Shown: one piece after another, positions 1 through 64,000 of the stretch
Numbering within the stretch: position 1 is the stretch's first letter
Layout: each line of letters opens with the position of its first letter
Assembly (NCBI GenBank): GCA_024399015.1
Contig: JAKSIC010000001.1
Location: 248,001 to 312,000, forward strand
Direction of reading: 5' to 3'
From: Fibrobacter sp.
GTDB taxonomy: Bacteria > Fibrobacterota > Fibrobacteria > Fibrobacterales > Fibrobacteraceae
DNA length: 64,000 nt
Position numbers and translations under genes: made by a program
Notes under the pieces: model-generated
What the model saw: the letters and a program-made list of their open reading frames with translations, nothing else
Told to the model about the DNA's origin: nothing
The model's database searches: none

Positions 1-219
1 GAAGTCACATTCCTTGTTCTGTTCGAAGGACTTCTTCTGCATTTCGTTCATCAAGCTGTAAGTCATTCGCATGGTTTCGTCCGGCTTCAGCTTGTTCTCG
101 CCAATGGGAGTCAAGTTACCGTGAAGACGAATAAGAGGAGGTGCGCCTGCAGTGATATGCAAGTCGGAAGCGCCTCTTTTAACCATTTCAGAAAGAAGAT
201 CTTGAATATTATATGCCAT
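1..219 (-). CDS. pilT: Type IV pilus retraction ATPase PilT, N-terminal part
   Basis: The 73 N-terminal codons of a gene that runs off the left edge of the window. The product begins MAYNIQDLLSEMVKRGASDL and continues with HITAGAPPLIRLHG, the classic N-terminal PAS-like domain opening of PilT/PilU ATPases. In this family the hexameric ATPase drives pilus retraction and twitching motility at the inner membrane. The Walker motifs lie outside the window, so PilT cannot be told from a PilU paralogue. It is divergent from the thioredoxin-like gene, with about 53 bp between the two starts that must hold both promoters. Confidence 0.85.
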   Translation of the reverse strand, partial: MAYNIQDLLSEMVKRGASDLHITAGAPPLIRLHGNLTPIGENKLKPDETMRMTYSLMNEMQKKSFEQNKECDF

Positions 220-272
220 ATCCAAGAATATAACATTAAAACGGCCGAAAATTTCATAAATTCAACCTAGAT

Positions 273-788
273 ATGGCCTCTTCTCGTATAAAAATTCTCG
301 TACTTGCCGCCGTAATCGGCGTTTTTGGCTATTTGTACCTGAATCGTAAGATCACCGACAGCCATTTCGCTGTTTTGCCCGGCCATATCGAAAACTTCAC
401 CGCAATTAATGTGGACGGCGGGAAAACCACCTACCAGGATGAAAAGGGAAAGGCTACCCTCATTACCTTGAGCGCCAGCTGGTGTCCGGCCTGCATGGCT
501 GAAATTCCCATGTTGAAAAAACTACACGACGAATTTAGCGGCCAAGGTTTCAAGGTTCTTATGGTCAGTGAAGACGACAATGTGAAAATCGCAGCCAAGT
601 TCAAGAAGAAGCAAAAACTTCAATGGACCGTGGTTCACTGGAACTATGATCTAATGAACGTCCTTGGAAACCCAGGCGTTCTTCCAGTAACATATCTGGT
701 AAACAACCAGGACAGCATTGTTCAAATCCACTCTGGCATCTTTGAAGAAGATGACATGAGAAGTTCCATCAAGAAATTGCTTAAATAA
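273..788 (+). CDS. Membrane-anchored TlpA-like thioredoxin
   Basis: 171 residues. An N-terminal hydrophobic segment (about residues 7-23) looks like an uncleaved membrane anchor, followed by a redoxin/TlpA fold facing the periplasm. The active site is W-CPAC (cysteines 71 and 74), and a conserved cis-proline region follows near residue 137 (GVLPVTYLV). Proteins of this type reduce disulfides in the envelope, for example in cytochrome c maturation, or serve as general thiol reductants. The neighbours do not identify a partner. The CPAC variant rather than CGPC or CEPC is the only notable detail. A hairpin terminator follows directly. Confidence 0.8.
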   Translation: MASSRIKILVLAAVIGVFGYLYLNRKITDSHFAVLPGHIENFTAINVDGGKTTYQDEKGKATLITLSASWCPACMAEIPMLKKLHDEFSGQGFKVLMVSEDDNVKIAAKFKKKQKLQWTVVHWNYDLMNVLGNPGVLPVTYLVNNQDSIVQIHSGIFEEDDMRSSIKKLLK

Positions 789-822
789 AAAAGACCGTCG
801 CCCAGCTGCAACGGCCCTTTTT
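787..822. terminator. Bidirectional Rho-independent terminator
   Basis: Hairpin with A-rich left arm and T-rich right arm (AAAAAG/CCGT pairing with ACGG/CTTTTT) between the convergent thioredoxin-like gene and epmA. It can serve both strands. Confidence 0.6.
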
Positions 823-842
823 AATTTATTCATACTTAACCA

Positions 843-1814
843 CTAGGCTATAGGGCTAGGGAACAGAATCACGTCTGCAATTTCCGGTTTTTCCAAAGCC
901 AGCATAAAGAGACGATCCAAACCCAGGGCCACACCGGAGCAAGCCGGCATTCCTGCATCCAAGGCTCCAAGGAAGTTTTCATCCACAGGGGGCAGAGGCT
1001 TGCCCATCTTGCGACGAATTTCCAAATCAGCCTCAAAGCGACGACGCTGTTCCACAGCATCCGTCAATTCGGTATAGCCGTTACACAGTTCAACTTGATC
1101 CACAAACAATTCAAAGCGACGAGCCCAAGTGTAGCCCTCATCATCCTTGTATGTTTGTGCGAGAGCCGCCTGAGAAGGCGGGTAATCCATAATGAATTCC
1201 GGACCATTGCTTGCCAAGGCCGGCTCAATAATGAAGACCATCAAGTAGTCCCACCAGTCCTCACGGCTCATCATTTCCGGAGATTCCGGGACAGGCACAT
1301 TGTGAACCTGGCAAGCTACAACAAAGTTGGTAAGGTCATGGCAGAAAGGATTTACCTTGGCGTACTTCTTGAACGCGTCAATCCAACGGGTCCTGCGAGC
1401 GTTAATAGGCTTACCAAGAATTTCGCTGACCAAGGCTTCCACCTCATCCATCAGCTGTTCCTGCGGCATGCCAACGCGATACCATTCCACCATGCTAAAT
1501 TCATTATTATGATGGCTACCGAATTCATCCTTACGGAAAGACTTCGCAATCTGGAAAATATCTCCAAAACCAGCGGACAGAAGTCTCTTCATGTGGAATT
1601 CGGGACTAGTCATCATGAATCGCGGAGTCTCGCCTGCGACTTCAAAATAATCCAGCTGCGGGTCAGTTCCACCTGCATTGGAAAGGGTCGGCGTTTCCAC
1701 TTCCAGAACATTCCTGGAAACGAAAAACTGACGAACCTTGTTCATCAAAGCCTGCCTTGCAATCCACGTTTCGCGTTTGCAAGTCGGTGCATAATTTTTC
1801 TTGTTCTCTTCCAT
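843..1814 (-). CDS. epmA: EF-P lysine (beta-lysyl) transferase EpmA/GenX
   Basis: 323 residues, the length of stand-alone class II lysyl-tRNA synthetase paralogues that lack the anticodon-binding domain. Motifs: N-terminal TWIARQALMNKVRQFF, then VETPTLSNAGGTDPQLDYF, motif 2 region FRKDEFGSHHNNEFSMVEWY, and C-terminal motif 3 GVALGLDRLFML. EpmA ligates lysine or beta-lysine to elongation factor P, which relieves ribosome stalling at polyproline stretches. EF-P and EpmB are not in the window. The full core without an N-terminal OB fold supports EpmA rather than LysS. Confidence 0.88.
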   Translation of the reverse strand: MEENKKNYAPTCKRETWIARQALMNKVRQFFVSRNVLEVETPTLSNAGGTDPQLDYFEVAGETPRFMMTSPEFHMKRLLSAGFGDIFQIAKSFRKDEFGSHHNNEFSMVEWYRVGMPQEQLMDEVEALVSEILGKPINARRTRWIDAFKKYAKVNPFCHDLTNFVVACQVHNVPVPESPEMMSREDWWDYLMVFIIEPALASNGPEFIMDYPPSQAALAQTYKDDEGYTWARRFELFVDQVELCNGYTELTDAVEQRRRFEADLEIRRKMGKPLPPVDENFLGALDAGMPACSGVALGLDRLFMLALEKPEIADVILFPSPIA

Positions 1815-1865
1815 TTTGTTTTTCCCAAAAACAGTCCTAACCTAACCCAAAACAAATTCTACAGA

Positions 1866-3290
1866 CTATTCTTCTGCAGGAGCCTCCTCTGTGGCTTCGG
1901 CGGGAGCGCCAGCAACAGCATCAACAACGCAACGAACAGACATGGAGAAAGATTTTTCCACCGGCATGGAATTCACATCACGGTCGGTGCTGAACATGGA
2001 ACGAGCAATGGCGCGGCCATCGGCGGTTTCCTTTTCAGTCCAGAAGTAAGCACCTTCACCGAGAATCACAGGAATTCCATTCTTGTTGACATAGCCACCG
2101 AACAACACGGTAAAGGCATAGTCATCACTACCATTGCTGCGGAGTTTTTCAGCAGCCTCGCTGGCACCACCGGCATAGGATTCCAAATCCTTCCATTCTT
2201 CGTCAGTGGAAATATGGGAGCCTTCAGGGCAAGCAGCAAGAGCAGCTTCGTGATTGTAAAGTCGGCCATAAAGCTTGCAGTTTTCGTCTTCACGATCGTA
2301 GCACTGAGACTTTTCTTCAATAGCAAAATTCAAGTTCTGGACAAACCACTTGGTGCCATTGATATCCTTGACCTTGTACTTTTGATTATCGCGAGGATCA
2401 ACAAAAGATTCAAAGACCGGGCAACGGGTTTCAAATTCCTTTTCTTTCAGAATAGAATCTACAGCCGGCTGCCATGCAGAGCAGAAACGGAACAGCATGC
2501 CGCCAGGAAGAGCAGTGCCTGCAGCTTTGTGAGTATCAGCCCAGCGGGTGATGTAATCGTTGTTCACAATAGCAGTGTCTTCGATTGCGAGAGCCTTTGC
2601 ATAGGAGCCTGCCAAAGTTGCAAACTTAGCAGCAACGGACATGGGAGATTTCCAGAAACCTTCGGCAAGGCCAGTGCGAAGCTTTTCATAAAGAGGAGAC
2701 GGCTTAGATACAGATATTGTCGTTTCAATAAAATGTTCCGGCTTGGAATCACAGGTCAGTCTGTGAGCTTCATCGCCCAAGGAGTCGGACTGAGACTTAC
2801 ATTCCTCAATGCAGGCGGCACGATCCTTACCCTTCTTGGGGCAAGCCACCCAGGCAGTTGTATCAACTTGTTCCTTAACTGGCTTTGCAAAAGCCTTGGT
2901 CTTCAAGGCAGCCTTCGTCACCTTATCCAAGGCGTCGATGGCATTGACGTTACCTGCAGAGCCTTCCATCAAGAGATAGGAAAGAACTTCTGTACAGGCA
3001 TTCATAGCCTTGGCGTTTCCACAAACCTTTTCGCCATAGCCGTAAGAGAACTGATTCGGGCATGCAGCGAAGCTTTCGTCGGGCATGGACTTGAAAATTT
3101 TATCGTAGACTTTTACTGCATCGTTAGCGGAAAGCTTGCCACAGTAAATTTCTTCGATTTCGCCCTTCTTGACCATTTTCTGAGCAGTAGCGATGTCACC
3201 ACCATCGATTGCTTCATGAAGAGCGTCCTGGGCAAACGCAGACATCACCAAAGATCCCACCAGTACGGAAATGTATGCAAAGTTTTTCAT
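1866..3290 (-). CDS. Secreted FISUMP-domain protein
   Basis: 474 residues with a cleavable signal peptide (MKNFAYISVLVGSLVMSAFA). The N-terminal 290 residues are cysteine-containing and of unknown fold. The C-terminal third is a FISUMP domain (TIGR02145), seen in NGTKWFVQNLNF, GRLYNHEAA, CPEGSHISTDEEWKDLE, FGGYVN and the closing SVRCV. This domain is abundant in Fibrobacter and is usually surface-exposed or secreted; its biochemical role is not established. The protein ends in an Ala/Glu/Pro-rich tail (about 15 residues). It stands alone between epmA and the divergent sufS. Confidence 0.8.
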   Translation of the reverse strand: MKNFAYISVLVGSLVMSAFAQDALHEAIDGGDIATAQKMVKKGEIEEIYCGKLSANDAVKVYDKIFKSMPDESFAACPNQFSYGYGEKVCGNAKAMNACTEVLSYLLMEGSAGNVNAIDALDKVTKAALKTKAFAKPVKEQVDTTAWVACPKKGKDRAACIEECKSQSDSLGDEAHRLTCDSKPEHFIETTISVSKPSPLYEKLRTGLAEGFWKSPMSVAAKFATLAGSYAKALAIEDTAIVNNDYITRWADTHKAAGTALPGGMLFRFCSAWQPAVDSILKEKEFETRCPVFESFVDPRDNQKYKVKDINGTKWFVQNLNFAIEEKSQCYDREDENCKLYGRLYNHEAALAACPEGSHISTDEEWKDLESYAGGASEAAEKLRSNGSDDYAFTVLFGGYVNKNGIPVILGEGAYFWTEKETADGRAIARSMFSTDRDVNSMPVEKSFSMSVRCVVDAVAGAPAEATEEAPAEE

Positions 3291-3375
3291 TTTTGTTTCC
3301 TATCCAATTTTTTCGGCCCCAAATATAGAAAAATGGGACGAACGGGACCTGTAAAATTTTCCTACATTTGCACCT

Positions 3376-4602
3376 ATGATTGATGCAAAAAACATTCGTA
3401 GCGAATTTCCCATGCTTGTCGCCGGTGATAAGGAGGCTAAGCCCCTCGCCTTTTTGGACAGCACGGCCACCACACAGAAGCCCGCTTGCGTCATTGACGT
3501 TATGGACGACTTCTACCGCGAACACTACAGTTCCGTAAAGCGCGGCGTTTACCGTTTAAGTGCACGCACTACCGAAGCCTACGAAGCCACCCGCAAGAAC
3601 GTGGCTAAGTTCATCAATGCAAAGTCTGAAAACGAAATCGTCTTCACCCGCGGTACTACCGAAAGCATCAATCTGGTAGCCTGGAGCTACGGACGCAAGT
3701 TCTTTAACGAGGGCGACGAAGTCCTCATTAGCGGCTTGGAACATCACGCCAATATCGTGAGCTGGCAAATCGTTGCCGAAATGAAGGGCGCAAAAATCAA
3801 GGTCATTCCCGTAAAGGACGACGGTGATCTTGACTTGGAAAAGTTGCCGGAACTGCTCACCGAAAAAGTGAAGATGGTTGCCGTTACCCACGTCAGCAAT
3901 GCAGTGGGTACTGTAAACCCCATTGAAGAAATTATAGCTACCGTCCGCCGCCTCGCGCCCCAGGCAAAGATTTTAATTGACGGCGCACAGAGTGCTAGCC
4001 ACATCAAGATTGACGTTCAGAAGTTGGACTGCGATTTTCTCGCCTTCAGCGGTCACAAGATTTACGGTCCCACCGGCATCGGCGTACTTTACGGCAAGTA
4101 CGATGTTCTGGATTCCATGCCTCCTTGGCACGGCGGTGGCGAAATGATCAAGAACGTCACTTTTGAAAAGACCACATATGCTGATGTTCCCGAACGATTC
4201 GAAGCAGGAACACCCGCTATCGCAGAAGTTCTCGGTTTAGGCAAGGCTGTAGAATGGTTGCAGGAAATTGGCCTGGACAACATTCGCGAACACGAAGAAA
4301 AAATCGTGAAGTACGCCTTGGAACAGTTGGCCACCATCCCGCAGGTAAAGGTTCTCGGCAATCCGAAGAATCGTGGCGCATTGATCAGCGTAACGCTTGA
4401 TGGCATCGCCGTCAGCGACGCCGCCATGATCCTTGACGAAGAAAACGTCGCTGTGCGCAGTGGCCACCACTGCGCTCAACCTGTCATGGACAGGTTCGGC
4501 GTGGACGCCACCCTGCGCCTCTCCTTCGGCGTGTACACTCTCGAACGTGATGTCGATCGCTTCATCGCTGGCATCAAGCGCGTTGTAAGATTGTTCGCAT
4601 AA
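3376..4602 (+). CDS. sufS: Cysteine desulfurase SufS
   Basis: 408 residues, the normal length for group II (SufS/CsdA) desulfurases. The PLP lysine is K228 in the SGHKIYGPTGIG motif and the catalytic cysteine is C366 in RSGHHCAQP, the short-loop arrangement typical of SufS. The enzyme takes sulfur from L-cysteine as a persulfide for Fe-S cluster assembly. No sufBCD, sufE or sufU gene adjoins it here, so its partners must be encoded elsewhere. A clear terminator follows. Confidence 0.92.
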   Translation: MIDAKNIRSEFPMLVAGDKEAKPLAFLDSTATTQKPACVIDVMDDFYREHYSSVKRGVYRLSARTTEAYEATRKNVAKFINAKSENEIVFTRGTTESINLVAWSYGRKFFNEGDEVLISGLEHHANIVSWQIVAEMKGAKIKVIPVKDDGDLDLEKLPELLTEKVKMVAVTHVSNAVGTVNPIEEIIATVRRLAPQAKILIDGAQSASHIKIDVQKLDCDFLAFSGHKIYGPTGIGVLYGKYDVLDSMPPWHGGGEMIKNVTFEKTTYADVPERFEAGTPAIAEVLGLGKAVEWLQEIGLDNIREHEEKIVKYALEQLATIPQVKVLGNPKNRGALISVTLDGIAVSDAAMILDEENVAVRSGHHCAQPVMDRFGVDATLRLSFGVYTLERDVDRFIAGIKRVVRLFA

Positions 4603-4622
4603 AGTTTAACGGCATTAACAAA

Positions 4623-4656
4623 GGAATCCCCGGCACTTGATGGTGTCGGGGATTCT
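4623..4656 (+). terminator. Rho-independent terminator after sufS
   Basis: AATCCCCG and CGGGGATT arms around a 14-nt loop, followed by TTTAA. Placed just past the sufS stop codon. Confidence 0.7.
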
Positions 4657-4710
4657 TTAATTCTATATCACCCTTTCAGGGTTCGCAATGACATGCGCAA
4701 CGAGCCACGG

Positions 4711-4790
4711 CGTTCATTAATAAATGAACGAGACATTTGCCGCCCACCTTCGACGGGCAGCCATGATGTTCATCTTAGTAAATGAACATC
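4711..4790. repeat. Two related hairpins at the glnN 3' end
   Basis: Two inverted repeats share the arm GTTCATT/AATGAAC: CGTTCATT-aat-AAATGAACG at 4711-4730, and GATGTTCAT/ATGAACATC at 4765-4790. The second overlaps the glnN stop codon. They could stabilise or terminate the glnN message. Neither has a T-run on the minus strand, so a terminator role is uncertain. Confidence 0.4.
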
Positions 4791-6889
4791 ATCTCTCTAT
4801 ACTTGGGCAGAGGCCACATTTCGTCGGGGACGATCTTTTCCAGAGCATCCACAACCTTACGGGCATCAGCCATAGCCTTCACGATGTCGACACCTTCAGC
4901 AAGAGCGGTTTCGATATTTGCGATTGCTGCGGTCAGGTTCTTGTAGCCTTCGCCAAGAGACTTCACGTAGGAATCAACACCCGGGAAGCCCTGATTGAGA
5001 GCCATTTCATTAGTCTTGAGTGCTGCGGAATATGCTTCCACAACCTTCGGCATAATGATGTTCTTGGCCATGTCGCGAGCGACTTCACCTTCGATATGAA
5101 CGCGCTTGTGGTAATCTTCCACGTTGACATCGTAGCGGGATTCCATTTCACGACGGTTCATCACGCCATACTTTTCGAAGAGGGCGATGTTTTCTTCCTT
5201 CTTCAAAGCCTTCAGGGCTTCAAGAGAAGTACGGATGTTGGGAAGGCCGCGGCGTTCAGCTTCAGCAATCCATTCGTCGGTATAGCCGTTACCGTTGAAG
5301 ATAACGCGCTTGTGTTCCTTCACGATCTTCTGCAAGACCTTCTGCAAGCCAGAATGGAAGTTCTTATCGTCCAGCTTTTCCAACTGTTCTGCAATCATGT
5401 CGAAAGCTTCAGCAACGATGGTGTTCAGCACCACGTTGGGTTCGGAGCAAGACTGGCTAGAGCCCGGTGCACGGAATTCAAACTTGTTGCCGGTGAAAGC
5501 AAAAGTACTGGTACGGTTACGGTCGGTAGCATCACGAGGCAGCGGCGGCAAGCTGTCGGAACCAAGCTTCATGGCACCAGCTTGCTTACTGGACTTGGGA
5601 GCGCCTTGTTCCAACTGTTCGATCACGTCCATGAGCTGGTCGCCCAAGTACATGGAGACGATTGCCGGAGGAGCTTCGTTTGCGCCAAGGCGATGATCAT
5701 TGCCAGCGCCAGCGGTAGTCATGCGGAGCAAATCAGAGTGGGAATCCACTGCATAAATCACAGCGCAAAGTGTGGTGAGGAACACTGCATTTTCATGGGG
5801 GTTGGAACCCGGGTTCAACAGGTTGCCATTACCGTAAGAAACACTCCAGTTGTTATGCTTACCAGAACCGTTCACGCCGGCGAAAGGCTTTTCGTGAAGC
5901 AGGCAAACAAGACCGTTCTTGTCAGCCACATTGCGAAGAACTTCCATCACTTGCATGTTGTGGTCACAAGCCAGGTTCACTTCTTCGAACATAGGAGCCA
6001 ATTCAAACTGGGCGGGAGCCACTTCGTTATGGCGGGTCTTGGCGGGAATACCAAGCTTCCACAATTCCATTTCCACTTCGTTCATGAAGTTCAAAATACG
6101 GGACGGAATGGAACCGAAGTAATGGTCGTCCATCTGCTGATGCTTTGCAGGAGTTGCACCGAAAAGGGTGCGACCAGCCTGATACAAATCCGGACGCTGC
6201 AGGTAGAAGCGCTTATCGATAAGGAAGTATTCCTGTTCAGCGCCGAGAGTAACGGTAGTCTTTTTCTTGCCGGCCTTGAAGCAAGCCATCAAGCGTTCGG
6301 TAGACTTGGAAAGAGCCTGCAGGGAGCGCAACAGCGGAGTCTTCTTGTCTAGAGCTTCGCCGGTGTAGCTTGCAAATGCAGTAGGAATGCAAAGAGTCGC
6401 ACCATTGCCATGACGCTTGATGAAAGCGGGGCTAGTGGGATCCCAGGCAGTATAGCCACGGGCTTCAAAAGTAGAACGGATACCGCCGTTGGGGAAAGAG
6501 GATGCGTCCGGTTCACCCACGATCAGGTTCTTGCCGCTAAACACCATGATGGCGTTGCAGCCTTCCGGTTCCAAGAAGGAGTCGTGCTTTTCGGCAGTGG
6601 AACCAGTGAGGGGCTGGAACCAGTGGGTAAAATGAGTTGCGCCACGGTCCATGGCCCACTTCTTCATGGCGTGTGCCACTTCGCCAGCGATGCTAGGATC
6701 CAGAGGGGCACCCTGTTCGATGGTGGCCAGCAACTTCTTGCAAACATCCTTGGGGAGGTAGACCTTCATGGCGTTGGCGTTAAACACGTCTTCACCGTAG
6801 TAGTCCACGTTAACGGGAGCGGCAGGCATTGCCGGGGCGGTAGGGGCCTTGGCAATCTCAGCGATGGTATCCTTTCTATAAGAACTCAT
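4775..6889 (-). CDS. glnN: Glutamine synthetase type III
   Basis: About 704 residues, matching the large GSIII family of Bacteroidota, Fibrobacter and cyanobacteria rather than the 450-residue GSI. Recognisable blocks are HFTHWFQPLTG, the GSIII signature NGSGKHNNWS, the NEVAPAQFELAP block and the FRAPGSSQS region. It condenses ammonia with glutamate using ATP. I chose the ATG at 6889 because AAGGA lies about 11 nt upstream; an in-frame GTG at 6913 would add eight residues but has no ribosome site. It is divergent from a sigma-54-type activator, which suggests local nitrogen regulation. Confidence 0.93.
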   Translation of the reverse strand: MSSYRKDTIAEIAKAPTAPAMPAAPVNVDYYGEDVFNANAMKVYLPKDVCKKLLATIEQGAPLDPSIAGEVAHAMKKWAMDRGATHFTHWFQPLTGSTAEKHDSFLEPEGCNAIMVFSGKNLIVGEPDASSFPNGGIRSTFEARGYTAWDPTSPAFIKRHGNGATLCIPTAFASYTGEALDKKTPLLRSLQALSKSTERLMACFKAGKKKTTVTLGAEQEYFLIDKRFYLQRPDLYQAGRTLFGATPAKHQQMDDHYFGSIPSRILNFMNEVEMELWKLGIPAKTRHNEVAPAQFELAPMFEEVNLACDHNMQVMEVLRNVADKNGLVCLLHEKPFAGVNGSGKHNNWSVSYGNGNLLNPGSNPHENAVFLTTLCAVIYAVDSHSDLLRMTTAGAGNDHRLGANEAPPAIVSMYLGDQLMDVIEQLEQGAPKSSKQAGAMKLGSDSLPPLPRDATDRNRTSTFAFTGNKFEFRAPGSSQSCSEPNVVLNTIVAEAFDMIAEQLEKLDDKNFHSGLQKVLQKIVKEHKRVIFNGNGYTDEWIAEAERRGLPNIRTSLEALKALKKEENIALFEKYGVMNRREMESRYDVNVEDYHKRVHIEGEVARDMAKNIIMPKVVEAYSAALKTNEMALNQGFPGVDSYVKSLGEGYKNLTAAIANIETALAEGVDIVKAMADARKVVDALEKIVPDEMWPLPKYREMMFIY

Positions 6890-6971
6890 AAAATTTTTCC
6901 TTGTGTAAGGCACAAATTAGGAAGAAAAAGAGGCTAAGTCAGTAAAAAAAACGGCTTTTTTCGCTGCATTT

Positions 6972-7016
6972 CTTTACAAAAATGTAAAGAACAATGCTTT
7001 TATTACAAAAAAGTAA
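6972..7016. promoter_or_regulatory. Two operator-like dyads TTAC-N6-GTAA
   Basis: Two copies of the same dyad, TTAC-N6-GTAA, at 6974-6987 (inside the longer perfect palindrome CTTTACA-aaaa-TGTAAAG) and at 7003-7016. Their centres are 29 bp apart, close to three helical turns. They sit upstream of glnN and of the divergent activator gene, where a nitrogen regulator would be expected to bind. The binding protein is not known. Confidence 0.45.
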
Positions 7017-7068
7017 AACATTTTAAAAATTTTTTGTATATTTAGGACACATTTCTCTCCTAGAACAG

Positions 7069-7113
7069 GCTGCGTCGGGGTGAGTACTCCTAGACATTTA
7101 GCCCCGGCGCAGC
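7069..7113 (+). promoter_or_regulatory. Strong stem-loop upstream of the sigma-54 activator gene
   Basis: GCTGCG-CGGGG pairs with CCCCG-CGCAGC (12 positions, one G-T pair) around a 20-nt loop, 36 bp before the activator start. There is no T-run, so it is not an obvious terminator. It may be a leader structure in the activator mRNA or a glnN-region regulatory hairpin. Confidence 0.4.
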
Positions 7114-7149
7114 AATATTCTTCGTCAATTTCGGCACAAACGCCGTAAA

Positions 7150-8343
7150 ATGACCCAGAGAAAAGCAACGACGAGTATGGATTTTGATGTACTAGAAAAC
7201 ACTACTTTTGCTGAAATTGCCGAGACTTTGCGCTCGGTACGCAAACGTGAGCACCAACTAGACCAAATCCACAATATTCTCTCCGAAAAATTTCAAGAAG
7301 TCAGTTCCGCCCACCAGGAGGAATGCGACAAGATTCGCGACCTGGTAAAGGGTAAGCCCGGCGAACTCATCGGCAACACCAGCGAGATGCGAGCCGTTCG
7401 CGATCAGGTCCGTCATATCGCCAATTCCATCGCCTTGGTTTTGGTTCGCGGTAACGCAGGTACCGGCAAGGAATACGTGGCCCGAAGTATCCATCAGCTT
7501 TCTGACCGAAGGGAAAAGCCCTTCGTGACGTTAAACTGCAGCACCTTAAGCGACAGCAATAGCAGCGGAAGCGGCGCCTCCGCCAACTCCTTCGAAAGTG
7601 AATTGTTCGGCTACGAACGCGGCGCGTTTACAGGCGCCACCAGCCGACGCCTCGGCAAGGCAGAACAAGCCGCCGGAGGAACGCTATTTCTAGATGAGGT
7701 GGCAGGCCTCAGCATTAGCGCCCAGGTCAAATTGTTGCAGTTCATCCAAGACGGAAAATTCAACCGCCAGGGCAGTAACATCGTGCAGAACGCAGACGTA
7801 CGCATCATCGCAAGTTCTGCCCGAAACCTGGAGCAGATGATCCAGCAGGGCCTTTTCCGCGAGGACCTTTACTACCGTCTGAACGTATTCCAGATTCACC
7901 TGACAGACTTGTCCCAGCGAAAGACCGATATCTTGTTACTCGCCGACTATTTCATTGCCAAAATGAACCTGAAATACGGCAAGAAAATTTTGCGACTCAG
8001 CTCCCCCGCTATTGACATGCTTCTGAGCTACCACTGGCCAGGAAACGTCCGTGAATTGGAAAACTGTATTGAGCACGCCTGCCTCGTAACGACAGACGTC
8101 GCCATCAACGCCTACGATTTGCCACCAACATTGCAGACCGACGTGACCTCCGGTACGGCCCTTCTCCCCGAAGGCACCGCCCCCTTGTCCACCCTCATCG
8201 ACAGCTACGAGCGTGAAATCATTAGCGAAGCATTGCGACGCCGCAAGGGTAACATGAGCGCCGCCGGCCGCGACCTGGATTTAAGCCCCCGCGTTATGCA
8301 CTACAAAGTCAATCGATTAGGAATCGAAGTGAACAAGAGCTAA
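7150..8343 (+). CDS. Sigma-54-dependent transcriptional activator (NtrC/NifA type)
   Basis: 397 residues. A short N-terminal coiled-coil-like segment (about residues 20-65) replaces the usual receiver or GAF domain. It is followed by an AAA+ sigma-54 activation domain with Walker A GNAGTGKE, the ESELFGYERGAFTGA loop that contacts sigma-54, the GGTLFLDEV Walker B and the WPGNVRELEN signature. The C-terminus is a Fis-type helix-turn-helix (NMSAAGRDLDLSPRVMHYKV). An alternative start is the ATG at 7177; neither start has a strong ribosome site. Divergent placement next to glnN suggests it controls nitrogen assimilation, possibly through the TTAC-N6-GTAA sites. Confidence 0.88.
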   Translation: MTQRKATTSMDFDVLENTTFAEIAETLRSVRKREHQLDQIHNILSEKFQEVSSAHQEECDKIRDLVKGKPGELIGNTSEMRAVRDQVRHIANSIALVLVRGNAGTGKEYVARSIHQLSDRREKPFVTLNCSTLSDSNSSGSGASANSFESELFGYERGAFTGATSRRLGKAEQAAGGTLFLDEVAGLSISAQVKLLQFIQDGKFNRQGSNIVQNADVRIIASSARNLEQMIQQGLFREDLYYRLNVFQIHLTDLSQRKTDILLLADYFIAKMNLKYGKKILRLSSPAIDMLLSYHWPGNVRELENCIEHACLVTTDVAINAYDLPPTLQTDVTSGTALLPEGTAPLSTLIDSYEREIISEALRRRKGNMSAAGRDLDLSPRVMHYKVNRLGIEVNKS

Positions 8344-8444
8344 ATCTGCGACTTTCGCTCGTAATAGAAGTTTTATATAACTTTACACCCTTTTATCATT
8401 TATCTAAATTTGGACGCAAAAGTTTTTGTGCCCTGAAAAGCTCT

Positions 8445-8625
8445 TTGTTTTCGCCGCAGGTTCCCTGCAAGAAAATAAAGGAGAGAACCCGGTGTGAATC
8501 CGGGACGGTCCCGCCGCTGTATGGGAGTACGAAACCGGTAAATTTCAAAACCAGTGTGAGGTAGCCAACCCTCATGCGAAGGAGCCGGCAGTAGGACGAT
8601 CCCCAAGCCAGAAGAACTGCAAAAA
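8445..8625 (+). ncRNA. Cobalamin (B12) riboswitch
   Basis: The leader contains the conserved cobalamin-element series: an initial GCAGGTTCCC-type block, GAACCCGGTGTGAATCCGGGAC, the CGCCGCTGTA box, and a distal GAAGCCAGAAGACCTGC-like segment (here AAGCCAGAAGAACTGC). This is the AdoCbl-type core that represses expression when cobalamin is abundant. It ends about 70 nt before a TonB-dependent receptor gene, the usual arrangement for btuB. No separate terminator hairpin is obvious, so translational control is more likely. Confidence 0.9.
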
Positions 8626-8694
8626 CATAGGTCGCGTAAATCACGGTCCATCCGCTTTCCGGTACACCGCGAATTGCGCAAAAGTTGAGGAACG

Positions 8695-10737
8695 ATGCGA
8701 GAGACATCTAGTCCAACAGCCGCTAATTGTGCGGTTCGTTTTTGCGTTGCCTTGGCGTTTGCTTTTGGGGCAATCGCCAGTGTTCTTGACGCAGCAGAAA
8801 TTCAGGACCTAGGCGTTTCCGAAATCGTAGAGCCCCCTCCCTCCCCCGCCGATATTGCTCCCAGTTACGAAGAAATCAAACCGGATGCCTGGGAAGGCCG
8901 CGGTCTTTCCGCAGCAGAAGTTCTTTCCGCATTGCCGGGCATTCAAAGTTACAAGCAAGGCGGTATGGGCAGTTTCCAGACCGTAAGCATTCGCGGTATC
9001 GCAGCACGAAACATCTTGATATGCATTGACGGAGTTCCCGTAAACGACGCAAGCGGCGGAGCAGCCGATTTAGGCGCCATCGATCTAAACAACATCGAAA
9101 AAATCGAAGTCTACAAGGATCGCGTACCCGCAAAGTTCGGCGGAGCAGGCTTAGGCGGCGCCATCAACTTCGTTTCCAAATCCGCCATCCGCAAAAGCGG
9201 GAACAGCAAGGGAGCCTCGGGCCGTATTCTCGCCACCATCGGTTCCCACAATTCCTTCGAAGGTTCCGCACAGATTTCTGCAAGCCCAAAAGACAGCGTT
9301 CAATTCTCTGCAACAATTTCTGCCCGTCATAGTGACAACGATTACGAGTTTTTGAACCGCAACGGCACCGCCTATAACAAAGACGACGACTTCATGGACA
9401 AGCGTGAAAACGCCGAGTTCACAGAATATTCCGGAAACCTGCAGTACCGTGTACTTCACAAGGGCGGTTATTTCTCCACCGTTTCCGCAAGCATCACCCA
9501 CACGGAAGCGGGCAATCCGGGCCATGAAAGCTCCCAGACCAAGGTGGCAGAATTCGTAGGCGACAACGCCCAAGTTTCATACCATTTGGAAACCCCGGTG
9601 CTTTTGCAATGCCTGTTGCTAGAAGCGGGCGTGGCAGGCAAATTCGAAAAGAACGTTTCCGGCTCTTACTATCCTCTGGATTACATCGGCTATAGCTACC
9701 CCGACTTTATTCATTACGGTCTTGCCGGATACCGTTTGATGCCCGAACTTATTGGCACCTTGATTCTGGATCGTTTCGAAGGCACTGTCCGCGCAGCGGC
9801 TAGCGCCGAAACCTGGGGCGCCCGCGGCACCATTCGCGACTTTGGCGCTTCTCGATACACCGCATCCATCGCTGCCAACGGCGAGTTCGCCTTTACGAAA
9901 TGGCTAAGCCTCTTTGCAGAAGGAAATATCCTTAAGACCAACGACGAAATTGACGGTGGCAAATTCTTGATGCCCACAGGCACTGCAATCATCAGCGACG
10001 CCGAAACCCGCGACTTGAGTTACGCCGGAATGGTCCAGGCAGAGTTAGGCAAAAAAGACAGTTGGTTTGGCGGCAACATCAGCGTTGGCCGTTTCTACAG
10101 ACAGCCTCAGCTCATGGAACTTTACGGAGTCTACCAAGGTGTACTTTCCAACCCCAAGTTGAAAGATGAAACTGCCGTTCGTTTTGAAGTTGGTGGCTTT
10201 GTACAAAGCCCTTCCAAAAAAAGCACCTTGCGGGCCACCTACTTTGACACTCGTTTGGAAAATGGAATCTATTGGATTGTCAGCACAAACGCAATGAAGG
10301 CTTTCAACGTGGACGCAGCAAATATTCAGGGTGTCGAGTTGGAATTAAACAGCAAACCTGTCAATTTCTTTGAAACCACAATTCGCGGCACCATCCAAGA
10401 TCCAAGAGACGACAGCAAGGTAAAAATGTACAAGGGCAAACTTCTGCCCGGCGAGCCCGTCCATAGCTACTATGTAGAAGGCAAGTTCTATTTGCCTCTG
10501 CACTTCGACTTGACTTTTGATGTCAATTACCGAACTCGAATTTACACGGACCGCTTAAACAGAACAAGGCAACCGCCCGTCGCCAGATACAATGTTGCAC
10601 TGGGCTACGCTCCCTGGGAATCCACCCGTTTGATTTTTAGCCTCACTAACATTTCAAACGAAACTTATACCAACATTTTCGCACCCAACCCGGCGCCTGG
10701 CCGAGAGTACCATTTAACCCTTATACAGAATTTTTAA
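8695..10737 (+). CDS. btuB: TonB-dependent cobalamin receptor, BtuB-like
   Basis: 680 residues. Signal peptide (about residues 1-33), then a plug domain with LSALPGIQSYKQGGMG, SIRGIAARNILICIDGVPVND and GLGGAINFVSK, and a 22-strand-type barrel ending in the outer-membrane C-terminal phenylalanine (LIQNF). A TonB box is not clear; EIQDLGVSEIV near residues 35-45 is the best candidate. The upstream cobalamin riboswitch makes corrinoids the likely substrate. It is followed 60 bp later by a surface lipoprotein gene on the same strand, so the two probably form a B12-uptake operon. Confidence 0.88.
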   Translation: MRETSSPTAANCAVRFCVALAFAFGAIASVLDAAEIQDLGVSEIVEPPPSPADIAPSYEEIKPDAWEGRGLSAAEVLSALPGIQSYKQGGMGSFQTVSIRGIAARNILICIDGVPVNDASGGAADLGAIDLNNIEKIEVYKDRVPAKFGGAGLGGAINFVSKSAIRKSGNSKGASGRILATIGSHNSFEGSAQISASPKDSVQFSATISARHSDNDYEFLNRNGTAYNKDDDFMDKRENAEFTEYSGNLQYRVLHKGGYFSTVSASITHTEAGNPGHESSQTKVAEFVGDNAQVSYHLETPVLLQCLLLEAGVAGKFEKNVSGSYYPLDYIGYSYPDFIHYGLAGYRLMPELIGTLILDRFEGTVRAAASAETWGARGTIRDFGASRYTASIAANGEFAFTKWLSLFAEGNILKTNDEIDGGKFLMPTGTAIISDAETRDLSYAGMVQAELGKKDSWFGGNISVGRFYRQPQLMELYGVYQGVLSNPKLKDETAVRFEVGGFVQSPSKKSTLRATYFDTRLENGIYWIVSTNAMKAFNVDAANIQGVELELNSKPVNFFETTIRGTIQDPRDDSKVKMYKGKLLPGEPVHSYYVEGKFYLPLHFDLTFDVNYRTRIYTDRLNRTRQPPVARYNVALGYAPWESTRLIFSLTNISNETYTNIFAPNPAPGREYHLTLIQNF

Positions 10738-10797
10738 CCAACAACAAAACATCTCCCGTTCAAACCGGGAATGTCAAACCAAAAAAAAGGAAACGAC

Positions 10798-12276
10798 ATG
10801 AATCGCAAAATCCTATCACTCCTTACCGTTGCAAGTTTCGCCTTGTTCATGAGCGCTTGCGGTGGCGACGATAAAAAGAACGGCGTAGGCCCGGAAGTCA
10901 CCTGCGAAGATACCGAAAACTGCCTCGATGAAGATGATGACGCAGCCTCCTCTTCCAGCGTCAAATCATCCTCCAGCAGCAAGAAAGACAACAAGTCATC
11001 TTCCAGTGTAAAGGAAGACAAGGACAAATCTTCCAGCAGCGCAAAGGAAGATAAGGACGAAGACAAGTCCAGCTCCTCCGAAGCAAAGGACGACGACAAA
11101 TCTTCTGATAGCAAGGACGAATCTTCCTCCAGTGCAGAAGAAACTGCAGATTCCTCCAGCTCTTCTGAAGAAGCCGTTGATTCTTCCAGTTCCTCCGAAG
11201 AGCCGGCAGAAAGCAGCTCCAGCGAAGAAGTGAAGCCCGTCGAATACGCAAACACCACCCCGAACCTGGCTGACCTTGAAGTTTCCGGCGACACACTGTT
11301 CGCCGTATTCCAGCGTCAGAACTCCGACTACAGCATTACTCACAATGGTCTGCTTGCCATGTATAAGCTGAGCGACGGCACTCTCCTGGACACCATCCAG
11401 CTTGCTACCCAGAATCCTTCCGCAGTGAAGGTTGCTGGCGGCAACGTCTATGTGGCAACCGCAGGTGCTTACGATGCATTCTACAATCTCCCTGCAGACA
11501 ACAAGCGCGGTATTGAAAAGGTTGATCTGAAAAAGAAGACTTCCAGCCTCTTTATTAGCGCCACCAGGTTAGGCGGCGGCGTTCAAGATTTCGTTGTAGA
11601 TAAAAAGAATAACAAGGGCTATGCAACAGTCTATTACGGATACGGCTCCGTTGCAGTTGCAGAAATAGACCTAGCAACCGGTACGATCATGACGTTGCCC
11701 GATTTTGCAGATGCTTCCGGTTCTCTGGAATTTGATGAATCCACCAGCACCCTATATGTTGGCGATCGCTTCATGGACTGGGAAACCGGCGATATGCATA
11801 TCGGCGTATTCGCTTACAAGAACGGCACGCTCACCGCAGTATCCGATGCAGAGCCCGACGAAGAAATCCGCATGCCCTACAGCATCAAGGCAATCAACGG
11901 CGTTCCCTATGTATTCGTTTCTGACTACTACACCGGAGCACTTTATGTTGATTACGCAGACTCCGAATCCGACGGTACCGACTTCAACCAGGATTCCAAA
12001 CTGGCAGCTGTAAACGGCGAGCTCTTCCTGATGGAACGTGGCGATGCAGCTACCATCGCAAAGATCAACACCGCAGACGGTTCCGCTACATGGCAGTCCA
12101 TCGCCTCCGGCAAGAACCCCTACGACATGGTCGCCGCAAGCGCCACCACCGCATGGGTCGCTTACTACGGCACTCCGACCTTGGAACTGATCAGCACCTC
12201 CAACGGTTCCTCCGTAAAGCTGATCGACACCAAGGAATTCTGCGCCGTTAAAGTTGACGCAACCGACGAAGATTAA
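10798..12276 (+). CDS. Surface beta-propeller lipoprotein of the B12 operon, BtuG-like
   Basis: About 492 residues from the ATG at 10798, chosen because AAGGAAA precedes it; an upstream ATG at 10771 lacks a site and would spoil the signal peptide. Lipobox FMSAC with Cys21. A serine/acid-rich linker follows (about residues 45-145), then a repeat domain with GLLAMYKLSDGTLLDTI, AVKVAGGNVYVAT, GVQDFVVDKKNNKGYA and LEFDESTSTLYVGD, which reads as a YncE-like beta-propeller. Known: in Bacteroides, BtuG is a propeller lipoprotein that sits on BtuB and captures B12. Inferred: this protein does the same job, from its riboswitch operon and fold. The linker would hold the propeller off the outer membrane. 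Confidence 0.72.
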   Translation: MNRKILSLLTVASFALFMSACGGDDKKNGVGPEVTCEDTENCLDEDDDAASSSSVKSSSSSKKDNKSSSSVKEDKDKSSSSAKEDKDEDKSSSSEAKDDDKSSDSKDESSSSAEETADSSSSSEEAVDSSSSSEEPAESSSSEEVKPVEYANTTPNLADLEVSGDTLFAVFQRQNSDYSITHNGLLAMYKLSDGTLLDTIQLATQNPSAVKVAGGNVYVATAGAYDAFYNLPADNKRGIEKVDLKKKTSSLFISATRLGGGVQDFVVDKKNNKGYATVYYGYGSVAVAEIDLATGTIMTLPDFADASGSLEFDESTSTLYVGDRFMDWETGDMHIGVFAYKNGTLTAVSDAEPDEEIRMPYSIKAINGVPYVFVSDYYTGALYVDYADSESDGTDFNQDSKLAAVNGELFLMERGDAATIAKINTADGSATWQSIASGKNPYDMVAASATTAWVAYYGTPTLELISTSNGSSVKLIDTKEFCAVKVDATDED

Positions 12277-12307
12277 TTCAGCAAAAAAATTTGCGGGTTA
12301 GGAAAGT

Positions 12308-12341
12308 CAAAAAGTCCTCCGAGAAATCGGGGGACTTTTTA
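12308..12341 (+). terminator. Rho-independent terminator of the B12 operon
   Basis: AAAAAGTCC-TCCGA-gaaa-TCGG-GGACTTTTT, immediately after the propeller lipoprotein gene. Confidence 0.75.
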
Positions 12342-12528
12342 GCAAGAGTAAATTTCGCGCTTATTGCGTCGTAAGTTTTTCGTAATAATACTGTAATAAT
12401 TTTTACAAAAATTCACTTGTGACAATGAATAGATTCAAGAAGGGCACCCATTTTTTTGTACATTTGTACCATCTAACAATTAGTCTAACAATACTTGGCG
12501 GTTTAAACCCGCTAAAGATCAAATAACT

Positions 12529-13410
12529 ATGAGTCTTAAAATCGTTGTACTTGCTAAGCAAGTTCCTGACACACGAAATGTCGGTCCCGACGCCATGACG
12601 GAACAGGGTACCATCAATCGTGCTGCCTTGCCTGCAGTCTTCAATCCTGAAGACCTGAATGCATTGGAACAGGCCCTCCGTCTGAAGGACCAGTTCCCCG
12701 GCTCCACCATTTCCGTTGTGACCATGGGTCTTCCCAAGTCTGCAGAAGTCGTTCGCGAATCTCTCTATCGCGGCGCTGACGAAGGCTTCGTCGTTACCGA
12801 CCGTACCCTCGGCGGTGCAGACACCCTGGCTACCAGCTACACCCTGGCTCAGGCCATCAAGAAGGTTGGCAACTACGACATTATCCTCTGCGGCCGTCAG
12901 GCTATCGATGGCGATACCGCACAGGTCGGTCCCCAGATCGCCCAGAAGCTGGGCCTCACCCAGGTGACCTACGCCGAAGAAATTCTTTCTCTCGACGAAA
13001 AGGCACGCAAGGTCGTTATCCGCCGTCTTATCGACGGTGGCGTTGAAACCGTGGAAGCACCACTCCCGCTGGTCGTGACCGTTAACGGTTCCGCAGCTCC
13101 TTGCCGCCCCCGCAACGCAAAGCGCGTCATGAAGTACAAGAACGCAACCGCAGTTGCCGAACGCGCTCCCGAAGCCGCAGAAAAGTATGCAGCCCTTATC
13201 GCAGAAAAGCCCTACCTGAACATTGCTCAGTGGGGTGCTGCCGACATCGAAGCAGATCCTGCCCAGATCGGTAAGGCCGGTTCTCCGACCAACGTGAAGG
13301 CTGTGAAGAACATTGTGTTCAAGGCCAAGGAAAGCCGCACCCTCACCGCTAGCGATGAAGATGTGGAAGGCCTGATCAAGGAACTCTTAGAAGGAAAGAT
13401 TATCGGTTAA
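12529..13410 (+). CDS. etfB: Electron transfer flavoprotein beta subunit
   Basis: 293 residues. ETF-beta signature blocks include KIVVLAKQVPDT at the start, LNALEQALRLKD, VVTMGLPKSAEVVRESLYRGAD, CGRQAIDGDTAQVGPQIA and the TVNGSAAPCRPRN region. With EtfA it forms the FAD/AMP-containing heterodimer that takes electrons from acyl-CoA dehydrogenase. It is the first gene of etfB-etfA-acd, 3 bp before etfA. The preceding 250 bp after the B12 terminator must hold the promoter; a GTACATTTGTAC palindrome near 12458 is the only element I can point to. Confidence 0.93.
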   Translation: MSLKIVVLAKQVPDTRNVGPDAMTEQGTINRAALPAVFNPEDLNALEQALRLKDQFPGSTISVVTMGLPKSAEVVRESLYRGADEGFVVTDRTLGGADTLATSYTLAQAIKKVGNYDIILCGRQAIDGDTAQVGPQIAQKLGLTQVTYAEEILSLDEKARKVVIRRLIDGGVETVEAPLPLVVTVNGSAAPCRPRNAKRVMKYKNATAVAERAPEAAEKYAALIAEKPYLNIAQWGAADIEADPAQIGKAGSPTNVKAVKNIVFKAKESRTLTASDEDVEGLIKELLEGKIIG

Positions 13411-13413
13411 CCT

Positions 13414-14442
13414 ATGAATAACGTATTTGTATATTGCGAAATTGAAGGGACTACCGTTAAGGACGTTTCCCTCGAACTGCTCTCCAAGGGCCGTAAGCTG
13501 GCCGACACCCTGGGTGTCCAGCTGGAATGCATTTGCGCCGCCTCCGGTATCGACGGCATCGAAAAGCAGGTTTTCCCCTACGGTGTCGACAAGGTTCATG
13601 TGTTCGACGCTGAAGGCCTGTTCCCCTACACCACCAATCCCCATGCATCTCTCGTGATCAACCTGTTCAAGGAAGAACAGCCCCAGATCTGCCTCATGGG
13701 TGCAACCGTGATTGGTCGTGACCTTGGCCCCCGCATTTCTGCCGCCACCCACAGTGGTCTGACTGCAGACTGTACCGAACTCGAAATCGACAGCTTCGAA
13801 ATGAGCATCGGCGGTGTCAAGAAGTTCTACGAAAATCAGCTTTGCCAGATTCGCCCGGCTTTCGGCGGTAACATCGTTGCTACCATCGTGAACCCGGAAC
13901 ACCGCCCGCAGATGGCTACCGTCCGCGAAGGCGTGATGAAGAAGGAAATCAAGGACGTAAACTACAAGGGCGAAGTCGTAAAGCACGACGTTGCCAAGTA
14001 CGTTCCCGAAGCTGAATACGTGGTGAAGGTTCTGGAACGCCACGTTGAAGCCGCCAAGAACAACCTGAAGAGCGCACCCATCGTGGTCGCCGGTGGTTAC
14101 GGCATGGGCTCCAAGGAAAACTTCGACATGCTGTTCGAACTGGCCAAGGAACTCCACGGCGAAGTGGGTGCAAGCCGCGCTGCAATCGACGCAGGCTTCG
14201 TTGCCGACCATGACCGTCAGATCGGTCAGACCGGTCTCACCGTTCGCCCCAAGGTTTACATTGCTTGCGGTATTTCCGGCCAGATCCAGCACATCGCTGG
14301 CATGCAGGATTCCGGCATTATCATTTCCGTGAACAATGACCCGGATGCTCCGATCAATGCAATTGCAGACTACGTCATCAACGGCAACGTTGAAGAAGTG
14401 GTTCCCAAGTTAATCAAGTACTACAAGGCAAACAACAAGTAA
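13414..14442 (+). CDS. etfA: Electron transfer flavoprotein alpha subunit (native copy)
   Basis: 342 residues. The N-terminal domain is followed by the C-terminal FAD-binding domain with VVAGGYGMGSKENFDML, GASRAAIDAGF, RQIGQTGLTVRPKVYIACGI and SGQIQHIAGMQDS. It pairs with EtfB and passes electrons from the acyl-CoA dehydrogenase encoded next. From about 14070 onward its sequence is repeated almost identically at 22830-23207; the preceding 70 bp are clearly divergent between the copies. Confidence 0.93.
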   Translation: MNNVFVYCEIEGTTVKDVSLELLSKGRKLADTLGVQLECICAASGIDGIEKQVFPYGVDKVHVFDAEGLFPYTTNPHASLVINLFKEEQPQICLMGATVIGRDLGPRISAATHSGLTADCTELEIDSFEMSIGGVKKFYENQLCQIRPAFGGNIVATIVNPEHRPQMATVREGVMKKEIKDVNYKGEVVKHDVAKYVPEAEYVVKVLERHVEAAKNNLKSAPIVVAGGYGMGSKENFDMLFELAKELHGEVGASRAAIDAGFVADHDRQIGQTGLTVRPKVYIACGISGQIQHIAGMQDSGIIISVNNDPDAPINAIADYVINGNVEEVVPKLIKYYKANNK

Positions 14443-14447
14443 GCGCT

Positions 14448-16160
14448 ATGGCAAATTTCTATACAGATCATCCAGAGATTAAGTTCAATCTCGAAAGCAG
14501 CCCCTTGATGAACCGCATTGTGGAACTCAGGGAAAATGGCTTTGCTAATGAAGAAAAGTCCGATTACGCTCCGGCCGACTACGCCGACGCAATCGACAAC
14601 TACAACAAGGTTTGCGAACTGGCTGGCGACATCGTTTCCAACGTGATCGCTCCCAACGCAGAAGCAGTTGATGCAGAAGGTCCTCATTGCGAAAACGGCC
14701 GCGTCCGCTACGCAAGCAAGACTTACGAAAACCTGGAAGCAACCGTGAAGGCTGGTCTTTGCGGCGTTACCATGCCCCGTCGTTTCGGTGGCCTGAACTT
14801 CCCCGTAACTGCTTACACCGCCATTAACGAAATGATCGCTGCCGGCGACGCAGGTTTCGAAAACATCTGGTCCCTTCAGGACTGTATCGAAACTTTGTAC
14901 GAATTCGGCGATGAAGATCAGCGTTCCCGTTTCGTGCCCCGCATCTGCGCCGGCGAAACCATGTCCATGGACTTGACCGAACCCGATGCCGGTTCCGACC
15001 TGCAGCGCGTGATGCTGAAGGCAACCTACAGCGAAGCAGACAAGTGCTGGTACCTGAACGGCGTGAAGCGCTTCATCACCAACGGCGACTCCGACATTCA
15101 CCTGGTTCTTGCCCGCTCTGAAGAAGGCACCAAGGATGGCCGCGGTCTTTCCATGTTCATCTACGACAAGCGCGACGGTGGCGTCGATGTTCGTCGTATC
15201 GAAAACAAGATGGGTATCCACGGTTCTCCGACCTGCGAACTGGTTTACAAGAACGCTAAGGCAGAACTCTGCGGCCGTCGCAAGTTCGGTCTCATCAAGT
15301 ACGTGATGGCCCTCATGAACGGCGCACGTCTCGGTATCGCTGCACAGGCAGTGGGTATCAGCCAGGCTTCCTACGACGAAGCTCTCGCCTACGCCAAGGA
15401 CCGTAAGCAGTTCAACCAGGCTATCATCAACTTCCCCGGCGTCTACGAAATGCTTTCCAACATGAAGGCTCGCCTGGACGCTGGCCGCGCCCTCCTTTAC
15501 CAGACAGCTCGCTACGTGGACATCTACAAGTCTCTTGAAGATATCGAACGCACCCGCAAGCTTACTGACGAAGAAAAGGCTGAACTGAAGCTGTACAACA
15601 AGTTGGCATCTGCCGGCACTCCGCTCACCAAGGGCATGAACGCCGAATACTCCAACATCAACAGCTACGACAGCATCCAGGTTCACGGCGGTTCCGGCTA
15701 CATGCTGGAATACGCTTGCCAGCGCCTCTACCGCGACGCTCGTATTACCTCCATCTACGAAGGTACTACCCAGCTCCAGGTTGTTGCCGCCCTTCCGCAC
15801 ATCACCACCGGCACCTACACTTCCATGCTCGACGAACTGGAAGCAGCCGCTGTTGCACCGGAATTCGAAAGCCTCAAGGCCCGCGCAAAGGCTATGGACG
15901 ACAAGTTCAAGGCAGCCATCGACTACGTCAAGGCCGCTGAAAACAACGAGTTCCTGGACCTCTGCAGCCGCCGCCTGTACGAAATGGCCGGTAACTGCGT
16001 CATGGCTCAGCTCCTCATCCGCGACGCTTCTGCAAACGCAGAACTGTTCGGCAAGAGCGCCAAGGTTTACCTGAACCTTGCTGAAGCTGAAGTCGCCAAG
16101 CACTACAACTTCGTGAAGAGCTTGGATGTGGAAGCGATGGAGAGCTACAGGAAGGCGTAA
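14448..16160 (+). CDS. Acyl-CoA dehydrogenase, first copy with divergent C-terminal tail
   Basis: 570 residues. N-terminal helical domain, middle FAD domain (MDLTEPDAGSDLQ, FITNGDSDIHLVL) and C-terminal domain with the catalytic glutamate E438 in IYEGTTQLQ. It probably works with EtfAB in fatty acyl-CoA or related oxidation/reduction. The first 1640 bp match the second copy at 23213 with only a few base changes that I could find. From 16088 the sequence switches to a different tail (EVAKHYNFVKSLDVEAMESY) and a different 3' flank; the other four copies end in [10 protein letters not shown]...[10 protein letters not shown]. This looks like a recombinant gene whose last 70 bp came with the downstream cassette. 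Confidence 0.9.
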   Translation: MANFYTDHPEIKFNLESSPLMNRIVELRENGFANEEKSDYAPADYADAIDNYNKVCELAGDIVSNVIAPNAEAVDAEGPHCENGRVRYASKTYENLEATVKAGLCGVTMPRRFGGLNFPVTAYTAINEMIAAGDAGFENIWSLQDCIETLYEFGDEDQRSRFVPRICAGETMSMDLTEPDAGSDLQRVMLKATYSEADKCWYLNGVKRFITNGDSDIHLVLARSEEGTKDGRGLSMFIYDKRDGGVDVRRIENKMGIHGSPTCELVYKNAKAELCGRRKFGLIKYVMALMNGARLGIAAQAVGISQASYDEALAYAKDRKQFNQAIINFPGVYEMLSNMKARLDAGRALLYQTARYVDIYKSLEDIERTRKLTDEEKAELKLYNKLASAGTPLTKGMNAEYSNINSYDSIQVHGGSGYMLEYACQRLYRDARITSIYEGTTQLQVVAALPHITTGTYTSMLDELEAAAVAPEFESLKARAKAMDDKFKAAIDYVKAAENNEFLDLCSRRLYEMAGNCVMAQLLIRDASANAELFGKSAKVYLNLAEAEVAKHYNFVKSLDVEAMESYRKA

Positions 16161-16183
16161 GCCGCGAAAGCGATTCAAAAACT

Positions 16184-16218
16184 TAAGGGGCTCTGGATAA
16201 GTCCAGAGGCCCTTATTT
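16184..16218 (+). terminator. Rho-independent terminator after acd copy 1
   Basis: AAGGG-CTCTGGA-taag-TCCAGAG-CCCTT stem with one mismatch, then TATTTGTG. Its sequence is unrelated to the terminators after acd copies 2-5. Confidence 0.65.
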
Positions 16219-16263
16219 GTGTTGAGGAAAGATTTCGAAAACAATTTTTACACAATCATGCTG

Positions 16264-16292
16264 TTGACAGACAAATTATTAAATTATATTTT
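16264..16292 (+). promoter_or_regulatory. Sigma-70-type promoter for cargo 1
   Basis: A perfect TTGACA at 16264-16269, a 17-bp spacer, and TATTTT at 16287-16292, about 35 bp before the start of the large secreted-protein gene. Confidence 0.55.
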
Positions 16293-16325
16293 TCTTACAC
16301 AACATAAAAACAGGCCGGATTACAA

Positions 16326-18890
16326 ATGAGAAAAGCAATGTTGGCAATCTGCACGCTACTAGCAATTTCATCCTTCGCGATTGCACAGACAAATTCTTCT
16401 ACATCGACTAGTTCGTCAGGAATGCAAAGCACAGCTAGTTCATCGAGTTTTTCATGTCCATGTCATACAACACAAACATCGGCAGAAAATTCAATTAATC
16501 AGCTCCATAAGGAATGCAAAGAAAAGAACGGCGAAGACTCTTTTTCAATGAAGAAAATGTCCGAAAACTGTTTTTGTATCGAAGGCGCTTGCGACATTCA
16601 TTACAGCAGCGCATCCATAGACACAATCAGTTATAGTTCTAGTTCGTCATCTATTGTCATCAGTTCTTCCAGCGAATATATCTATACGGGAGGAGTCTGC
16701 TACATAGACTCCGTATATTACGAGGGCGTCAAAAACGTACCAACGGTACACCGTGGTCTGTATTCCGTTCTACCCTATATGAAAAATGCGGACAATATCA
16801 AGGTATCCAAATGTTCATGTAATCAAGACGGTTCCTTTAAATGCAATTATTCAAATTTTGGCGTTCCCATTGGTTACAAACCTATAGATATTCCTCTCTG
16901 TGGCTTACGCAATGCATATTGGTGTCCTGGCATTGACGATGGAATGTGCGATTACAGCGGTTCTTCTATCGAAATATACCACTCTGACCAATATTGGAAA
17001 ACGGATTATACCTGGGGTGTAAAAAATTTCAGCAATAATGGTGTTTTTGAAATAAATGACGGATCGCAACCGCTTTATGTTGTCACGACAGACAATGAAA
17101 GATATCTCTTTTTCTGGATGAATCGTCCTCTACCCCAAAATATCAACACTTTCGATCTCGAAGATGCATTTTTGAAGGCAAATCCACGATTCCCTTCTGT
17201 TGACAAAATGAACGAATATTGCCGTGGAGAATGGTTCCCGCACGATGAAGACTGTTTTGGCTACGCTAGCGAAGTTGAAATTGCTTTGCAGGATTCAATA
17301 GACAATTGTGCTCTTTCTATGGGTATTTCGAAATATGACACGACTCTTTCTGATCGTGGGTGGTGCGTGGTCGGAACATGCGAACCAGGCGAAGATCCCT
17401 ATTATAGTTCGTCAAGTTACGCAAGTTCCTCATCTTCAGAAGAATCAAGTTCTTCAAGTGAATTTGGTCTATGTCAGTCTCTCCCATTTAGTTACATTCC
17501 CAGCGATCCAAAGAACACCTGCTTTGAAAGTAATGGTAAATGCTATAGATGCAATGCCGCGCGTCGTGCAGATGAATGCGACGAAGAGTGGATGTGGATA
17601 TACCCTTATACTCCAGATAAATATTTCTTCACAGAAATTGATTGCATAAGCGGGGAAAGAAAAGACAACAATAGAATTGGGCAGTGCCCCGGCTTCCCGA
17701 TGGAGACCACCCCTTATAATCCAGAGCAAGCATGCATTGCACACAATGGGAAATGCTACAGATGTAAATCCGAGAACAGCTATGTCAATTGCTCCTACGA
17801 CTGGCTTTGGACTGGCGAAAACTTCGGAACACACAATATTGGCTCATGGTACGAAGAAGTAGATTGTTATGATCCGTTTGAGGAGAATAATAACGAGTTT
17901 GTTGTTAATGGATGCGTAGATGAAAGTGTTTTGCGAAAGCAAGCCGCAAAGGATTATTACCGACAGTATGAAGATCCTTCTATTGAATATTTTGTTGATT
18001 TTACAAAACCTACAAAAAAGTTTGATATTCTTGGACGTCATAGAATTAATAAACAGCCTTCCCATATGGCGCTGTATCAAAAAAATATGGCTAAACCTCA
18101 ACGAGAAATAGAGACTTCTGCTATTTTGCAGATACCTTCAATAAGTAGTGCAGATTATTGTGATAGAGATTCCTCAGGGAGTTGGAACTGTAACAAAAAT
18201 AAAAAGGTATTGGAAAAAAGAGTTTGGTCTGTTAATGAATTTGTTGATCCGAGAAGATGTGATGTAAAGAAGGGCAGGGATTATTGGTATTTCAAAGAGA
18301 ATACTGATCCCGAAACCGGTGAGATTGTCAAAACTTATTTTGGTGGAGTTACATGCGCATGGCCTAATGTGTCAATTAATCATGAGCCTATATCACAAGA
18401 AAACGAATTAATATACTCAAATGGAAAAATTGTCGGTGCAAAAGCGACTGTTAAATACAGATTCTATACGCATACAACTTTGGGTGAAAACAATTATATA
18501 ATCATGAAAGCAGGGGAAGCTTTTTCAGATGGACATGTAGTAACATCAGCTGAAGAAACGTGTTATGAAAAACATGAACAAGGCCATGAAAAATACAACG
18601 AATGTGTTTCCTATGAAGAAGTTGAAGAAACAGGAACGTTCGAATGTACAGTGAAGGTTTCTGGAACGATGTCGAAAGAAAAGAGAACTGAAATACTTAA
18701 TGACGCGGTTACCGCCGACTTGACTGTAAAGCGAGATCTTTTTGAAAAACAACATTGGCAGGATAGACTAAATAAAGCCCAGAAAAAACTTGATAAATCT
18801 AGAGATCTATTCCATGCTGATTTCGGTACAGATGGATATGCCGGAAAAAATGATAAGCTACCCAAAAGTTATGTATGTCCGAATTTTTAG
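16326..18890 (+). CDS. Large secreted serine-rich, cysteine-repeat protein, function unknown
   Basis: 854 residues with a signal peptide (MRKAMLAICTLLAISSFAIA). Serine-rich spacers occur near residues 22-45, 95-115 and 360-380. Two tandem modules of about 70 residues share a GKCYRC core with matching flanking cysteines (GLCQSLPF...VDC-like at about 378-440, and GQCPGFPM...EEVDC at about 455-520). The last 330 residues are of a different kind, with fewer cysteines and a visibly more A+T-rich, different codon style, so the gene may be a fusion of two histories. I do not recognise a family. It is the first gene of cargo 1 behind acd copy 1. Confidence 0.7.
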   Translation: MRKAMLAICTLLAISSFAIAQTNSSTSTSSSGMQSTASSSSFSCPCHTTQTSAENSINQLHKECKEKNGEDSFSMKKMSENCFCIEGACDIHYSSASIDTISYSSSSSSIVISSSSEYIYTGGVCYIDSVYYEGVKNVPTVHRGLYSVLPYMKNADNIKVSKCSCNQDGSFKCNYSNFGVPIGYKPIDIPLCGLRNAYWCPGIDDGMCDYSGSSIEIYHSDQYWKTDYTWGVKNFSNNGVFEINDGSQPLYVVTTDNERYLFFWMNRPLPQNINTFDLEDAFLKANPRFPSVDKMNEYCRGEWFPHDEDCFGYASEVEIALQDSIDNCALSMGISKYDTTLSDRGWCVVGTCEPGEDPYYSSSSYASSSSSEESSSSSEFGLCQSLPFSYIPSDPKNTCFESNGKCYRCNAARRADECDEEWMWIYPYTPDKYFFTEIDCISGERKDNNRIGQCPGFPMETTPYNPEQACIAHNGKCYRCKSENSYVNCSYDWLWTGENFGTHNIGSWYEEVDCYDPFEENNNEFVVNGCVDESVLRKQAAKDYYRQYEDPSIEYFVDFTKPTKKFDILGRHRINKQPSHMALYQKNMAKPQREIETSAILQIPSISSADYCDRDSSGSWNCNKNKKVLEKRVWSVNEFVDPRRCDVKKGRDYWYFKENTDPETGEIVKTYFGGVTCAWPNVSINHEPISQENELIYSNGKIVGAKATVKYRFYTHTTLGENNYIIMKAGEAFSDGHVVTSAEETCYEKHEQGHEKYNECVSYEEVEETGTFECTVKVSGTMSKEKRTEILNDAVTADLTVKRDLFEKQHWQDRLNKAQKKLDKSRDLFHADFGTDGYAGKNDKLPKSYVCPNF

Positions 18891-19419
18891 TTTTAGCATA
18901 GCTCTAATAACATCCTTGGTCTTTTCTCAAGAGGGTATTGCACCAAAGGATGTTTTTGGCGAGTATTGCTTTACGGAGGACGATGACAAAACGGATCATT
19001 GGGTTTTGGAGAAGTATAAGTCGAATAAACCATATTTGTTTTCGTATTCCCAATGCTCGTATGATTATCGTCATTCCATACTTCCGGATTATGATTACTT
19101 CTTTTTAGGTCCTATATCGATGATTGTGAATTCGGTATTTGAGAAGGCAAAACCGGCAAGGTGTATGCCGAATTACTATTCAGAGAAAATGGTTTATGAA
19201 TCTTATGAAAAAATTTTATGGTTTTCAAAAAAACAAGAGCTTGAAACGGATAGCCTATTTGGACACTACTTTACCATAAGATGGAATGTCGATTATGATT
19301 CAAGTTATGTTCGATTAAACGCATCCGGCTCCGCAAGATTCTACATTTCCGGTTTTTGCACCGAGGACCAGTTAAAAATAATTAGGGGTCGAAAAAAAAT
19401 TGAACAAAAAAAATCATAA
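18871..19419 (+). CDS. Small secreted protein of cargo 1, function unknown
   Basis: About 182 residues from the ATG at 18871, chosen because it places a good signal peptide (MYVRIFSFSIALITSLVFSQ) at the N-terminus; earlier in-frame ATGs do not. It overlaps the 3' end of the preceding gene by 20 bp, which suggests translational coupling. The body is rich in aromatic residues and has four or five cysteines, consistent with an exported disulfide-bonded protein. No family recognised. Confidence 0.6.
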   Translation: MYVRIFSFSIALITSLVFSQEGIAPKDVFGEYCFTEDDDKTDHWVLEKYKSNKPYLFSYSQCSYDYRHSILPDYDYFFLGPISMIVNSVFEKAKPARCMPNYYSEKMVYESYEKILWFSKKQELETDSLFGHYFTIRWNVDYDSSYVRLNASGSARFYISGFCTEDQLKIIRGRKKIEQKKS

Positions 19420-19591
19420 AAATCATGTTTAGAGTTGAGGCATGTAACGAGAAATAAGAAAAAAAAACGATGAGATCCCCCAGCGAAACGCACTCATATA
19501 AATTCACGCAAAAATAATCCGCCTAAAAATAAAAAGAGTTCTGCAGTTTTATTACAACTGCGGGATTTTTGTTTTCAAGAACCAGAAAAAT

Positions 19592-20794
19592 CTACCTATT
19601 CCCCTTTGCACGGTTATGCGACTTGCAGAGCATTTCGCAGTTGGTGCGGTCGGTGGCACCGCCTTTGCTCCAGGCGGTCACGTGGTCGGCATCCATATCG
19701 GCAAGTTTCCAAATTTTAGTCTTAATATCATTCTTGTCGGACATGGCGCAGTAAGGGCAGTTAGAAACGCTTTCCGCCTGCGCCTTGGCAGTCTGCGCTG
19801 CATAGACACTTTTCTTTGTTGCTTCGTCAAACACGCGGACATTCAAAAGTTTCTTGTCCTTCTCGCCGCCTAACACGTACTCAAAAATTCCCTTGCGATC
19901 TTTCACATAGGGGTCTGCGTAAAGCGACATCACTTTATCTTGAACGGCTTTAGGACTATAGGCGTTCTTATGATAAGTTTCGTACAGCCTCCCCCATTCA
20001 AGCCCGCACATTTCGCTTTCTGTCATATCGAATACGCTTGAAGCCCAATCAATGACCGTATTGAAATACGTTTTGAGTTCATCAATATTTGCATCACGAC
20101 GATGTTTCGCCATATAGGAATCTTTCTTAGGCAACTTATACTTTTTCGCCTCTTCATCAGAAATCATTACTTCACTGACCCAATCAAGAGCAACGCTTAA
20201 AATGCCCTGACGGTTTGGTTCGCCACGCACATAGGTTTGCCACATCTGAACGTTGGCATTTCTAGAATTGCTGAACTCCGCCTTTGCAGCGGTTACAAAC
20301 GGTCCTGAGAAAATGGCATTTGACAATTCCTGTTCATTCAGCGGAACTCCTGTAATATTGATGGTTTTGAACCACTCCTTTATTTCAGTTTCTTCGCCTT
20401 TACAAACATAGACTAGCAATTCGTAGTCTTCGATCTGTTTCTGTTTTTCCGCAGGAAGCCCTCCAAAATACTGAGGTATGCCATTTGCATCCGCAACACC
20501 AAACTTTTCCTTGACAAATCGTCCGATAGATGTTATCCGCTGCTGACCATCCAGCACCTCAAAATGTTCATCATCTATCTTATTGAAATAGATAAGCCCT
20601 AGCGGATACCCCTTGAGCATGGAATCTATGACAGCAACATCGCGTTTTCCATCGGCATAAATATAGTTACGTTGGTATTCCGGCTGAATAGTAAGTTTGC
20701 CGGCGAGGCCGAACAAACCTTTTCCTTCAAGTTCGTTATAGATGAAACCTTCGCAGATTTCTTTGACGGAGTATTTTTTGAGTTCTGGTTTCAT
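19592..20794 (-). CDS. DUF262-HNH endonuclease-like protein
   Basis: 400 residues. The N-terminal DUF262 (ParB/Srx-like) domain shows QPEYQRNYIY and the hallmark VLDGQQRITSIGRF near residues 85-100. The C-terminus is an HNH nuclease with paired cysteines (NCPYC; CEMLC) and the DADHVTAWSKGGATDRTN motif near residues 365-390. DUF262 proteins such as GmrS are NTP-using parts of modification-dependent restriction systems; here nuclease and DUF262 are in one chain. It overlaps the upstream methyltransferase gene by 4 bp (ATGA), so the two are co-translated and probably form a restriction-modification-like defence pair. Confidence 0.85.
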   Translation of the reverse strand: MKPELKKYSVKEICEGFIYNELEGKGLFGLAGKLTIQPEYQRNYIYADGKRDVAVIDSMLKGYPLGLIYFNKIDDEHFEVLDGQQRITSIGRFVKEKFGVADANGIPQYFGGLPAEKQKQIEDYELLVYVCKGEETEIKEWFKTINITGVPLNEQELSNAIFSGPFVTAAKAEFSNSRNANVQMWQTYVRGEPNRQGILSVALDWVSEVMISDEEAKKYKLPKKDSYMAKHRRDANIDELKTYFNTVIDWASSVFDMTESEMCGLEWGRLYETYHKNAYSPKAVQDKVMSLYADPYVKDRKGIFEYVLGGEKDKKLLNVRVFDEATKKSVYAAQTAKAQAESVSNCPYCAMSDKNDIKTKIWKLADMDADHVTAWSKGGATDRTNCEMLCKSHNRAKGNR

Positions 20795-21984
20795 ACAGAA
20801 CCCTCCTTTGGTTTAATAAGAACACGAGCATAAAGCTGTTGATACTTTTTTTCATTCACAATGTAATAGGTTTCTCCTTCAGGGACTTCAGAAAGTTCAA
20901 TGGTCGCGCCATCATTCAATTTCGTCACTCGACTTTTCTTTCCATGCTTATCAACTTGTGTCTGTTCTGGATAGACTTTATTTGCACCGCCAAACCAAGT
21001 TTTAGTAATTCCCAAAATTTCGAACTGCTCCGGGCAATACTTATCTAAGAAAGAAATCGGCACTCCCATTACATCTTTATAATCACTGGGGATAGCGTCA
21101 GTGTAAGGAACTTCTATAGCATCGTAGTTATCGTATTTCTTATAACCCGTACCTTTGACTTCCTTGTGCTTGCTGAATTTGATATTATTTGCTTCGGTCA
21201 TCAATGACAACGGCTCGTGACGACGACCATGTTCAATGTTGGTGAACCAGCGAACTCCTTTCACTCTTATAAAATGATTTCCTTTTTCATCTATTCGCCA
21301 TCCAGCAGCCTCTAACGGATACTCTTTGGGAACACCAAATTCTCTATCGCCACTATGAATAGAAGCCCCTAACCAAACATCATTCTTTTTCAGCAATGGA
21401 AATATTTCTTTATACGTAATTGCGTTCATATTTCCAATAATGGCAAACTTTTTCCCAGATTCCATAATCCAAGCAACAAATTCTCTAAACAGGCTGAACG
21501 GTGGATTGGTGATAATAAAATCTGCTTCGTCCCGCAAGCGCTTGATTTCTTCAGAGCGAAAATCGCCATCGCCATCAAGATATTTCCATTCCAGGTCTTC
21601 TATATCTATCCGACCATTTCTATTGGTGTCGTGATCGAGTGTAAAAATTTTGCCCTTGATTTTTGACTTATCCACATCAAACCAAGGGGCTTGCTGTTCG
21701 AACAACGTCGGTTGCCAGTCCTTGACCTTATACTTCTTTGATTCTACCGCATAAGAAGTCGAAATCAATTTCTTCAGGCCGAGCTTCTCAAAATTTTGCG
21801 CAAAATAGCGGGTGAAATTGCTCCACTCAGGGTCATCACATGGCAACAAGATAGTCTTATTTCGGAATACATTTTCGTCGTATTCCAAGTAGGCATTCAT
21901 TTCTTTTTCAATATCCGCGTAAATCGTGTAGAACTCGTCGTTCTTCGCCTCTTTCGCTTTACCAAGCGCATCGTTCTTTGCCAT
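20791..21984 (-). CDS. EcoRI-family adenine-specific DNA methyltransferase
   Basis: 397 residues. Opens with KNDEFYTIYADIEKEM, typical of the EcoRI-type methylase family (PF13651), has the LLPCDDPEWSNF motif near residues 46-58, and the catalytic NPPF tetrapeptide at residues 160-163 for N6-adenine methylation. It probably protects host DNA at the site read by the DUF262-HNH partner encoded directly downstream. The classic EcoRI endonuclease itself is absent. The upstream 600 bp is non-coding and contains repeats and a structured RNA. Confidence 0.88.
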   Translation of the reverse strand: MAKNDALGKAKEAKNDEFYTIYADIEKEMNAYLEYDENVFRNKTILLPCDDPEWSNFTRYFAQNFEKLGLKKLISTSYAVESKKYKVKDWQPTLFEQQAPWFDVDKSKIKGKIFTLDHDTNRNGRIDIEDLEWKYLDGDGDFRSEEIKRLRDEADFIITNPPFSLFREFVAWIMESGKKFAIIGNMNAITYKEIFPLLKKNDVWLGASIHSGDREFGVPKEYPLEAAGWRIDEKGNHFIRVKGVRWFTNIEHGRRHEPLSLMTEANNIKFSKHKEVKGTGYKKYDNYDAIEVPYTDAIPSDYKDVMGVPISFLDKYCPEQFEILGITKTWFGGANKVYPEQTQVDKHGKKSRVTKLNDGATIELSEVPEGETYYIVNEKKYQQLYARVLIKPKEGSV

Positions 21985-22125
21985 CGTGTTGCTCCATGCA
22001 GAGAGTGAACGAGTTCACTCCCGTTGGAGCTAAAAACACGACCTTTCAATACAATACAAAGACCCGCAATCCCGAGCAGATACAGTACGCCCAGGACACA
22101 ATACACCCATGGCATTCATGGGTCA

Positions 22126-22195
22126 ATGCGAGTATTTGTCTTATTCTTGTATTCTTGAAATTGTCGAGATTCCAAACTCAGAACAAGAGCGACAC
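22126..22195 (+). repeat. Direct repeat, left copy
   Basis: About 65 bp containing GTCTTATTC..GTATTCTTGAAA.TGTCGAGATTCCAAACT..GAACAAGAG. The right copy is at 22488-22553. The pair brackets a 290-bp stretch holding the structured RNA at 22241-22326. Confidence 0.6.
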
Positions 22196-22240
22196 TCAGC
22201 GAGTTCACCCTTGCTCTGCAATCTTTACGCTTTTTGGGGA

Positions 22241-22326
22241 AACAAAAAGGCGTGGAGTTGAATGCACCTATCAGTTTGAGGCTCTCGACTGCCCGAATAC
22301 AATAAGCGCAAACAACTCACGCCCCA
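22241..22326 (-). ncRNA. Structured RNA with terminator-like outer stem, copy 1
   Basis: Read on the minus strand: the 5' arm GGCGTGAGTTG pairs with the 3' arm CAACTCCACGCC (one bulge), followed by TTTTTG. The enclosed sequence carries blocks GTTTGCGCTTATT and GAGCCTCA. The element at 39895-39980 has the same order of blocks and the same outer stem with different bases. No open frame is shared. Both copies lie at the far end of a cargo block, near the boundary element. The form resembles published terminator-ended sRNA motifs such as skipping-rope, but I cannot confirm this without a covariance search. Confidence 0.5.
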
Positions 22327-22487
22327 AAAGCTTGCAAGGTTTATACGCAGCAGAATGTTTTCACATTCTGATATGCATGAACCGCAGCAGCGGACGCCAA
22401 AGGCGTCAAATGGCCGTCAGCATCTTGGCTAATTGCAAAACAATAAGCCATACAGCAAAACGATGCGGCAAACCGAAGTCTGTCGCA

Positions 22488-22553
22488 GACGTGAGCGTTC
22501 GTCTTATTCCCGTATTCTTGAAACTGTCGAGATTCCAAACTGGGAACAAGAGA
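22488..22553 (+). repeat. Direct repeat, right copy
   Basis: Second copy of the 22126-22195 repeat with about five base differences. The sequence at 40020-40060 in cargo 4 (GAAATT..TG.CGATTTCAG...GAACAAGAGC) looks like a more distant relative. Confidence 0.55.
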
Positions 22554-22632
22554 AAACCCTATTTTCTTGAAATATAGATTATTCCACTGTCATAACATGA
22601 CTTTTTGCGGAAAAACGGTATTTTTGTCAACA

Positions 22633-22760
22633 TTTGGGCGGGTGGGCGGGGTAAGCCGGGCGTTGCGGGTGCGGCGTCTGAGCACCCGCTAGAAGGGGTA
22701 GCGGAAAACGCCGCCAGGCGGTTGCAGCGAGGGGGAAACTTCCCCCTTCCATACAAAAGA
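22633..22760 (+). repeat. Boundary element L2 (GC-rich, hairpin-forming)
   Basis: Begins with TTTGGGCGGGTGGG, then GCGTTGCGGGTGC-ggcgtctga-GCACCCGC, AGAAGGGGTAGCGGAA, ACGCCgccaGGCG, TTGCAGCGAGG and GGGGGAAacTTCCCCC. It abuts the truncated etfA directly. The first stem (22665-22672 with 22682-22689) is GCGGGTGC/GCACCCGC here but GCGGGGC/GCCCCGC in the other copies, a compensatory change. It is shorter than the other copies because it lacks the central ATTCCCGAAGGGAAT hairpin. Confidence 0.8.
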
Positions 22761-23207
22761 AAGTACGTTCCGGAAACGGAATACGTGGTCAAGGTGCTCG
22801 AACGCCATGTGGAAAAGGCCAAGCACAACCTCAAGGGCGCACCCATCGTGGTCGCCGGTGGTTACGGCATGGGCTCCAAGGAAAACTTCGACATGCTGTT
22901 CGAACTGGCCAAGGAACTCCACGGCGAAGTGGGTGCAAGCCGCGCTGCAATCGACGCAGGCTTCGTTGCCGACCATGACCGTCAGATCGGTCAGACCGGT
23001 CTCACCGTTCGCCCCAAGGTTTACATTGCTTGCGGTATTTCCGGCCAGATCCAGCACATCGCTGGCATGCAGGATTCCGGCATTATCATTTCCGTGAACA
23101 ATGACCCGGATGCTCCGATCAATGCAATTGCAGACTACGTCATCAACGGCAACGTTGAAGAAGTGGTTCCCAAGTTAATCAAGTACTACAAGGCAAACAA
23201 CAAGTAA
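22761..23207 (+). pseudogene. 5'-truncated etfA, second copy
   Basis: Encodes only the last 148 or so residues of EtfA, from KYVPETEYVVKVLERHVE onward, including the FAD-binding domain. The first 70 bp differ from native etfA at many positions (for example aagtacgttccggaaacg versus aagtacgttcccgaagct), then the match becomes exact by eye from about 22830. It cannot make a full EtfA because the N-terminal domain is missing. The reading frame stays open back into the boundary element, so a short chimeric peptide could still be made and translation could carry into acd copy 2, which starts 5 bp later. Confidence 0.85.
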
Positions 23208-23212
23208 GCGCT

Positions 23213-24922
23213 ATGGCAAATTTCTATACAGATCATCCAGAGATTAAGTTCAATCTCGAAAGCAGCCCCTTGATGAACCGCATTGTGGAACTCAGGGAAA
23301 ATGGCTTTGCTAATGAAGAAAAGTCCGATTACGCTCCGGCCGACTACGCCGACGCAATCGACAACTACAACAAGGTTTGCGAACTGGCTGGCGACATCGT
23401 TTCCAACGTGATCGCTCCCAACGCAGAAGCAGTTGATGCAGAAGGTCCTCATTGCGAAAACGGCCGCGTCCGCTACGCAAGCAAGACTTACGAAAACCTG
23501 GAAGCAACCGTGAAGGCTGGTCTTTGCGGCGTTACCATGCCCCGTCGTTTCGGTGGCCTGAACTTCCCCGTAACTGCTTACACCGCCATTAACGAAATGA
23601 TCGCTGCCGGCGACGCAGGTTTCGAAAACATCTGGTCCCTTCAGGACTGTATCGAAACTTTGTACGAATTCGGCGATGAAGATCAGCGTTCCCGTTTCGT
23701 GCCCCGCATCTGCGCCGGCGAAACCATGTCCATGGACTTGACCGAACCCGATGCCGGTTCCGACCTGCAGCGCGTGATGCTGAAGGCAACCTACAGCGAA
23801 GCAGACAAGTGCTGGTACCTGAACGGCGTGAAGCGCTTCATCACCAACGGCGACTCCGACATTCACCTGGTTCTTGCCCGCTCTGAAGAAGGCACCAAGG
23901 ATGGCCGCGGTCTTTCCATGTTCATCTACGACAAGCGCGACGGTGGCGTCGATGTTCGTCGTATCGAAAACAAGATGGGTATCCACGGTTCTCCGACCTG
24001 CGAACTGGTTTACAAGAACGCCAAGGCAGAACTCTGCGGCCGTCGCAAGTTCGGTCTCATCAAGTACGTGATGGCCCTCATGAACGGCGCACGTCTCGGT
24101 ATCGCTGCACAGGCAGTGGGTATCAGCCAGGCTTCCTACGACGAAGCTCTCGCCTACGCCAAGGACCGTAAGCAGTTCAACCAGGCTATCATCAACTTCC
24201 CCGGCGTCTACGAAATGCTTTCCAACATGAAGGCTCGCCTGGACGCTGGCCGCGCCCTCCTTTACCAGACAGCTCGCTACGTCGACATCTACAAGTCTCT
24301 TGAAGATATCGAACGCACCCGCAAGCTTACTGACGAAGAAAAGGCTGAACTGAAGCTGTACAACAAGTTGGCATCTGCCGGCACTCCGCTCACCAAGGGC
24401 ATGAATGCCGAATACTCCAACATCAACAGCTACGACAGCATCCAGGTTCACGGCGGTTCCGGCTACATGCTGGAATACGCTTGCCAGCGCCTCTACCGCG
24501 ACGCTCGTATTACCTCCATCTACGAAGGTACTACCCAGCTCCAGGTTGTTGCCGCCCTTCCGCACATCACCACCGGCACCTACACTTCCATGCTCGACGA
24601 ACTGGAAGCAGCCGCTGTTGCACCGGAATTCGAAAGCCTCAAGGCCCGCGCAAAGGCTATGGACGACAAGTTCAAGGCAGCCATCGACTACGTCAAGGCC
24701 GCTGAAAACAACGAGTTCCTGGACCTCTGCAGCCGCCGCCTGTACGAAATGGCCGGTAACTGCGTCATGGCTCAGCTCCTCATCCGCGACGCTTCTGCAA
24801 ACGCAGAACTGTTCGGCAAGAGCGCCAAGGTTTACCTGAACCTTGCTGAAGCAGAAGTGATGAAGCACTCCAACTTCATCATGGGCATGACTGCAGAACA
24901 GATCGCTGACTATAAGGCTTAA
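23213..24922 (+). CDS. Acyl-CoA dehydrogenase, second complete copy
   Basis: 569 residues, with all the acyl-CoA dehydrogenase motifs of copy 1 including the catalytic IYEGTTQLQ. Across the first 1640 bp I found only a handful of substitutions (for example at the codons of NAKAEL, YVDIY and GMNAEY), all silent. The tail is the standard [22 protein letters not shown], shared with copies 3-5, so this is probably the original host 3' end displaced by cargo 1. It is intact and may be expressed if transcription enters from cargo 1 or the boundary element. Confidence 0.9.
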   Translation: MANFYTDHPEIKFNLESSPLMNRIVELRENGFANEEKSDYAPADYADAIDNYNKVCELAGDIVSNVIAPNAEAVDAEGPHCENGRVRYASKTYENLEATVKAGLCGVTMPRRFGGLNFPVTAYTAINEMIAAGDAGFENIWSLQDCIETLYEFGDEDQRSRFVPRICAGETMSMDLTEPDAGSDLQRVMLKATYSEADKCWYLNGVKRFITNGDSDIHLVLARSEEGTKDGRGLSMFIYDKRDGGVDVRRIENKMGIHGSPTCELVYKNAKAELCGRRKFGLIKYVMALMNGARLGIAAQAVGISQASYDEALAYAKDRKQFNQAIINFPGVYEMLSNMKARLDAGRALLYQTARYVDIYKSLEDIERTRKLTDEEKAELKLYNKLASAGTPLTKGMNAEYSNINSYDSIQVHGGSGYMLEYACQRLYRDARITSIYEGTTQLQVVAALPHITTGTYTSMLDELEAAAVAPEFESLKARAKAMDDKFKAAIDYVKAAENNEFLDLCSRRLYEMAGNCVMAQLLIRDASANAELFGKSAKVYLNLAEAEVMKHSNFIMGMTAEQIADYKA

Positions 24923-25020
24923 TTGATAACTAAGGCGAGTGAAGCGACTAAATTTATTTAGTCATTTCCGAGCCGGTTATCAAAGCAACGAAGTTGCTTA
25001 TCGCCTGCAGGGACCGCGCA
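24923..25020 (+). repeat. 3'-flank repeat after acd copy 2
   Basis: Starts right after the acd stop. TTGATAAC at 24923-24930 and GTTATCAA at 24976-24983 bracket a GACTAAAT-tt-ATTTAGTC hairpin; a GCAACgaaGTTGC hairpin follows. The same 98 bp, with only a few changes, follows acd copy 4 at 34019. It is absent after copies 1, 3 and 5. Confidence 0.75.
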
Positions 25021-25066
25021 GTTAACGGATGTCATCCCGGCCTTGAGCCGGGATCACGCAAAACTT

Positions 25067-25099
25067 AAAAGACCTCGGCAGAAATGCCGGGGTCTTTTT
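25067..25099 (+). terminator. Rho-independent terminator after acd copy 2
   Basis: AAAAGACC-CGGCA-gaaa-TGCCG-GGTCTTTT. Nearly the same hairpin follows copy 5 at 41166. Confidence 0.8.
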
Positions 25100-25112
25100 A
25101 CATCTTGATTTT

Positions 25113-26360
25113 TTAATCAATCGATGGGTATGATTCCTGGTCCGAAATCGTTTCGTCCAAATCTTTTAGTGGAAATTTCAAAAGAGCTTCTTTGTTCACC
25201 GCATACAGGGTATCCCCTACCGCAATCATATCATAAGTCGAACCATGGGCAAGGCAAATATTATTGGGGCAAAAGTTACCTTCAACCTCTCGCCAGCCCT
25301 TTTCTTCATTTCCATAAGGAGCTCCATAGTCACCCATATAAACATAAGGCCAAGGAGGGTTGCTTCCTGACACAAAGAGATGCTTTCCGTCCGATGCAAG
25401 GGAGAATCGATTAGACGGCGTATTTGGATGTGTTAAATGTCCATATGAGGAATCGTTGGTTTCTATGACACTATCTATAGGATTCCAACGGTCAAGAGCC
25501 TCGTCATATTCCAGCACATCAGATGAAGATTTTTCACCAATCACATATATTTTTTCCCTATGAACCACAATGTCCAACGCAATGTCACTTGTGTCATAAG
25601 CGGGAATCCAAGTTGCCCAATCTGGCTGTGGAATTTTCGCCATCCTTTTCCAGCTGCCGTCATAACGCCACATTCCACGATCTCCGCTAATGGTGTACAG
25701 TTTGCCATTTAACTCAACACCCTTATTGAACTGCATCGGATATTCCCTAGTGGAATCATAATCGTAAGTAATGTCGGCCCAACCGGTATCCGTCTGCATT
25801 TTGTATGCGATTTTGATAGTTTCATTACGTTTGTCAGTACTGTCCTCGTATCCAGCAAAGCACACAATGGGGCGACCTTGGTAAATGGCGATTCCATAAA
25901 CATTGTAATACGCAAGCGAATCAAACGGCAACTTATATAATTCATCCCAAATACTGCGGTCAAAATCGTATTTCAGCACCTTGCCGCTAAGCTGGGTTCC
26001 TGCATAAAGTCCTGTCGAATCCCCATAAACATAGCGAATCCATTCGGAAGTTTTTAGCGTGTCCCAATGGGTAGAGCCAATTTTCGAAGCAAACACCCTT
26101 GGAGTGTAAGTCACGGAGCCAGGGGACGTGTACTGGTTACTCGACCAATGGTTGTCAACCAGAATAATCCTGTCATCAACATGATAAATGGATTCCAAGC
26201 CTCCATACATTTTGGAATCATGCAGCACCGGGATAAAATCCCCCTTGCGCCAGCCAAAATCCGGACGATCATCATAATTTTCAGGAACTTGAGAAACAGG
26301 AGGTTCGTCGGAGCAAGCAAACAGAATCAAGGCGAAAACGAAAATAAAAAAACATTTCAT
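25113..26360 (-). CDS. Kelch/propeller-like lipoprotein of cargo 2
   Basis: About 415 residues from the ATG at 26360, which overlaps the stop of the lipase-like gene (ATGA) and gives a clean lipoprotein signal (MKCFFIFVFALILFAC, lipobox LFAC). The body has spaced repeats of the type YGLAGT...VLKYD, NGKLYTISGDRGMWRYDGSW, KIYVIGEKSSSDVLEYDEALDRW and DGKHLFVSG, which read as beta-propeller blades of Kelch style. It is probably anchored facing the periplasm or cell surface. It is translationally coupled to the giant lipase-like protein, so it may be its partner or immunity-like companion, but nothing in the sequence proves this. Confidence 0.7.
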   Translation of the reverse strand: MKCFFIFVFALILFACSDEPPVSQVPENYDDRPDFGWRKGDFIPVLHDSKMYGGLESIYHVDDRIILVDNHWSSNQYTSPGSVTYTPRVFASKIGSTHWDTLKTSEWIRYVYGDSTGLYAGTQLSGKVLKYDFDRSIWDELYKLPFDSLAYYNVYGIAIYQGRPIVCFAGYEDSTDKRNETIKIAYKMQTDTGWADITYDYDSTREYPMQFNKGVELNGKLYTISGDRGMWRYDGSWKRMAKIPQPDWATWIPAYDTSDIALDIVVHREKIYVIGEKSSSDVLEYDEALDRWNPIDSVIETNDSSYGHLTHPNTPSNRFSLASDGKHLFVSGSNPPWPYVYMGDYGAPYGNEEKGWREVEGNFCPNNICLAHGSTYDMIAVGDTLYAVNKEALLKFPLKDLDETISDQESYPSID

Positions 26361-29300
26361 TGGAGGTTCCATACATATTGAACATTCAGCAAACTTGGTA
26401 AACTGTAGCTTTTGCACTCGTTAACAGAAGGGACCTTTCCAAAAATCACATTATCTTCAGAATCAAACAAAGCTATTCCACAAACGGTTTTGTCGAACGA
26501 GCTCCAATCTGTCAAATGAAGACCAACATCACTTTCAATAACCGACTCATTCGGATAAAGCAAGTATGTATCGAAATGCATATCAAGTTCCCAAACATTT
26601 TCACCAACGTTATGAAGACTCGGTTTAGAAACAGGCGTATACCAATCATCAATAGGAACATACAGCATTTTTTCATTAGGCACACGGAACCAAAGCTTTG
26701 CGTGATAATCCTTCATTGCGACAGATCCTGTGTTTTTTACAACAACCTGAGGTTTAAACGCATTGTTTTCCCATGGAGCAGCATCTTTCCATGACAAGAC
26801 CCCCTTTGGCGAAACAACCACACCATCGTCTACACTCCGGAACATTTCAGGTTCTTGCCCCCATAAAATACGTCCCTTTTTGTCATAAACAACAATTTTT
26901 TTATTGTTTAAAGGAATGCCAACATTATAATCGGCAGACCAATCATCAAGATAATCAAAGTCAGCCCAATCGCCATAATGTAAACGAATCTGCCATCCTT
27001 CCAAACTCGGAAAAACAGACTTAGCCTTCAATACAGAATCTGTTACATCCAAAACAACGCGCCACTGGTCGCCACCAAGATTTTCAAGAACAGCAGACGT
27101 TTTGGGAAAATCAACTTCAACTACAGGATTCCTTGCTGGATCTGCCGTAAAATAATAAGCAACCTTGAAACCTGCAATATCCTCATCAGTTGCATTAGCA
27201 ACAAGTATTCTAGGTCTTGATGTATTGATTTCATAATCACCCCGAGCTTCGCGATGCACTACGAAAACATTTCTATCTCTTTTCCAGGCAGTTGGCGAAA
27301 TAGGTGCAGTCTGAGTATTCAAATCGCTTGCATTTGCCACGCCAACAACAACTTTAGGAAGCGAAGCATCTTCTTCAGCTACAATGGAGAATATCGTTTG
27401 TGATGACATATTAGGCATAACATAATCTTTAGAGAATGTCTTGCCTGATTGGTTGTCAAAGCAGACCGTAATAATAGAACCGTTTCTCAGAAGACGCGGA
27501 TTGGTCGCAATATTGGATGACAACACAACATCCTGCAGTAAAATTCCTTCTGCATCAGTGTAATTTACATAAGATCCCACACCCGGTTCATATATAGCTT
27601 CCAGATAATTGGCGCCATCAGAAATACGTGATCCCTGTTTACCCACACCTAAATACAACGGAGACAAATCAAAATTTCCTGACAATCCAACAGATCCTTC
27701 ATCTAAATATATCAATCCCGACTCAGATTCTTCTGCAAGTAATTCATCACAATAAACATGCAACGCACAAGCAATGTCTAATCCCTGTCGGGCAGATGCA
27801 GCCATTTCTCCCATTTTCAAATCCAAATGAGCAACTGTTTCCCATGGAGCAAGTGCGTCATGGAATTCAAATTTACGAGGCTCTTTCAATTCAGGTATAG
27901 TACTGCTATTTATCCCCAATTCAACGCTTTCATACCTTTGACTCTCGGATTCCACAATCAAGTCGCTATTCGCAAGCCAGTCATCAACCAAACTGTTCAA
28001 AACACTCAACAGGTTTTTAACCAAACCAACATCATCAATATCGACTACGCCATGAGCCATATCCTTAAAATCACCCGATTTTGATTCTAGATACGACTCA
28101 AGGGATACACACGCAACCTTCGAATCCTCATCATCTAATTCGGGACAGGAAATCTTCAAATTTTCCGCAACAGTTTCTAGTGCTGCAGAAACAACAGCTT
28201 TAGTATTCCCCGAATACAAAGGCACAATTTCAAGATTATCTCCATTCGGTTTCTTCGGATAGGACGCGCCTTTCGTCCCATAATTCAAACCTTGCATCAA
28301 TTTACTTTCACTATAAAGATGCTTTCCAATATTTCTCGTATAGCTAGCTTGTTCACGCGAGTCTTCAAGCGGATCAATATCCATAATATCAACATCAAAA
28401 CTACCTGAACCAAGGGGATCTACATTCAATGATACCGTATAAGGTCCGAGATAAGGCCCTTTCAGATTCACTTCATAGTCAGACGTTACTATGGCTGCAG
28501 TTACACCCCATCCAAGAAGTACATTTACCGCAACCAGTCCCAAATCAGTCAACCAGTCCGTATAATCAAGGCTGACTTTAATATTTGCCAAATTATGGTC
28601 TTCGGATTTATTTAGATCATCCACTATTTTTCCCAAACCAAAATAATCTTTTATGGAATTGGATTTGGAGTTTTCCGCTGCAGTAGCAGCACCAAAATGT
28701 GGAGTGTCAACAGTAATTAGACGTCCTATGTGATTTGCAGGATTTTCAGGTCCAGAAGAAGCCCCTTCTATCCGAAGACCGTGAAGCATTTCGCGAACAA
28801 CAAGCCCTCCCTGACTATGAGCCACAATATCAACAGTTGCTTCTGGGGTTTCGCGCCAATTAACAGACGATGTATAAAAAAAATCGTCCAGTACTTCTTC
28901 TAATTTTTTATACAACTTCCCAGACTGAGAGGTTTGATCATTTACTCCATTCCAATCTAACGGAGCTTCTTCCCACCTTTTATCATCATTTACTTTTCCT
29001 GGAGCTTGAAAAAAATACAAGCCAACATTGTTAATGTTATTATCCGTAACATAAATATTCTGATTTCGAACTATAATGTCTGGCGCAGACCCCGATCCAT
29101 ATTTTTTTACCATTCCCTTCTGAAAAACACTATTAGTTCTTAGCAGAGCTTCTTTGTAATTGTTATATTTTTTCTTTAATTCATCAGTACAAACAGCATC
29201 CTGCAAGCTCTTGATATAGGGTGTTGGAAACTTATCATCACAAAAAGTCGGCCACATTTCTGAACAAACCACATCTTTTTCACACAGTTCATTAGCATCT

Positions 29301-29992
29301 ACAGTAGACGTAACACCCCAGGATTTATAGTCATCCCCCAAACCATGTACAAACAGAATCGGCTTGGTAAGTTTTTTCCCTGGAACGCCCATATATTTCC
29401 ATTCAGGATATGCAATCTTCTGCTTATACCATTGCTCCTTCAATTTCTTTTCATCAAATTTTCCATCATAGCCTGAATATGAACGACCGTTATATTCAGA
29501 GCATGAATTTTCGAACGCGCCATCGTCTTTTATGCAAGAAACCGCTCTTTCTTTCCAATCGTGCGCCCACGCATCAAACTTCGCTTCAATTTCATCCTTA
29601 TCCCCTATCATGGGGTCATTTTCTTTATAAGGTTCGCTAAAAAGGTAATACGTTCCTTCATATTTCAACTTATTTTGACATGTCACTTGATATGTAATAC
29701 GAACAACACTTGCTACGCAAAAATAGTGTCCATTAGTAAAATAATCCCCAAAATCGTCTTTGTGATCATAGTATTTTTTTACCAAATCCGCAACTGATAC
29801 AACCTCTAAGTCCTCTACTTCCCCACACTTAGCATAGGGCAGGAACGTTTGATCATATGGTTCCACCCATTTATCCACCTCCTCTGTTTGACTTGATGGA
29901 TAAGGCTTAAATTCCTTAAAGGCCTCGTCATAGTCCTCTTCCGCAAAAGCGGACACAAAAAGTAAAGCAATAGCTAATAATTTTGTTTTCAT
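26357..29992 (-). CDS. Giant secreted lipase-like alpha/beta hydrolase with C-terminal repeats
   Basis: 1211 residues with a signal peptide (MKTKLLAIALLFVSAFA). An alpha/beta-hydrolase of the lipase/PGAP1 type covers about residues 200-480: KPILFVHGLGDDYKSW forms the oxyanion-loop region and VDIVAHSQGGLVVREML carries the nucleophile serine near residue 390. After a long linker there are two related beta-rich segments of about 120 residues near the C-terminus (PRILVANATDEDIAGF...HYGDWADFDYLDDW and PQVVVKNTGSVAMKDY...HLTDWSSFDKTV), which resemble cellulose/cell-surface binding modules. The substrate is unknown; a secreted esterase acting on lipids or on plant-wall esters are both possible. Codon use is more A+T-rich than in core genes. 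Confidence 0.75.
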   Translation of the reverse strand: MKTKLLAIALLFVSAFAEEDYDEAFKEFKPYPSSQTEEVDKWVEPYDQTFLPYAKCGEVEDLEVVSVADLVKKYYDHKDDFGDYFTNGHYFCVASVVRITYQVTCQNKLKYEGTYYLFSEPYKENDPMIGDKDEIEAKFDAWAHDWKERAVSCIKDDGAFENSCSEYNGRSYSGYDGKFDEKKLKEQWYKQKIAYPEWKYMGVPGKKLTKPILFVHGLGDDYKSWGVTSTVDANELCEKDVVCSEMWPTFCDDKFPTPYIKSLQDAVCTDELKKKYNNYKEALLRTNSVFQKGMVKKYGSGSAPDIIVRNQNIYVTDNNINNVGLYFFQAPGKVNDDKRWEEAPLDWNGVNDQTSQSGKLYKKLEEVLDDFFYTSSVNWRETPEATVDIVAHSQGGLVVREMLHGLRIEGASSGPENPANHIGRLITVDTPHFGAATAAENSKSNSIKDYFGLGKIVDDLNKSEDHNLANIKVSLDYTDWLTDLGLVAVNVLLGWGVTAAIVTSDYEVNLKGPYLGPYTVSLNVDPLGSGSFDVDIMDIDPLEDSREQASYTRNIGKHLYSESKLMQGLNYGTKGASYPKKPNGDNLEIVPLYSGNTKAVVSAALETVAENLKISCPELDDEDSKVACVSLESYLESKSGDFKDMAHGVVDIDDVGLVKNLLSVLNSLVDDWLANSDLIVESESQRYESVELGINSSTIPELKEPRKFEFHDALAPWETVAHLDLKMGEMAASARQGLDIACALHVYCDELLAEESESGLIYLDEGSVGLSGNFDLSPLYLGVGKQGSRISDGANYLEAIYEPGVGSYVNYTDAEGILLQDVVLSSNIATNPRLLRNGSIITVCFDNQSGKTFSKDYVMPNMSSQTIFSIVAEEDASLPKVVVGVANASDLNTQTAPISPTAWKRDRNVFVVHREARGDYEINTSRPRILVANATDEDIAGFKVAYYFTADPARNPVVEVDFPKTSAVLENLGGDQWRVVLDVTDSVLKAKSVFPSLEGWQIRLHYGDWADFDYLDDWSADYNVGIPLNNKKIVVYDKKGRILWGQEPEMFRSVDDGVVVSPKGVLSWKDAAPWENNAFKPQVVVKNTGSVAMKDYHAKLWFRVPNEKMLYVPIDDWYTPVSKPSLHNVGENVWELDMHFDTYLLYPNESVIESDVGLHLTDWSSFDKTVCGIALFDSEDNVIFGKVPSVNECKSYSLPSLLNVQYVWNLQ

Positions 29993-30083
29993 AACCCACC
30001 TTATTTATTGACTGGGAAAATTACAAAAACTTTCTAGCATTGTCATTTTTTTCATTAAATAAGCTCTATTGACTGATTAGCAG

Positions 30084-30279
30084 AGCGTTGCGGGGCGTCA
30101 ACTGAGCCCCGCAGAGGGGGTAGCGGAAGACCCGGCCGGGGCTGGGATTGGATTAAGATTCCCGAAGGGAATGATTATGAGAGTGGGGCCGGGGCTGAAG
30201 CGACCTTTGGACACTTGGCCTTTAGGCCTTAGTGTACATGGCCACCTTTAGGTGGTGCGGGACTCCTCCCCCACCATTT
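30084..30279 (+). repeat. Boundary element L3 (longest copy)
   Basis: GCGTTGCGGGGC-gtcaactga-GCCCCGC, AGAGGGGGTAGCGGAAGACCC, a GATTCCCGAAGGGAATGATTAT hairpin, GGGGCCGGGGCTG, and then two extra small hairpins not found in the other copies (GGCCTTTAGGCC and CCACCTTTAGGTGG), ending CTCCCCCACC directly at the acd fragment. No open frame is conserved between the copies of this element. Confidence 0.78.
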
Positions 30280-30281
30280 AC

Positions 30282-31068
30282 GAACTGGTTTACAAGAACG
30301 CTAAGGCAGAACTCTGCGGCCGCCGCAAGTTCGGATTTTATAGATCCCGGCGTCTACGAAATGCTTTCCAACATGAAGGCTCGCCTGGACGCTGGCCGCG
30401 CCCTCCTTTACCAGACAGCTCGCTACGTCGACATCTACAAGTCTCTTGAAGATATCGAACGCACCCGCAAGCTTACTGACGAAGAAAAGGCTGAACTGAA
30501 GCTGTACAACAAGTTGGCATCTGCCGGCACTCCGCTCACCAAGGGCATGAACGCCGAATACTCCAACATCAACAGCTACGACAGCATCCAGGTTCACGGC
30601 GGTTCCGGCTACATGCTGGAATACGCTTGCCAGCGCCTCTACCGCGACGCTCGTATTACCTCCATCTACGAAGGTACTACCCAGCTCCAGGTTGTTGCCG
30701 CCCTTCCGCACATCACCACCGGCACCTACACTTCCATGCTCGACGAACTGGAAGCAGCCGCTGTTGCACCGGAATTCGAAAGCCTCAAGGCCCGCGCAAA
30801 GGCTATGGACGACAAGTTCAAGGCAGCCATCGACTACGTCAAGGCCGCTGAAAACAACGAGTTCCTGGACCTCTGCAGCCGCCGCCTGTACGAAATGGCC
30901 GGTAACTGCGTCATGGCTCAGCTCCTCATCCGCGACGCTTCTGCAAACGCAGAACTGTTCGGCAAGAGCGCCAAGGTTTACCTGAACCTTGCTGAAGCAG
31001 AAGTGATGAAGCACTCCAACTTCATCATGAACCTGACTGCAGAACAGATCGCTGATTATAAGGCATAG
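30282..31068 (+). pseudogene. acd fragment, copy 3 (5'-truncated, internal deletion)
   Basis: Matches acd from the codons of ELVYKNAKAELCGRRKFG, then about 145 bp are missing and replaced by the 11-13 bp filler ATTTTATAGATCC, after which the match resumes at GVYEMLSNMKARLDAG and runs to the stop. The filler shifts the frame, so the piece upstream is out of frame with the rest. The tail is [15 protein letters not shown] and the stop is TAG, unlike the TAA of the other copies. It lacks the N-terminal and most of the FAD-binding domain and cannot be an active dehydrogenase. Copy 5 has the same deletion and filler. Confidence 0.9.
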
Positions 31069-31137
31069 TAGGCGGTAGGAAGTAGACGGTAGACAGTAGA
31101 CTGTGATTTGTAAATAATCGCGGCTACGCCGCCTACT
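31067..31137 (+). repeat. Inverted repeat after acd copy 3
   Basis: AGTAGGCGG at 31067-31075 and CCGCCTACT at 31129-31137 bracket a stretch of short GTAGA-type tandem repeats. It takes the place that the TTGATAAC/GTTATCAA repeat has after copies 2 and 4. Confidence 0.5.
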
Positions 31138-31150
31138 GAAACGCAAAAAT

Positions 31151-31183
31151 AAAGGCCTCGGATGATGAATCCGAGGTCTTTTG
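31151..31183 (+). terminator. Rho-independent terminator after acd copy 3
   Basis: AAAG-CCTCGGAT-gatga-ATCCGAGG-CTTTTG. Confidence 0.7.
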
Positions 31184-31214
31184 TTATAAACCAGTCTAAT
31201 ACTATAACGCTGTC

Positions 31215-31643
31215 CTATCGATTTGAATACAGAATAAATGATTCTGGTTTTAAGACAACATTGGGCTTCGCACTTGGAGTTATCCTAACCGAATTCGTTC
31301 CATCACGCAGCCCGAATAATTCCATATTATCGAACGAGAAGTAGCCATCTGCATCTATGGAAGCCGTAACATGGGTCATGTTCTGCAAGTGCTTCAATTG
31401 GACTGTATTTTCAAAATAGGTTGTGTCATAGCCATTCAGGTGGACCTTAGAAAAGCCAGAACGAGAAACTAGGCCATTCACATGGGTATCCACATTTACA
31501 GAATCAACTTTTCCTCCACCAAATGTTCCGCTCAAAGACCAGTTTACAGTCACCGGTTCTTGAGCGGGACCAGTAGACGAGCCTTCGTCGCTGTTGCAAG
31601 CCAGCAATCCTAGCAAAGCTATTCCGAAAAGAAATCGTTTCAT
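31215..31643 (-). CDS. Small lipoprotein of cargo 3
   Basis: 142 residues. Lipoprotein signal MKRFLFGIALLGLLAC with the modified cysteine at position 16, then a short Ser/Gly/Thr/Pro spacer and a beta-rich domain (VNWSLSGTFGGGKVDSVNV, HVTASIDADGYFSFDN). The AATVDADG-like pattern suggests a carboxypeptidase-regulatory or transthyretin-like fold, but I do not recognise a family. It is the last gene of a three-gene minus-strand set with the 71- and 303-residue proteins upstream. Confidence 0.65.
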   Translation of the reverse strand: MKRFLFGIALLGLLACNSDEGSSTGPAQEPVTVNWSLSGTFGGGKVDSVNVDTHVNGLVSRSGFSKVHLNGYDTTYFENTVQLKHLQNMTHVTASIDADGYFSFDNMELFGLRDGTNSVRITPSAKPNVVLKPESFILYSNR

Positions 31644-31657
31644 ACAAGCTCCTTTTG

Positions 31658-31873
31658 TTATTTTATATTAAACAAAGACATTGGAAGATTGCTGCGACGC
31701 TTTGCCGAAAGAACATCAACCTTCACATTAGATACCTGAGCATTAGGCATCAGTGTTTTTATTTCCACACTAGAAAGTGTTCCCGGTAGCTGACAGCTAT
31801 TATCACAATATTTATATTCTGTTTCCGCAGTAGCGACATCACCAAGAACTACAAATAAAAGAATATTTTTCAT
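31658..31873 (-). CDS. Very small secreted protein of cargo 3
   Basis: 71 residues with a short hydrophobic N-terminus (MKNILLFVVLGDVATA) that reads as a signal peptide, then a two-cysteine stretch (YCDNSCQLPG). The last 20 residues are basic. It lies 13 bp before and after its neighbours on the same strand, which supports a real gene in an operon. No family recognised; it could also be a remnant of a longer secreted protein. Confidence 0.45.
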   Translation of the reverse strand: MKNILLFVVLGDVATAETEYKYCDNSCQLPGTLSSVEIKTLMPNAQVSNVKVDVLSAKRRSNLPMSLFNIK

Positions 31874-31886
31874 AACATTCCTTAGC

Positions 31887-32798
31887 TTATAAATTTAGAT
31901 CCACGACAATCTCGTCATCTTTATAAAACTTCAACCCATCACCTCGCCATGTCACATCCGAACAAGTGATTTTTTCATCTTTCAAGCTACAGATATTTCC
32001 ATTCATTTTTACCATACTTCCCCAAAATCCCCCTATATAAAACCTTCTAGAATTTGGAATTGTATCAAATAGATTTTTTAAAATAATACTATTTCCACTT
32101 TCATCATCGAGAATTACACAATACACATCTTTTTCCCAAGCTCTTACGTCGTCACACTTCTGAATCCACTTCAAGTCGTCGCCAAAACGTTTGTACGTAA
32201 GATTTTTTGCAACGGAGTCCAAAATCGCATATTGACAGGTATCCCCACCACGAGTCAACTTACTGCCCTGCGCATAAATTTTTCCATCAAGCCATGTTCT
32301 AAGCTTCCTCACATTAAAGCTAACCGAGCATCCGTCCTTATTTTCCTTGACTTTCACCTTGTACGGCTTTTGGCCTATCTTCCAGAAGGAATACACATTC
32401 CCCATATCGTTTGTCAAATGATTTACATTTCCGCCCCATATAACCGAATCGCTCAATTGCCCCAAGCCATAGTTAAAATTCTCCTCCATGCCGTTGTCCA
32501 GCGAATCCATAAACACCGGCCCATCTAACTGCACTCGATAATTGTAAACAAAGATAGCCTGATTCCCTTTACCGCTTCCAACTTGGTCGTCATTTTCATC
32601 TTTTACCTCATACCAGTTGCGCGCATTATACGTTATCACCAGAGAATCGTCAATAAAGCCGACAATAGATTTTTCGGTTCTATGTTCAGCCCATTCAAAA
32701 TGGGTTTCCTCATCAAACCAATCCCCACACCCCCACATGCCTACACACGCAAGCATAGCCATTGCAACAGCAATCAATCTAGAAACAACGTTCTTCAC
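31887..32798 (-). CDS. Lipoprotein of cargo 3, function unknown
   Basis: About 303 residues from the GTG at 32798, chosen because AAAGGAGG lies six bases before it; an earlier in-frame GTG at 32816 would put that ribosome site inside the gene. Signal with lipobox MWGC, then a soluble domain with many tyrosines and tryptophans and a few cysteines (ARNWYEVKDENDD, KGNQAIFVYNYRVQ, SGNSIILKNLFDTIPNSRRFYIGGF). No known family recognised. It is the first gene of the cargo 3 operon and points away from the HNH remnant. Confidence 0.65.
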   Translation of the reverse strand: MKNVVSRLIAVAMAMLACVGMWGCGDWFDEETHFEWAEHRTEKSIVGFIDDSLVITYNARNWYEVKDENDDQVGSGKGNQAIFVYNYRVQLDGPVFMDSLDNGMEENFNYGLGQLSDSVIWGGNVNHLTNDMGNVYSFWKIGQKPYKVKVKENKDGCSVSFNVRKLRTWLDGKIYAQGSKLTRGGDTCQYAILDSVAKNLTYKRFGDDLKWIQKCDDVRAWEKDVYCVILDDESGNSIILKNLFDTIPNSRRFYIGGFWGSMVKMNGNICSLKDEKITCSDVTWRGDGLKFYKDDEIVVDLNL

Positions 32799-32816
32799 AA
32801 AAGCCTCCTTTGCCAC

Positions 32817-33058
32817 CTATCCACAGCCATGCACAGCCCAGAATCACGTGACGCCAATCACACACAAATATACTCTATATTTTGTACAAAATCACGTACA
32901 GCAGAGGACGATTTCTTCAATCTAGGCGAGCTTGCCAAAAACAGGGGTCACAGACCCCGACGGCACTTGCGACCAGCAAGCCCCCCCCATCCCAACCAAA
33001 TGTCCGTTTTTGTTTTTACCTAATCTTTTAGATTATGCTCACTCTCCTAATCAAGCCC
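32817..33058. other. Non-coding stretch in cargo 3
   Basis: No gene seen. It contains GGGGTC-aca-GACCCC near 32944-32958 and, read on the minus strand around 32985-33003, CATTTGGTTGGGATGGGGGG, which resembles the CATTTGGGCGGGTGGG start of boundary elements L2 and L5. It may be a decayed, inverted boundary remnant. Confidence 0.3.
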
Positions 33059-33337
33059 CTATTTATTACCTTTCCTTCTGTTGCAATCCCTGCATAGCAT
33101 TTGACGGTTTGTATCGATGGTCGGGCCACCTTCGCACCAGGGCGTTATATGGTCGGCTTCCATTTGCGACAGTTCAAAAATGTTGTCTGCAAATCGGACA
33201 AGCACCTTGTTGTCGCTCGTAGGCCTTTATCTTTTGGTTATCCGTAAACGCACGAATGGAAAGGTTGCGTTCGTCATGCGTCAACAGGTACGGATAAATT
33301 ACCTTCTTGTTGGTCACGTCGTCGTCCTTGATGAGCA
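33059..33337 (-). pseudogene. HNH nuclease gene remnant (C-terminal end of a DUF262-HNH type protein)
   Basis: Read on the minus strand it gives VTNKKVIYPYLLTHDERNLS, then KIKAYERQQGACPICRQ, and, after a one-base frameshift, FELSQMEADHITPWCEGG and MLCRDCNRRKGNK before TAG. The CPIC...DHI-N...C--C layout is the same HNH zinc-finger nuclease type as the C-terminus of the cargo 1 DUF262-HNH protein, but the sequences are clearly different. The upstream part of the gene is missing: coding sequence ends exactly where boundary element L4 begins. It is therefore a truncated, frameshifted gene cut off by the cassette junction. Confidence 0.75.
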
Positions 33338-33482
33338 GGGCATTGCGGGGCGGCGACTGAGCTCCGCAGAGGGGGTAGCGGAAGACCCGGCCGGGTGGGT
33401 TTCGAAACTTTATTCCCGAAGGGAATGATTGTAAGGGCGGGGCCGGGGCTGCAGCGAGGGGGAGACTTTCCCCACCATCATA
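33335..33482 (+). repeat. Boundary element L4
   Basis: GCATTGCGGGGC-ggcgactga-GCTCCGC (one G-T pair in the stem), AGAGGGGGTAGCGGAAGACCCGGCCGGGT, TTTCGAAACTTTATTCCCGAAGGGAATGATT, GGGCGGGGCCGGGGCTGCAGCGAGG and GGGG-agacttt-CCCC, then directly the acd fragment. Over its whole length it is close to L5. It cuts off the HNH remnant on its left. Confidence 0.8.
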
Positions 33483-33483
33483 A

Positions 33484-34018
33484 GCTCACCAAGGGCATGA
33501 ACGCCGAATACTCCAACATCAACAGCTACGACAGCATCCAGGTTCACGGCGGTTCCGGCTACATGCTGGAATACGCTTGCCAGCGCCTCTACCGCGACGC
33601 TCGTATTACCTCCATCTACGAAGGTACTACCCAGCTCCAGGTTGTTGCCGCCCTTCCGCACATCACCACCGGCACCTACACTTCCATGCTCGACGAACTG
33701 GAAGCAGCCGCTGTTGCACCGGAATTCGAAAGCCTCAAGGCCCGCGCAAAGGCTATGGACGACAAGTTCAAGGCAGCCATCGACTACGTCAAGGCCGCTG
33801 AAAACAACGAGTTCCTGGACCTCTGCAGCCGCCGCCTGTACGAAATGGCCGGTAACTGCGTCATGGCTCAGCTCCTCATCCGCGACGCTTCTGCAAACGC
33901 AGAACTGTTCGGCAAGAGCGCCAAGGTTTACCTGAACCTTGCTGAAGCAGAAGTGATGAAGCACTCCAACTTCATCATGAACCTGACTGCAGAACAGATC
34001 GCTGATTATAAGGCTTAA
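33484..34018 (+). pseudogene. acd fragment, copy 4 (shortest)
   Basis: Starts at the codons of [11 protein letters not shown] and runs to the stop, so only about the last 178 residues of acyl-CoA dehydrogenase remain, including IYEGTTQLQ but not the FAD-binding domain. By eye the sequence is identical to the other copies up to the last few codons, which read [15 protein letters not shown] as in copy 3. It is too short to be active. The frame is open back into the boundary element, which would add an unrelated N-terminal peptide if translated. Confidence 0.9.
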
Positions 34019-34117
34019 TTGATAACTAAGGCGAGTGAAGCGACTAAATTTATTTAGTCATTTCCGAGCCGGTTATCAAAGCAACGAAGTTGCTTATCGC
34101 CGGCAGGTTCCGCGCAA
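34019..34117 (+). repeat. 3'-flank repeat after acd copy 4
   Basis: Nearly identical to 24923-25020: TTGATAAC (34019-34026) and GTTATCAA (34072-34079) around GACTAAAT-tt-ATTTAGTC, then GCAACgaaGTTGC. Confidence 0.75.
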
Positions 34118-34123
34118 TTAAAA

Positions 34124-34157
34124 AGACCTCGACTCGCAAGAGTCGGGGTCTTTTTTT
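34124..34157 (+). terminator. Rho-independent terminator after acd copy 4
   Basis: GACC-CGACTC-gcaa-GAGTCG-GGTC followed by seven T. Confidence 0.8.
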
Positions 34158-34177
34158 GCAAACTACGGATTACAAAT

Positions 34178-34205
34178 CTACTACAATTATTTATATTTGT
34201 AGTAG
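34178..34205 (+). promoter_or_regulatory. Inverted repeat at the abiE promoter, probable autoregulatory operator
   Basis: CTACTACAA (34178-34186) and TTGTAGTAG (34197-34205), perfect 9-bp arms with a 10-bp spacer, ending nine bases before the abiEi start. A TATATT box that could serve as a -10 lies between the arms. Known: AbiEi proteins bind inverted repeats in their own promoter and repress it. Inferred: this is that site. Confidence 0.6.
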
Positions 34206-34214
34206 GTTTATACA

Positions 34215-34775
34215 ATGAAAAAAGAAAAGTTCTTTACAACAAACATGATCTGTGCAGAAAGTCGTGCGGAATATTACGCAACGCTCCAAAAAGTTCAGGA
34301 GGGAACTCTTGTGCGAGTGAAAAGAGGCGTATTCGCAAAACCCGACGACCTGGCCAACGTCATGGTCGATATCGAGAAAATAATTCCCGGAGGAATTCTC
34401 TGTATGTATTCGGCATGGTCCTACTACGGGCTAACAACTCAAGTTCCTCAGCAATACGACGTCGCTATCAAAAGGGGTCGGAAAGTGACGCTCCCGCAAT
34501 ACCCCTCATTTTCCGTCCACAATCTAACAGATTCCGTCCTTGACACAGGTGTAACATGCGCGATAATTTCTGGGTACGAGGTGAAAATTTTCGACATAGA
34601 AAAATCTGTCTGCGACGCCGTCAAGTTTAGGAATAAAATCGGATTGGATGTTTGCACCGAAATCGTAAAGAACTACCTAAAGCGCAAAGACCGCAACATT
34701 TCCAAGCTTATGAATTACGCCAAAACACTACGCGTAAGCAAAATTCTGGAAATGTATATAACCATGAGGACATAG
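34215..34775 (+). CDS. abiEi: AbiEi-family antitoxin / transcriptional repressor
   Basis: 186 residues. An N-terminal winged-helix part (TNMICAESRAEYYATLQKVQEG, LVRVKRGVFAKPDDL) is followed by the AbiEi C-terminal domain (GILCMYSAWSYYGLTTQVPQ, VKIFDIEKSVCDAVKFRNKIG). This is the layout of the antitoxin of the type IV AbiE system, in which AbiEi counteracts the nucleotidyltransferase AbiEii without direct binding and represses the operon. It overlaps the toxin gene by one base (TAGTG). A 9-bp perfect inverted repeat precedes it. It is the first gene of cargo 4, behind acd copy 4. Confidence 0.85.
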   Translation: MKKEKFFTTNMICAESRAEYYATLQKVQEGTLVRVKRGVFAKPDDLANVMVDIEKIIPGGILCMYSAWSYYGLTTQVPQQYDVAIKRGRKVTLPQYPSFSVHNLTDSVLDTGVTCAIISGYEVKIFDIEKSVCDAVKFRNKIGLDVCTEIVKNYLKRKDRNISKLMNYAKTLRVSKILEMYITMRT

Positions 34776-35620
34776 TGAATACGAAGAATCTGGGACATTC
34801 CATTCGTGAGAAATTGCTCAACATCGCAAAATCGCAAAACACAGATTACCAGGTCATCTTGATTCGGTATTTCCATGAACGTTTCCTATTCAGGCTCTCC
34901 CAAAGCAAATATCGTGAACTTTTCTGCTTAAAGGGAGGCGCGTTACTTTACGCATACGAAAAGTTCTTGGCAAGGCCCACCATGGATGTAGATTTTCGCG
35001 CAGATAAAATCAATAACGACGTAAACATTATTTGCGAGGCTGTGGCAGAAATTTGCAAAATAGCCTGCCCGGAAGACGGCGTTGTTTTTGACGACAGGAA
35101 TATAACCAGCGAAATCATCACAGAATTCAAGGATTATCACGGAGTCAGAATTCATCTAAACGCGAAGCTGCAATCGATCAGTCAAAACATCTCTATGGAT
35201 TTTGGATTCGGCGACGAAATATATCCGTCACCCAATGTGATTAGTTATCCTAATCTTTTGGAAGATATGCCCTGCGCGAAAATCAGCACATACCCCCTTG
35301 AATCTGTAATTGCTGAAAAATTCCAATGCATAGTCGACCTTGCTGGTAGAAATACACGAATGAAGGACTATTTTGACATTTACAGGATTTTGAAGAACCA
35401 TCCCGTAAATGAAAGTTCTCTTTCAGAAGCCATTCGTCGGACCTTTGAAAATCGCGGAACAATTCGCAATCCCGAGAACGAAGTGTTCCAAGAAGATTTC
35501 GCAACCAACCCAACATTAAACAAACTATGGACTTCATTTCTCCGAAAAATCAAGTGGAAAGAAGATTTGCCATTTTTCGAAGTTTGGTCGATGATTCGAC
35601 AGAAGCTAATAGACATTTAG
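34775..35620 (+). CDS. abiEii: AbiEii-family nucleotidyltransferase toxin
   Basis: About 281 residues from the GTG at 34775, whose G is the last base of the abiEi stop codon; this overlap and the intact domain decide the start. Nucleotidyltransferase motif KGGALL (residues 53-58) with the metal-binding aspartates D71 and D73 in TMDVDFR, then the conserved YPLESVIAEKFQCIVDL and RMKDYFDIYRI blocks of PF08843. Known: relatives transfer nucleotides to tRNA acceptor ends and stop growth, giving phage abortive infection. A terminator follows at 35701. Confidence 0.87.
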   Translation: MNTKNLGHSIREKLLNIAKSQNTDYQVILIRYFHERFLFRLSQSKYRELFCLKGGALLYAYEKFLARPTMDVDFRADKINNDVNIICEAVAEICKIACPEDGVVFDDRNITSEIITEFKDYHGVRIHLNAKLQSISQNISMDFGFGDEIYPSPNVISYPNLLEDMPCAKISTYPLESVIAEKFQCIVDLAGRNTRMKDYFDIYRILKNHPVNESSLSEAIRRTFENRGTIRNPENEVFQEDFATNPTLNKLWTSFLRKIKWKEDLPFFEVWSMIRQKLIDI

Positions 35621-35700
35621 TTAAGGTTTTGTTAGACTCGCTCGTTATATAGAATGCTATAAGGCCAGCGAGATATTGGTGGCGTAAGGGAAGAATGAGA

Positions 35701-35735
35701 AAAGGCCTCGGCGGGAATGCCGGGGTCTTTTTTTT
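35701..35735 (+). terminator. Rho-independent terminator after abiEii
   Basis: GGCCTCGGC-gggaat-GCCGGGGTC with an eight-T run. It resembles the acd-copy terminators, and lies between convergent genes. Confidence 0.75.
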
Positions 35736-35779
35736 GAATACCGTATTTTTAGAAAAAAAGATCAACTGCAATGGGAATA

Positions 35780-36961
35780 TCACTTTCCAGAAGTATCATC
35801 TCTTATACAGCGAACCGAAGCCGCTTGTGAATTTTCAGTAAACGAATAATTGACATAGTATACGGTAGATGATTGAGATTGATCTTTTGCCGAAAAGCTT
35901 ATTGTTTGCGTGCCAGTCCGTGTTTGACGATATGTCGTCCAAAAAACAGCACTACTTCCGTGGTAAGAAAACGGACCTCCAGATACAGAACTATAACTAT
36001 TGAAGGAATATTTAAATCCCGCGGGTTTAACATTAAACCCATATTCGTCAGTTCCATTACCATTTTCATCCCAACCTGTTTTTGACTTCAAAGCAATCCC
36101 GCCATTTGTCCATTTTTCATTAGCACCAACATCACCACCTGCTGCCAAAATAAGGGTTGTCCATTCATCTCTTGTCGGAATTTTCCACCCCTCTGGGCAA
36201 ATTCCACGAACATTAGCAGTATCCTTCCCACTTACAACACATTTGGCTACACCAGTTCCACAACCTTCTGTTGTTTTACTGTATATTCCAGCACTATCAA
36301 TAGCAGCGGAATAAGTGTATAGGTGACCTAATGTCTTACAACTATCAGCGATGTAGTCATAACAAAAACTTTGAGCCGAACCATAATCATAATCCAGCTT
36401 TAGGTTTTCTGCCATCCATGTTTGGTTTCCGATGGTAACTGTTTTATATACCTGGTTATCTCTCAAATCCTTTAATGTATTACTTGATTCATCATAAATA
36501 CTTCCACCAGATATGTTGACAACCTTTGAAAACACGGTTGATTGAGGAATACAATCGTAATTTTTTGTTTGGTAATAGCAATATGGGGAATCAGAAGAAC
36601 TACTCTTTGGAGAGGAAGAACTACTCCTTACAGAAGAAGAGCTTTTTGCTCCTTGATAAAAAACACTAGAAGAAGATTGTGAATTAGATAAAACCCAGTT
36701 ATTATTACGGCAAACGTAAGACTTCCCCTGAGCATCGATCATTGTACTTCCTGCAGAACAATTTTGTTGATTATTTTGCACCGGTACGAGCTGATCATTT
36801 TGACAGACGTAATCTACACCATTAAGAGTTGTTTTTGCATTTTCAACGCAAACTGTATTTCCTGATTGCGGAGCAGTAACATTGGAATTTTCATTCCCAC
36901 TACAAGCGGAAAAGATAGGAAGAATGCTTAATCCTAAAAAGCAAATGTATGTCATTTTCAT
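35780..36961 (-). CDS. FISUMP-domain lipoprotein with serine-rich linker
   Basis: 393 residues from the ATG at 36961, which has AAGGAAG just upstream. Lipoprotein signal with lipobox FSAC, two short repeats with spaced cysteines (TTLNGVDYVCQNDQLVPV and DAQGKSYVCRNNNWVL), a serine-rich linker (about residues 95-125), then a FISUMP domain (GNQTWMAENLKLDY, GHLYTYSAAID, CPEGWKIPTRDEWTTL, FWTTYRQT, VRCIRD). It is probably surface-anchored. It lies 29 bp after the ion-channel gene on the same strand and could be the last gene of the BRCT / nuclease / channel operon. Confidence 0.82.
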   Translation of the reverse strand: MKMTYICFLGLSILPIFSACSGNENSNVTAPQSGNTVCVENAKTTLNGVDYVCQNDQLVPVQNNQQNCSAGSTMIDAQGKSYVCRNNNWVLSNSQSSSSVFYQGAKSSSSVRSSSSSPKSSSSDSPYCYYQTKNYDCIPQSTVFSKVVNISGGSIYDESSNTLKDLRDNQVYKTVTIGNQTWMAENLKLDYDYGSAQSFCYDYIADSCKTLGHLYTYSAAIDSAGIYSKTTEGCGTGVAKCVVSGKDTANVRGICPEGWKIPTRDEWTTLILAAGGDVGANEKWTNGGIALKSKTGWDENGNGTDEYGFNVKPAGFKYSFNSYSSVSGGPFSYHGSSAVFWTTYRQTRTGTQTISFSAKDQSQSSTVYYVNYSFTENSQAASVRCIRDDTSGK

Positions 36962-36990
36962 ATCGACTTCCTTTTTTTAAAGAACAACCT

Positions 36991-37761
36991 TTAACGAAGA
37001 GATTTTTTTAACAAATCAAGATGTTTTTGAATTTCTCCAACCTCAGCCACTATTGTTGTGGGAGAGGATTCAGTCTTTGACTCATACGATTCACTGACAA
37101 AGTTCACAACAATGCCGACAACAATATTGAGCATAATAAGCGCCGAAATGATGATGAAACTAATTAAATAAATCCATGCATAGGGATGCGCAACCATCAA
37201 CCCTCGCAATAAGTCGCCCCAGCCTTCAAAAGTTGTTGTAATTACAAGCGTCAACATAGCAGTCCCTATATCCGCAAATGGCTGAATTTCCTCATAAACA
37301 ACATCCGAATACAAGTTTACTCCAATAACGGAATAGATATACAGAGTCACAAGCATCAGTAACCCCGCATAGCCAAGGCTTGGAATACTCTTGAATATCG
37401 CATTCACGATGACTTGCATCGTTTTTACAGAACTCACTAAACGCATCGCTCGAAATTGTTTCAACAAGCGAACTACTCGAAGACTTGAGACACAACCTGT
37501 AACAGGAATAAACGATACAGCAACAACCAAGACGTCAAACCAGTTCCATGCAGACAAGAAAAAACGTCCCCGACCAGCAACAATTCTCATGATAATTTCT
37601 ATAGCAAAGACTCCTAAACACACGGAGTCAATCACATCAAGAATTTTTCCACAAGAATTCATAACGGAAGGAACTGTTTCCAGTCCAAGAACAACGGCAT
37701 TGGTTGTAATGAAAATCATTACAACCAATTGAAACCACTTGCTTTCAACTACACGACTCAT
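36991..37761 (-). CDS. Voltage-gated cation channel (NaChBac/CavMr type)
   Basis: 256 residues with six transmembrane helices, the size of single-repeat bacterial voltage-gated channels that act as tetramers. S4 carries R95, R98, K101, R104 and R107 at three-residue spacing. The pore loop has TTFEGWGD (residues 176-183), with glycine after the filter glutamate E179. Nav channels of this class usually have TLESW; native prokaryotic calcium channels are reported to have glycine at this position. A short C-terminal helix (EVGEIQKHLDLLKKSL) suits tetramer coiled-coil formation. It overlaps the PD-(D/E)XK gene by 4 bp (ATGA), so it is translationally coupled to it. Confidence 0.88.
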   Translation of the reverse strand: MSRVVESKWFQLVVMIFITTNAVVLGLETVPSVMNSCGKILDVIDSVCLGVFAIEIIMRIVAGRGRFFLSAWNWFDVLVVAVSFIPVTGCVSSLRVVRLLKQFRAMRLVSSVKTMQVIVNAIFKSIPSLGYAGLLMLVTLYIYSVIGVNLYSDVVYEEIQPFADIGTAMLTLVITTTFEGWGDLLRGLMVAHPYAWIYLISFIIISALIMLNIVVGIVVNFVSESYESKTESSPTTIVAEVGEIQKHLDLLKKSLR

Positions 37762-38894
37762 ACAGAATCCGGGGAAACAGGAGATTCCTTTGATTCTTTA
37801 CGCGGACCTGCGGCAGAAATTGCAGCTTCTTGACGAATACGATCCTTCAAGCCAAGGACATCTCTAGTAGACGTCATGGGAATTAAGTCCCCCATTGTTG
37901 AAGCCCCTGTTTTAGCAAAAGCTACGCCAAGGAATTTGTACTTATTGTCCTCAATTTTACCACACACCCAAATAATCGGCTGACCAGAATTTTGTCCATT
38001 AAAACAAATCTTAGCTCCGACACCACTGGAAAAATCACATAGTTTGATATCCATATCTCCATATTGATCAGCAAGAAGACCCAAAACCATGCTATACACT
38101 TCACGTTCTTCATCTTCAACCTTATTAACGTACTTGGCCATTTCAGCCTTGACCTCAGCACGATATCTTTCCTTTTCAGCTTCAATTATATTACGGAGAG
38201 CATTATCAAAGAACGGTTTGTATTGTTCAATTTTAGACTGCGTTACCATGCTGCATGTAGGTTCAACCTTTTTAATGATATGCTTAATTTCATCATCACT
38301 CAAAGTTTTTCGTTCTTCAATAATTGCTTCAGTAATCAATTTAAGGCGAAGTTTTTCTTCTGCCTCTTGCTTAGCCTTGGCATGTTCACTACGGATAATA
38401 TCCAAAGATGCGCCAGGTTTTCTGAAGAGATTCAATACGAATTTCTTTTCTTCTTCACTTATGGAATCAAGATCAAAAGTTCTAAAGGGAGCCGATTCCA
38501 TGACATGATTTTCACCAGCTAAGAAAAGAGCCCATTTCTTACCATTTGTCAAAATACCAACATCGGCAAGTAAATTCTGGACATATGAAGCCAATTCATC
38601 AATATGCTTCTTATTTTCAACAGACTCGGTATAAGCCTTGGCTTCAATAACACAGCTATAGTTATTCGTCTTCAGTAAATAATCACAACGTGGCGGAACC
38701 CCCTTACTTCCAATTACAGGGAGGTTCACCTGCTTCTTATAACAATCTACACCTGGACCATAATCATAGCCCCACACACTTTGAAGCATTTTGTCAATAA
38801 TGTAGTTTTCAACGTCTTCTTCATTATTCAGTTCAACCGCACCTGCAATGGTAAGGCTCTTATAACGTTCAATGAGTGCATTAAAATTTTTCAT
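37758..38894 (-). CDS. PD-(D/E)XK nuclease-like protein (restriction-enzyme R N-terminal type)
   Basis: 378 residues from the ATG at 38894, with AAGGAG upstream. The N-terminus reads EEDVENYIIDKMLQSVWGY, then RCDYLL...YSCVIEAKA, giving D71, E84 and K86 in the D-X12-EXK pattern of type I restriction HsdR-N/PD-(D/E)XK domains. A charged helical middle (about residues 170-265) looks like a coiled coil. The C-terminal 110 residues are a separate domain (AKICFNGQNSGQPIIWVCGKIE). No helicase domain is attached, so it is not a type I R subunit. It sits between the BRCT gene and the ion channel, and is coupled to the latter. Confidence 0.75.
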   Translation of the reverse strand: MKNFNALIERYKSLTIAGAVELNNEEDVENYIIDKMLQSVWGYDYGPGVDCYKKQVNLPVIGSKGVPPRCDYLLKTNNYSCVIEAKAYTESVENKKHIDELASYVQNLLADVGILTNGKKWALFLAGENHVMESAPFRTFDLDSISEEEKKFVLNLFRKPGASLDIIRSEHAKAKQEAEEKLRLKLITEAIIEERKTLSDDEIKHIIKKVEPTCSMVTQSKIEQYKPFFDNALRNIIEAEKERYRAEVKAEMAKYVNKVEDEEREVYSMVLGLLADQYGDMDIKLCDFSSGVGAKICFNGQNSGQPIIWVCGKIEDNKYKFLGVAFAKTGASTMGDLIPMTSTRDVLGLKDRIRQEAAISAAGPRKESKESPVSPDSV

Positions 38895-38913
38895 TTTTTA
38901 CTCCTTCTGAAAA

Positions 38914-39816
38914 TTACTGTGAGATATATTCATTCCAAACTTGTTCACTAGTGATAAGAATTGGAAAGCCTTTCTTTTGAAGATTCATCGCTTTCTCAAT
39001 CTTTCGTCCTGAAGACTCATGAATCCAATCTCTGCTGACCAAAGTTCCAACTATCACGCAATCCGTTGAATTAGTGACACTATTTTGAGGAATCGCGCCT
39101 ATCTTTGCAGCCTCAGCCTCAATCTGCTTGCGACTTCCCGAAATGAACTTGCCTGTAAAGCAAACATTTTTGCCTTCCAAGCACTCTGGAATAGGTTCAT
39201 TGAACAAAGACGTAGCACCGCCAACAGCGTCACCATCTTCCGTGAAATGAGTCCCCACAATATCACTAACAAGATCATTCAGTTCTCTAAGTTCGTTTTC
39301 ATCAACAATCTGGTCGCTTAAAATCATGTTGATTCTATCATACACAATGTTGAAGGGAAAGACTTTTTGAACAGTTAACGGGACGTTTGACACATATTGT
39401 TTGAGTTTGTCAAATTCAGTCTCATTTATCACACCATCGGCTGTTATTCCTTTCAAAAAACCAACAAATTGATTGACCTCTGCATCCTTTTCAAAAACTT
39501 TTTCTGAAAATTCAATGCAATCATCTAGGAGATTTTTCAAATCTTCACGTTCATCACTTGAAATTACGCCATCCTCCAACGCAGCCTTTACCGCATCATA
39601 AATATCAAGGATGTCTCCTTTCATCTCTTTTTGTTGTTCAAGCCATACTTGAAGAAACAATATTTCAGTATCGTTCAATTGCTGATCTGCAGTTATCCCA
39701 TTCAAAATACCATAAAGAGTCGCCGCAGCTTTATTCCTGTTACGAACTTTATTAAAACCACCGTTCAGCGGCTGGCCATCGGCATCAAGTTCTATTTTCT
39801 TTTCCTTGTCTTCCAT
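38914..39816 (-). CDS. BRCT-domain protein with TerB-like acidic repeats
   Basis: 300 residues. Residues 30-190 hold four copies of an acidic helix-turn motif (GITADQQLNDTE at 40-51, LEDGVISSDER at 80-90, GITADGVINETE at 123-134, LSDQIVDENE at 166-175), the pattern seen in TerB-like or EF-hand-like metal-binding repeats. A C-terminal BRCT domain spans about 212-298 (LEGKNVCFTGKF, EAAKIGAIPQNSVTNSTDCVIVG), similar to the DNA-ligase/DinG-exonuclease type BRCT. It is 19 bp upstream of the PD-(D/E)XK gene. A sensor role for DNA ends or ions is possible but unproven. Confidence 0.78.
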   Translation of the reverse strand: MEDKEKKIELDADGQPLNGGFNKVRNRNKAAATLYGILNGITADQQLNDTEILFLQVWLEQQKEMKGDILDIYDAVKAALEDGVISSDEREDLKNLLDDCIEFSEKVFEKDAEVNQFVGFLKGITADGVINETEFDKLKQYVSNVPLTVQKVFPFNIVYDRINMILSDQIVDENELRELNDLVSDIVGTHFTEDGDAVGGATSLFNEPIPECLEGKNVCFTGKFISGSRKQIEAEAAKIGAIPQNSVTNSTDCVIVGTLVSRDWIHESSGRKIEKAMNLQKKGFPILITSEQVWNEYISQ

Positions 39817-39894
39817 AAATCATTTTCCAAATGGTTTTAGAACAAGATTCTTCTGCAGAAAGACTAGAGAACTTTACCCTGCACATATTGCCAA

Positions 39895-39980
39895 ATAAAA
39901 AAAAGCGTGGGTGCGTAAGTGCAATCTCACCTGAGGCTCGGCAAAGCCCATCACGAAATAAACACAAACGACCCACGCCC
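39895..39980 (-). ncRNA. Structured RNA with terminator-like outer stem, copy 2
   Basis: Read on the minus strand: GGGCGTGGGT...ACCCACGC with an eight-T run after it; the arms are at 39971-39978 and 39905-39912. Inside are GTTTGTGTTTATT, a GGGCTTTGCC hairpin, GAGCCTCA and TTGCACTTA, in the same order as copy 1 (22241-22326). Arm bases differ between the copies while pairing is kept. It ends about 80 bp before the BRCT gene start, so it could be an independent small RNA or an attenuating leader of that operon. Confidence 0.55.
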
Positions 39981-40189
39981 ATTTCTGGACGTGAGCGTCT
40001 GCTACTCATTCAATCGTGATATGAAATTTTGCCGATTTCAGGTGATGAACAAGAGCAAAGCTCAATATGTCAAAAACGCATTAAATCCTTATAGCGACCT
40101 CTTTTTACATTCTTTAATAATATAATTCATTTAAATGACATTAAAGTGCCAATTATTAGAAAGAATGCGACAACACACCTTCATTTGCA

Positions 40190-40354
40190 TTTGGGCGGGT
40201 GGGTTGGGAAAGCAGGGCGTTGCGGGGCGGCGACTGAGCCCCGCAGAGGGGGTAGCGGAAGACCCGGCCGGGTGGGTTTCGGAACTTTATTCCCGAAGGG
40301 AATGATTATAAGGGCGGGGCCGGGGCTGCAGCGAGGGGGAGACCTCCCCCACCA
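40190..40354 (+). repeat. Boundary element L5
   Basis: CATTTGGGCGGGTGGG, GCGTTGCGGGGC-ggcgactga-GCCCCGC (stem 40222-40228 with 40238-40244), AGAGGGGGTAGCGGAAGACCCGGCCGGGT, TTCGGAACTTTATTCCCGAAGGGAATGATT, GGGCGGGGCCGGGGCTGCAGCGAGG and GGGGGAgacctCCCCC, then the acd fragment. It shares the CATTTGGGCGGGTGGG opening with L2 and the interior with L4. The 200 bp to its left show no gene. Confidence 0.82.
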
Positions 40355-41146
40355 CCTGCGAACTGGTTTACAAGAACGCCAAGGCAGAACTCTGCGGCCG
40401 CCGCAAGTTCGGATTTTATAGATCCCGGCGTCTATGAAATGCTTTCCAACATGAAGGCTCGCGTTGATGCTGGCCGCGCCCTCCTTTACCAGACAGCTCG
40501 CTACGTCGACATCTACAAGTCTCTTGAAGATATCGAACGCACCCGCAAGCTTACTGACGAAGAAAAGGCTGAACTGAAGCTGTACAACAAGTTGGCATCT
40601 GCCGGCACTCCGCTCACCAAGGGCATGAACGCCGAATACTCCAACATCAACAGCTACGACAGCATCCAGGTTCACGGCGGTTCCGGCTACATGCTGGAAT
40701 ACGCTTGCCAGCGCCTCTACCGCGACGCTCGTATTACCTCCATCTACGAAGGTACTACCCAGCTCCAGGTTGTTGCCGCCCTTCCGCACATCACCACCGG
40801 CACCTACACTTCCATGCTCGACGAACTGGAAGCAGCCGCTGTTGCACCGGAATTCGAAAGCCTCAAGGCCCGCGCAAAGGCTATGGACGACAAGTTCAAG
40901 GCAGCCATCGACTACGTCAAGGCCGCTGAAAACAACGAGTTCCTGGACCTCTGCAGCCGCCGCCTGTACGAAATGGCCGGTAACTGCGTCATGGCTCAGC
41001 TCCTCATCCGCGACGCTTCTGCAAACGCAGAACTGTTCGGCAAGAGCGCCAAGGTTTACCTGAACCTTGCTGAAGCAGAAGTGATGAAGCACTCCAACTT
41101 CATCATGGGCATGACTGCAGAACAGATCGCTGATTACAAGGCTTAA
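40355..41146 (+). pseudogene. acd fragment, copy 5 (5'-truncated, internal deletion)
   Basis: Starts at the codons of CELVYKNAKAELCGRRKFG, carries the same internal deletion of about 145 bp and the same ATTTTATAGATCC filler as copy 3, and resumes at GVYEMLSNMKARVDAGR (one changed codon, L to V, and different silent bases around it). The tail is [15 protein letters not shown] as in copy 2. Truncation and frameshift rule out an active enzyme. It is the last acd piece; beyond its terminator the region returns to housekeeping genes. Confidence 0.9.
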
Positions 41147-41165
41147 TTAGTTGTTCTAAAATTTA

Positions 41166-41199
41166 AAAGACCTCGGCAGAAAATGCCGGGGTCTTTTTT
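41166..41199 (+). terminator. Rho-independent terminator after acd copy 5
   Basis: AAAAGACC-CGGCA-gaaaa-TGCCG-GGTCTTTTTT. Almost the same as the hairpin after acd copy 2, and possibly the original terminator of the etf-acd operon. Confidence 0.8.
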
Positions 41200-41299
41200 A
41201 TTAGCAAAAATTCCATTCAAAGAAAAAATTCTTCGGAGGAGTTTTCAATATTGAGTTTCGCGACGCAAATCGTAAGCGGCAACGTTTGTCGCAGGTAGC

Positions 41300-42925
41300 C
41301 TACCCCTTTGCCTTAGCAAGGAGAGCTTGAGCAGCGGCGCTGGCGGCGGCCTGTTCGCGCATGCGTTTGCGTGCACGGGAACCGGGACGGTTCTTGCCAA
41401 TGGTGCGGCGGTTCAGATTATCACCTTCTGTGGCACCGTTCTGGTTCTGCGGGCGATTGCCGTTTTGATTCTGCTGCGGATTCTGCTGACGGTTATCGTT
41501 ACGGCGGTCGGGACAACGGCCGAACTTTTCTGCACGATTGCCACGACGTTCTTCACGAGACTGCGGGCGGTTTTCTCCGCGGCCTTCTCCCAGCTGCATA
41601 TTTTCACGAGCCATTTCCGCAGCACGAGCATTGCGCTTGTCAGCCTGATGCTTGCGCCAATCAAACTTTGCGGGCTGTTGGCCTTCGCCGCGATTTTCTT
41701 CGCGACGGTCGCCCTTCTGACCACGAGGTAAACGTCCGCGAGCATTGCGCATTTCGCTTTCAGGAGTTTCCTTCTGCGGCGGCGGCAGTTTTTCGAACAC
41801 GCTAACATCACCTTCGGGAATCTTCACGCGGGTGAGCTTCTCGATTCCGCGCAAGTCAGATTCTTCGTCCGGTGCGCAGAAAGAAATGGCAACGCCTTCC
41901 TTGCCAGCGCGAGCCGTACGGCCAATGCGATGCACAAAAGTTTCCGGTTCGTTGGGCAGGTCATAATTGAAGACGTGGGTCACATCATCCACATCAATAC
42001 CGCGGGCTGCGATATCGGTGGCCACCAGCACACGAATCTTTTCTCCCTTGAAATTGCCCAGCGCTTCCTGGCGGCGATTCTGGCTCTTGTTGCCGTGAAT
42101 GGCGGCACACTTCACACCAGCCTTTTCCAACACGCGGACAATCTTGTCGGCCCCATGCTTTGTGCGAGTAAAGACCAGCACCTTGGTCATCTCTTCATGT
42201 TCTGCCAAGAGTTCCTTCAACAAGGCACCCTTACGGCGCTTATCGATGCGATACAGTTCCTGACGGATGCGTTCAATGGGAGTGCTCTGGGGAGCCACTT
42301 CCACGCGAACGGGATCTGCATTCAAGATAGTTGCAGCCAGGTCAGAAATTTCCTTAGGCATGGTGGCGCTGAAGAACAAGTTCTGACGCTTGCCCGGAAG
42401 CATGCCCACCACCTTGCGGATATCGTGAATGAAGCCCATATCAAGCATACGGTCCGCTTCGTCCAGCACAAAGAATTCCACGTTCTTCAAGGTCACGGCG
42501 TGCTGGCCAATCAAATCCAGCAAACGGCCCGGAGTAGCCACCAGAACATCAACGCCACGAACCAGAACATTCTTCTGCTTCACATCGCTGACGCCGCCGA
42601 AAATGCAAGCGGTAGAAATGGCGGTGTACTGGGCGTACATCTTGAAGCATTCTTCCACCTGGATCGCCAATTCGCGGGTGGGCAGCAAAATCAAAGCGCG
42701 GCAAGTTTTCGGCTGACGGAACTTTCCGGAATCCAGCAGGCGCTGCAAAATAGGCAACGCAAATGCGGCGGTCTTACCCGTTCCCGTCTGGGCGATACCC
42801 AACAAGTCCTTACCTTCCAGCAAGCTGGGGATGGACTGTTCCTGAATGGGAGTAGGCTGTTCATAACCAACAGTGCGGACTGCACGCTGGAGCGGTTGAG
42901 CTAACGGAAGTTCTTCAAAAGTCAT
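41300..42925 (-). CDS. rhlE: DEAD-box RNA helicase, RhlE-like
   Basis: About 541 residues from the ATG at 42925; a TTG at 42934 is in frame but the ATG gives the normal family start (MTFEELPLAQPLQRAV). Helicase motifs in order: Q motif TPIQEQS, Walker A AQTGTGKT, PTRELA, DEAD in VLDEADRMLDMGF, SAT, and C-terminal VLVATDIAARGIDVDDV and HRIGRTARAG. A long basic, Arg/Asn/Gln-rich tail (about residues 385-535) is a typical RNA-binding extension of RhlE/CsdA-like helicases. Probable roles are ribosome assembly and RNA turnover in the cold. Confidence 0.9.
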   Translation of the reverse strand: MTFEELPLAQPLQRAVRTVGYEQPTPIQEQSIPSLLEGKDLLGIAQTGTGKTAAFALPILQRLLDSGKFRQPKTCRALILLPTRELAIQVEECFKMYAQYTAISTACIFGGVSDVKQKNVLVRGVDVLVATPGRLLDLIGQHAVTLKNVEFFVLDEADRMLDMGFIHDIRKVVGMLPGKRQNLFFSATMPKEISDLAATILNADPVRVEVAPQSTPIERIRQELYRIDKRRKGALLKELLAEHEEMTKVLVFTRTKHGADKIVRVLEKAGVKCAAIHGNKSQNRRQEALGNFKGEKIRVLVATDIAARGIDVDDVTHVFNYDLPNEPETFVHRIGRTARAGKEGVAISFCAPDEESDLRGIEKLTRVKIPEGDVSVFEKLPPPQKETPESEMRNARGRLPRGQKGDRREENRGEGQQPAKFDWRKHQADKRNARAAEMARENMQLGEGRGENRPQSREERRGNRAEKFGRCPDRRNDNRQQNPQQNQNGNRPQNQNGATEGDNLNRRTIGKNRPGSRARKRMREQAAASAAAQALLAKAKG

Positions 42926-42969
42926 AAGGCGCAAATTAGAAAATTAAACCACCCATTTAAAGGGTAAAG

Positions 42970-43000
42970 GAAAAGCCCTCCATTGACTGGAGGGCTTTTT
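42970..43000 (-). terminator. Rho-independent terminator after glk
   Basis: AAAAGCCCTCCA-ttgac-TGGAGGGCTTTTT, symmetrical enough to act on both strands. It lies between glk and the helicase gene. Confidence 0.75.
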
Positions 43001-43037
43001 CGCACATGTTCTGCGAGCAATTTGCAGTTACTTGCAA

Positions 43038-44105
43038 TTACTTCTGCAGATTCAAGCTTGCGTTTGCAGCACCATAAAGGCTGATGCTGTAATCCTTGAT
43101 GATGTACACAGGAATCTTGTTCAAGAGCGGACGAATGTTCGGGTTGTAGTTCTTTTCGAAGTACTGCATGAACAAGTTGTCACGTTCCAACCAGCGAAGG
43201 TCCTTCTGCACGGTACCGCCAGCCAAGTAGAAACCACCCAGCGGCAGGAACAAGGTAGCAGCATCGCTAGCGAAGCGAGCAAGCATCTTCACAAAGAGGC
43301 GCATCATTTCTGCAGCAACCGGATCGTTATCACTTGCGCGGCTAATGTACTTCGGGCGATCATTGGGTTCAGTTTCTTCGATCTTCTGGAAGTATTCGTT
43401 GTTCGGGACGCCGCGGGTTTCCTTCCACCATTCGTACATGTTACGCAGGCCCATGCCAGATACGAGAGGTTCTACGCCGGGAACCATGCCAAGTTTCTGC
43501 TGCATGTAATCGTGGAATTCCTGAGAGTCCTTATCGAAGGGAGCGAAAGTAGAGTGGCCGCCTTCGGAGGAAGCGGGAATGTACTTCTGGCCGTCAAATG
43601 CCAGGAAGCCAACGCCCATGCCAGTACCCGGGCCAATCACAGCCTTGGTAGCAGCCTGGGGAGCCGGAGAAGAACCGTCGGTGTGGATCAACTTGTGGAT
43701 CTGTTCCGGATCGTCCACATCCAGAGTGGGGATGCCGTAGCTGATAGCCATGAAGTCGTTGATGACGAGAGTGGGAATACCGGTAGCTGCGGTGAGAGCG
43801 TCGCCATCCACGGACCAGGGCAGGTTGGTCATGACGCACTTGTTGTTTGCCACGGGACCAGCAGCGCTGATGCAAATGTGGGAAGGCTTCAGTTCTGCGC
43901 GTGCTTCGGCGGCGATCTTCAAAGTTTCGCGAATGGGAGCATCCAGACCATCAATGTCCTTAGAGGGGCAAACCGTTTCAAGAATCAGGGTGAACTTGCC
44001 ATCCTTGTAGCCTACGAGACCCAGGTTGGTGTTGGTACCACCGATGTCGCCAGCCAAAACAAGACGGTCAAACTTTGCGTCGGGATTTTTCCATTTAATT
44101 TCCAT
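43038..44105 (-). CDS. glk: Glucokinase
   Basis: About 355 residues from the ATG at 44105, preceded by GGAG; an upstream in-frame start at 44177 would add a cysteine-rich leader without a ribosome site. ATP/phosphate motif LAGDIGGTNTNLGLV at the N-terminus, the sugar-binding block WSVDGDALTAATG/LVINDFMA, and IGPGTGMGVGFLA with SSEGGHSTFAP, as in the Glk (PF02685) family rather than the zinc-containing ROK kinases. It phosphorylates glucose to glucose-6-phosphate, which fits a cellulose-degrading bacterium. Confidence 0.85.
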   Translation of the reverse strand: MEIKWKNPDAKFDRLVLAGDIGGTNTNLGLVGYKDGKFTLILETVCPSKDIDGLDAPIRETLKIAAEARAELKPSHICISAAGPVANNKCVMTNLPWSVDGDALTAATGIPTLVINDFMAISYGIPTLDVDDPEQIHKLIHTDGSSPAPQAATKAVIGPGTGMGVGFLAFDGQKYIPASSEGGHSTFAPFDKDSQEFHDYMQQKLGMVPGVEPLVSGMGLRNMYEWWKETRGVPNNEYFQKIEETEPNDRPKYISRASDNDPVAAEMMRLFVKMLARFASDAATLFLPLGGFYLAGGTVQKDLRWLERDNLFMQYFEKNYNPNIRPLLNKIPVYIIKDYSISLYGAANASLNLQK

Positions 44106-44307
44106 AATAAAACTCCAGTTTTTTAGACCATCAAAATATACTAAAGGACCCACGCGGGGGCAGTTCTCACAGGTCAAACACCCCCATATAAGTACTTTTT
44201 TTTGACAATTCCCCAGTTTTTCACGATGTAGAAAAAAGAAGACATATCACCGCCGATTTACCCTTAACTTGCGGGCGGTTTAACAAACAGCTAAAAGAGG
44301 AGGCCCC

Positions 44308-44610
44308 ATGGCCATTCATTTCGATTTTTCCCCAAAGCCCTTAAATCACGAAGGCTCCATTGCAAGCAAGTACGAATGCGAGCATTTCTATGAGAACTTC
44401 GCACTGATTGTGCGCCACGCCGACTTTATCCTCAGTTTTTGCTGGTACAAGGGAGCCCACAGCACCCAGGGAGAATTCGGCTCCATCAAATACAACCTAC
44501 CCTACGAGTTCCCCGAGACACACGTCCCCGAAGCATTCCAAAGCGTCCCCTGGAACGTATTTTACCTGGTACAGCTGCTGAAGGAGAAGGAAAAATCTAA
44601 AAACAACTAG
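44308..44610 (+). CDS. Small conserved-looking hypothetical protein
   Basis: 100 residues, with AAAAGAGGAGG shortly before the ATG, which supports translation. The product is aromatic-rich (ASKYECEHFYENFALIVRHA, FCWYKGAHSTQGEFGSIKYN), has no signal peptide and ends in a charged tail. I do not recognise it. It precedes recC by about 100 bp on the same strand but need not belong to that operon. Confidence 0.6.
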   Translation: MAIHFDFSPKPLNHEGSIASKYECEHFYENFALIVRHADFILSFCWYKGAHSTQGEFGSIKYNLPYEFPETHVPEAFQSVPWNVFYLVQLLKEKEKSKNN

Positions 44611-44714
44611 TCAAAAAAATTGACAAATTTCCACAAGCCAAACGATATACCTTAAGATAGGCTCTCTTCTAGCCCTGTCACTAAACTGTCAAAAATTTAT
44701 CGTATATTACCACT

Positions 44715-47700
44715 ATGCTGCACCTGAAGTTCGCCTTGAATCTTGAAAATTTGGCTGATGAAATGATTGAAGCCATTTCCGCCAGTTGGAAGAACCCCTT
44801 TGTAAGTCCCATTGTCGTGTTTCCCGATCCGAAACTGGAGCAATGGTTCAGGCTTCGATGGATTCAGAAAAAAGGTGCACTGGCCGGTCTTAGCACAATG
44901 ATGATTGACCGTTTCCTTATGGAAATTCTCGTAGGCGACGACACCAGCAAAAAGAAACTTAGCGCAGACATGCTCTGCAACGTAATTCTCGCCTACCTGA
45001 AAACAGAAAATGGTGGAATATACAATTACGAAAAATTGGGGGACGAAGTTCGACGTTACCTGATTGTCGAAGACAAGGAAGGCAACGCCAAGCTAGATGA
45101 AACCCATCTTTTCGACTTCGCCCAAAAAATTGCCATGCTCTTTTTGGAATACGAAACCAGCCGCCCAAGAGAGTTCGTAAAAAATAGCGACGGAAAATCT
45201 GCAGAAGGCATTTTGGACAAATGGAAGCAAGGCAACCTTCAGCCCTTCTTCGCCTCTAGCAGAAACGGAGATGTTGCAGTTCGTGAAAAATGGCAACAAA
45301 TGTTGTATTCCGCCATTTTCCATCAACACGGCAACGAGCCTTCTCTTTTAACTAAAGTCTTCCAAAAAGAAGCCGAACGCAAAAACGATAGCCAGGTCAC
45401 ATACCTTACTATCCCTTTCCTTTATTACAGTTGCCTTGATGAAAGCGGCAAGGCAAACTTTCACTTGGATAAAATCCAGGACCAGCCCCTATTTATCTTC
45501 GGCCTTTCAGGCATGGGCCAGTTCTACCGTGTAATTCTTCAAAAGTTCGCAGAGGAACACGAAGTTTATGCCTACATCCAAAATCCCTGCATGGAATTTT
45601 GGGAAGATATCGCCAGCGACAAAATGGTCCGCCAGTGGAAAGCGACAAACGGCGTGTGGAATGACTCCGCAGGCAACAAGTTGGACTCTGTCAAAGAACG
45701 AATGGGAGTGAACCTTGGAGCAACAGGTTCTGCAGACGAAGCCACCAATGCAACCGACCCGGATGACATTTCTGAATACAAGAACCTCGCAGAAGAGGAA
45801 GCAGAGAATAGCCTTCTTTGCACCTGGGGGCGCTCCGGTCGAGACAACATCAAACTTTGGTGTCAGGCAGCCAACTACGACTTTGATTTTGACGAAAGTA
45901 ATGGGAATATTGCCGCAGCAAAAGACCTTCCTCAGGACACATTGCTGCACAGGCTACAATACGCAATTACAAATCGTTCCAATAAGATAAACAAAAACGA
46001 AGAAGATTCCTGCGAAAACACCGACCGCAGCCTTACCCTTACTGCAGCCCCCACGAAAATTCGTGAGATGGAGTCGCTTCATTCAGAAATTTGCAAGCTG
46101 TTGCAGAATGGTGCCAGAGTAAGCGATATTCTGGTGGTTTCTCCGGATCTGGATAGCTATCGTACCGCAATTAAAACAGTCTTTGACCAGACTCCTGATA
46201 AGAAGACTGCGGAAACAAATACAGAAGGCTACCTCCATATCCCTTTCTCCATCGTAGACTCTCCTGCACACAGTTCCTTGACAGAAAATGCCTTGAGGGA
46301 CTTGTTCACCATTTTGGAAAGTAATACCATCGGAAGGCCTCAATTTTTCAGTCTCATGCGCAATCCCGTCGTACAATACACCCGCGGAATCAAGGAGGAC
46401 GAAGTCAACGATTGGGAAACCTGGATTGAGGAAACCAACGTCTATCGTGACCGCAGTTCTAAAAAACAGGACTGGGCAGATGGAGTCCGTCGCCTGCTTC
46501 TATCCAAGATGACAAAGAACCTTGTGAAATTCGGTGACGAAGGTGCGACTCTCAAGCCCTATTCCGACATGGCCACCAGCAACAATACAAGTCTTTGTCA
46601 CTTTGTGGAAGCCATTAACGATCTTAAGGACTGGATCAAATTCGGTTCTCTTGGGAAATTAGACAACCTTGATTTGCTAAATGACCATATCAATGCATGG
46701 CTTGCCATGACCGGCGCACCCGACGGCTTCGCCGGTGAAACCATCATTTTCAAGCGAGTGGTCGAATCTGTGGAAAATCTCCGCTACCAGCTGGACACCG
46801 GCATCGACGCCATCTCCTGGAAGATTATTGAACAGAGTTTGATTACCGCGGCTCAGGGTTCTGCATATAGTTGCGGCAACCTCTTCGTGAACGGCATAAC
46901 TTTCATGAAATTTATCCCCAACCGTATCATTCCCGTAAAGCACCTGTTCTTCATTGGAGGCAACTCAATCAATTTCCCTGGAGCAAAACAGCAGAACACC
47001 TTGGACTTACGCAAGTCTAGCCGTCCTTGGCCAGGCGACGATTCACCTATTGCAAAACGCCGTTACGCATTCCTTTGCCAACTCATGAGCGTAAGCGAAG
47101 GTTTCCACATCAGCTTTGTGGATCAAGACATCAAAAAGGACGCAGAACTTTACCCCACTTCCGTGGTAAACGACATCCAGAAATTCCTGAACAAGAATGG
47201 CATCACATGGAATCGTGATAAGGTTTCCTTGGATGAAACTCGCAGCACCTCCGAACTGTTCACTCCCAAAAGCCTTCGCAACAAGAAAGCCTATGTGGAC
47301 ATGATTCACAATGGCAACGCAAAGGCTCGAGTCAATCGCAAAACCCGTGGCGACGAATCCACGGACATCAAGAACATTACCGTCAAAATTCCGGAACGGG
47401 TATCCCTTTTCCAACTTCGCAAATTCCTAGAAGACCCCTTTGAATTTCGCATCAGCCTTATGATGATGGAACAGGATGATGACGACCCCGAAAAGGAACT
47501 GTTTGAACCAATCTATTTTGACAAGTTGGAAGAAAGCAATCTTCTCAAGATGATGCTGGCGGCAGAACTTTCCAACAAGGAAGACGAATTGAAAAAGTTC
47601 ATGAAGGATTCCGAATTCAAGGGAAAGATGCCGGACCAGATTTTCAGCAACAAAATCTGGAATGATTTGAGTGCCAAAAAGAATCTCATCCTAAACCAGA

Positions 47701-48392
47701 TGGGAACGGCCAAAATCCAGGAATTAAAAGACAGTTGGACATACAAGGATCGCCTGCAAGATTTGCAACTTCTTCGCGGAGACGGAACCAAGTGGAATTT
47801 ATCCGGAACCATGGATTGGTGCAACAACAAGGATTTAGGTGAAGTGACGGAAATCATTTCCGTTACAACTTCTGAACAGTCTGCCCCAAAAATCAAGTTC
47901 AGCAAGTACACTAGTCCCTACGTCAAGGCTTTGGCACTACTCGCATTGAAATGCGAAAAACACCCCGAAAAAGCAGATGCCGAACAGACCATCGGAATTT
48001 CTATTTACTCTTGCGACCCCATGATGGGCGGTCCCGCCACAACATCCGTGACCATGACGCCCTCTAACGCGAAAGCAATGCTGGAAACGATTTATAGTGA
48101 AGCTTTCGGGTGCGAAGCTTCCCAGAAAATGCCTTACAGCAAGGCTGCTCCTGCAGACCTTCTAAACGAAATCGACGAATCTGACGATATATATAGTTAC
48201 AGAAGCAAACTGCTGGATGGTCCCTGGGCATACTTCGGAAAGAAAGCCCTTTTTGACCCCGCCAAGGATGTGGGATTTGATGGAGACAATTTCCAGGAAC
48301 AGTGGGCAGCCGCAACTGCAAAAATGAAATCCCTGATGAAAATCAAGGCCTACGAAAAGCCAGCAAAGGCTACCAAGAAGAAGGAGGCCTAA
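44715..48392 (+). CDS. recC: Exodeoxyribonuclease V gamma subunit RecC
   Basis: 1225 residues, slightly longer than E. coli RecC. Recognisable stretches are VVFPDPKLEQWFRLRW near the start, LFIFGLSGMGQFY (the HVFNISALPPVY-like RecC block), DILVVSPDLDSYRTAI, HIPFSIVDS, and VKHLFFIGGNSINFPGAKQQNTLDL near residue 735. RecC holds the complex together and reads Chi sites. It is followed by recB after a single base, so the three rec genes are one operon. The sequence diverges enough from proteobacterial RecC that the Chi site cannot be predicted. Confidence 0.85.
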   Translation: MLHLKFALNLENLADEMIEAISASWKNPFVSPIVVFPDPKLEQWFRLRWIQKKGALAGLSTMMIDRFLMEILVGDDTSKKKLSADMLCNVILAYLKTENGGIYNYEKLGDEVRRYLIVEDKEGNAKLDETHLFDFAQKIAMLFLEYETSRPREFVKNSDGKSAEGILDKWKQGNLQPFFASSRNGDVAVREKWQQMLYSAIFHQHGNEPSLLTKVFQKEAERKNDSQVTYLTIPFLYYSCLDESGKANFHLDKIQDQPLFIFGLSGMGQFYRVILQKFAEEHEVYAYIQNPCMEFWEDIASDKMVRQWKATNGVWNDSAGNKLDSVKERMGVNLGATGSADEATNATDPDDISEYKNLAEEEAENSLLCTWGRSGRDNIKLWCQAANYDFDFDESNGNIAAAKDLPQDTLLHRLQYAITNRSNKINKNEEDSCENTDRSLTLTAAPTKIREMESLHSEICKLLQNGARVSDILVVSPDLDSYRTAIKTVFDQTPDKKTAETNTEGYLHIPFSIVDSPAHSSLTENALRDLFTILESNTIGRPQFFSLMRNPVVQYTRGIKEDEVNDWETWIEETNVYRDRSSKKQDWADGVRRLLLSKMTKNLVKFGDEGATLKPYSDMATSNNTSLCHFVEAINDLKDWIKFGSLGKLDNLDLLNDHINAWLAMTGAPDGFAGETIIFKRVVESVENLRYQLDTGIDAISWKIIEQSLITAAQGSAYSCGNLFVNGITFMKFIPNRIIPVKHLFFIGGNSINFPGAKQQNTLDLRKSSRPWPGDDSPIAKRRYAFLCQLMSVSEGFHISFVDQDIKKDAELYPTSVVNDIQKFLNKNGITWNRDKVSLDETRSTSELFTPKSLRNKKAYVDMIHNGNAKARVNRKTRGDESTDIKNITVKIPERVSLFQLRKFLEDPFEFRISLMMMEQDDDDPEKELFEPIYFDKLEESNLLKMMLAAELSNKEDELKKFMKDSEFKGKMPDQIFSNKIWNDLSAKKNLILNQMGTAKIQELKDSWTYKDRLQDLQLLRGDGTKWNLSGTMDWCNNKDLGEVTEIISVTTSEQSAPKIKFSKYTSPYVKALALLALKCEKHPEKADAEQTIGISIYSCDPMMGGPATTSVTMTPSNAKAMLETIYSEAFGCEASQKMPYSKAAPADLLNEIDESDDIYSYRSKLLDGPWAYFGKKALFDPAKDVGFDGDNFQEQWAAATAKMKSLMKIKAYEKPAKATKKKEA

Positions 48393-48393
48393 A

Positions 48394-51300
48394 ATGAGCG
48401 AAGTATTAAAAAGTTTTGATCTTAAAAATTTTGATCCGAGGCACAGCCACTTTATTGAAGCATCCGCCGGAACAGGCAAAACCTATACCATTCAGCTCAT
48501 GGTTTCCAAGCTGATTAGCCAGGGAACTCCCCTCAAGAAAATTCTCATCGTGACCTACACCGAAAAGGCCGCAGGAGAATTGAAGGATCGTATCCGCAAG
48601 AAAATCAATGAAGTTCTTGAATTCAAAAAGATTAATAAAGATGACGAAAACGAGCAGGAGCTTTCCAAGGACATTCTATCCCTTTTCGCAAAAGCTAACC
48701 AGGACGTAGATAACGCAGCCATCTTTACCATTCATTCCTTCTGCCAAAAATCATTGAAGGAATATGCTTATGATGCAGGCCGACCTTTCGATATGGCCAT
48801 GATTGATGATGCCAACGTCACAACTCTGGTAGAACAGTACATTCGTGACGTTTGGGCTCACGATGAAAAATTCCAACAGCTTCTGAAAAATGAAAAGACA
48901 GAATCCTTGGCAAATAAATTGGCAGGAACTCTTGTCGGCGCCATCAACAGCTATAAAGGCAGCAGCAAGACTGGCGAAATCATCCCTTTGGATGGAGTCA
49001 CGCTTCCTGAAATCAATGGCAACAAAATCAGCCTGGAAGCCCTTGAAAAAATCGCATGCGCAGAAACCTTCGAAGATCTTAAAGTCATCCCTGGTTTTGA
49101 GGAAGAGCTAAAATATTTCGAAGACGCCGCTAGTTCTGAAACAAGAGCCGCAGACTTTGTACAGGATATCAAAACCTGGATAAGGAACCAGAAGCCTCTT
49201 TTCAACGGAAGATCATTCCAGGAACGCTATTTTAGCGAAGGACTGAAAAGCCACTTTAATGTTCTGAAGGATATCAAGGACTTCTTAGGCAACGTAGACG
49301 ACATTCTTAGTTTCGCACGTTACGAAGATTTCCTTTGCAAGCAAATCCCCATCCTTTTTGACCATTGGCAGAAGCAAAAGAAGGATGACAAGCGTCAATC
49401 CTTTAACGACATGATCCTTTCTGTCCACAAGGCAATTACCGAAAGCAACAACCTTAAGGACAAACTTCGTCAGCAGTTTAATTACGCCATCATTGACGAA
49501 TTCCAGGACACCAACAAACTGCAATGGGATATTTTCCGTACGGTATTTTTGAACGTTCCCGATCATTCGATCTTTGTCGTTGGCGACCCTAAGCAGTCCA
49601 TCTACAGTTTCCAGGGCGCAGATGTCAACGTCTATAAAGCTGCCGTTCAGGAAATCAAGTCCGGAACATCCCTAAACAACAACTTCCGTTCTACCACAGG
49701 CATCATTGAAGGTTGTAACGAACTGTTCAAAGGATCCTTCTTTACCCCTGCAGAAGGAGTAGAGAAGCTCGTTGACTTTACGCCTTCGGGTTCTCCTGCA
49801 AATCAAAGCCAGCAAAAAGTTCCACCAACTGTAAACGGAAAGGAAATTGCCCCCATTTGGTTGAGCAAAAATGAAATTTCCAGCCTGGAATTCGCCCGGA
49901 CCGTCGTTTCAAAAATTGTAGACTGGTGTTCCTTTGAAAACGGCAAAACTCGCCTGCAAGTATTTGACAAAAAGAATTGCCGCAAATATCGTGATGTTTC
50001 CTTCAAGGACTTCGCTGTTCTAGCACGTACCCGTAGCGAAATGGAAGAGATTGAAGATTCTCTTCGATACGCCGGTGTACCTTTCAGCCGTTACAAGGAC
50101 AGCAACCTTTTCAATAGTCGCGAATGCGCCGAATGGATTGCATTGTTCCGCGCCCTCAACGCACCGGATTTTTCCGCATGGAACCGTAGGCTTTTAAGCG
50201 AAGTTCTGATTACGGATTTCTTCAAAACCGTTTTCACGAAAAATGATGCAGATTCTTCTGAAGACCACAGCATGGACGAGCTCCATTATGTGGATAGCAA
50301 GACCTTTGACGATCCCAATAATCACGAACGCAAGCTCCTAAATGCATGGCGAGATTTGGCCCTTAAGCACCGCTACGCGGAAATGCTGGAACGCATCTAC
50401 AGCGACACGCAAATTGAGCAGCGCCTTATGGACATTTCCAAGCTGCAAAATCTTGCAAAGTTGCGTCAAATTGGAAACTATGCTATTGAGTTCCTTTATA
50501 GCCACAACTGTTCTCTGGAAGATTTGGTTCGTCATCTTGACGGTCTTGCTGCATTCCGTGAAGACGCCGACGATGAAGATGGAAGCCTGGTGGAAAAAGG
50601 TACCGATTATGACGCCGTGCAAATTATGACCATTCATGCCTCCAAGGGTCTGGAATTCCCGGTGGTCATTTCCGTAGCCGGATTCAAGGGCATCAACAAC
50701 TCCTCCAAGGGTCCTTTCCTATATCATGGCGATGATGGAATTCATCTGGGTCTTGGTCCAAATGCAAAAAATGCCCGCAAGGCAGAAGAACTTGAAGAAT
50801 GGAAGCGCCTTTTCTACGTTGACTTTACCCGCGCTTCTTCTATCTTGATTTTGCCCCGTTATGAAAACTGGACAAAGAAGGACAAAAAGACTGGCGTTGT
50901 CACTGGAGTCAAGGAGGAATTCAAGTTCCTGTACGATTCCCACAATGAGTTTTACGACAATGCCGAAATTGTTGACAATGAAGGCGGTCACAATCTGAGC
51001 TATCCATGCTTCACTGTTCTGGAAACAGATAGTGCATGGAGTATCAGCGAAAAGAAGGAACAGGTCAAGAATAACATCTTGTTGCCTCTTAGTGAAAATG
51101 ACAACCAGCAAGAATCCATCCAAGATGTAGAAATCAAAATTCAGGAACAGAAGATTGCCATGGGATCTCTGCAAAAGCAAGTTCCTCATGCTTGCATTAT
51201 GCAGTATTCCTATTCCTCTCTTTCGGGAAAGACTGACAACGGCATCAGTAACGAAGACGATTCACCGCTGGACCAGAACGGCGATGACCGCGACGACAAT

Positions 51301-52206
51301 GCAGAAATCGTAAGCAGGAACAAAGTTTCCATCAAGAGCATTGACGTAAACGCCGTGGACAGTTCCATGCCCTACGAGGATAATCAAGATTACCAGAGCC
51401 ATTATGAAGAAAACGTAAAGAAGTTCCCCCGCGGAAGCAAGCTGGGTAACGCCATCCATCACGTCTTTGAACGTGCAAAGTTCTTCGAAATTGGGCAGTC
51501 CTTGCCCACTCTGGAAAGTGCCCTAAACGACGCCAAGAGTCAGAACATCATTGAGGAAGAATTCAAGAACGAATCCCTCCCCATCTGGAATCATAAGGAT
51601 GCGTGGACTGAAATTGCCATCAGCTACGTTTGGAATACGCTGAACGCAAAACTTCCCGTCATTGAAGGAAACGCAGCCACAGGCGCCACCTTCTCCCTCA
51701 CGGAAATTCCTCTGACAGATCACAAGGCAGAAATGCAGTTCAACTTGAATGCAAACGAAATCCAAAGTGGCGATGCATCCAACGGTACCAATGAACCTAC
51801 GGCAAATCTTCACAAGTTCTGCAAGGGTTTCATTGACTTGATGTTCGTACGTGAAGATGCAGAAGGCAACAAGCGCTACAGCATTTTGGACTGGAAGTCT
51901 GACGTACTTGAGGAAAACCGCTACACGCCTGCAGCATTAAAGGAACGTGTGGACGCCGATTATTCCATCCAGCGAGTTCTTTACAGCTACTGCCTGATTC
52001 AATGGCTAAAGCAGTTCTATGGCGAAGGCTCCCAGGAAAATCTGACAGAAGAAGAAATCTTCCAAAAGCATTTCGGCGGCATCTATTACGCCTTTGTACG
52101 CGGAACCTTAGGCGGTAGCGGCAGAGGCATCTACGCCCAGACCTGGAATAGCTACGACGATCTTAAAAACGCCTACGGCGAAATCAAGAAGCTGATGAGC
52201 AAGTAG
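48394..52206 (+). CDS. recB: Exodeoxyribonuclease V beta subunit RecB
   Basis: 1270 residues. UvrD/Rep-type helicase with Walker A EASAGTGKT (residues 22-30), motif II IIDEFQDTN near residue 367, GDPKQSIYSFQGAD, and IHASKGLEFPVV near residue 747. A C-terminal RecB nuclease domain has FIDLMFV...YSILDWKSDVL around residues 1147-1172, with the Asp and Lys of the active site present. It degrades and processes double-strand DNA ends and loads RecA. In this window RecBCD would also be the host machinery that meets incoming linear cassette DNA. Confidence 0.93.
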   Translation: MSEVLKSFDLKNFDPRHSHFIEASAGTGKTYTIQLMVSKLISQGTPLKKILIVTYTEKAAGELKDRIRKKINEVLEFKKINKDDENEQELSKDILSLFAKANQDVDNAAIFTIHSFCQKSLKEYAYDAGRPFDMAMIDDANVTTLVEQYIRDVWAHDEKFQQLLKNEKTESLANKLAGTLVGAINSYKGSSKTGEIIPLDGVTLPEINGNKISLEALEKIACAETFEDLKVIPGFEEELKYFEDAASSETRAADFVQDIKTWIRNQKPLFNGRSFQERYFSEGLKSHFNVLKDIKDFLGNVDDILSFARYEDFLCKQIPILFDHWQKQKKDDKRQSFNDMILSVHKAITESNNLKDKLRQQFNYAIIDEFQDTNKLQWDIFRTVFLNVPDHSIFVVGDPKQSIYSFQGADVNVYKAAVQEIKSGTSLNNNFRSTTGIIEGCNELFKGSFFTPAEGVEKLVDFTPSGSPANQSQQKVPPTVNGKEIAPIWLSKNEISSLEFARTVVSKIVDWCSFENGKTRLQVFDKKNCRKYRDVSFKDFAVLARTRSEMEEIEDSLRYAGVPFSRYKDSNLFNSRECAEWIALFRALNAPDFSAWNRRLLSEVLITDFFKTVFTKNDADSSEDHSMDELHYVDSKTFDDPNNHERKLLNAWRDLALKHRYAEMLERIYSDTQIEQRLMDISKLQNLAKLRQIGNYAIEFLYSHNCSLEDLVRHLDGLAAFREDADDEDGSLVEKGTDYDAVQIMTIHASKGLEFPVVISVAGFKGINNSSKGPFLYHGDDGIHLGLGPNAKNARKAEELEEWKRLFYVDFTRASSILILPRYENWTKKDKKTGVVTGVKEEFKFLYDSHNEFYDNAEIVDNEGGHNLSYPCFTVLETDSAWSISEKKEQVKNNILLPLSENDNQQESIQDVEIKIQEQKIAMGSLQKQVPHACIMQYSYSSLSGKTDNGISNEDDSPLDQNGDDRDDNAEIVSRNKVSIKSIDVNAVDSSMPYEDNQDYQSHYEENVKKFPRGSKLGNAIHHVFERAKFFEIGQSLPTLESALNDAKSQNIIEEEFKNESLPIWNHKDAWTEIAISYVWNTLNAKLPVIEGNAATGATFSLTEIPLTDHKAEMQFNLNANEIQSGDASNGTNEPTANLHKFCKGFIDLMFVREDAEGNKRYSILDWKSDVLEENRYTPAALKERVDADYSIQRVLYSYCLIQWLKQFYGEGSQENLTEEEIFQKHFGGIYYAFVRGTLGGSGRGIYAQTWNSYDDLKNAYGEIKKLMSK

Positions 52207-52217
52207 GAGACTATACG

Positions 52218-54341
52218 ATGAACTTTATCGAAAGCGAAAACTTCAACGAATTCTACGACGCATTGAAAGACCTGCGTGGTATCAACTCCATTGACAAGCA
52301 CCTGCTAAACTTGTTGTTTGAAATTCAGCCAGATATGGATTTGCCGACCCAGAAATTTCTGGCGCTGTGTTTTTCTCTGCTCGGAGATGGCAACACACGT
52401 CTGCCTCTTGATGAAAATCTGTTTAATGAGATGTGGATCCGAAAATGGCAAGGTCTTGTCCAGCTGAACATCAGTACGTCAGAAACTGAAGTCAGCGAAT
52501 CTGATTTTCCGAAAGCAGAAGATTTCGGAAACATCGTTACAGCAGGCGCCACGCAACTTCTGAACATGGACTTTCCTGAAATTACGGAAAACCGATCCTG
52601 CAATGAGCCCTTGGATACTGATGAATATTCCAAGCCGTTCATCATTACTACAGGAGAAATTCCCTACCTGTATTTCGCCAAGCATTTCAATGCAAAATGC
52701 TACATCGAAAAGGCGGCAGCCCAGCTGTTCAAAAATGGATCCATCCCCAGCGACGAATCCATTCAGGAATGCATCCAAGAAATTTCCAAAATTCGCAAGC
52801 CTATTAAGGGAAAACCATTCCTAATCAACAACCAGCAAGCAACCGCCATCCTTCGCGGCCTTACAGAAAACTTGATTATTACAGGTGGCCCAGGCACTGG
52901 CAAAACCACCGTTGTGCTGTACATCCTTTGGAAGCTGCTGCAATCTAACAGCGAAATGCTGGACTGGACAATTTACTTGGCGGCTCCCAGCGGCAAGGCC
53001 GCAGACCGCATGCGAGAAAGTCTTTCCGATGGACTTTCAGCCATTGAAGATTCCTTCAAGGAAAGTGAAAGCGGCGCACGCATTTTCAAAAAGTTGAAAG
53101 ACCTTGAAAGCAGCACCATTCATCGCCTACTGAAATTCTCCCGAGAAAAAGGAGACTTCCATTATAATAAAGATGAACAATTCTCCAAAAACTCCATCTT
53201 TGTTATTGATGAAGCCAGCATGATCGACATCGAAATGTTTGCAGCCCTTCTGCAGGCAATTCCCGAAGGCGCCCGTATTTTCATTCTGGGTGATCCGTAC
53301 CAATTGCCGTCCGTAGATTCCGGCGCAGTCCTTGGAGAAATTCTCAAGGCAAAAAACAGTACCCGCAATTTTACCGTAAAGTTGGAAATTTCCAACCGCT
53401 TTACAGACGATTCCCTCATCGGACGCCTAGCTCACGAAATCAAGACTGTAGCAGAAACGAAAGACGAACTCAAGTTCAGGCCACACAACTTTCTGTTGCA
53501 CCCGTCCCTCAGCACCGAAGGCGACACCATGTCATACGCATCGACGTCCAACGTAAAAACAAAGGATCTCGTATCGTATTACCGACTGGAACCGGAAAGC
53601 GAAATCAAGACTCCAAAGAAACTTGAAGAAAAGCGTGTGGAAAAAATCGTCAACGATTGGGTTCAGAATTTTAAAAGGCTGTCCGAACTGGCTGAAAAAA
53701 TACACCCCAATGTAACAACGGGTGAAACGGAAATTCGCGATGAGCTTTGGGAGTTGAGTCTTACCCAGAGAATGCTTTCTGCGGAACGCCGTGGCGCCCG
53801 TGGTGTAGAAAACCTGAACAAGAAGGCATGCAGTAAACTCCGCAGCCTTTGGAAAAAATCCCACCAAGAAAATGATTCTCAATCTGCAGGGACACTCACC
53901 ACCCAAGCAATTCAAGATTCCGGTTATTTCCCGGGTCAGTTCCTGATCATTACCCAAAATCAGGAAATGTACAAGCTGTACAACGGCGACACAGGCATTG
54001 TGGTCTTCGACGAACACACTCCCTACTTGATGCTAAAAAAGGCTCCCCCACAAGACAGCAATATTGTCCGAGACAACTATGTGTTCTATCCTCTGGCTGT
54101 TTTACCGGAGGACGCCATCGAAAGCGCCTTTGCCATTACCATTCACAAGTCCCAGGGTTCCGAGTATAAGCACGTGACCATGTTTTTGCCCAAGCAAAAG
54201 GGCCACCCCCTGCTCACCAATCAAATCCTTTATACCGGAGTCACCCGTGCAAAGGAATCGGTAACAATCATAGCCTCTCCCGAGACTTTCAAGGCTGCCT
54301 GCTGTACTGTCACGGAAAGAGAAACCGGCATAGAACTTTAG
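52218..54341 (+). CDS. recD: Exodeoxyribonuclease V alpha subunit RecD
   Basis: 707 residues. SF1B helicase with Walker A ITGGPGTGKTTV near residues 220-231, AAPSGKAADRM, FVIDEASMIDIEMF, LGDPYQLPSVDSGAVLGEI, and the C-terminal ITIHKSQGSEYKHVTMF plus LYTGVTRAKE. It is the fast 5'-3' motor of RecBCD. It starts 11 bp after recB with a ribosome site (GTAGGAGAC) in the gap, and a terminator follows the gene. Confidence 0.92.
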   Translation: MNFIESENFNEFYDALKDLRGINSIDKHLLNLLFEIQPDMDLPTQKFLALCFSLLGDGNTRLPLDENLFNEMWIRKWQGLVQLNISTSETEVSESDFPKAEDFGNIVTAGATQLLNMDFPEITENRSCNEPLDTDEYSKPFIITTGEIPYLYFAKHFNAKCYIEKAAAQLFKNGSIPSDESIQECIQEISKIRKPIKGKPFLINNQQATAILRGLTENLIITGGPGTGKTTVVLYILWKLLQSNSEMLDWTIYLAAPSGKAADRMRESLSDGLSAIEDSFKESESGARIFKKLKDLESSTIHRLLKFSREKGDFHYNKDEQFSKNSIFVIDEASMIDIEMFAALLQAIPEGARIFILGDPYQLPSVDSGAVLGEILKAKNSTRNFTVKLEISNRFTDDSLIGRLAHEIKTVAETKDELKFRPHNFLLHPSLSTEGDTMSYASTSNVKTKDLVSYYRLEPESEIKTPKKLEEKRVEKIVNDWVQNFKRLSELAEKIHPNVTTGETEIRDELWELSLTQRMLSAERRGARGVENLNKKACSKLRSLWKKSHQENDSQSAGTLTTQAIQDSGYFPGQFLIITQNQEMYKLYNGDTGIVVFDEHTPYLMLKKAPPQDSNIVRDNYVFYPLAVLPEDAIESAFAITIHKSQGSEYKHVTMFLPKQKGHPLLTNQILYTGVTRAKESVTIIASPETFKAACCTVTERETGIEL

Positions 54342-54350
54342 TTCCTACAG

Positions 54351-54385
54351 AAAAATGGCGATTTTTCACTAATTTCGCCATTTTT
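54351..54385 (+). terminator. Rho-independent terminator of recCBD
   Basis: AAAAATGGCGA and TCGCCATTTTT, 11-bp perfect arms, directly after recD. Confidence 0.75.
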
Positions 54386-54524
54386 ATTCAAAAAAAGGCA
54401 TTTACGGTATGCCAGACGCTCTTCCCCTGCTGTTGAGAATTGGTGTTGTAAATTCGGCAACGGAAGTTCAACGCCCAAGTTGATTTGTAACGTTTTTTTA
54501 TCTTTGGGTATGTAAATTATAGAT

Positions 54525-55367
54525 ATGCCTGAAGTATTAGAATATTTGGAATATCGTGAGTTCTTGAAGGATTGGTTCGTCGAAACGAAGAAGGACAATC
54601 CCTTCACCTCCTACCGCTATCTCGGCCAGAAGACCGGCGTCGACCCGGCCTGGCTTGTCCGCGTGTTCCAGAAGGAAGGCCACCTCAATGAAGGAACCCT
54701 TCCGGCATTCATCCGCCTCTGCGGTCTCGATGACCGTCGCGCAGAATACTTCAAGACCTTGTACCGTTTTAACAAGACCAAGGCAAAGCAGACCCTTTCT
54801 GAACTGTACTACCGCCTGATGGAGCTCCGCTCCCTGGAAACCCGCATCCTTTCCCAGCCGGAACTTACCTACTTCGGTAGCTGGGCATGTGCAGCTCTCC
54901 GCGCCCTCATCGGCATTACCAAGGACACCAGCGACATCAACAAGCTGGCAGCAAACCTGAACCCCGCTATTTCCCAGGACGAAGCCCGCAATGCGCTGGG
55001 CATCCTGAAGCAGTTGGGCTTGGTTGTTCCCGATGGCAAGGACGGTTGGAACATTACCGACCAGATTATCAGTACTGGCGGCGAAGTCAAGAGCCAGGCT
55101 GTTCGCGACTTCCACAGACGCACTTTGGAACTGGCCCAGGAATCTCTGGACCGCCACAAACCCGAAGAACGAGACATTTCCTCCGTGGTTTTCACCGCAG
55201 ACGAATCCGATTTGCCGGAAATCCGCCACCGCATCGAGGAATTCCGCCGTGGTCTTCTGCAGTTCGCCCGCAAAAGCGAGCGGGCCGACCGTGTTTACGC
55301 TTTGAATTTGTCCATGTTCCCTCTTTCCAACAAGGTTGACGATCCTGATACCGGATCCAACAACTAA
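54525..55367 (+). CDS. TIGR02147-family Fibrobacter protein, probable transcription regulator
   Basis: 280 residues. The opening EVLEYLEYREFLKDWF...TSYRYLGQKTGVDPAWLVRVFQ and the later LRALIGITKDTSDINKLAANL, ISQDEARNALGILKQLGLV and HRRTLELAQESLDRHKPEERDIS are the marks of the TIGR02147 family, a large paralogous set in Fibrobacter. The N-terminal part reads like a helix-turn-helix (SYRYLGQKTGVDPAWL). It is followed 14 bp later by an exported lipoprotein-like gene, a pairing that suggests it regulates its neighbour. Confidence 0.82.
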   Translation: MPEVLEYLEYREFLKDWFVETKKDNPFTSYRYLGQKTGVDPAWLVRVFQKEGHLNEGTLPAFIRLCGLDDRRAEYFKTLYRFNKTKAKQTLSELYYRLMELRSLETRILSQPELTYFGSWACAALRALIGITKDTSDINKLAANLNPAISQDEARNALGILKQLGLVVPDGKDGWNITDQIISTGGEVKSQAVRDFHRRTLELAQESLDRHKPEERDISSVVFTADESDLPEIRHRIEEFRRGLLQFARKSERADRVYALNLSMFPLSNKVDDPDTGSNN

Positions 55368-55381
55368 AAACGGGGGGAACA

Positions 55382-56653
55382 ATGAATCCAATTCGCAATT
55401 TTTTATATCTTTCATGTGTGCTTAAAAGTCCAGCAACATCTGTAAAGTTTGCCACCATGGCCGCCGTATCCATTGGTTTTGGATTGGCATTTACAGCATG
55501 TTCTGAAAGTCAGGTGGCTGGCGGCGGTTCCTCCGGTTCCGAAGCAGGTAACGCCATTACCGCACAGATTTGGACTGCCGACGAAAAGCCTGCAGCACTC
55601 GCCAAGGTCAAGTTGATCGAAAGCGAAAGCATAGACGTCAAGGACGCCATCGACGCAAAGACCGACAAAGATGGCAAGCTTGTAATCGAAGGCGTTGCCG
55701 ATGGCAACTACACCTTGGAAGCCTCCCTCGACGGAAATGCGCTCCAGCTCAACGTAAACGTAAAGGACGGCAAGGCCGAACTTGGCACCAATAAACTTGG
55801 CAAGACAGCAAAGGTTTCAGGCACTGTTAAAGGCCCCGGCATCGTGAAGGTTCGTGGTTTGGATCATTCCGCAAAAGTTGTAGACGGATCCTTTGACATC
55901 GATTCCCTGCCCGCAGGTCCCATTAGCCTGGTATTTGTCCCTGAGAAGGGCGATACATCCAGCACCTACCTGAAGATTGTTGAAGGCGCCAAGGCACAGG
56001 CTTCCACCTTCGCCGACGAAAGCGTGTACCTACTCCTGGACGACTTCCAGGACAGCAACTACCAGAACCGCTTCATGCCCGCCCACACCTACGATGGTGG
56101 CTGGTGGTATTTAAGCTACGCCGAAAAGAACGTTACCCCTGTAGTCATGTCCACGAACAGTGTAGGCGGAACCACCCCTGCCCTGGATGAGGAAGACGGC
56201 AATATTTTTGCACACGCGGCGGTAAAGTTTGGCGACGCCTTCACGAGTTCCTCAGGTGACAAACAGTGGCCATGGGCAAGCATCGGCGTAGAACTTGGCA
56301 TGAGCAACAAGGAACTGTACTGCAATGACATTTCCTCCGTTGAATCCATTTCCTTCAAGGCCAGAGGTTCCGGCAACATCATCTTTACCATGATTGACGA
56401 AACCAAGGAAGAGGGCAAGCGGGAAATCATGGCCTTCGAGTTCAGCCCCCCTAGCGAATGGGATACCTACAATGTTTCCATCAAGGACTTGATTTTCCCT
56501 GATTACACATTGAAGTGCGTGAACCAGTTGCTTTGGAAACTTTCTTCCCCCGCAGTTCCCGCAACAGAAGATGAACCGAATCCGACCATTGATCTACAGC
56601 TTGACGATATTAAGCTGGTTGGTGGCGACCGTCTTTCTATCTGGAAGCGTTAA
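55382..56653 (+). CDS. Exported protein with CNA-B/regulatory-type repeats, paired with TIGR02147
   Basis: 423 residues. An N-terminal hydrophobic stretch (about residues 27-39) ends in FTACSES, a lipobox-like site at Cys40 behind an unusually long leader; an internal ATG at residue 26 would give a normal signal length. Then come a Gly/Ser spacer, a carboxypeptidase-regulatory-like domain (AALAKVKLIESESIDVKDAI, GKLVIEGVADGNYTLEASL) and a C-terminal beta-sandwich like a carbohydrate-binding module (LLDDFQDSNYQNRFMPAHTY...WYLSYA, ISFKARGSGNIIFTMI). It overlaps the next gene by one base. Role unknown; surface attachment to polysaccharide is plausible. Confidence 0.7.
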   Translation: MNPIRNFLYLSCVLKSPATSVKFATMAAVSIGFGLAFTACSESQVAGGGSSGSEAGNAITAQIWTADEKPAALAKVKLIESESIDVKDAIDAKTDKDGKLVIEGVADGNYTLEASLDGNALQLNVNVKDGKAELGTNKLGKTAKVSGTVKGPGIVKVRGLDHSAKVVDGSFDIDSLPAGPISLVFVPEKGDTSSTYLKIVEGAKAQASTFADESVYLLLDDFQDSNYQNRFMPAHTYDGGWWYLSYAEKNVTPVVMSTNSVGGTTPALDEEDGNIFAHAAVKFGDAFTSSSGDKQWPWASIGVELGMSNKELYCNDISSVESISFKARGSGNIIFTMIDETKEEGKREIMAFEFSPPSEWDTYNVSIKDLIFPDYTLKCVNQLLWKLSSPAVPATEDEPNPTIDLQLDDIKLVGGDRLSIWKR

Positions 56654-57462
56654 TGACTGGCGTACGCGCAGTCACATCCAATCAAGAAGACATTTACAAG
56701 AACCTTGAACAGGTGGTTCGCAAGTATGCGGCCACCCGTTTTTTGCGTCCTATCGCAGACCATACACGAGAAGCATTTGAAGAAGCGAAACAATTTGTTC
56801 TGCAATGTCATTGCGAGAAGCGAAGCGACGAAGCAATCGAAGCGGAATCCCGCCCGCTTGACGTGATTCTGGACTCCGGCTGCGGCGCAGGCGAAAGCAC
56901 CCTGCATCTGGCAAAACGTTTCCCAGGCATTCCTGTCATCGGTATCGACAAATCCGCCATGCGTTTAAATAAGGCGGGCAATATTCATCAGTTGGAGCAA
57001 CTCCCTGGAACAACTTCCGAACCTTCCGTTGACCTGGCCGTTCCCCAGAACGCCTTCTGGATCCGCGCCGAGCTTCTGGACTTCTGGCGTCTCGCCTTGG
57101 AAGAGGTCCAAGCAGGCCGATGGAATATCGTTCACCACGCAGTTTTTTACCCCAACCCGTGGCCCAAGGAAAGTGAAGCCGGCCGACGTTTTCACTTGCA
57201 TCCCATTTTTCCGACACTCATGGCACTAAGTGCTGTTACAGAACTTCGTACCAACTGGAAAATCTACGCCCGGGAATTTGCAGCGGCAGCCCGCATCGTG
57301 TGCGACAGCGCGGCACAGAACCGTTCCGAGAAATCCGGACACCCCAAACAATCCGCGGTCATTACCTGCGAAACCTTCGACCCCACCATTCCCGAAACGG
57401 CATTCGAACGTAAATACAAAGAAGCCCGCCAGCAATTGTGGCGGGTCCTTATCAAGCGATAA
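56653..57462 (+). CDS. trmB: tRNA (guanine-N7)-methyltransferase TrmB-like, with in-frame repeat insert
   Basis: 269 residues. SAM-binding motif VILDSGCGAGEST (residues 71-83), IGIDKS, and the TrmB hallmark FYPNPWPKE (residues 165-173) with RRFHLHPIFPTLM. The enzyme makes m7G46 in tRNA. The start ATG overlaps the stop of the previous gene. Residues 51-63 (QCHCEKRSDEAIE) have no counterpart in TrmB; they are the translation of a dispersed palindromic repeat that has entered the coding region in frame upstream of the SAM domain. The family usually has about 220-240 residues, so the insert and the long N-terminus account for the extra length. Confidence 0.82.
   Translation: MTGVRAVTSNQEDIYKNLEQVVRKYAATRFLRPIADHTREAFEEAKQFVLQCHCEKRSDEAIEAESRPLDVILDSGCGAGESTLHLAKRFPGIPVIGIDKSAMRLNKAGNIHQLEQLPGTTSEPSVDLAVPQNAFWIRAELLDFWRLALEEVQAGRWNIVHHAVFYPNPWPKESEAGRRFHLHPIFPTLMALSAVTELRTNWKIYAREFAAAARIVCDSAAQNRSEKSGHPKQSAVITCETFDPTIPETAFERKYKEARQQLWRVLIKR
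56806..56840 (+). repeat. Dispersed palindromic repeat inside trmB
   Basis: TGTCATTGCGAGAAGCGAAGC followed by GACGAAGCAATC, a widespread bacterial REP-like repeat whose usual translation is CHCE-RSDEAI. It is read in frame by trmB. A possible relative in reverse orientation is TTCGCAATGACA at 4682-4693. Confidence 0.65.
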
Positions 57463-57498
57463 TTTTGAGAAATCGGCAGCGGCACAGGCCGCGCCCAT

Positions 57499-58740
57499 TT
57501 ACTTGTTATTGCTACGGTCGTTCAGCCAATTGATAAATGCCTTGGTACCGCGAGTAAACTTCACGTCAATCTGAGCACCTTCGCGAACGATGAATTCAGA
57601 AAGACCATACTTTCCGCCATCGGTGCGACCCCAGTCATAGGTGTAGCCCAAACGAGTCCAGGGGAAACCGCCTTCGCTAGCCGTAGCCTTGGCCTTGGTT
57701 TCATCAAACCAATTCTTGAACCACTTAGCCTTTTCTGCATCATCACTTTCAAAGTTTTCAGTGAATTCAGCACTCATCATGCTGCTGGCCACATCGGGAA
57801 TATTTGCCGGACGATACAAATCCTTGACTTCAGCCCAGAATACCGTGAAGTGCGTTGCCGGGAATTCCGGAGATTTGCCCAAAAGCTGTTTCAAGCGCAG
57901 ATTCCAGTTCTTGACCTTATCAAAGTTTTCGTTATACCACTTCACAAATTCCTTATCGGTATAAGCCCAAAGAACTTCGTCCTTCAAGGTGACCATTTCC
58001 CCATCCTTGAATTTTTCGGGTTCATTGTGCCAAGCCACGAGAATCACCTGGGTGTTGTCTCCACTCATAGCGGCATAATCAGCGCCGGGGCCAATGGAAA
58101 CAAGCGGTTCAATATCGTCACTGGTAAGATTTGCCGCAGCCTTAATTGCAGCTTCATATTTGGCGGCGTTCAAGGAATCCTTGTTTACAAAAGAAACGCT
58201 ATTCCCCTTGGTGTCAATTACGTCGCAGTAAGGAATATCCTTGTAATTCAGGGCAACTTCGTTCTTTTCAAAGTGGTCTACGAGCAAGTCTTCGTCATGG
58301 TTGAACAACTTGTCGTTTTCCAGGAAAGAAATCACAATCTTGCAAAAGCCCTGTTCAGGAATCTTCACAGCCACAGGGAAAGCCTTCTTGCCGTTGTCGG
58401 TGGTATCAAGAACCAACTTGGTTTCTTCACCGGCACAAGTATACTCGTAAGAATAGAGTGTTGCAGTACCAGGCTGCATAGGACTTACAAACAAATTATC
58501 CTGTTCCTTGCTAAAGCCGGGCTTTACCACAATGGAAGAGTCGCCAAGCTTGATATAGTGCGCAATATTATCTTCGCAGTAGAAAGCTGGCTGGCGGAAA
58601 ACACCGATAACGCCAGACTTATTCTTGGTAAAGGTTTCGGGATCCTTAGCCATCAAGTTCTGGTGAGCGCAAGCGATCAACGACGCACCAGACACGGCCA
58701 AGGCTGCCGATGCGGCGAGAAATTTAAACTTTTTGTTCAT
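57499..58740 (-). CDS. Lipoprotein, function unknown
   Basis: 413 residues. Signal MNKKFKFLAASAALAVSGASLIAC with the lipid cysteine at 24. The body has a beta-rich first half with CEDNIAHYIKL and FVSPMQPGTATLYSY, similar in pattern to DUF-type lipoproteins that display an Ig-like fold, and a mixed second half with many aromatic residues (VKWYNENFDKVKNWNLRLKQ, FVRW-like segments). No family recognised. It is convergent with trmB, with 36 bp between, and is followed upstream by the divergent FISUMP gene. Confidence 0.65.
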   Translation of the reverse strand: MNKKFKFLAASAALAVSGASLIACAHQNLMAKDPETFTKNKSGVIGVFRQPAFYCEDNIAHYIKLGDSSIVVKPGFSKEQDNLFVSPMQPGTATLYSYEYTCAGEETKLVLDTTDNGKKAFPVAVKIPEQGFCKIVISFLENDKLFNHDEDLLVDHFEKNEVALNYKDIPYCDVIDTKGNSVSFVNKDSLNAAKYEAAIKAAANLTSDDIEPLVSIGPGADYAAMSGDNTQVILVAWHNEPEKFKDGEMVTLKDEVLWAYTDKEFVKWYNENFDKVKNWNLRLKQLLGKSPEFPATHFTVFWAEVKDLYRPANIPDVASSMMSAEFTENFESDDAEKAKWFKNWFDETKAKATASEGGFPWTRLGYTYDWGRTDGGKYGLSEFIVREGAQIDVKFTRGTKAFINWLNDRSNNK

Positions 58741-58973
58741 CTTGTTCTTCCTTGTAATTCCGACGAAAATATAGAAAGAGGGCTAGGCAGTTCTGTTCAA
58801 CTTACTCCCAATAAAAGCTGATTCAAAGAAATAATACCCTAAATTTCTGAAGGATTGTCATCCCGGCCGCAAATGCTGTTTTTTTGTTACGAAAATCTTA
58901 CAAAATCTTGCGATTTGTCTATATCAAAAACAACAACTATTACTTATCAATGGATTTTAAAGGAGACTCTTCC

Positions 58974-60041
58974 ATGAAAAAACGTTATTTAGGCTTTGCC
59001 ACCATCTCCCTGGTTGCAGCATTCGGCCTTGCCGCCTGCGGATCCGACGACAAGCCCAACTCCCCCAAGGACGAAACCCACTTCAATACCTTGGACGAAG
59101 CTCCCGAATGCACTTCCTACAACGAAGGTGACACCATTACCGTAGGCAAGAACAACATCCAGTATCTTTGCGAAGACAATGAATGGGTAAAGCTTAAGGC
59201 TCCTTCCAGCAGCAACAGCAATGGCGACGATCCGGCAAGTTCCGGCAGCAAAGATGATAACCAGACCATTTTAACCGAAGGCAGCATGCCTAACGGCCTC
59301 GCTATCATTGGTAATCAGGTCTGGGCAGGCAAAAACCTTGACGTCGAAAAGAACTCCGACGGTAAGGAAGTGGGCCGCTGCTACAAGGATAGCGAAGAAA
59401 ACTGCAAGACCTTCGGTCGCCTCTACACCTGGACTGAAACTTTCCAGATTGACGAAAAATGGGCAAAAGAAGAAGCAGAAGCCAACATCTTTAAGAAGAA
59501 CCACCAAGGTCTCTGCCCCGAAGGTTACCACATTCCCACCGGTACCGATTGGAAGAATTTGGTCGAATACGTGAACTCCACCAAGGCAGCCCAAAAATTT
59601 GCTGATGAACATGACGATTACGCAGCAGACCTAGTCAGCGGCATCCTCCTCCGTTCCACCGTCTATGACGGAAAAGAAAATAAAGTTTGGAATGACGACG
59701 GTGTAGACATTCCGGGTATCGACGCATTCGGTTTGATGCTGGTCGGTACTGGTTACGCAGACTCCTACGAAGATTGCCAATATGACGACGAAAAGGAAGA
59801 AGAAGTCTGCACCATCAAATGGGATTATAACGATCTCATGGGACAAGCATTCTATTTCGTTTCATCAGGCGACGACGAAACTGCTGTCACTTACGGAACA
59901 AAGTCCAACGACTCGTCTATCCGTGACGACTGGGCTCGCAAAACAACAGCACTCCCAGTCCGCTGCATCATGAACATGACCGCAAAGGAATACAAGGAAA
60001 CCGACGAATATAAGAAAATGGTTGAAGAAGCCAAGAAGTAA
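58974..60041 (+). CDS. FISUMP-domain lipoprotein
   Basis: About 355 residues from the ATG at 58974, which has AAAGGAG in front and starts a clean lipoprotein signal (MKKRYLGFATISLVAAFGLAAC); the frame is open for 30 codons upstream without a site. A short Ser/Asn linker follows (about residues 78-100), then a FISUMP domain: GNQVWAGKNLDVE, FGRLYTWTETF, CPEGYHIPTGTDWKNLVEYV, GQAFYFVSSGD and LPVRCIM. It is an outer-membrane-anchored member of the same paralogous family as the products at 1866 and 35780. Confidence 0.83.
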   Translation: MKKRYLGFATISLVAAFGLAACGSDDKPNSPKDETHFNTLDEAPECTSYNEGDTITVGKNNIQYLCEDNEWVKLKAPSSSNSNGDDPASSGSKDDNQTILTEGSMPNGLAIIGNQVWAGKNLDVEKNSDGKEVGRCYKDSEENCKTFGRLYTWTETFQIDEKWAKEEAEANIFKKNHQGLCPEGYHIPTGTDWKNLVEYVNSTKAAQKFADEHDDYAADLVSGILLRSTVYDGKENKVWNDDGVDIPGIDAFGLMLVGTGYADSYEDCQYDDEKEEEVCTIKWDYNDLMGQAFYFVSSGDDETAVTYGTKSNDSSIRDDWARKTTALPVRCIMNMTAKEYKETDEYKKMVEEAKK

Positions 60042-60065
60042 TTCTCTGTTGAATTGAAACTAAGA

Positions 60066-60096
60066 AGTCTCCTGCAATCGCAGGAGGCTTTTCTTT
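60066..60096 (+). terminator. Rho-independent terminator between convergent genes
   Basis: CTCCTGC-aatc-GCAGGAG then CTTTTCTTT. It overlaps the stop of the minus-strand gene. Confidence 0.7.
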
Positions 60097-61174
60097 ATTT
60101 CAAACTTGCGAAAAAACTTTGTAGTGCCGCAGAATCCTCGGGAATCCAAAAGCCTTCGTTTTCGGTGAAGCCTGAAGGCAGAATGGAACGTTTCAGCAGA
60201 ACCTTGAATTTTCCGCCATTCATTTCCCACAATTCCATTTTCGGCGCATTGTCTTTGAACAAAGTAACAATAACGTCATTTTTTGTAGGCGCCCTGTCGC
60301 TCATAGCGAAAGTTTCCAAAGAAGAACGCTTCAACAGGCCTGCGAGAGTTTTCATTTGGTTTTCATCCAAAGAGAATTCTTTTTCTGCCTTGGCAGCCAT
60401 ACTGGAATCAAAGAAAACAACCTCCACGCGATTCCAATGGGCAATTCGTTCCGCCAAAGGTTCCCCAATGGCAGTATCTGCGGGCATGATCATTTCAGAC
60501 AATGCAACCAGAGCATTTTGGGATTCTCCTGCCAACGATTCGGTAAGGGCTGCGTTTTCGGAGACTGCCTTTGCAACGCTATCAAGAGCCGCATTGCGCT
60601 CCTCATTCTTTTTGGATTTGCGGGCCGCGCCAAACTTAGGCATGGTCAGAATTTCTCTTTGCTGATTGCCGTTCACCACCGAGCTATCTTCAACAAATCC
60701 TTCTTGCACATTTGCTTCCGGGCAAGCAACAAACTGGATTGCCTGACCCTTAAGGAACTTGTTCACCTTGGCCATGTGGCGGGTTTCCCATACGCCTGCA
60801 ACGCTATCACGGCCAATGCGGCTTGTCATGCGGAAATTACCCAGGAGCACGGTGTCGCGGTAGAATTCCAGTTCCAAGCCTTCCTTGCAGTCGTCCGTGA
60901 AAACGTTCTTTTCATTCAAGCGTCCATTGGTCTTAAGCAACTGCACAAAGTTCTGGTACAGTCGACCACTAATAACGCGGTGACGTTCTTTTTTTCCAAG
61001 GCCCACCGAAGTGGCGCGAACCATGTTGGCATTGTCCGCAACGGCGTAAAGGGACAAGTTCTGAGAAGGTTGGGTGGATTCCTGGGCGGAGCCTTCTGAA
61101 CCATTTTTTGCCAGTGTGAAAAAGCAGACCAAAGCGGCTGTGATAATAGCGAGAACAATAAGAATCTTTTTCAT
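60095..61174 (-). CDS. Membrane-anchored protein, function unknown
   Basis: 359 residues with an N-terminal signal-anchor (MKKILIVLAIITAALVCFF). The exported part is mixed alpha/beta with two related-looking segments: LYQNFVQLLKTNGRLNEKNVF and LDENQMKTLAGLLKRSSLET, each preceding a beta-rich block (LEFYRDTVLLGNFRM; VIVTLFKDNAPKMELWEMNG). The layout is similar to DUF4340-type proteins, but the likeness is weak. The middle (about residues 185-245) is Ala/Ser/Glu-rich and probably flexible. No operon partners. Confidence 0.6.
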   Translation of the reverse strand: MKKILIVLAIITAALVCFFTLAKNGSEGSAQESTQPSQNLSLYAVADNANMVRATSVGLGKKERHRVISGRLYQNFVQLLKTNGRLNEKNVFTDDCKEGLELEFYRDTVLLGNFRMTSRIGRDSVAGVWETRHMAKVNKFLKGQAIQFVACPEANVQEGFVEDSSVVNGNQQREILTMPKFGAARKSKKNEERNAALDSVAKAVSENAALTESLAGESQNALVALSEMIMPADTAIGEPLAERIAHWNRVEVVFFDSSMAAKAEKEFSLDENQMKTLAGLLKRSSLETFAMSDRAPTKNDVIVTLFKDNAPKMELWEMNGGKFKVLLKRSILPSGFTENEGFWIPEDSAALQSFFASLK

Positions 61175-61345
61175 GCCCTACAAAATAACAAAAAAACTCG
61201 GTTACATTTTTTGAAAGCCGTCAAAGTGGATTTTGCCACAAACCACAAGATGTGTAAAGAATTGGTGTCACACGCAAAAAAAATCTCCTAAAAAACATTT
61301 TTTCGTCTCTTTCCAAAATCCAGAGCCCTTCCTAACTTCGCGAAT

Positions 61346-62065
61346 ATGAAGAGATATTTGGTCATTTTGGATATAGGCAGTACTTACACGGATCTCCGGG
61401 AACGAATCGGAGATTTCTCGGAATGGATTTACGAGCGGGTTCCACAGGAACTGAAGCCGTCCACAGCCATCGTCTCTCACGAGGACTTTCCCCGCTATCT
61501 CAGGAATCACGAAATTGCTGGGCTGATCATTACAGGTTCCCACGACATGGTGACGGATCCAGACAAGAGTCACGCGCTTTGCTTCGACGCACTGCAGGAC
61601 CTTTTGGAATGCAAGCCCTACCTCCCGGTTTTTGGAATTTGCTACGGGCACCAACTGCTGGCACACTTGCTGGGCGGCAAGGCCGCAGAAAAACCCGAGG
61701 GGCCGGAAATCGGCCTGAAGATGATTTCGTTTGTTCGTAATGGGGACGAAATCTTTGGCGAGTACAGCGAAAAGAATGCAAATTTCTATTGCGTCCATTA
61801 CCAGTTCGCAGAGGTTGTTCCCCCTGGTGCAACGGTTTTCGCCGCAAGCGCCCTGGAGGACCATCACGCCTTTAGAATTCGCAACTGCTGGGGAGTACAA
61901 TTCCATCCGGAATTTCCCATCGAAGCGGACTTGTACTACGAAAAAATCAACACCCCCATAGAAGGGCTGGACGAAAGGCTGGAACTGATCAAGGAAGAAT
62001 ACGAAGACAACTCCATGATCGCCAAATTCAGCCATTTCGCGTACACGCCCTCCGCAGCCAACTAA
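61346..62065 (+). CDS. Class I glutamine amidotransferase-like protein
   Basis: 239 residues. Nucleophile C99 in FGICYGHQLLAH, the oxyanion strand IITGSHDMVTD near residue 63, and WGVQFHPEF with the catalytic histidine and glutamate. This is the GuaA-like stand-alone amidotransferase fold (PF00117). Such proteins hydrolyse gamma-glutamyl compounds or donate ammonia; no synthase partner is encoded next to it. It lies 48 bp upstream of hisE and on the same strand but is not an HisH, because the HisH motifs are missing. Confidence 0.8.
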   Translation: MKRYLVILDIGSTYTDLRERIGDFSEWIYERVPQELKPSTAIVSHEDFPRYLRNHEIAGLIITGSHDMVTDPDKSHALCFDALQDLLECKPYLPVFGICYGHQLLAHLLGGKAAEKPEGPEIGLKMISFVRNGDEIFGEYSEKNANFYCVHYQFAEVVPPGATVFAASALEDHHAFRIRNCWGVQFHPEFPIEADLYYEKINTPIEGLDERLELIKEEYEDNSMIAKFSHFAYTPSAAN

Positions 62066-62113
62066 TTTCTTTTTCTACATTTAGCCTCGTATAAAATCTA
62101 AACGAGGTCAATT

Positions 62114-62374
62114 ATGACATTTGAAGAAATCTACGCGCTGGTTTGCGAACGCAAGAGAACCATGCCCGAAGGCAAGAGCACTACCGAACTGTTTAAGAAG
62201 GGTGCTCACGGTATCGGCAAGAAGCTGGTGGAAGAAGCCGGCGAAAGCTGGATGGCCGCCCGTTACGAAACTCGCGACGACCAGGCTCTGGAACTGTCCC
62301 AGGTGCTCTACTATGTTGCCTGCATGATGGCAGAAAAAGGTCTCACCCTCGAAGAAGTGTACGCTAAACTATGA
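62114..62374 (+). CDS. hisE: Phosphoribosyl-ATP pyrophosphatase
   Basis: 86 residues, the size of free-standing HisE. The MazG-like four-helix core shows GKSTTELFKKGAHGIGKKLVEEAGE and the acidic EEAGE/ELSQVLYYV metal-binding helices. It catalyses step 2 of histidine synthesis, releasing pyrophosphate from phosphoribosyl-ATP. Its last codons overlap the hisG start by 4 bp (ATGA), so translation is coupled. HisI, which usually follows in the pathway, is not here. Confidence 0.88.
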   Translation: MTFEEIYALVCERKRTMPEGKSTTELFKKGAHGIGKKLVEEAGESWMAARYETRDDQALELSQVLYYVACMMAEKGLTLEEVYAKL

Positions 62375-63210
62375 TTAAGGTAGCTCTCCCGAATAAGGGC
62401 ATGCTCTTTGAACCCACCCAGGAACTTTTGAAGGCCTGCGGTTACAAAGCATCCAAGCCCTACAAGACATTGACCCAGATCGACACCAAGAACGGTATCG
62501 AATTTTTCTTCCTCCGCCCCAGCGACATCCCGATGTACGTGGGCAAGGGCATCATCGACGCCGGCATTACCGGTATCGACTTCAACGCCGAAGCCAAGAG
62601 CCCGGCGGTTAAGGTTCTGGACCTGCCTTTCGGCGCTTCCAAGATGTGCGCTGCAGTTCCTAACGAAAGTCCCATCCAGTCCCTGGACGAACTGAAGAAC
62701 GCAACTATCGCCACCTCCTTCCCCAACATTGTTGAAGGCTACTACAAGAAGCCCATGAACTTTGTTGTCCTGGAAGGCGCCGTGGAAATCTCCGTTAGCC
62801 TCGGTGTTGCCGACGCTATCGTGGACGTGGTGGAAACCGGTACGACTTTGAAGCAGGCTGGCCTCCGTATTATCGGTGAACCCCTGTTCCGTTCCAACGC
62901 AGCCCTCTACTGCAACCCCCAGAAGACCGACCTCGAAGAAGTCAACACCCTTATCCGCCGTATCCAGGGTAAGCTTGTTGCCCAGTCCTACATGATGATC
63001 GAATATGACTGCCCCGCAGAAGTTCTCGATCAGGCTGTAGCTCTGACTCCGGGTCTGGACGCTCCTACCGTTGCAAAGCTCCACGGCCGCGACTGGTACT
63101 CCGTAAAGGCCATGGTGCCCCAGGAAGATGCCAACGCCATCATGGATAAGCTCTGGGACGCAGGCGCACGCAGCATCTTGCTCTTCGGTATCAAGTCCGC
63201 TCGAATCTAA
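62371..63210 (+). CDS. hisG: ATP phosphoribosyltransferase (long form)
   Basis: 279 residues, the long HisG form with a C-terminal ACT-like regulatory domain, so no HisZ partner is needed. Motifs: ALPNKGMLFEPT at the N-terminus, ITGIDFNAE, LPFGASKMCAAVP, and the PRPP loop VVETGTTLKQAGL near residues 154-166. The regulatory domain begins after about residue 205 (LDAPTVAKLHGRDWYSVKAM), where histidine feedback should bind. It catalyses the first committed step of histidine synthesis and is translationally coupled to hisE. Confidence 0.93.
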   Translation: MIKVALPNKGMLFEPTQELLKACGYKASKPYKTLTQIDTKNGIEFFFLRPSDIPMYVGKGIIDAGITGIDFNAEAKSPAVKVLDLPFGASKMCAAVPNESPIQSLDELKNATIATSFPNIVEGYYKKPMNFVVLEGAVEISVSLGVADAIVDVVETGTTLKQAGLRIIGEPLFRSNAALYCNPQKTDLEEVNTLIRRIQGKLVAQSYMMIEYDCPAEVLDQAVALTPGLDAPTVAKLHGRDWYSVKAMVPQEDANAIMDKLWDAGARSILLFGIKSARI

Positions 63211-63228
63211 TCTCGTACTAACCCTACG

Positions 63229-64000
63229 ATGGAATCATTAGCTTACTTAGCAAGACAACCCATCCTTGACCGGGATGGGAAGATTTACGCCTATGAGTTG
63301 CTGTTCAGGGACTCCCCGACCAGCGATACGGCGATTATTGCCAGCGACGTCCTAGCAACCGCCCAGGTGCTGGAAAATGTGCTGAACAACATCGGCATCC
63401 AGCGCCTCATCGGCAACAACAAGGCTTTCGTCAACTGCAGCCGAAACATGCTGCTAGACAACTTGTTCGGCCTCCTGAATCCCAAGTACTTTGTACTGGA
63501 AGTCCTGGAAGACGTGGAAGTGGACGACGCCGTGGTAAAGGCTATCCAACGCTACAAGTCCCTGGGTTTCGAAATCGCATTGGACGACTTCATCTTCAAT
63601 GACGAATTCATCCAGCGCTTTAAGCCCTTGTTCCCCTACGTCAACTATGTTAAGATGGACGTGGTGGACAATAGTCTGGAAGCCATGACCAAGGCCGCAG
63701 GATTCTTCCAAGTTCTCGGCATCAAGCTTCTCGCCGAAAAGGTGGAGGACGAGGCAACCTTCAAGCGTTGCCAGGACGCAGGCTACGATTACTTCCAAGG
63801 TTTCTTCTTTGCAAAGCCGGAGCTTGTCACTGGTCGTAAAATCGACGCCACCTCCGCAACTATTTTGCAGTTGATCCTTTTGCTCCGCTCCCGCCCGTCT
63901 CTTGAAGACCTGTGTGAAAGCCTCAGCAAGAACACCGACATTGCCACCAACCTGCTTCGTTTCGTGAATTCCAATTCCGACACAAAGCACAGCCAGATTG
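63229..64000 (+). CDS. EAL/HDOD signalling protein, N-terminal part (YuxH-like)
   Basis: 257 codons of a gene that continues past the right edge. It starts MESLAYLARQPILDRDGKIY, then YELLFRDS, FVNCSRNMLLDN, LEVLEDVEVD, EIALDDF, KMDVVD, LAEKVEDEATFKRC and GYDYFQGFFFAKPE, which are the EAL-domain blocks of c-di-GMP phosphodiesterase relatives. The EAL signature is replaced by ELL. A HDOD domain starts at the end (ILQLILLLRSRPSLEDL). YuxH-type proteins with this degenerate EAL may bind rather than hydrolyse c-di-GMP. Confidence 0.85.
   Translation, partial: MESLAYLARQPILDRDGKIYAYELLFRDSPTSDTAIIASDVLATAQVLENVLNNIGIQRLIGNNKAFVNCSRNMLLDNLFGLLNPKYFVLEVLEDVEVDDAVVKAIQRYKSLGFEIALDDFIFNDEFIQRFKPLFPYVNYVKMDVVDNSLEAMTKAAGFFQVLGIKLLAEKVEDEATFKRCQDAGYDYFQGFFFAKPELVTGRKIDATSATILQLILLLRSRPSLEDLCESLSKNTDIATNLLRFVNSNSDTKHSQI

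Follow-up and report, generated by a model that had tools for sequence, protein, structure and literature searches.

Our analysis of a 64-kb stretch of Fibrobacter DNA (the window) points to phage defence of a new kind, an operon that couples a restriction-type nuclease to a voltage-gated channel, and a common RNA control of defence genes, exerted through a structured leader that lies ahead of this operon and ahead of restriction-modification (RM) and other defence genes across Fibrobacter. The RNA leader is a stronger and more general finding than the operon itself. For the latter we favour, with a little better than even confidence, a mobile, leader-controlled phage-defence operon with a nuclease-channel core and an optional BRCT adaptor that works as proposed below.

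The three open reading frames of the operon all lie on the minus strand, and an ORF check of the window reproduced both their coordinates and the tight spacing described in the initial annotation, with 19 bp between the BRCT and nuclease genes and a 4-bp ATGA overlap between nuclease and channel; in front of the nuclease gene there is an AAGGAG-like ribosome site. The AbiE toxin-antitoxin pair that had been placed in the same cargo is also there, with matches in both Pfam and PADLOC. The features are, from the leader downstream:

39893..40044, minus strand: structured leader RNA, about 150 nt, covariance-model score 173 bits
38914..39816, minus strand: gene 1, BRCT protein, 300 aa, with N-terminal helical acidic repeats and a C-terminal BRCT domain
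37758..38894, minus strand: gene 2, predicted PD-(D/E)XK nuclease of HsdR-N type, 378 aa, with its own C-terminal domain and no helicase
36991..37761, minus strand: gene 3, voltage-gated cation channel, 256 aa, Ion_trans E 9e-51
35780..36961, minus strand: FISUMP-domain lipoprotein, Pfam Fib_succ_major 2.4e-27
34652..35620, plus strand: AbiEii toxin, Pfam AbiEii 5.4e-45, G091 copy 98% identical
34215..34775, plus strand: AbiEi antitoxin, PADLOC AbiEi 2e-52, G091 copy 99% identical

The FISUMP lipoprotein gene starts 29 bp downstream of the channel gene and may be co-transcribed with the operon; the other three operons that we identified have no counterpart at that position. AbiE adjoins the operon in two genomes (G000 and G091), and the gene neighbours across the four operons comprise BRCT, channel, FISUMP, AbiE, helicase, rpsA and coaBC genes. 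The cargo is bordered by GC-rich repeats. The FISUMP proteins mark the window as Fibrobacter DNA, and the nearest public relatives are MAGs of the same genus.

The leader, which falls outside the coordinates first annotated, was found by comparing the DNA upstream of the four operons and is present ahead of all of them, in each case as a hairpin with ACCCACG(C) and a U-tract behind it. In the window the modelled leader stops 76 nt short of the BRCT start codon. Helices P1, P2, P3 and P4 make up a single long hairpin, and after it come a terminator strand (ACCCACGC) and the U-tract. Folding gives -52 to -61 kcal/mol in the four operons (z -5.0 to -6.0), with no shuffle as low. In an alignment of 76 leader copies, 97.4% of cells in the fitted structure are paired, a figure that leans towards the P1-P4 helices to which the alignment was fitted; 280 cells are double-changed, none of 500 shuffles was as good and slid controls reached 34-46%. 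P1 and P2 in particular change on both sides repeatedly. A second stem, the terminator, is formed by the 3' strand of P4 (P4') and the strand before the U-tract. We left this stem out of the alignment fitting, and it nevertheless shows 96.5% of cells paired and 5 of its 11 pairs double-changed, again with 0/500 shuffles as good (slid controls 37-61%). Moreover, three positions show joint changes of P4, P4' and terminator strand, in six sequences, and a U-tract of at least five is kept in 73 of the 76 copies.

This is the pattern to be expected of two mutually exclusive stems with strand P4' in common, such as attenuators have; trp-type attenuators work by terminator/antiterminator pairing, and the leader has pairing of this kind. 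From this arrangement we infer that the leader terminates transcription conditionally in vivo. Attenuation would need a trigger, given the very high stability predicted for the long hairpin. Upstream of P1 the sequence shows a pattern as well, and the leader RNA may be longer than we have modelled it. A leader peptide was considered and rejected, as open reading frames through P4 shift frame between copies and most have no start codon. A search of Rfam 15 gave no leader match in the window (best non-specific E 0.027, below the gathering score) or at 20 further loci.

With a covariance model built from the copies of the four operons, we observe the leader in 90 of 168 Fibrobacterota genomes, nearly all of them Fibrobacter, at 1-14 copies each; the window's own genome has six, one within the window, and an exact-pattern search of viral contigs found none. 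Fibrobacter is a rumen-type bacterium. To describe the genes behind the leader we took about 75 of the best-scoring copies (the 30 best loci and 40 further sites, mainly down the ranked list), clustered the downstream genes and scanned representatives by family searches, counting cluster members with them. RM genes stand behind 32 of the 75 copies and span types I, II, IIG/ISP and III methyltransferases (type III Mod 13, type ISP/IIG 7, HsdM 7, other N6/D12/type II methylases 5). Against an assumed, generous base rate of 2% this corresponds to P of about 3e-34, related genomes not being independent. Three further copies precede defence-like helicases (two UvrD/GajB-like, one DrmD-like SNF2), four precede the nuclease-channel operon and 13 precede a family of about 800 aa without a significant match; the remaining genes are FISUMP and other lipoproteins and unknown proteins, some of them secreted. 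The leader is therefore not exclusive to defence, a sizeable part of the downstream genes having no defence link. In the reverse test it was found at 4 of the 30 top N6-methylase (HsdM-type) loci and at 0 of 20 coaBC loci, compared with 0.2 expected among the 30 at the leader rate of the window's own genome (P 6e-5). These two results together mean that many RM genes have no leader, yet the leader copies are strongly concentrated on RM genes.

The other well-known way of regulating RM genes is through C proteins. A review of the subject discusses antisense RNAs at length, and the words attenuation and riboswitch are absent from it (PMC3874152). In the pneumococcal tvr RM locus one terminator-like attenuator hairpin stands before the recombinase gene (PMC6265443), and a terminator-like structure near RM genes is what this locus shares with our leader. 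Unlike that one local hairpin, the leader is a conserved multi-helix element with competing stems, and it stands genus-wide before many unrelated RM and defence genes. No description of a structured leader common to RM genes was found in the open-access literature. If our reading is correct, unrelated defences (RM of types I, II, IIG/ISP and III, helicases and the operon described here) would be read through one RNA switch, and the leader offers a handle for finding unknown Fibrobacter defence genes, for example the family of about 800 aa behind 13 of its copies.

Gene 2 is a predicted restriction-type PD-(D/E)XK nuclease that would cut DNA. The initial description of a D-X12-EXK nuclease-like protein without a helicase agrees with its motif, its fold match and the Pfam scan: the protein has D71-X12-E84-A-K86, which together with E25 is invariant even in relatives of no more than about 20% identity, and no helicase Pfam match occurs in its 378 aa. 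Residues 1-166 of its structure model (mean pLDDT 83.5) resemble type I HsdR and type IIG nuclease domains with Z of 8-11.6, the best at 11.4-11.6, and the matches include DrdV, the V. vulnificus HsdR (3h1t), BpuSI and the EcoR124I HsdR. Foldseek alone returned weak matches only, the best of them PD-(D/E)XK nucleases, and the matches to the HSDR_N_2 profile and to PADLOC's PDC-M15A/LeoBC are likewise weak. Thus over residues 1-166 the protein has the PD-(D/E)XK fold and the motif order of HsdR and of the type IIG enzymes DrdV and BpuSI. It differs from HsdR in having no SF2 helicase domain and no adjacent HsdM or HsdS genes, that is, no methyltransferase or specificity subunit, and from both groups in its own C-terminal domain and in having an ion channel as its fixed partner.

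On its sequence gene 3 is unambiguously a bacterial Nav/Cav-type voltage-gated channel, in line with the six-helix channel first annotated. Ion_trans spans residues 7-228 (172.8 bits) as a single 6-TM domain, and the best PDB matches are T-type Cav, Nav and bacterial channels; PADLOC has no match for it. The S4 charges R95, R98, K101, R104 and R107 are regularly spaced, and at least four of the five are kept in the nuclease-linked relatives. In the alignment of nuclease-linked channels the selectivity filter reads TFEGWGD. That of the calcium channel CavMr is TLEGWVD, in which the position-4 glycine is the selectivity determinant (PMC7041947). Our filter has both this glycine and the position-7 aspartate, so that the two pores have T-x-E-G-W-x-D in common, and differs from CavMr in a phenylalanine at position 2 and a glycine at position 6. 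Considering this resemblance to a Ca2+-selective filter, the channel is perhaps Ca2+-selective, and it is expected to form a homotetramer. One 6-TM domain with a charged S4 is also what NaChBac-type BacNavs and CavMr possess; in contrast to these, the operon partner of the channel here is a nuclease. The one other channel of this family in the genus Fibrobacter (G069) is not linked to a nuclease, has the filter TLESWSM and also sits in a leader-headed operon.

Four of the 168 Fibrobacterota genomes (G000, G091, G086 and G077) carry the full-length nuclease, and in all four the channel lies directly behind it on the same strand; these four channels are also the four closest channels in the phylum. 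One further genome (G081) has a nuclease relative of 29% identity and no channel. The evidence base is thus four operons, all in one genus. The BRCT gene is found upstream of the nuclease in only two of them (G000 and G091) and is missing in G086 and G077. Since BRCT homologues moreover occur elsewhere without nuclease or channel, the core unit is the nuclease and the channel, two genes, and the BRCT gene is accessory and lies outside it. Of the three-gene defence operon originally suggested, the nuclease-channel pair therefore withstood the gene-neighbourhood comparison (4/4 genomes) and the three-gene unit did not (BRCT in 2/4); a defence role fits a pair that moves as defence-like cargo, has AbiE beside it in two genomes and shares its leader with RM genes.

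In the mechanism that we propose, transcription would start upstream of the attenuator RNA. The state with the long P1-P4 hairpin would allow read-through, and pairing of the 3' strand of P4 with the downstream strand before the U-tract would stop transcription. As the same leader precedes RM and other defence genes across Fibrobacter, the operon would be switched together with them, and its function in defence is suggested in part by this regulon membership. Once the operon is on, phage DNA entry would depolarise the membrane, the channel would open and admit cations, and the nuclease would cut DNA. Phage DNA entry can depolarise the membrane and voltage-gated pores open on depolarisation, which is why we favour the channel as the sensor. 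If this holds, the operon links the voltage across the membrane with the cutting of DNA in a bacterial immune response. A broader proposal, which we advance tentatively and at well under even confidence, is that a genus-wide terminator/antiterminator RNA with an upstream sensing domain turns on RM and other defence operons together when a shared cue, for instance phage infection or DNA uptake, is received, and that its targets include a new type of defence made of a voltage-gated calcium channel and a nuclease. Kiwa reportedly combines the membrane protein KwaA with the DNA-acting protein KwaB, and Zorya is said to combine the ZorAB membrane motor with a nuclease. The likeness, a membrane component paired with a DNA-acting one, we take as a lead only, and unlike in either system the membrane part here is a voltage-gated channel; PADLOC 2.0.0 (systems up to 2023) gave no KwaA, KwaB or Zor match in the operon. 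In the libraries and papers searched we found no description of a defence system combining a Nav/Cav-family channel with a restriction-type nuclease.

Which of the two proteins senses and which executes we infer. With its intact voltage sensor and CavMr-like filter the channel could equally well serve to sense depolarisation or to kill as a pore, and a channel acting as effector ranks just below one acting as sensor and is nearly as likely. The complete reverse order, in which phage DNA or damaged DNA is detected by the nuclease, with the BRCT adaptor where there is one, and the channel then depolarises the cell and so halts phage replication by abortive infection, is possible although we hold it to be somewhat unlikely. 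It would agree with the 4-bp overlap and constant pairing of nuclease and channel, and with the fact that BRCT proteins are common binders of phosphopeptides or DNA ends; however, the BRCT protein is missing in two of the four operons, and an effector with an intact S4, which would need depolarisation in order to open, is less obvious.

A sign of the unit's mobility comes from G086, where nuclease, channel and leader lie between rpsA and coaBC. These two genes are 2,992 nt apart there and 141-400 nt apart in five of its relatives. Several other relatives have a different single ORF at this place (an acyltransferase in the two that were typed), and the leader was found between rpsA and coaBC in none of 20 relatives. 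That the leader travels with the inserted module, that GC-rich repeats border the cargo in the window, that the element is multi-copy in Fibrobacter and that a hairpin of such length is also compatible with a DNA cruciform would all suit a mobile DNA hairpin of about 150 nt (MITE-, REP- or recombination-site-like) at cassette boundaries with no part in regulation. We consider this unlikely. In more than 70 copies the next gene is on the same strand and begins at a median of 54 nt behind the element, the U-tract is kept, the upstream sequence is patterned too, and the pairing of P4' with the terminator strand covaries with the first pairing, something for which a mobile DNA element has no need. 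We also weighed an integron attC site as the identity of the hairpin and rejected it, because an RNA leader accounts better for the orientation, the U-tract and the double covariation.

The proteins of the operon are mosaic. Between G000 and G091 identity is 56.5% for the nuclease, 81% for BRCT, 83% for the channel and 98-99% for AbiE, whereas between G091 and G086 it is 88.8% for the nuclease and 64.8% for the channel. This discordance of the nuclease with channel and BRCT suggests that the nuclease gene has been exchanged within the operon, alleles probably being swapped between operons in an exchange of the kind common under diversifying selection. Bacterial voltage-gated channels have physiological roles elsewhere, and FISUMP lipoproteins and unknown secreted proteins carry the leader too, from which it could be argued that nuclease and channel serve stress or housekeeping functions (ion homeostasis, DNA repair) and have a regulator in common with RM genes by chance. 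Such a reading is rather improbable for a mosaic unit that 4 of 168 genomes carry, that in G086 sits as an insertion amid core genes and that AbiE accompanies in G000 and G091.

Beyond the phylum the pairing is not general, as no nuclease of this type lies within 1.5 kb of any of the 30 best Bacteroidota channels. In 395 Bacteroidota genomes, distant relatives of the nuclease occur in 43 and close ones in none; tblastn of plasmid and phage record collections found no relatives, and a wider contig scan yielded only the Fibrobacter copies already counted and distant HSDR_N-type proteins. The operon that holds one distant relative (L085) also encodes a non-specific endonuclease and a small channel of K+ type (TVGYGD), and in G146 the genes for an Ion_trans protein and an HSDR_N nuclease overlap tail to tail; as instances of the same system these two were set aside, being too few cases.

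Regarding the BRCT protein, the domain named in the initial annotation is supported: the Pfam match passes the cut-off (E 1.8e-6) and the modelled C-terminus resembles BRCT chains with Z up to 11.7. The 'TerB-like' label found no counterpart, there being no TerB match in Pfam and the helical half being modelled with low confidence (pLDDT about 40-80). Residues 110-276 match the PADLOC candidate PDC-S48 (44.6 bits, 2.5e-12), whose profile is longer (411 positions), has candidate status only and shows no nuclease or channel in the library. A three-gene system with BRCT as obligatory DNA-end sensor, as first proposed, is very unlikely: BRCT is directly upstream of the nuclease and its G000-G091 identity is similar to that of the channel (81% and 83%), but G086 and G077 do without it and its homologues stand apart from nuclease and channel, one alone in G164 and others on temperate-phage-like contigs beside repressor-like genes.

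The window holds two full-length acyl-CoA dehydrogenase genes and three 3'-terminal fragments of the gene, and we observe that a GC-rich repeat of ~140 bp immediately precedes each fragment:

14448-16160, acyl-CoA dehydrogenase, full-length
23213-24922, acyl-CoA dehydrogenase, full-length
30074-30203, GC-rich repeat
30232-31068, acyl-CoA dehydrogenase, 3'-terminal fragment
33329-33477, GC-rich repeat
33395-34018, acyl-CoA dehydrogenase, 3'-terminal fragment
40206-40354, GC-rich repeat
40439-41146, acyl-CoA dehydrogenase, 3'-terminal fragment

Compared with the 40439-41146 copy, the others are ~98-99% identical in DNA, with the exception of a longer match (30079-31067) at only ~92%, and the repeats are 90-96% alike. 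The fragments border blocks of cargo, one of which comprises AbiE and the nuclease-channel operon, an arrangement suggestive of successive insertions, or else of tandem duplication, at the 3' end of a single gene. The repeat also adjoins the operon in G091, another genome that carries it (L014 7541-7681).

In most of the 76 copies of the structured leader RNA, the pattern TTGACATAG-(hairpin-like stretch)-GTTTAACGTAGAGTTAGCTCTTATTCTC is conserved 5' of helix P1, at about -70 to -1 upstream of the leader, and could represent an additional sensing domain or promoter parts; the copies heading nuclease-channel operons lack the hairpin-like stretch between TTGACATAG and GTTTAACGTAGAGTTAGCTCTTATTCTC. 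Thirteen copies have 3' of them a member of an ~800-aa protein family (L190 777-3227 (-); further members in L148, L149, L160, L164, L168, L172, L185 and others). The family carries an EAK-type motif close to its N-terminus, and searches of Pfam, NCBIfam and PADLOC returned no significant match, only a weak one to N6_Mtase (E 0.016); we consider it a candidate divergent restriction-modification enzyme. The restriction-modification-type leader also heads FISUMP/secreted lipoprotein genes:

L141 2-1501 (-)
L127 1685-3145 (+)
L139 298-1473 (-)
L156

At L036 5353-8435 (+) the leader stands ahead of genes for a lipoprotein, a protein of 264 aa and a channel of BacNav type (filter TLESWSM), a second channel operon predicted to be under leader control, without the nuclease. 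An analogous pairing of nuclease with channel occurs in a Bacteroidota genome (L085 7259-9775 (-)), where one operon encodes a nuclease of HSDR_N type together with a DNA/RNA non-specific endonuclease that looks secreted and a K+ channel with 6 TM segments (TVGYGD).
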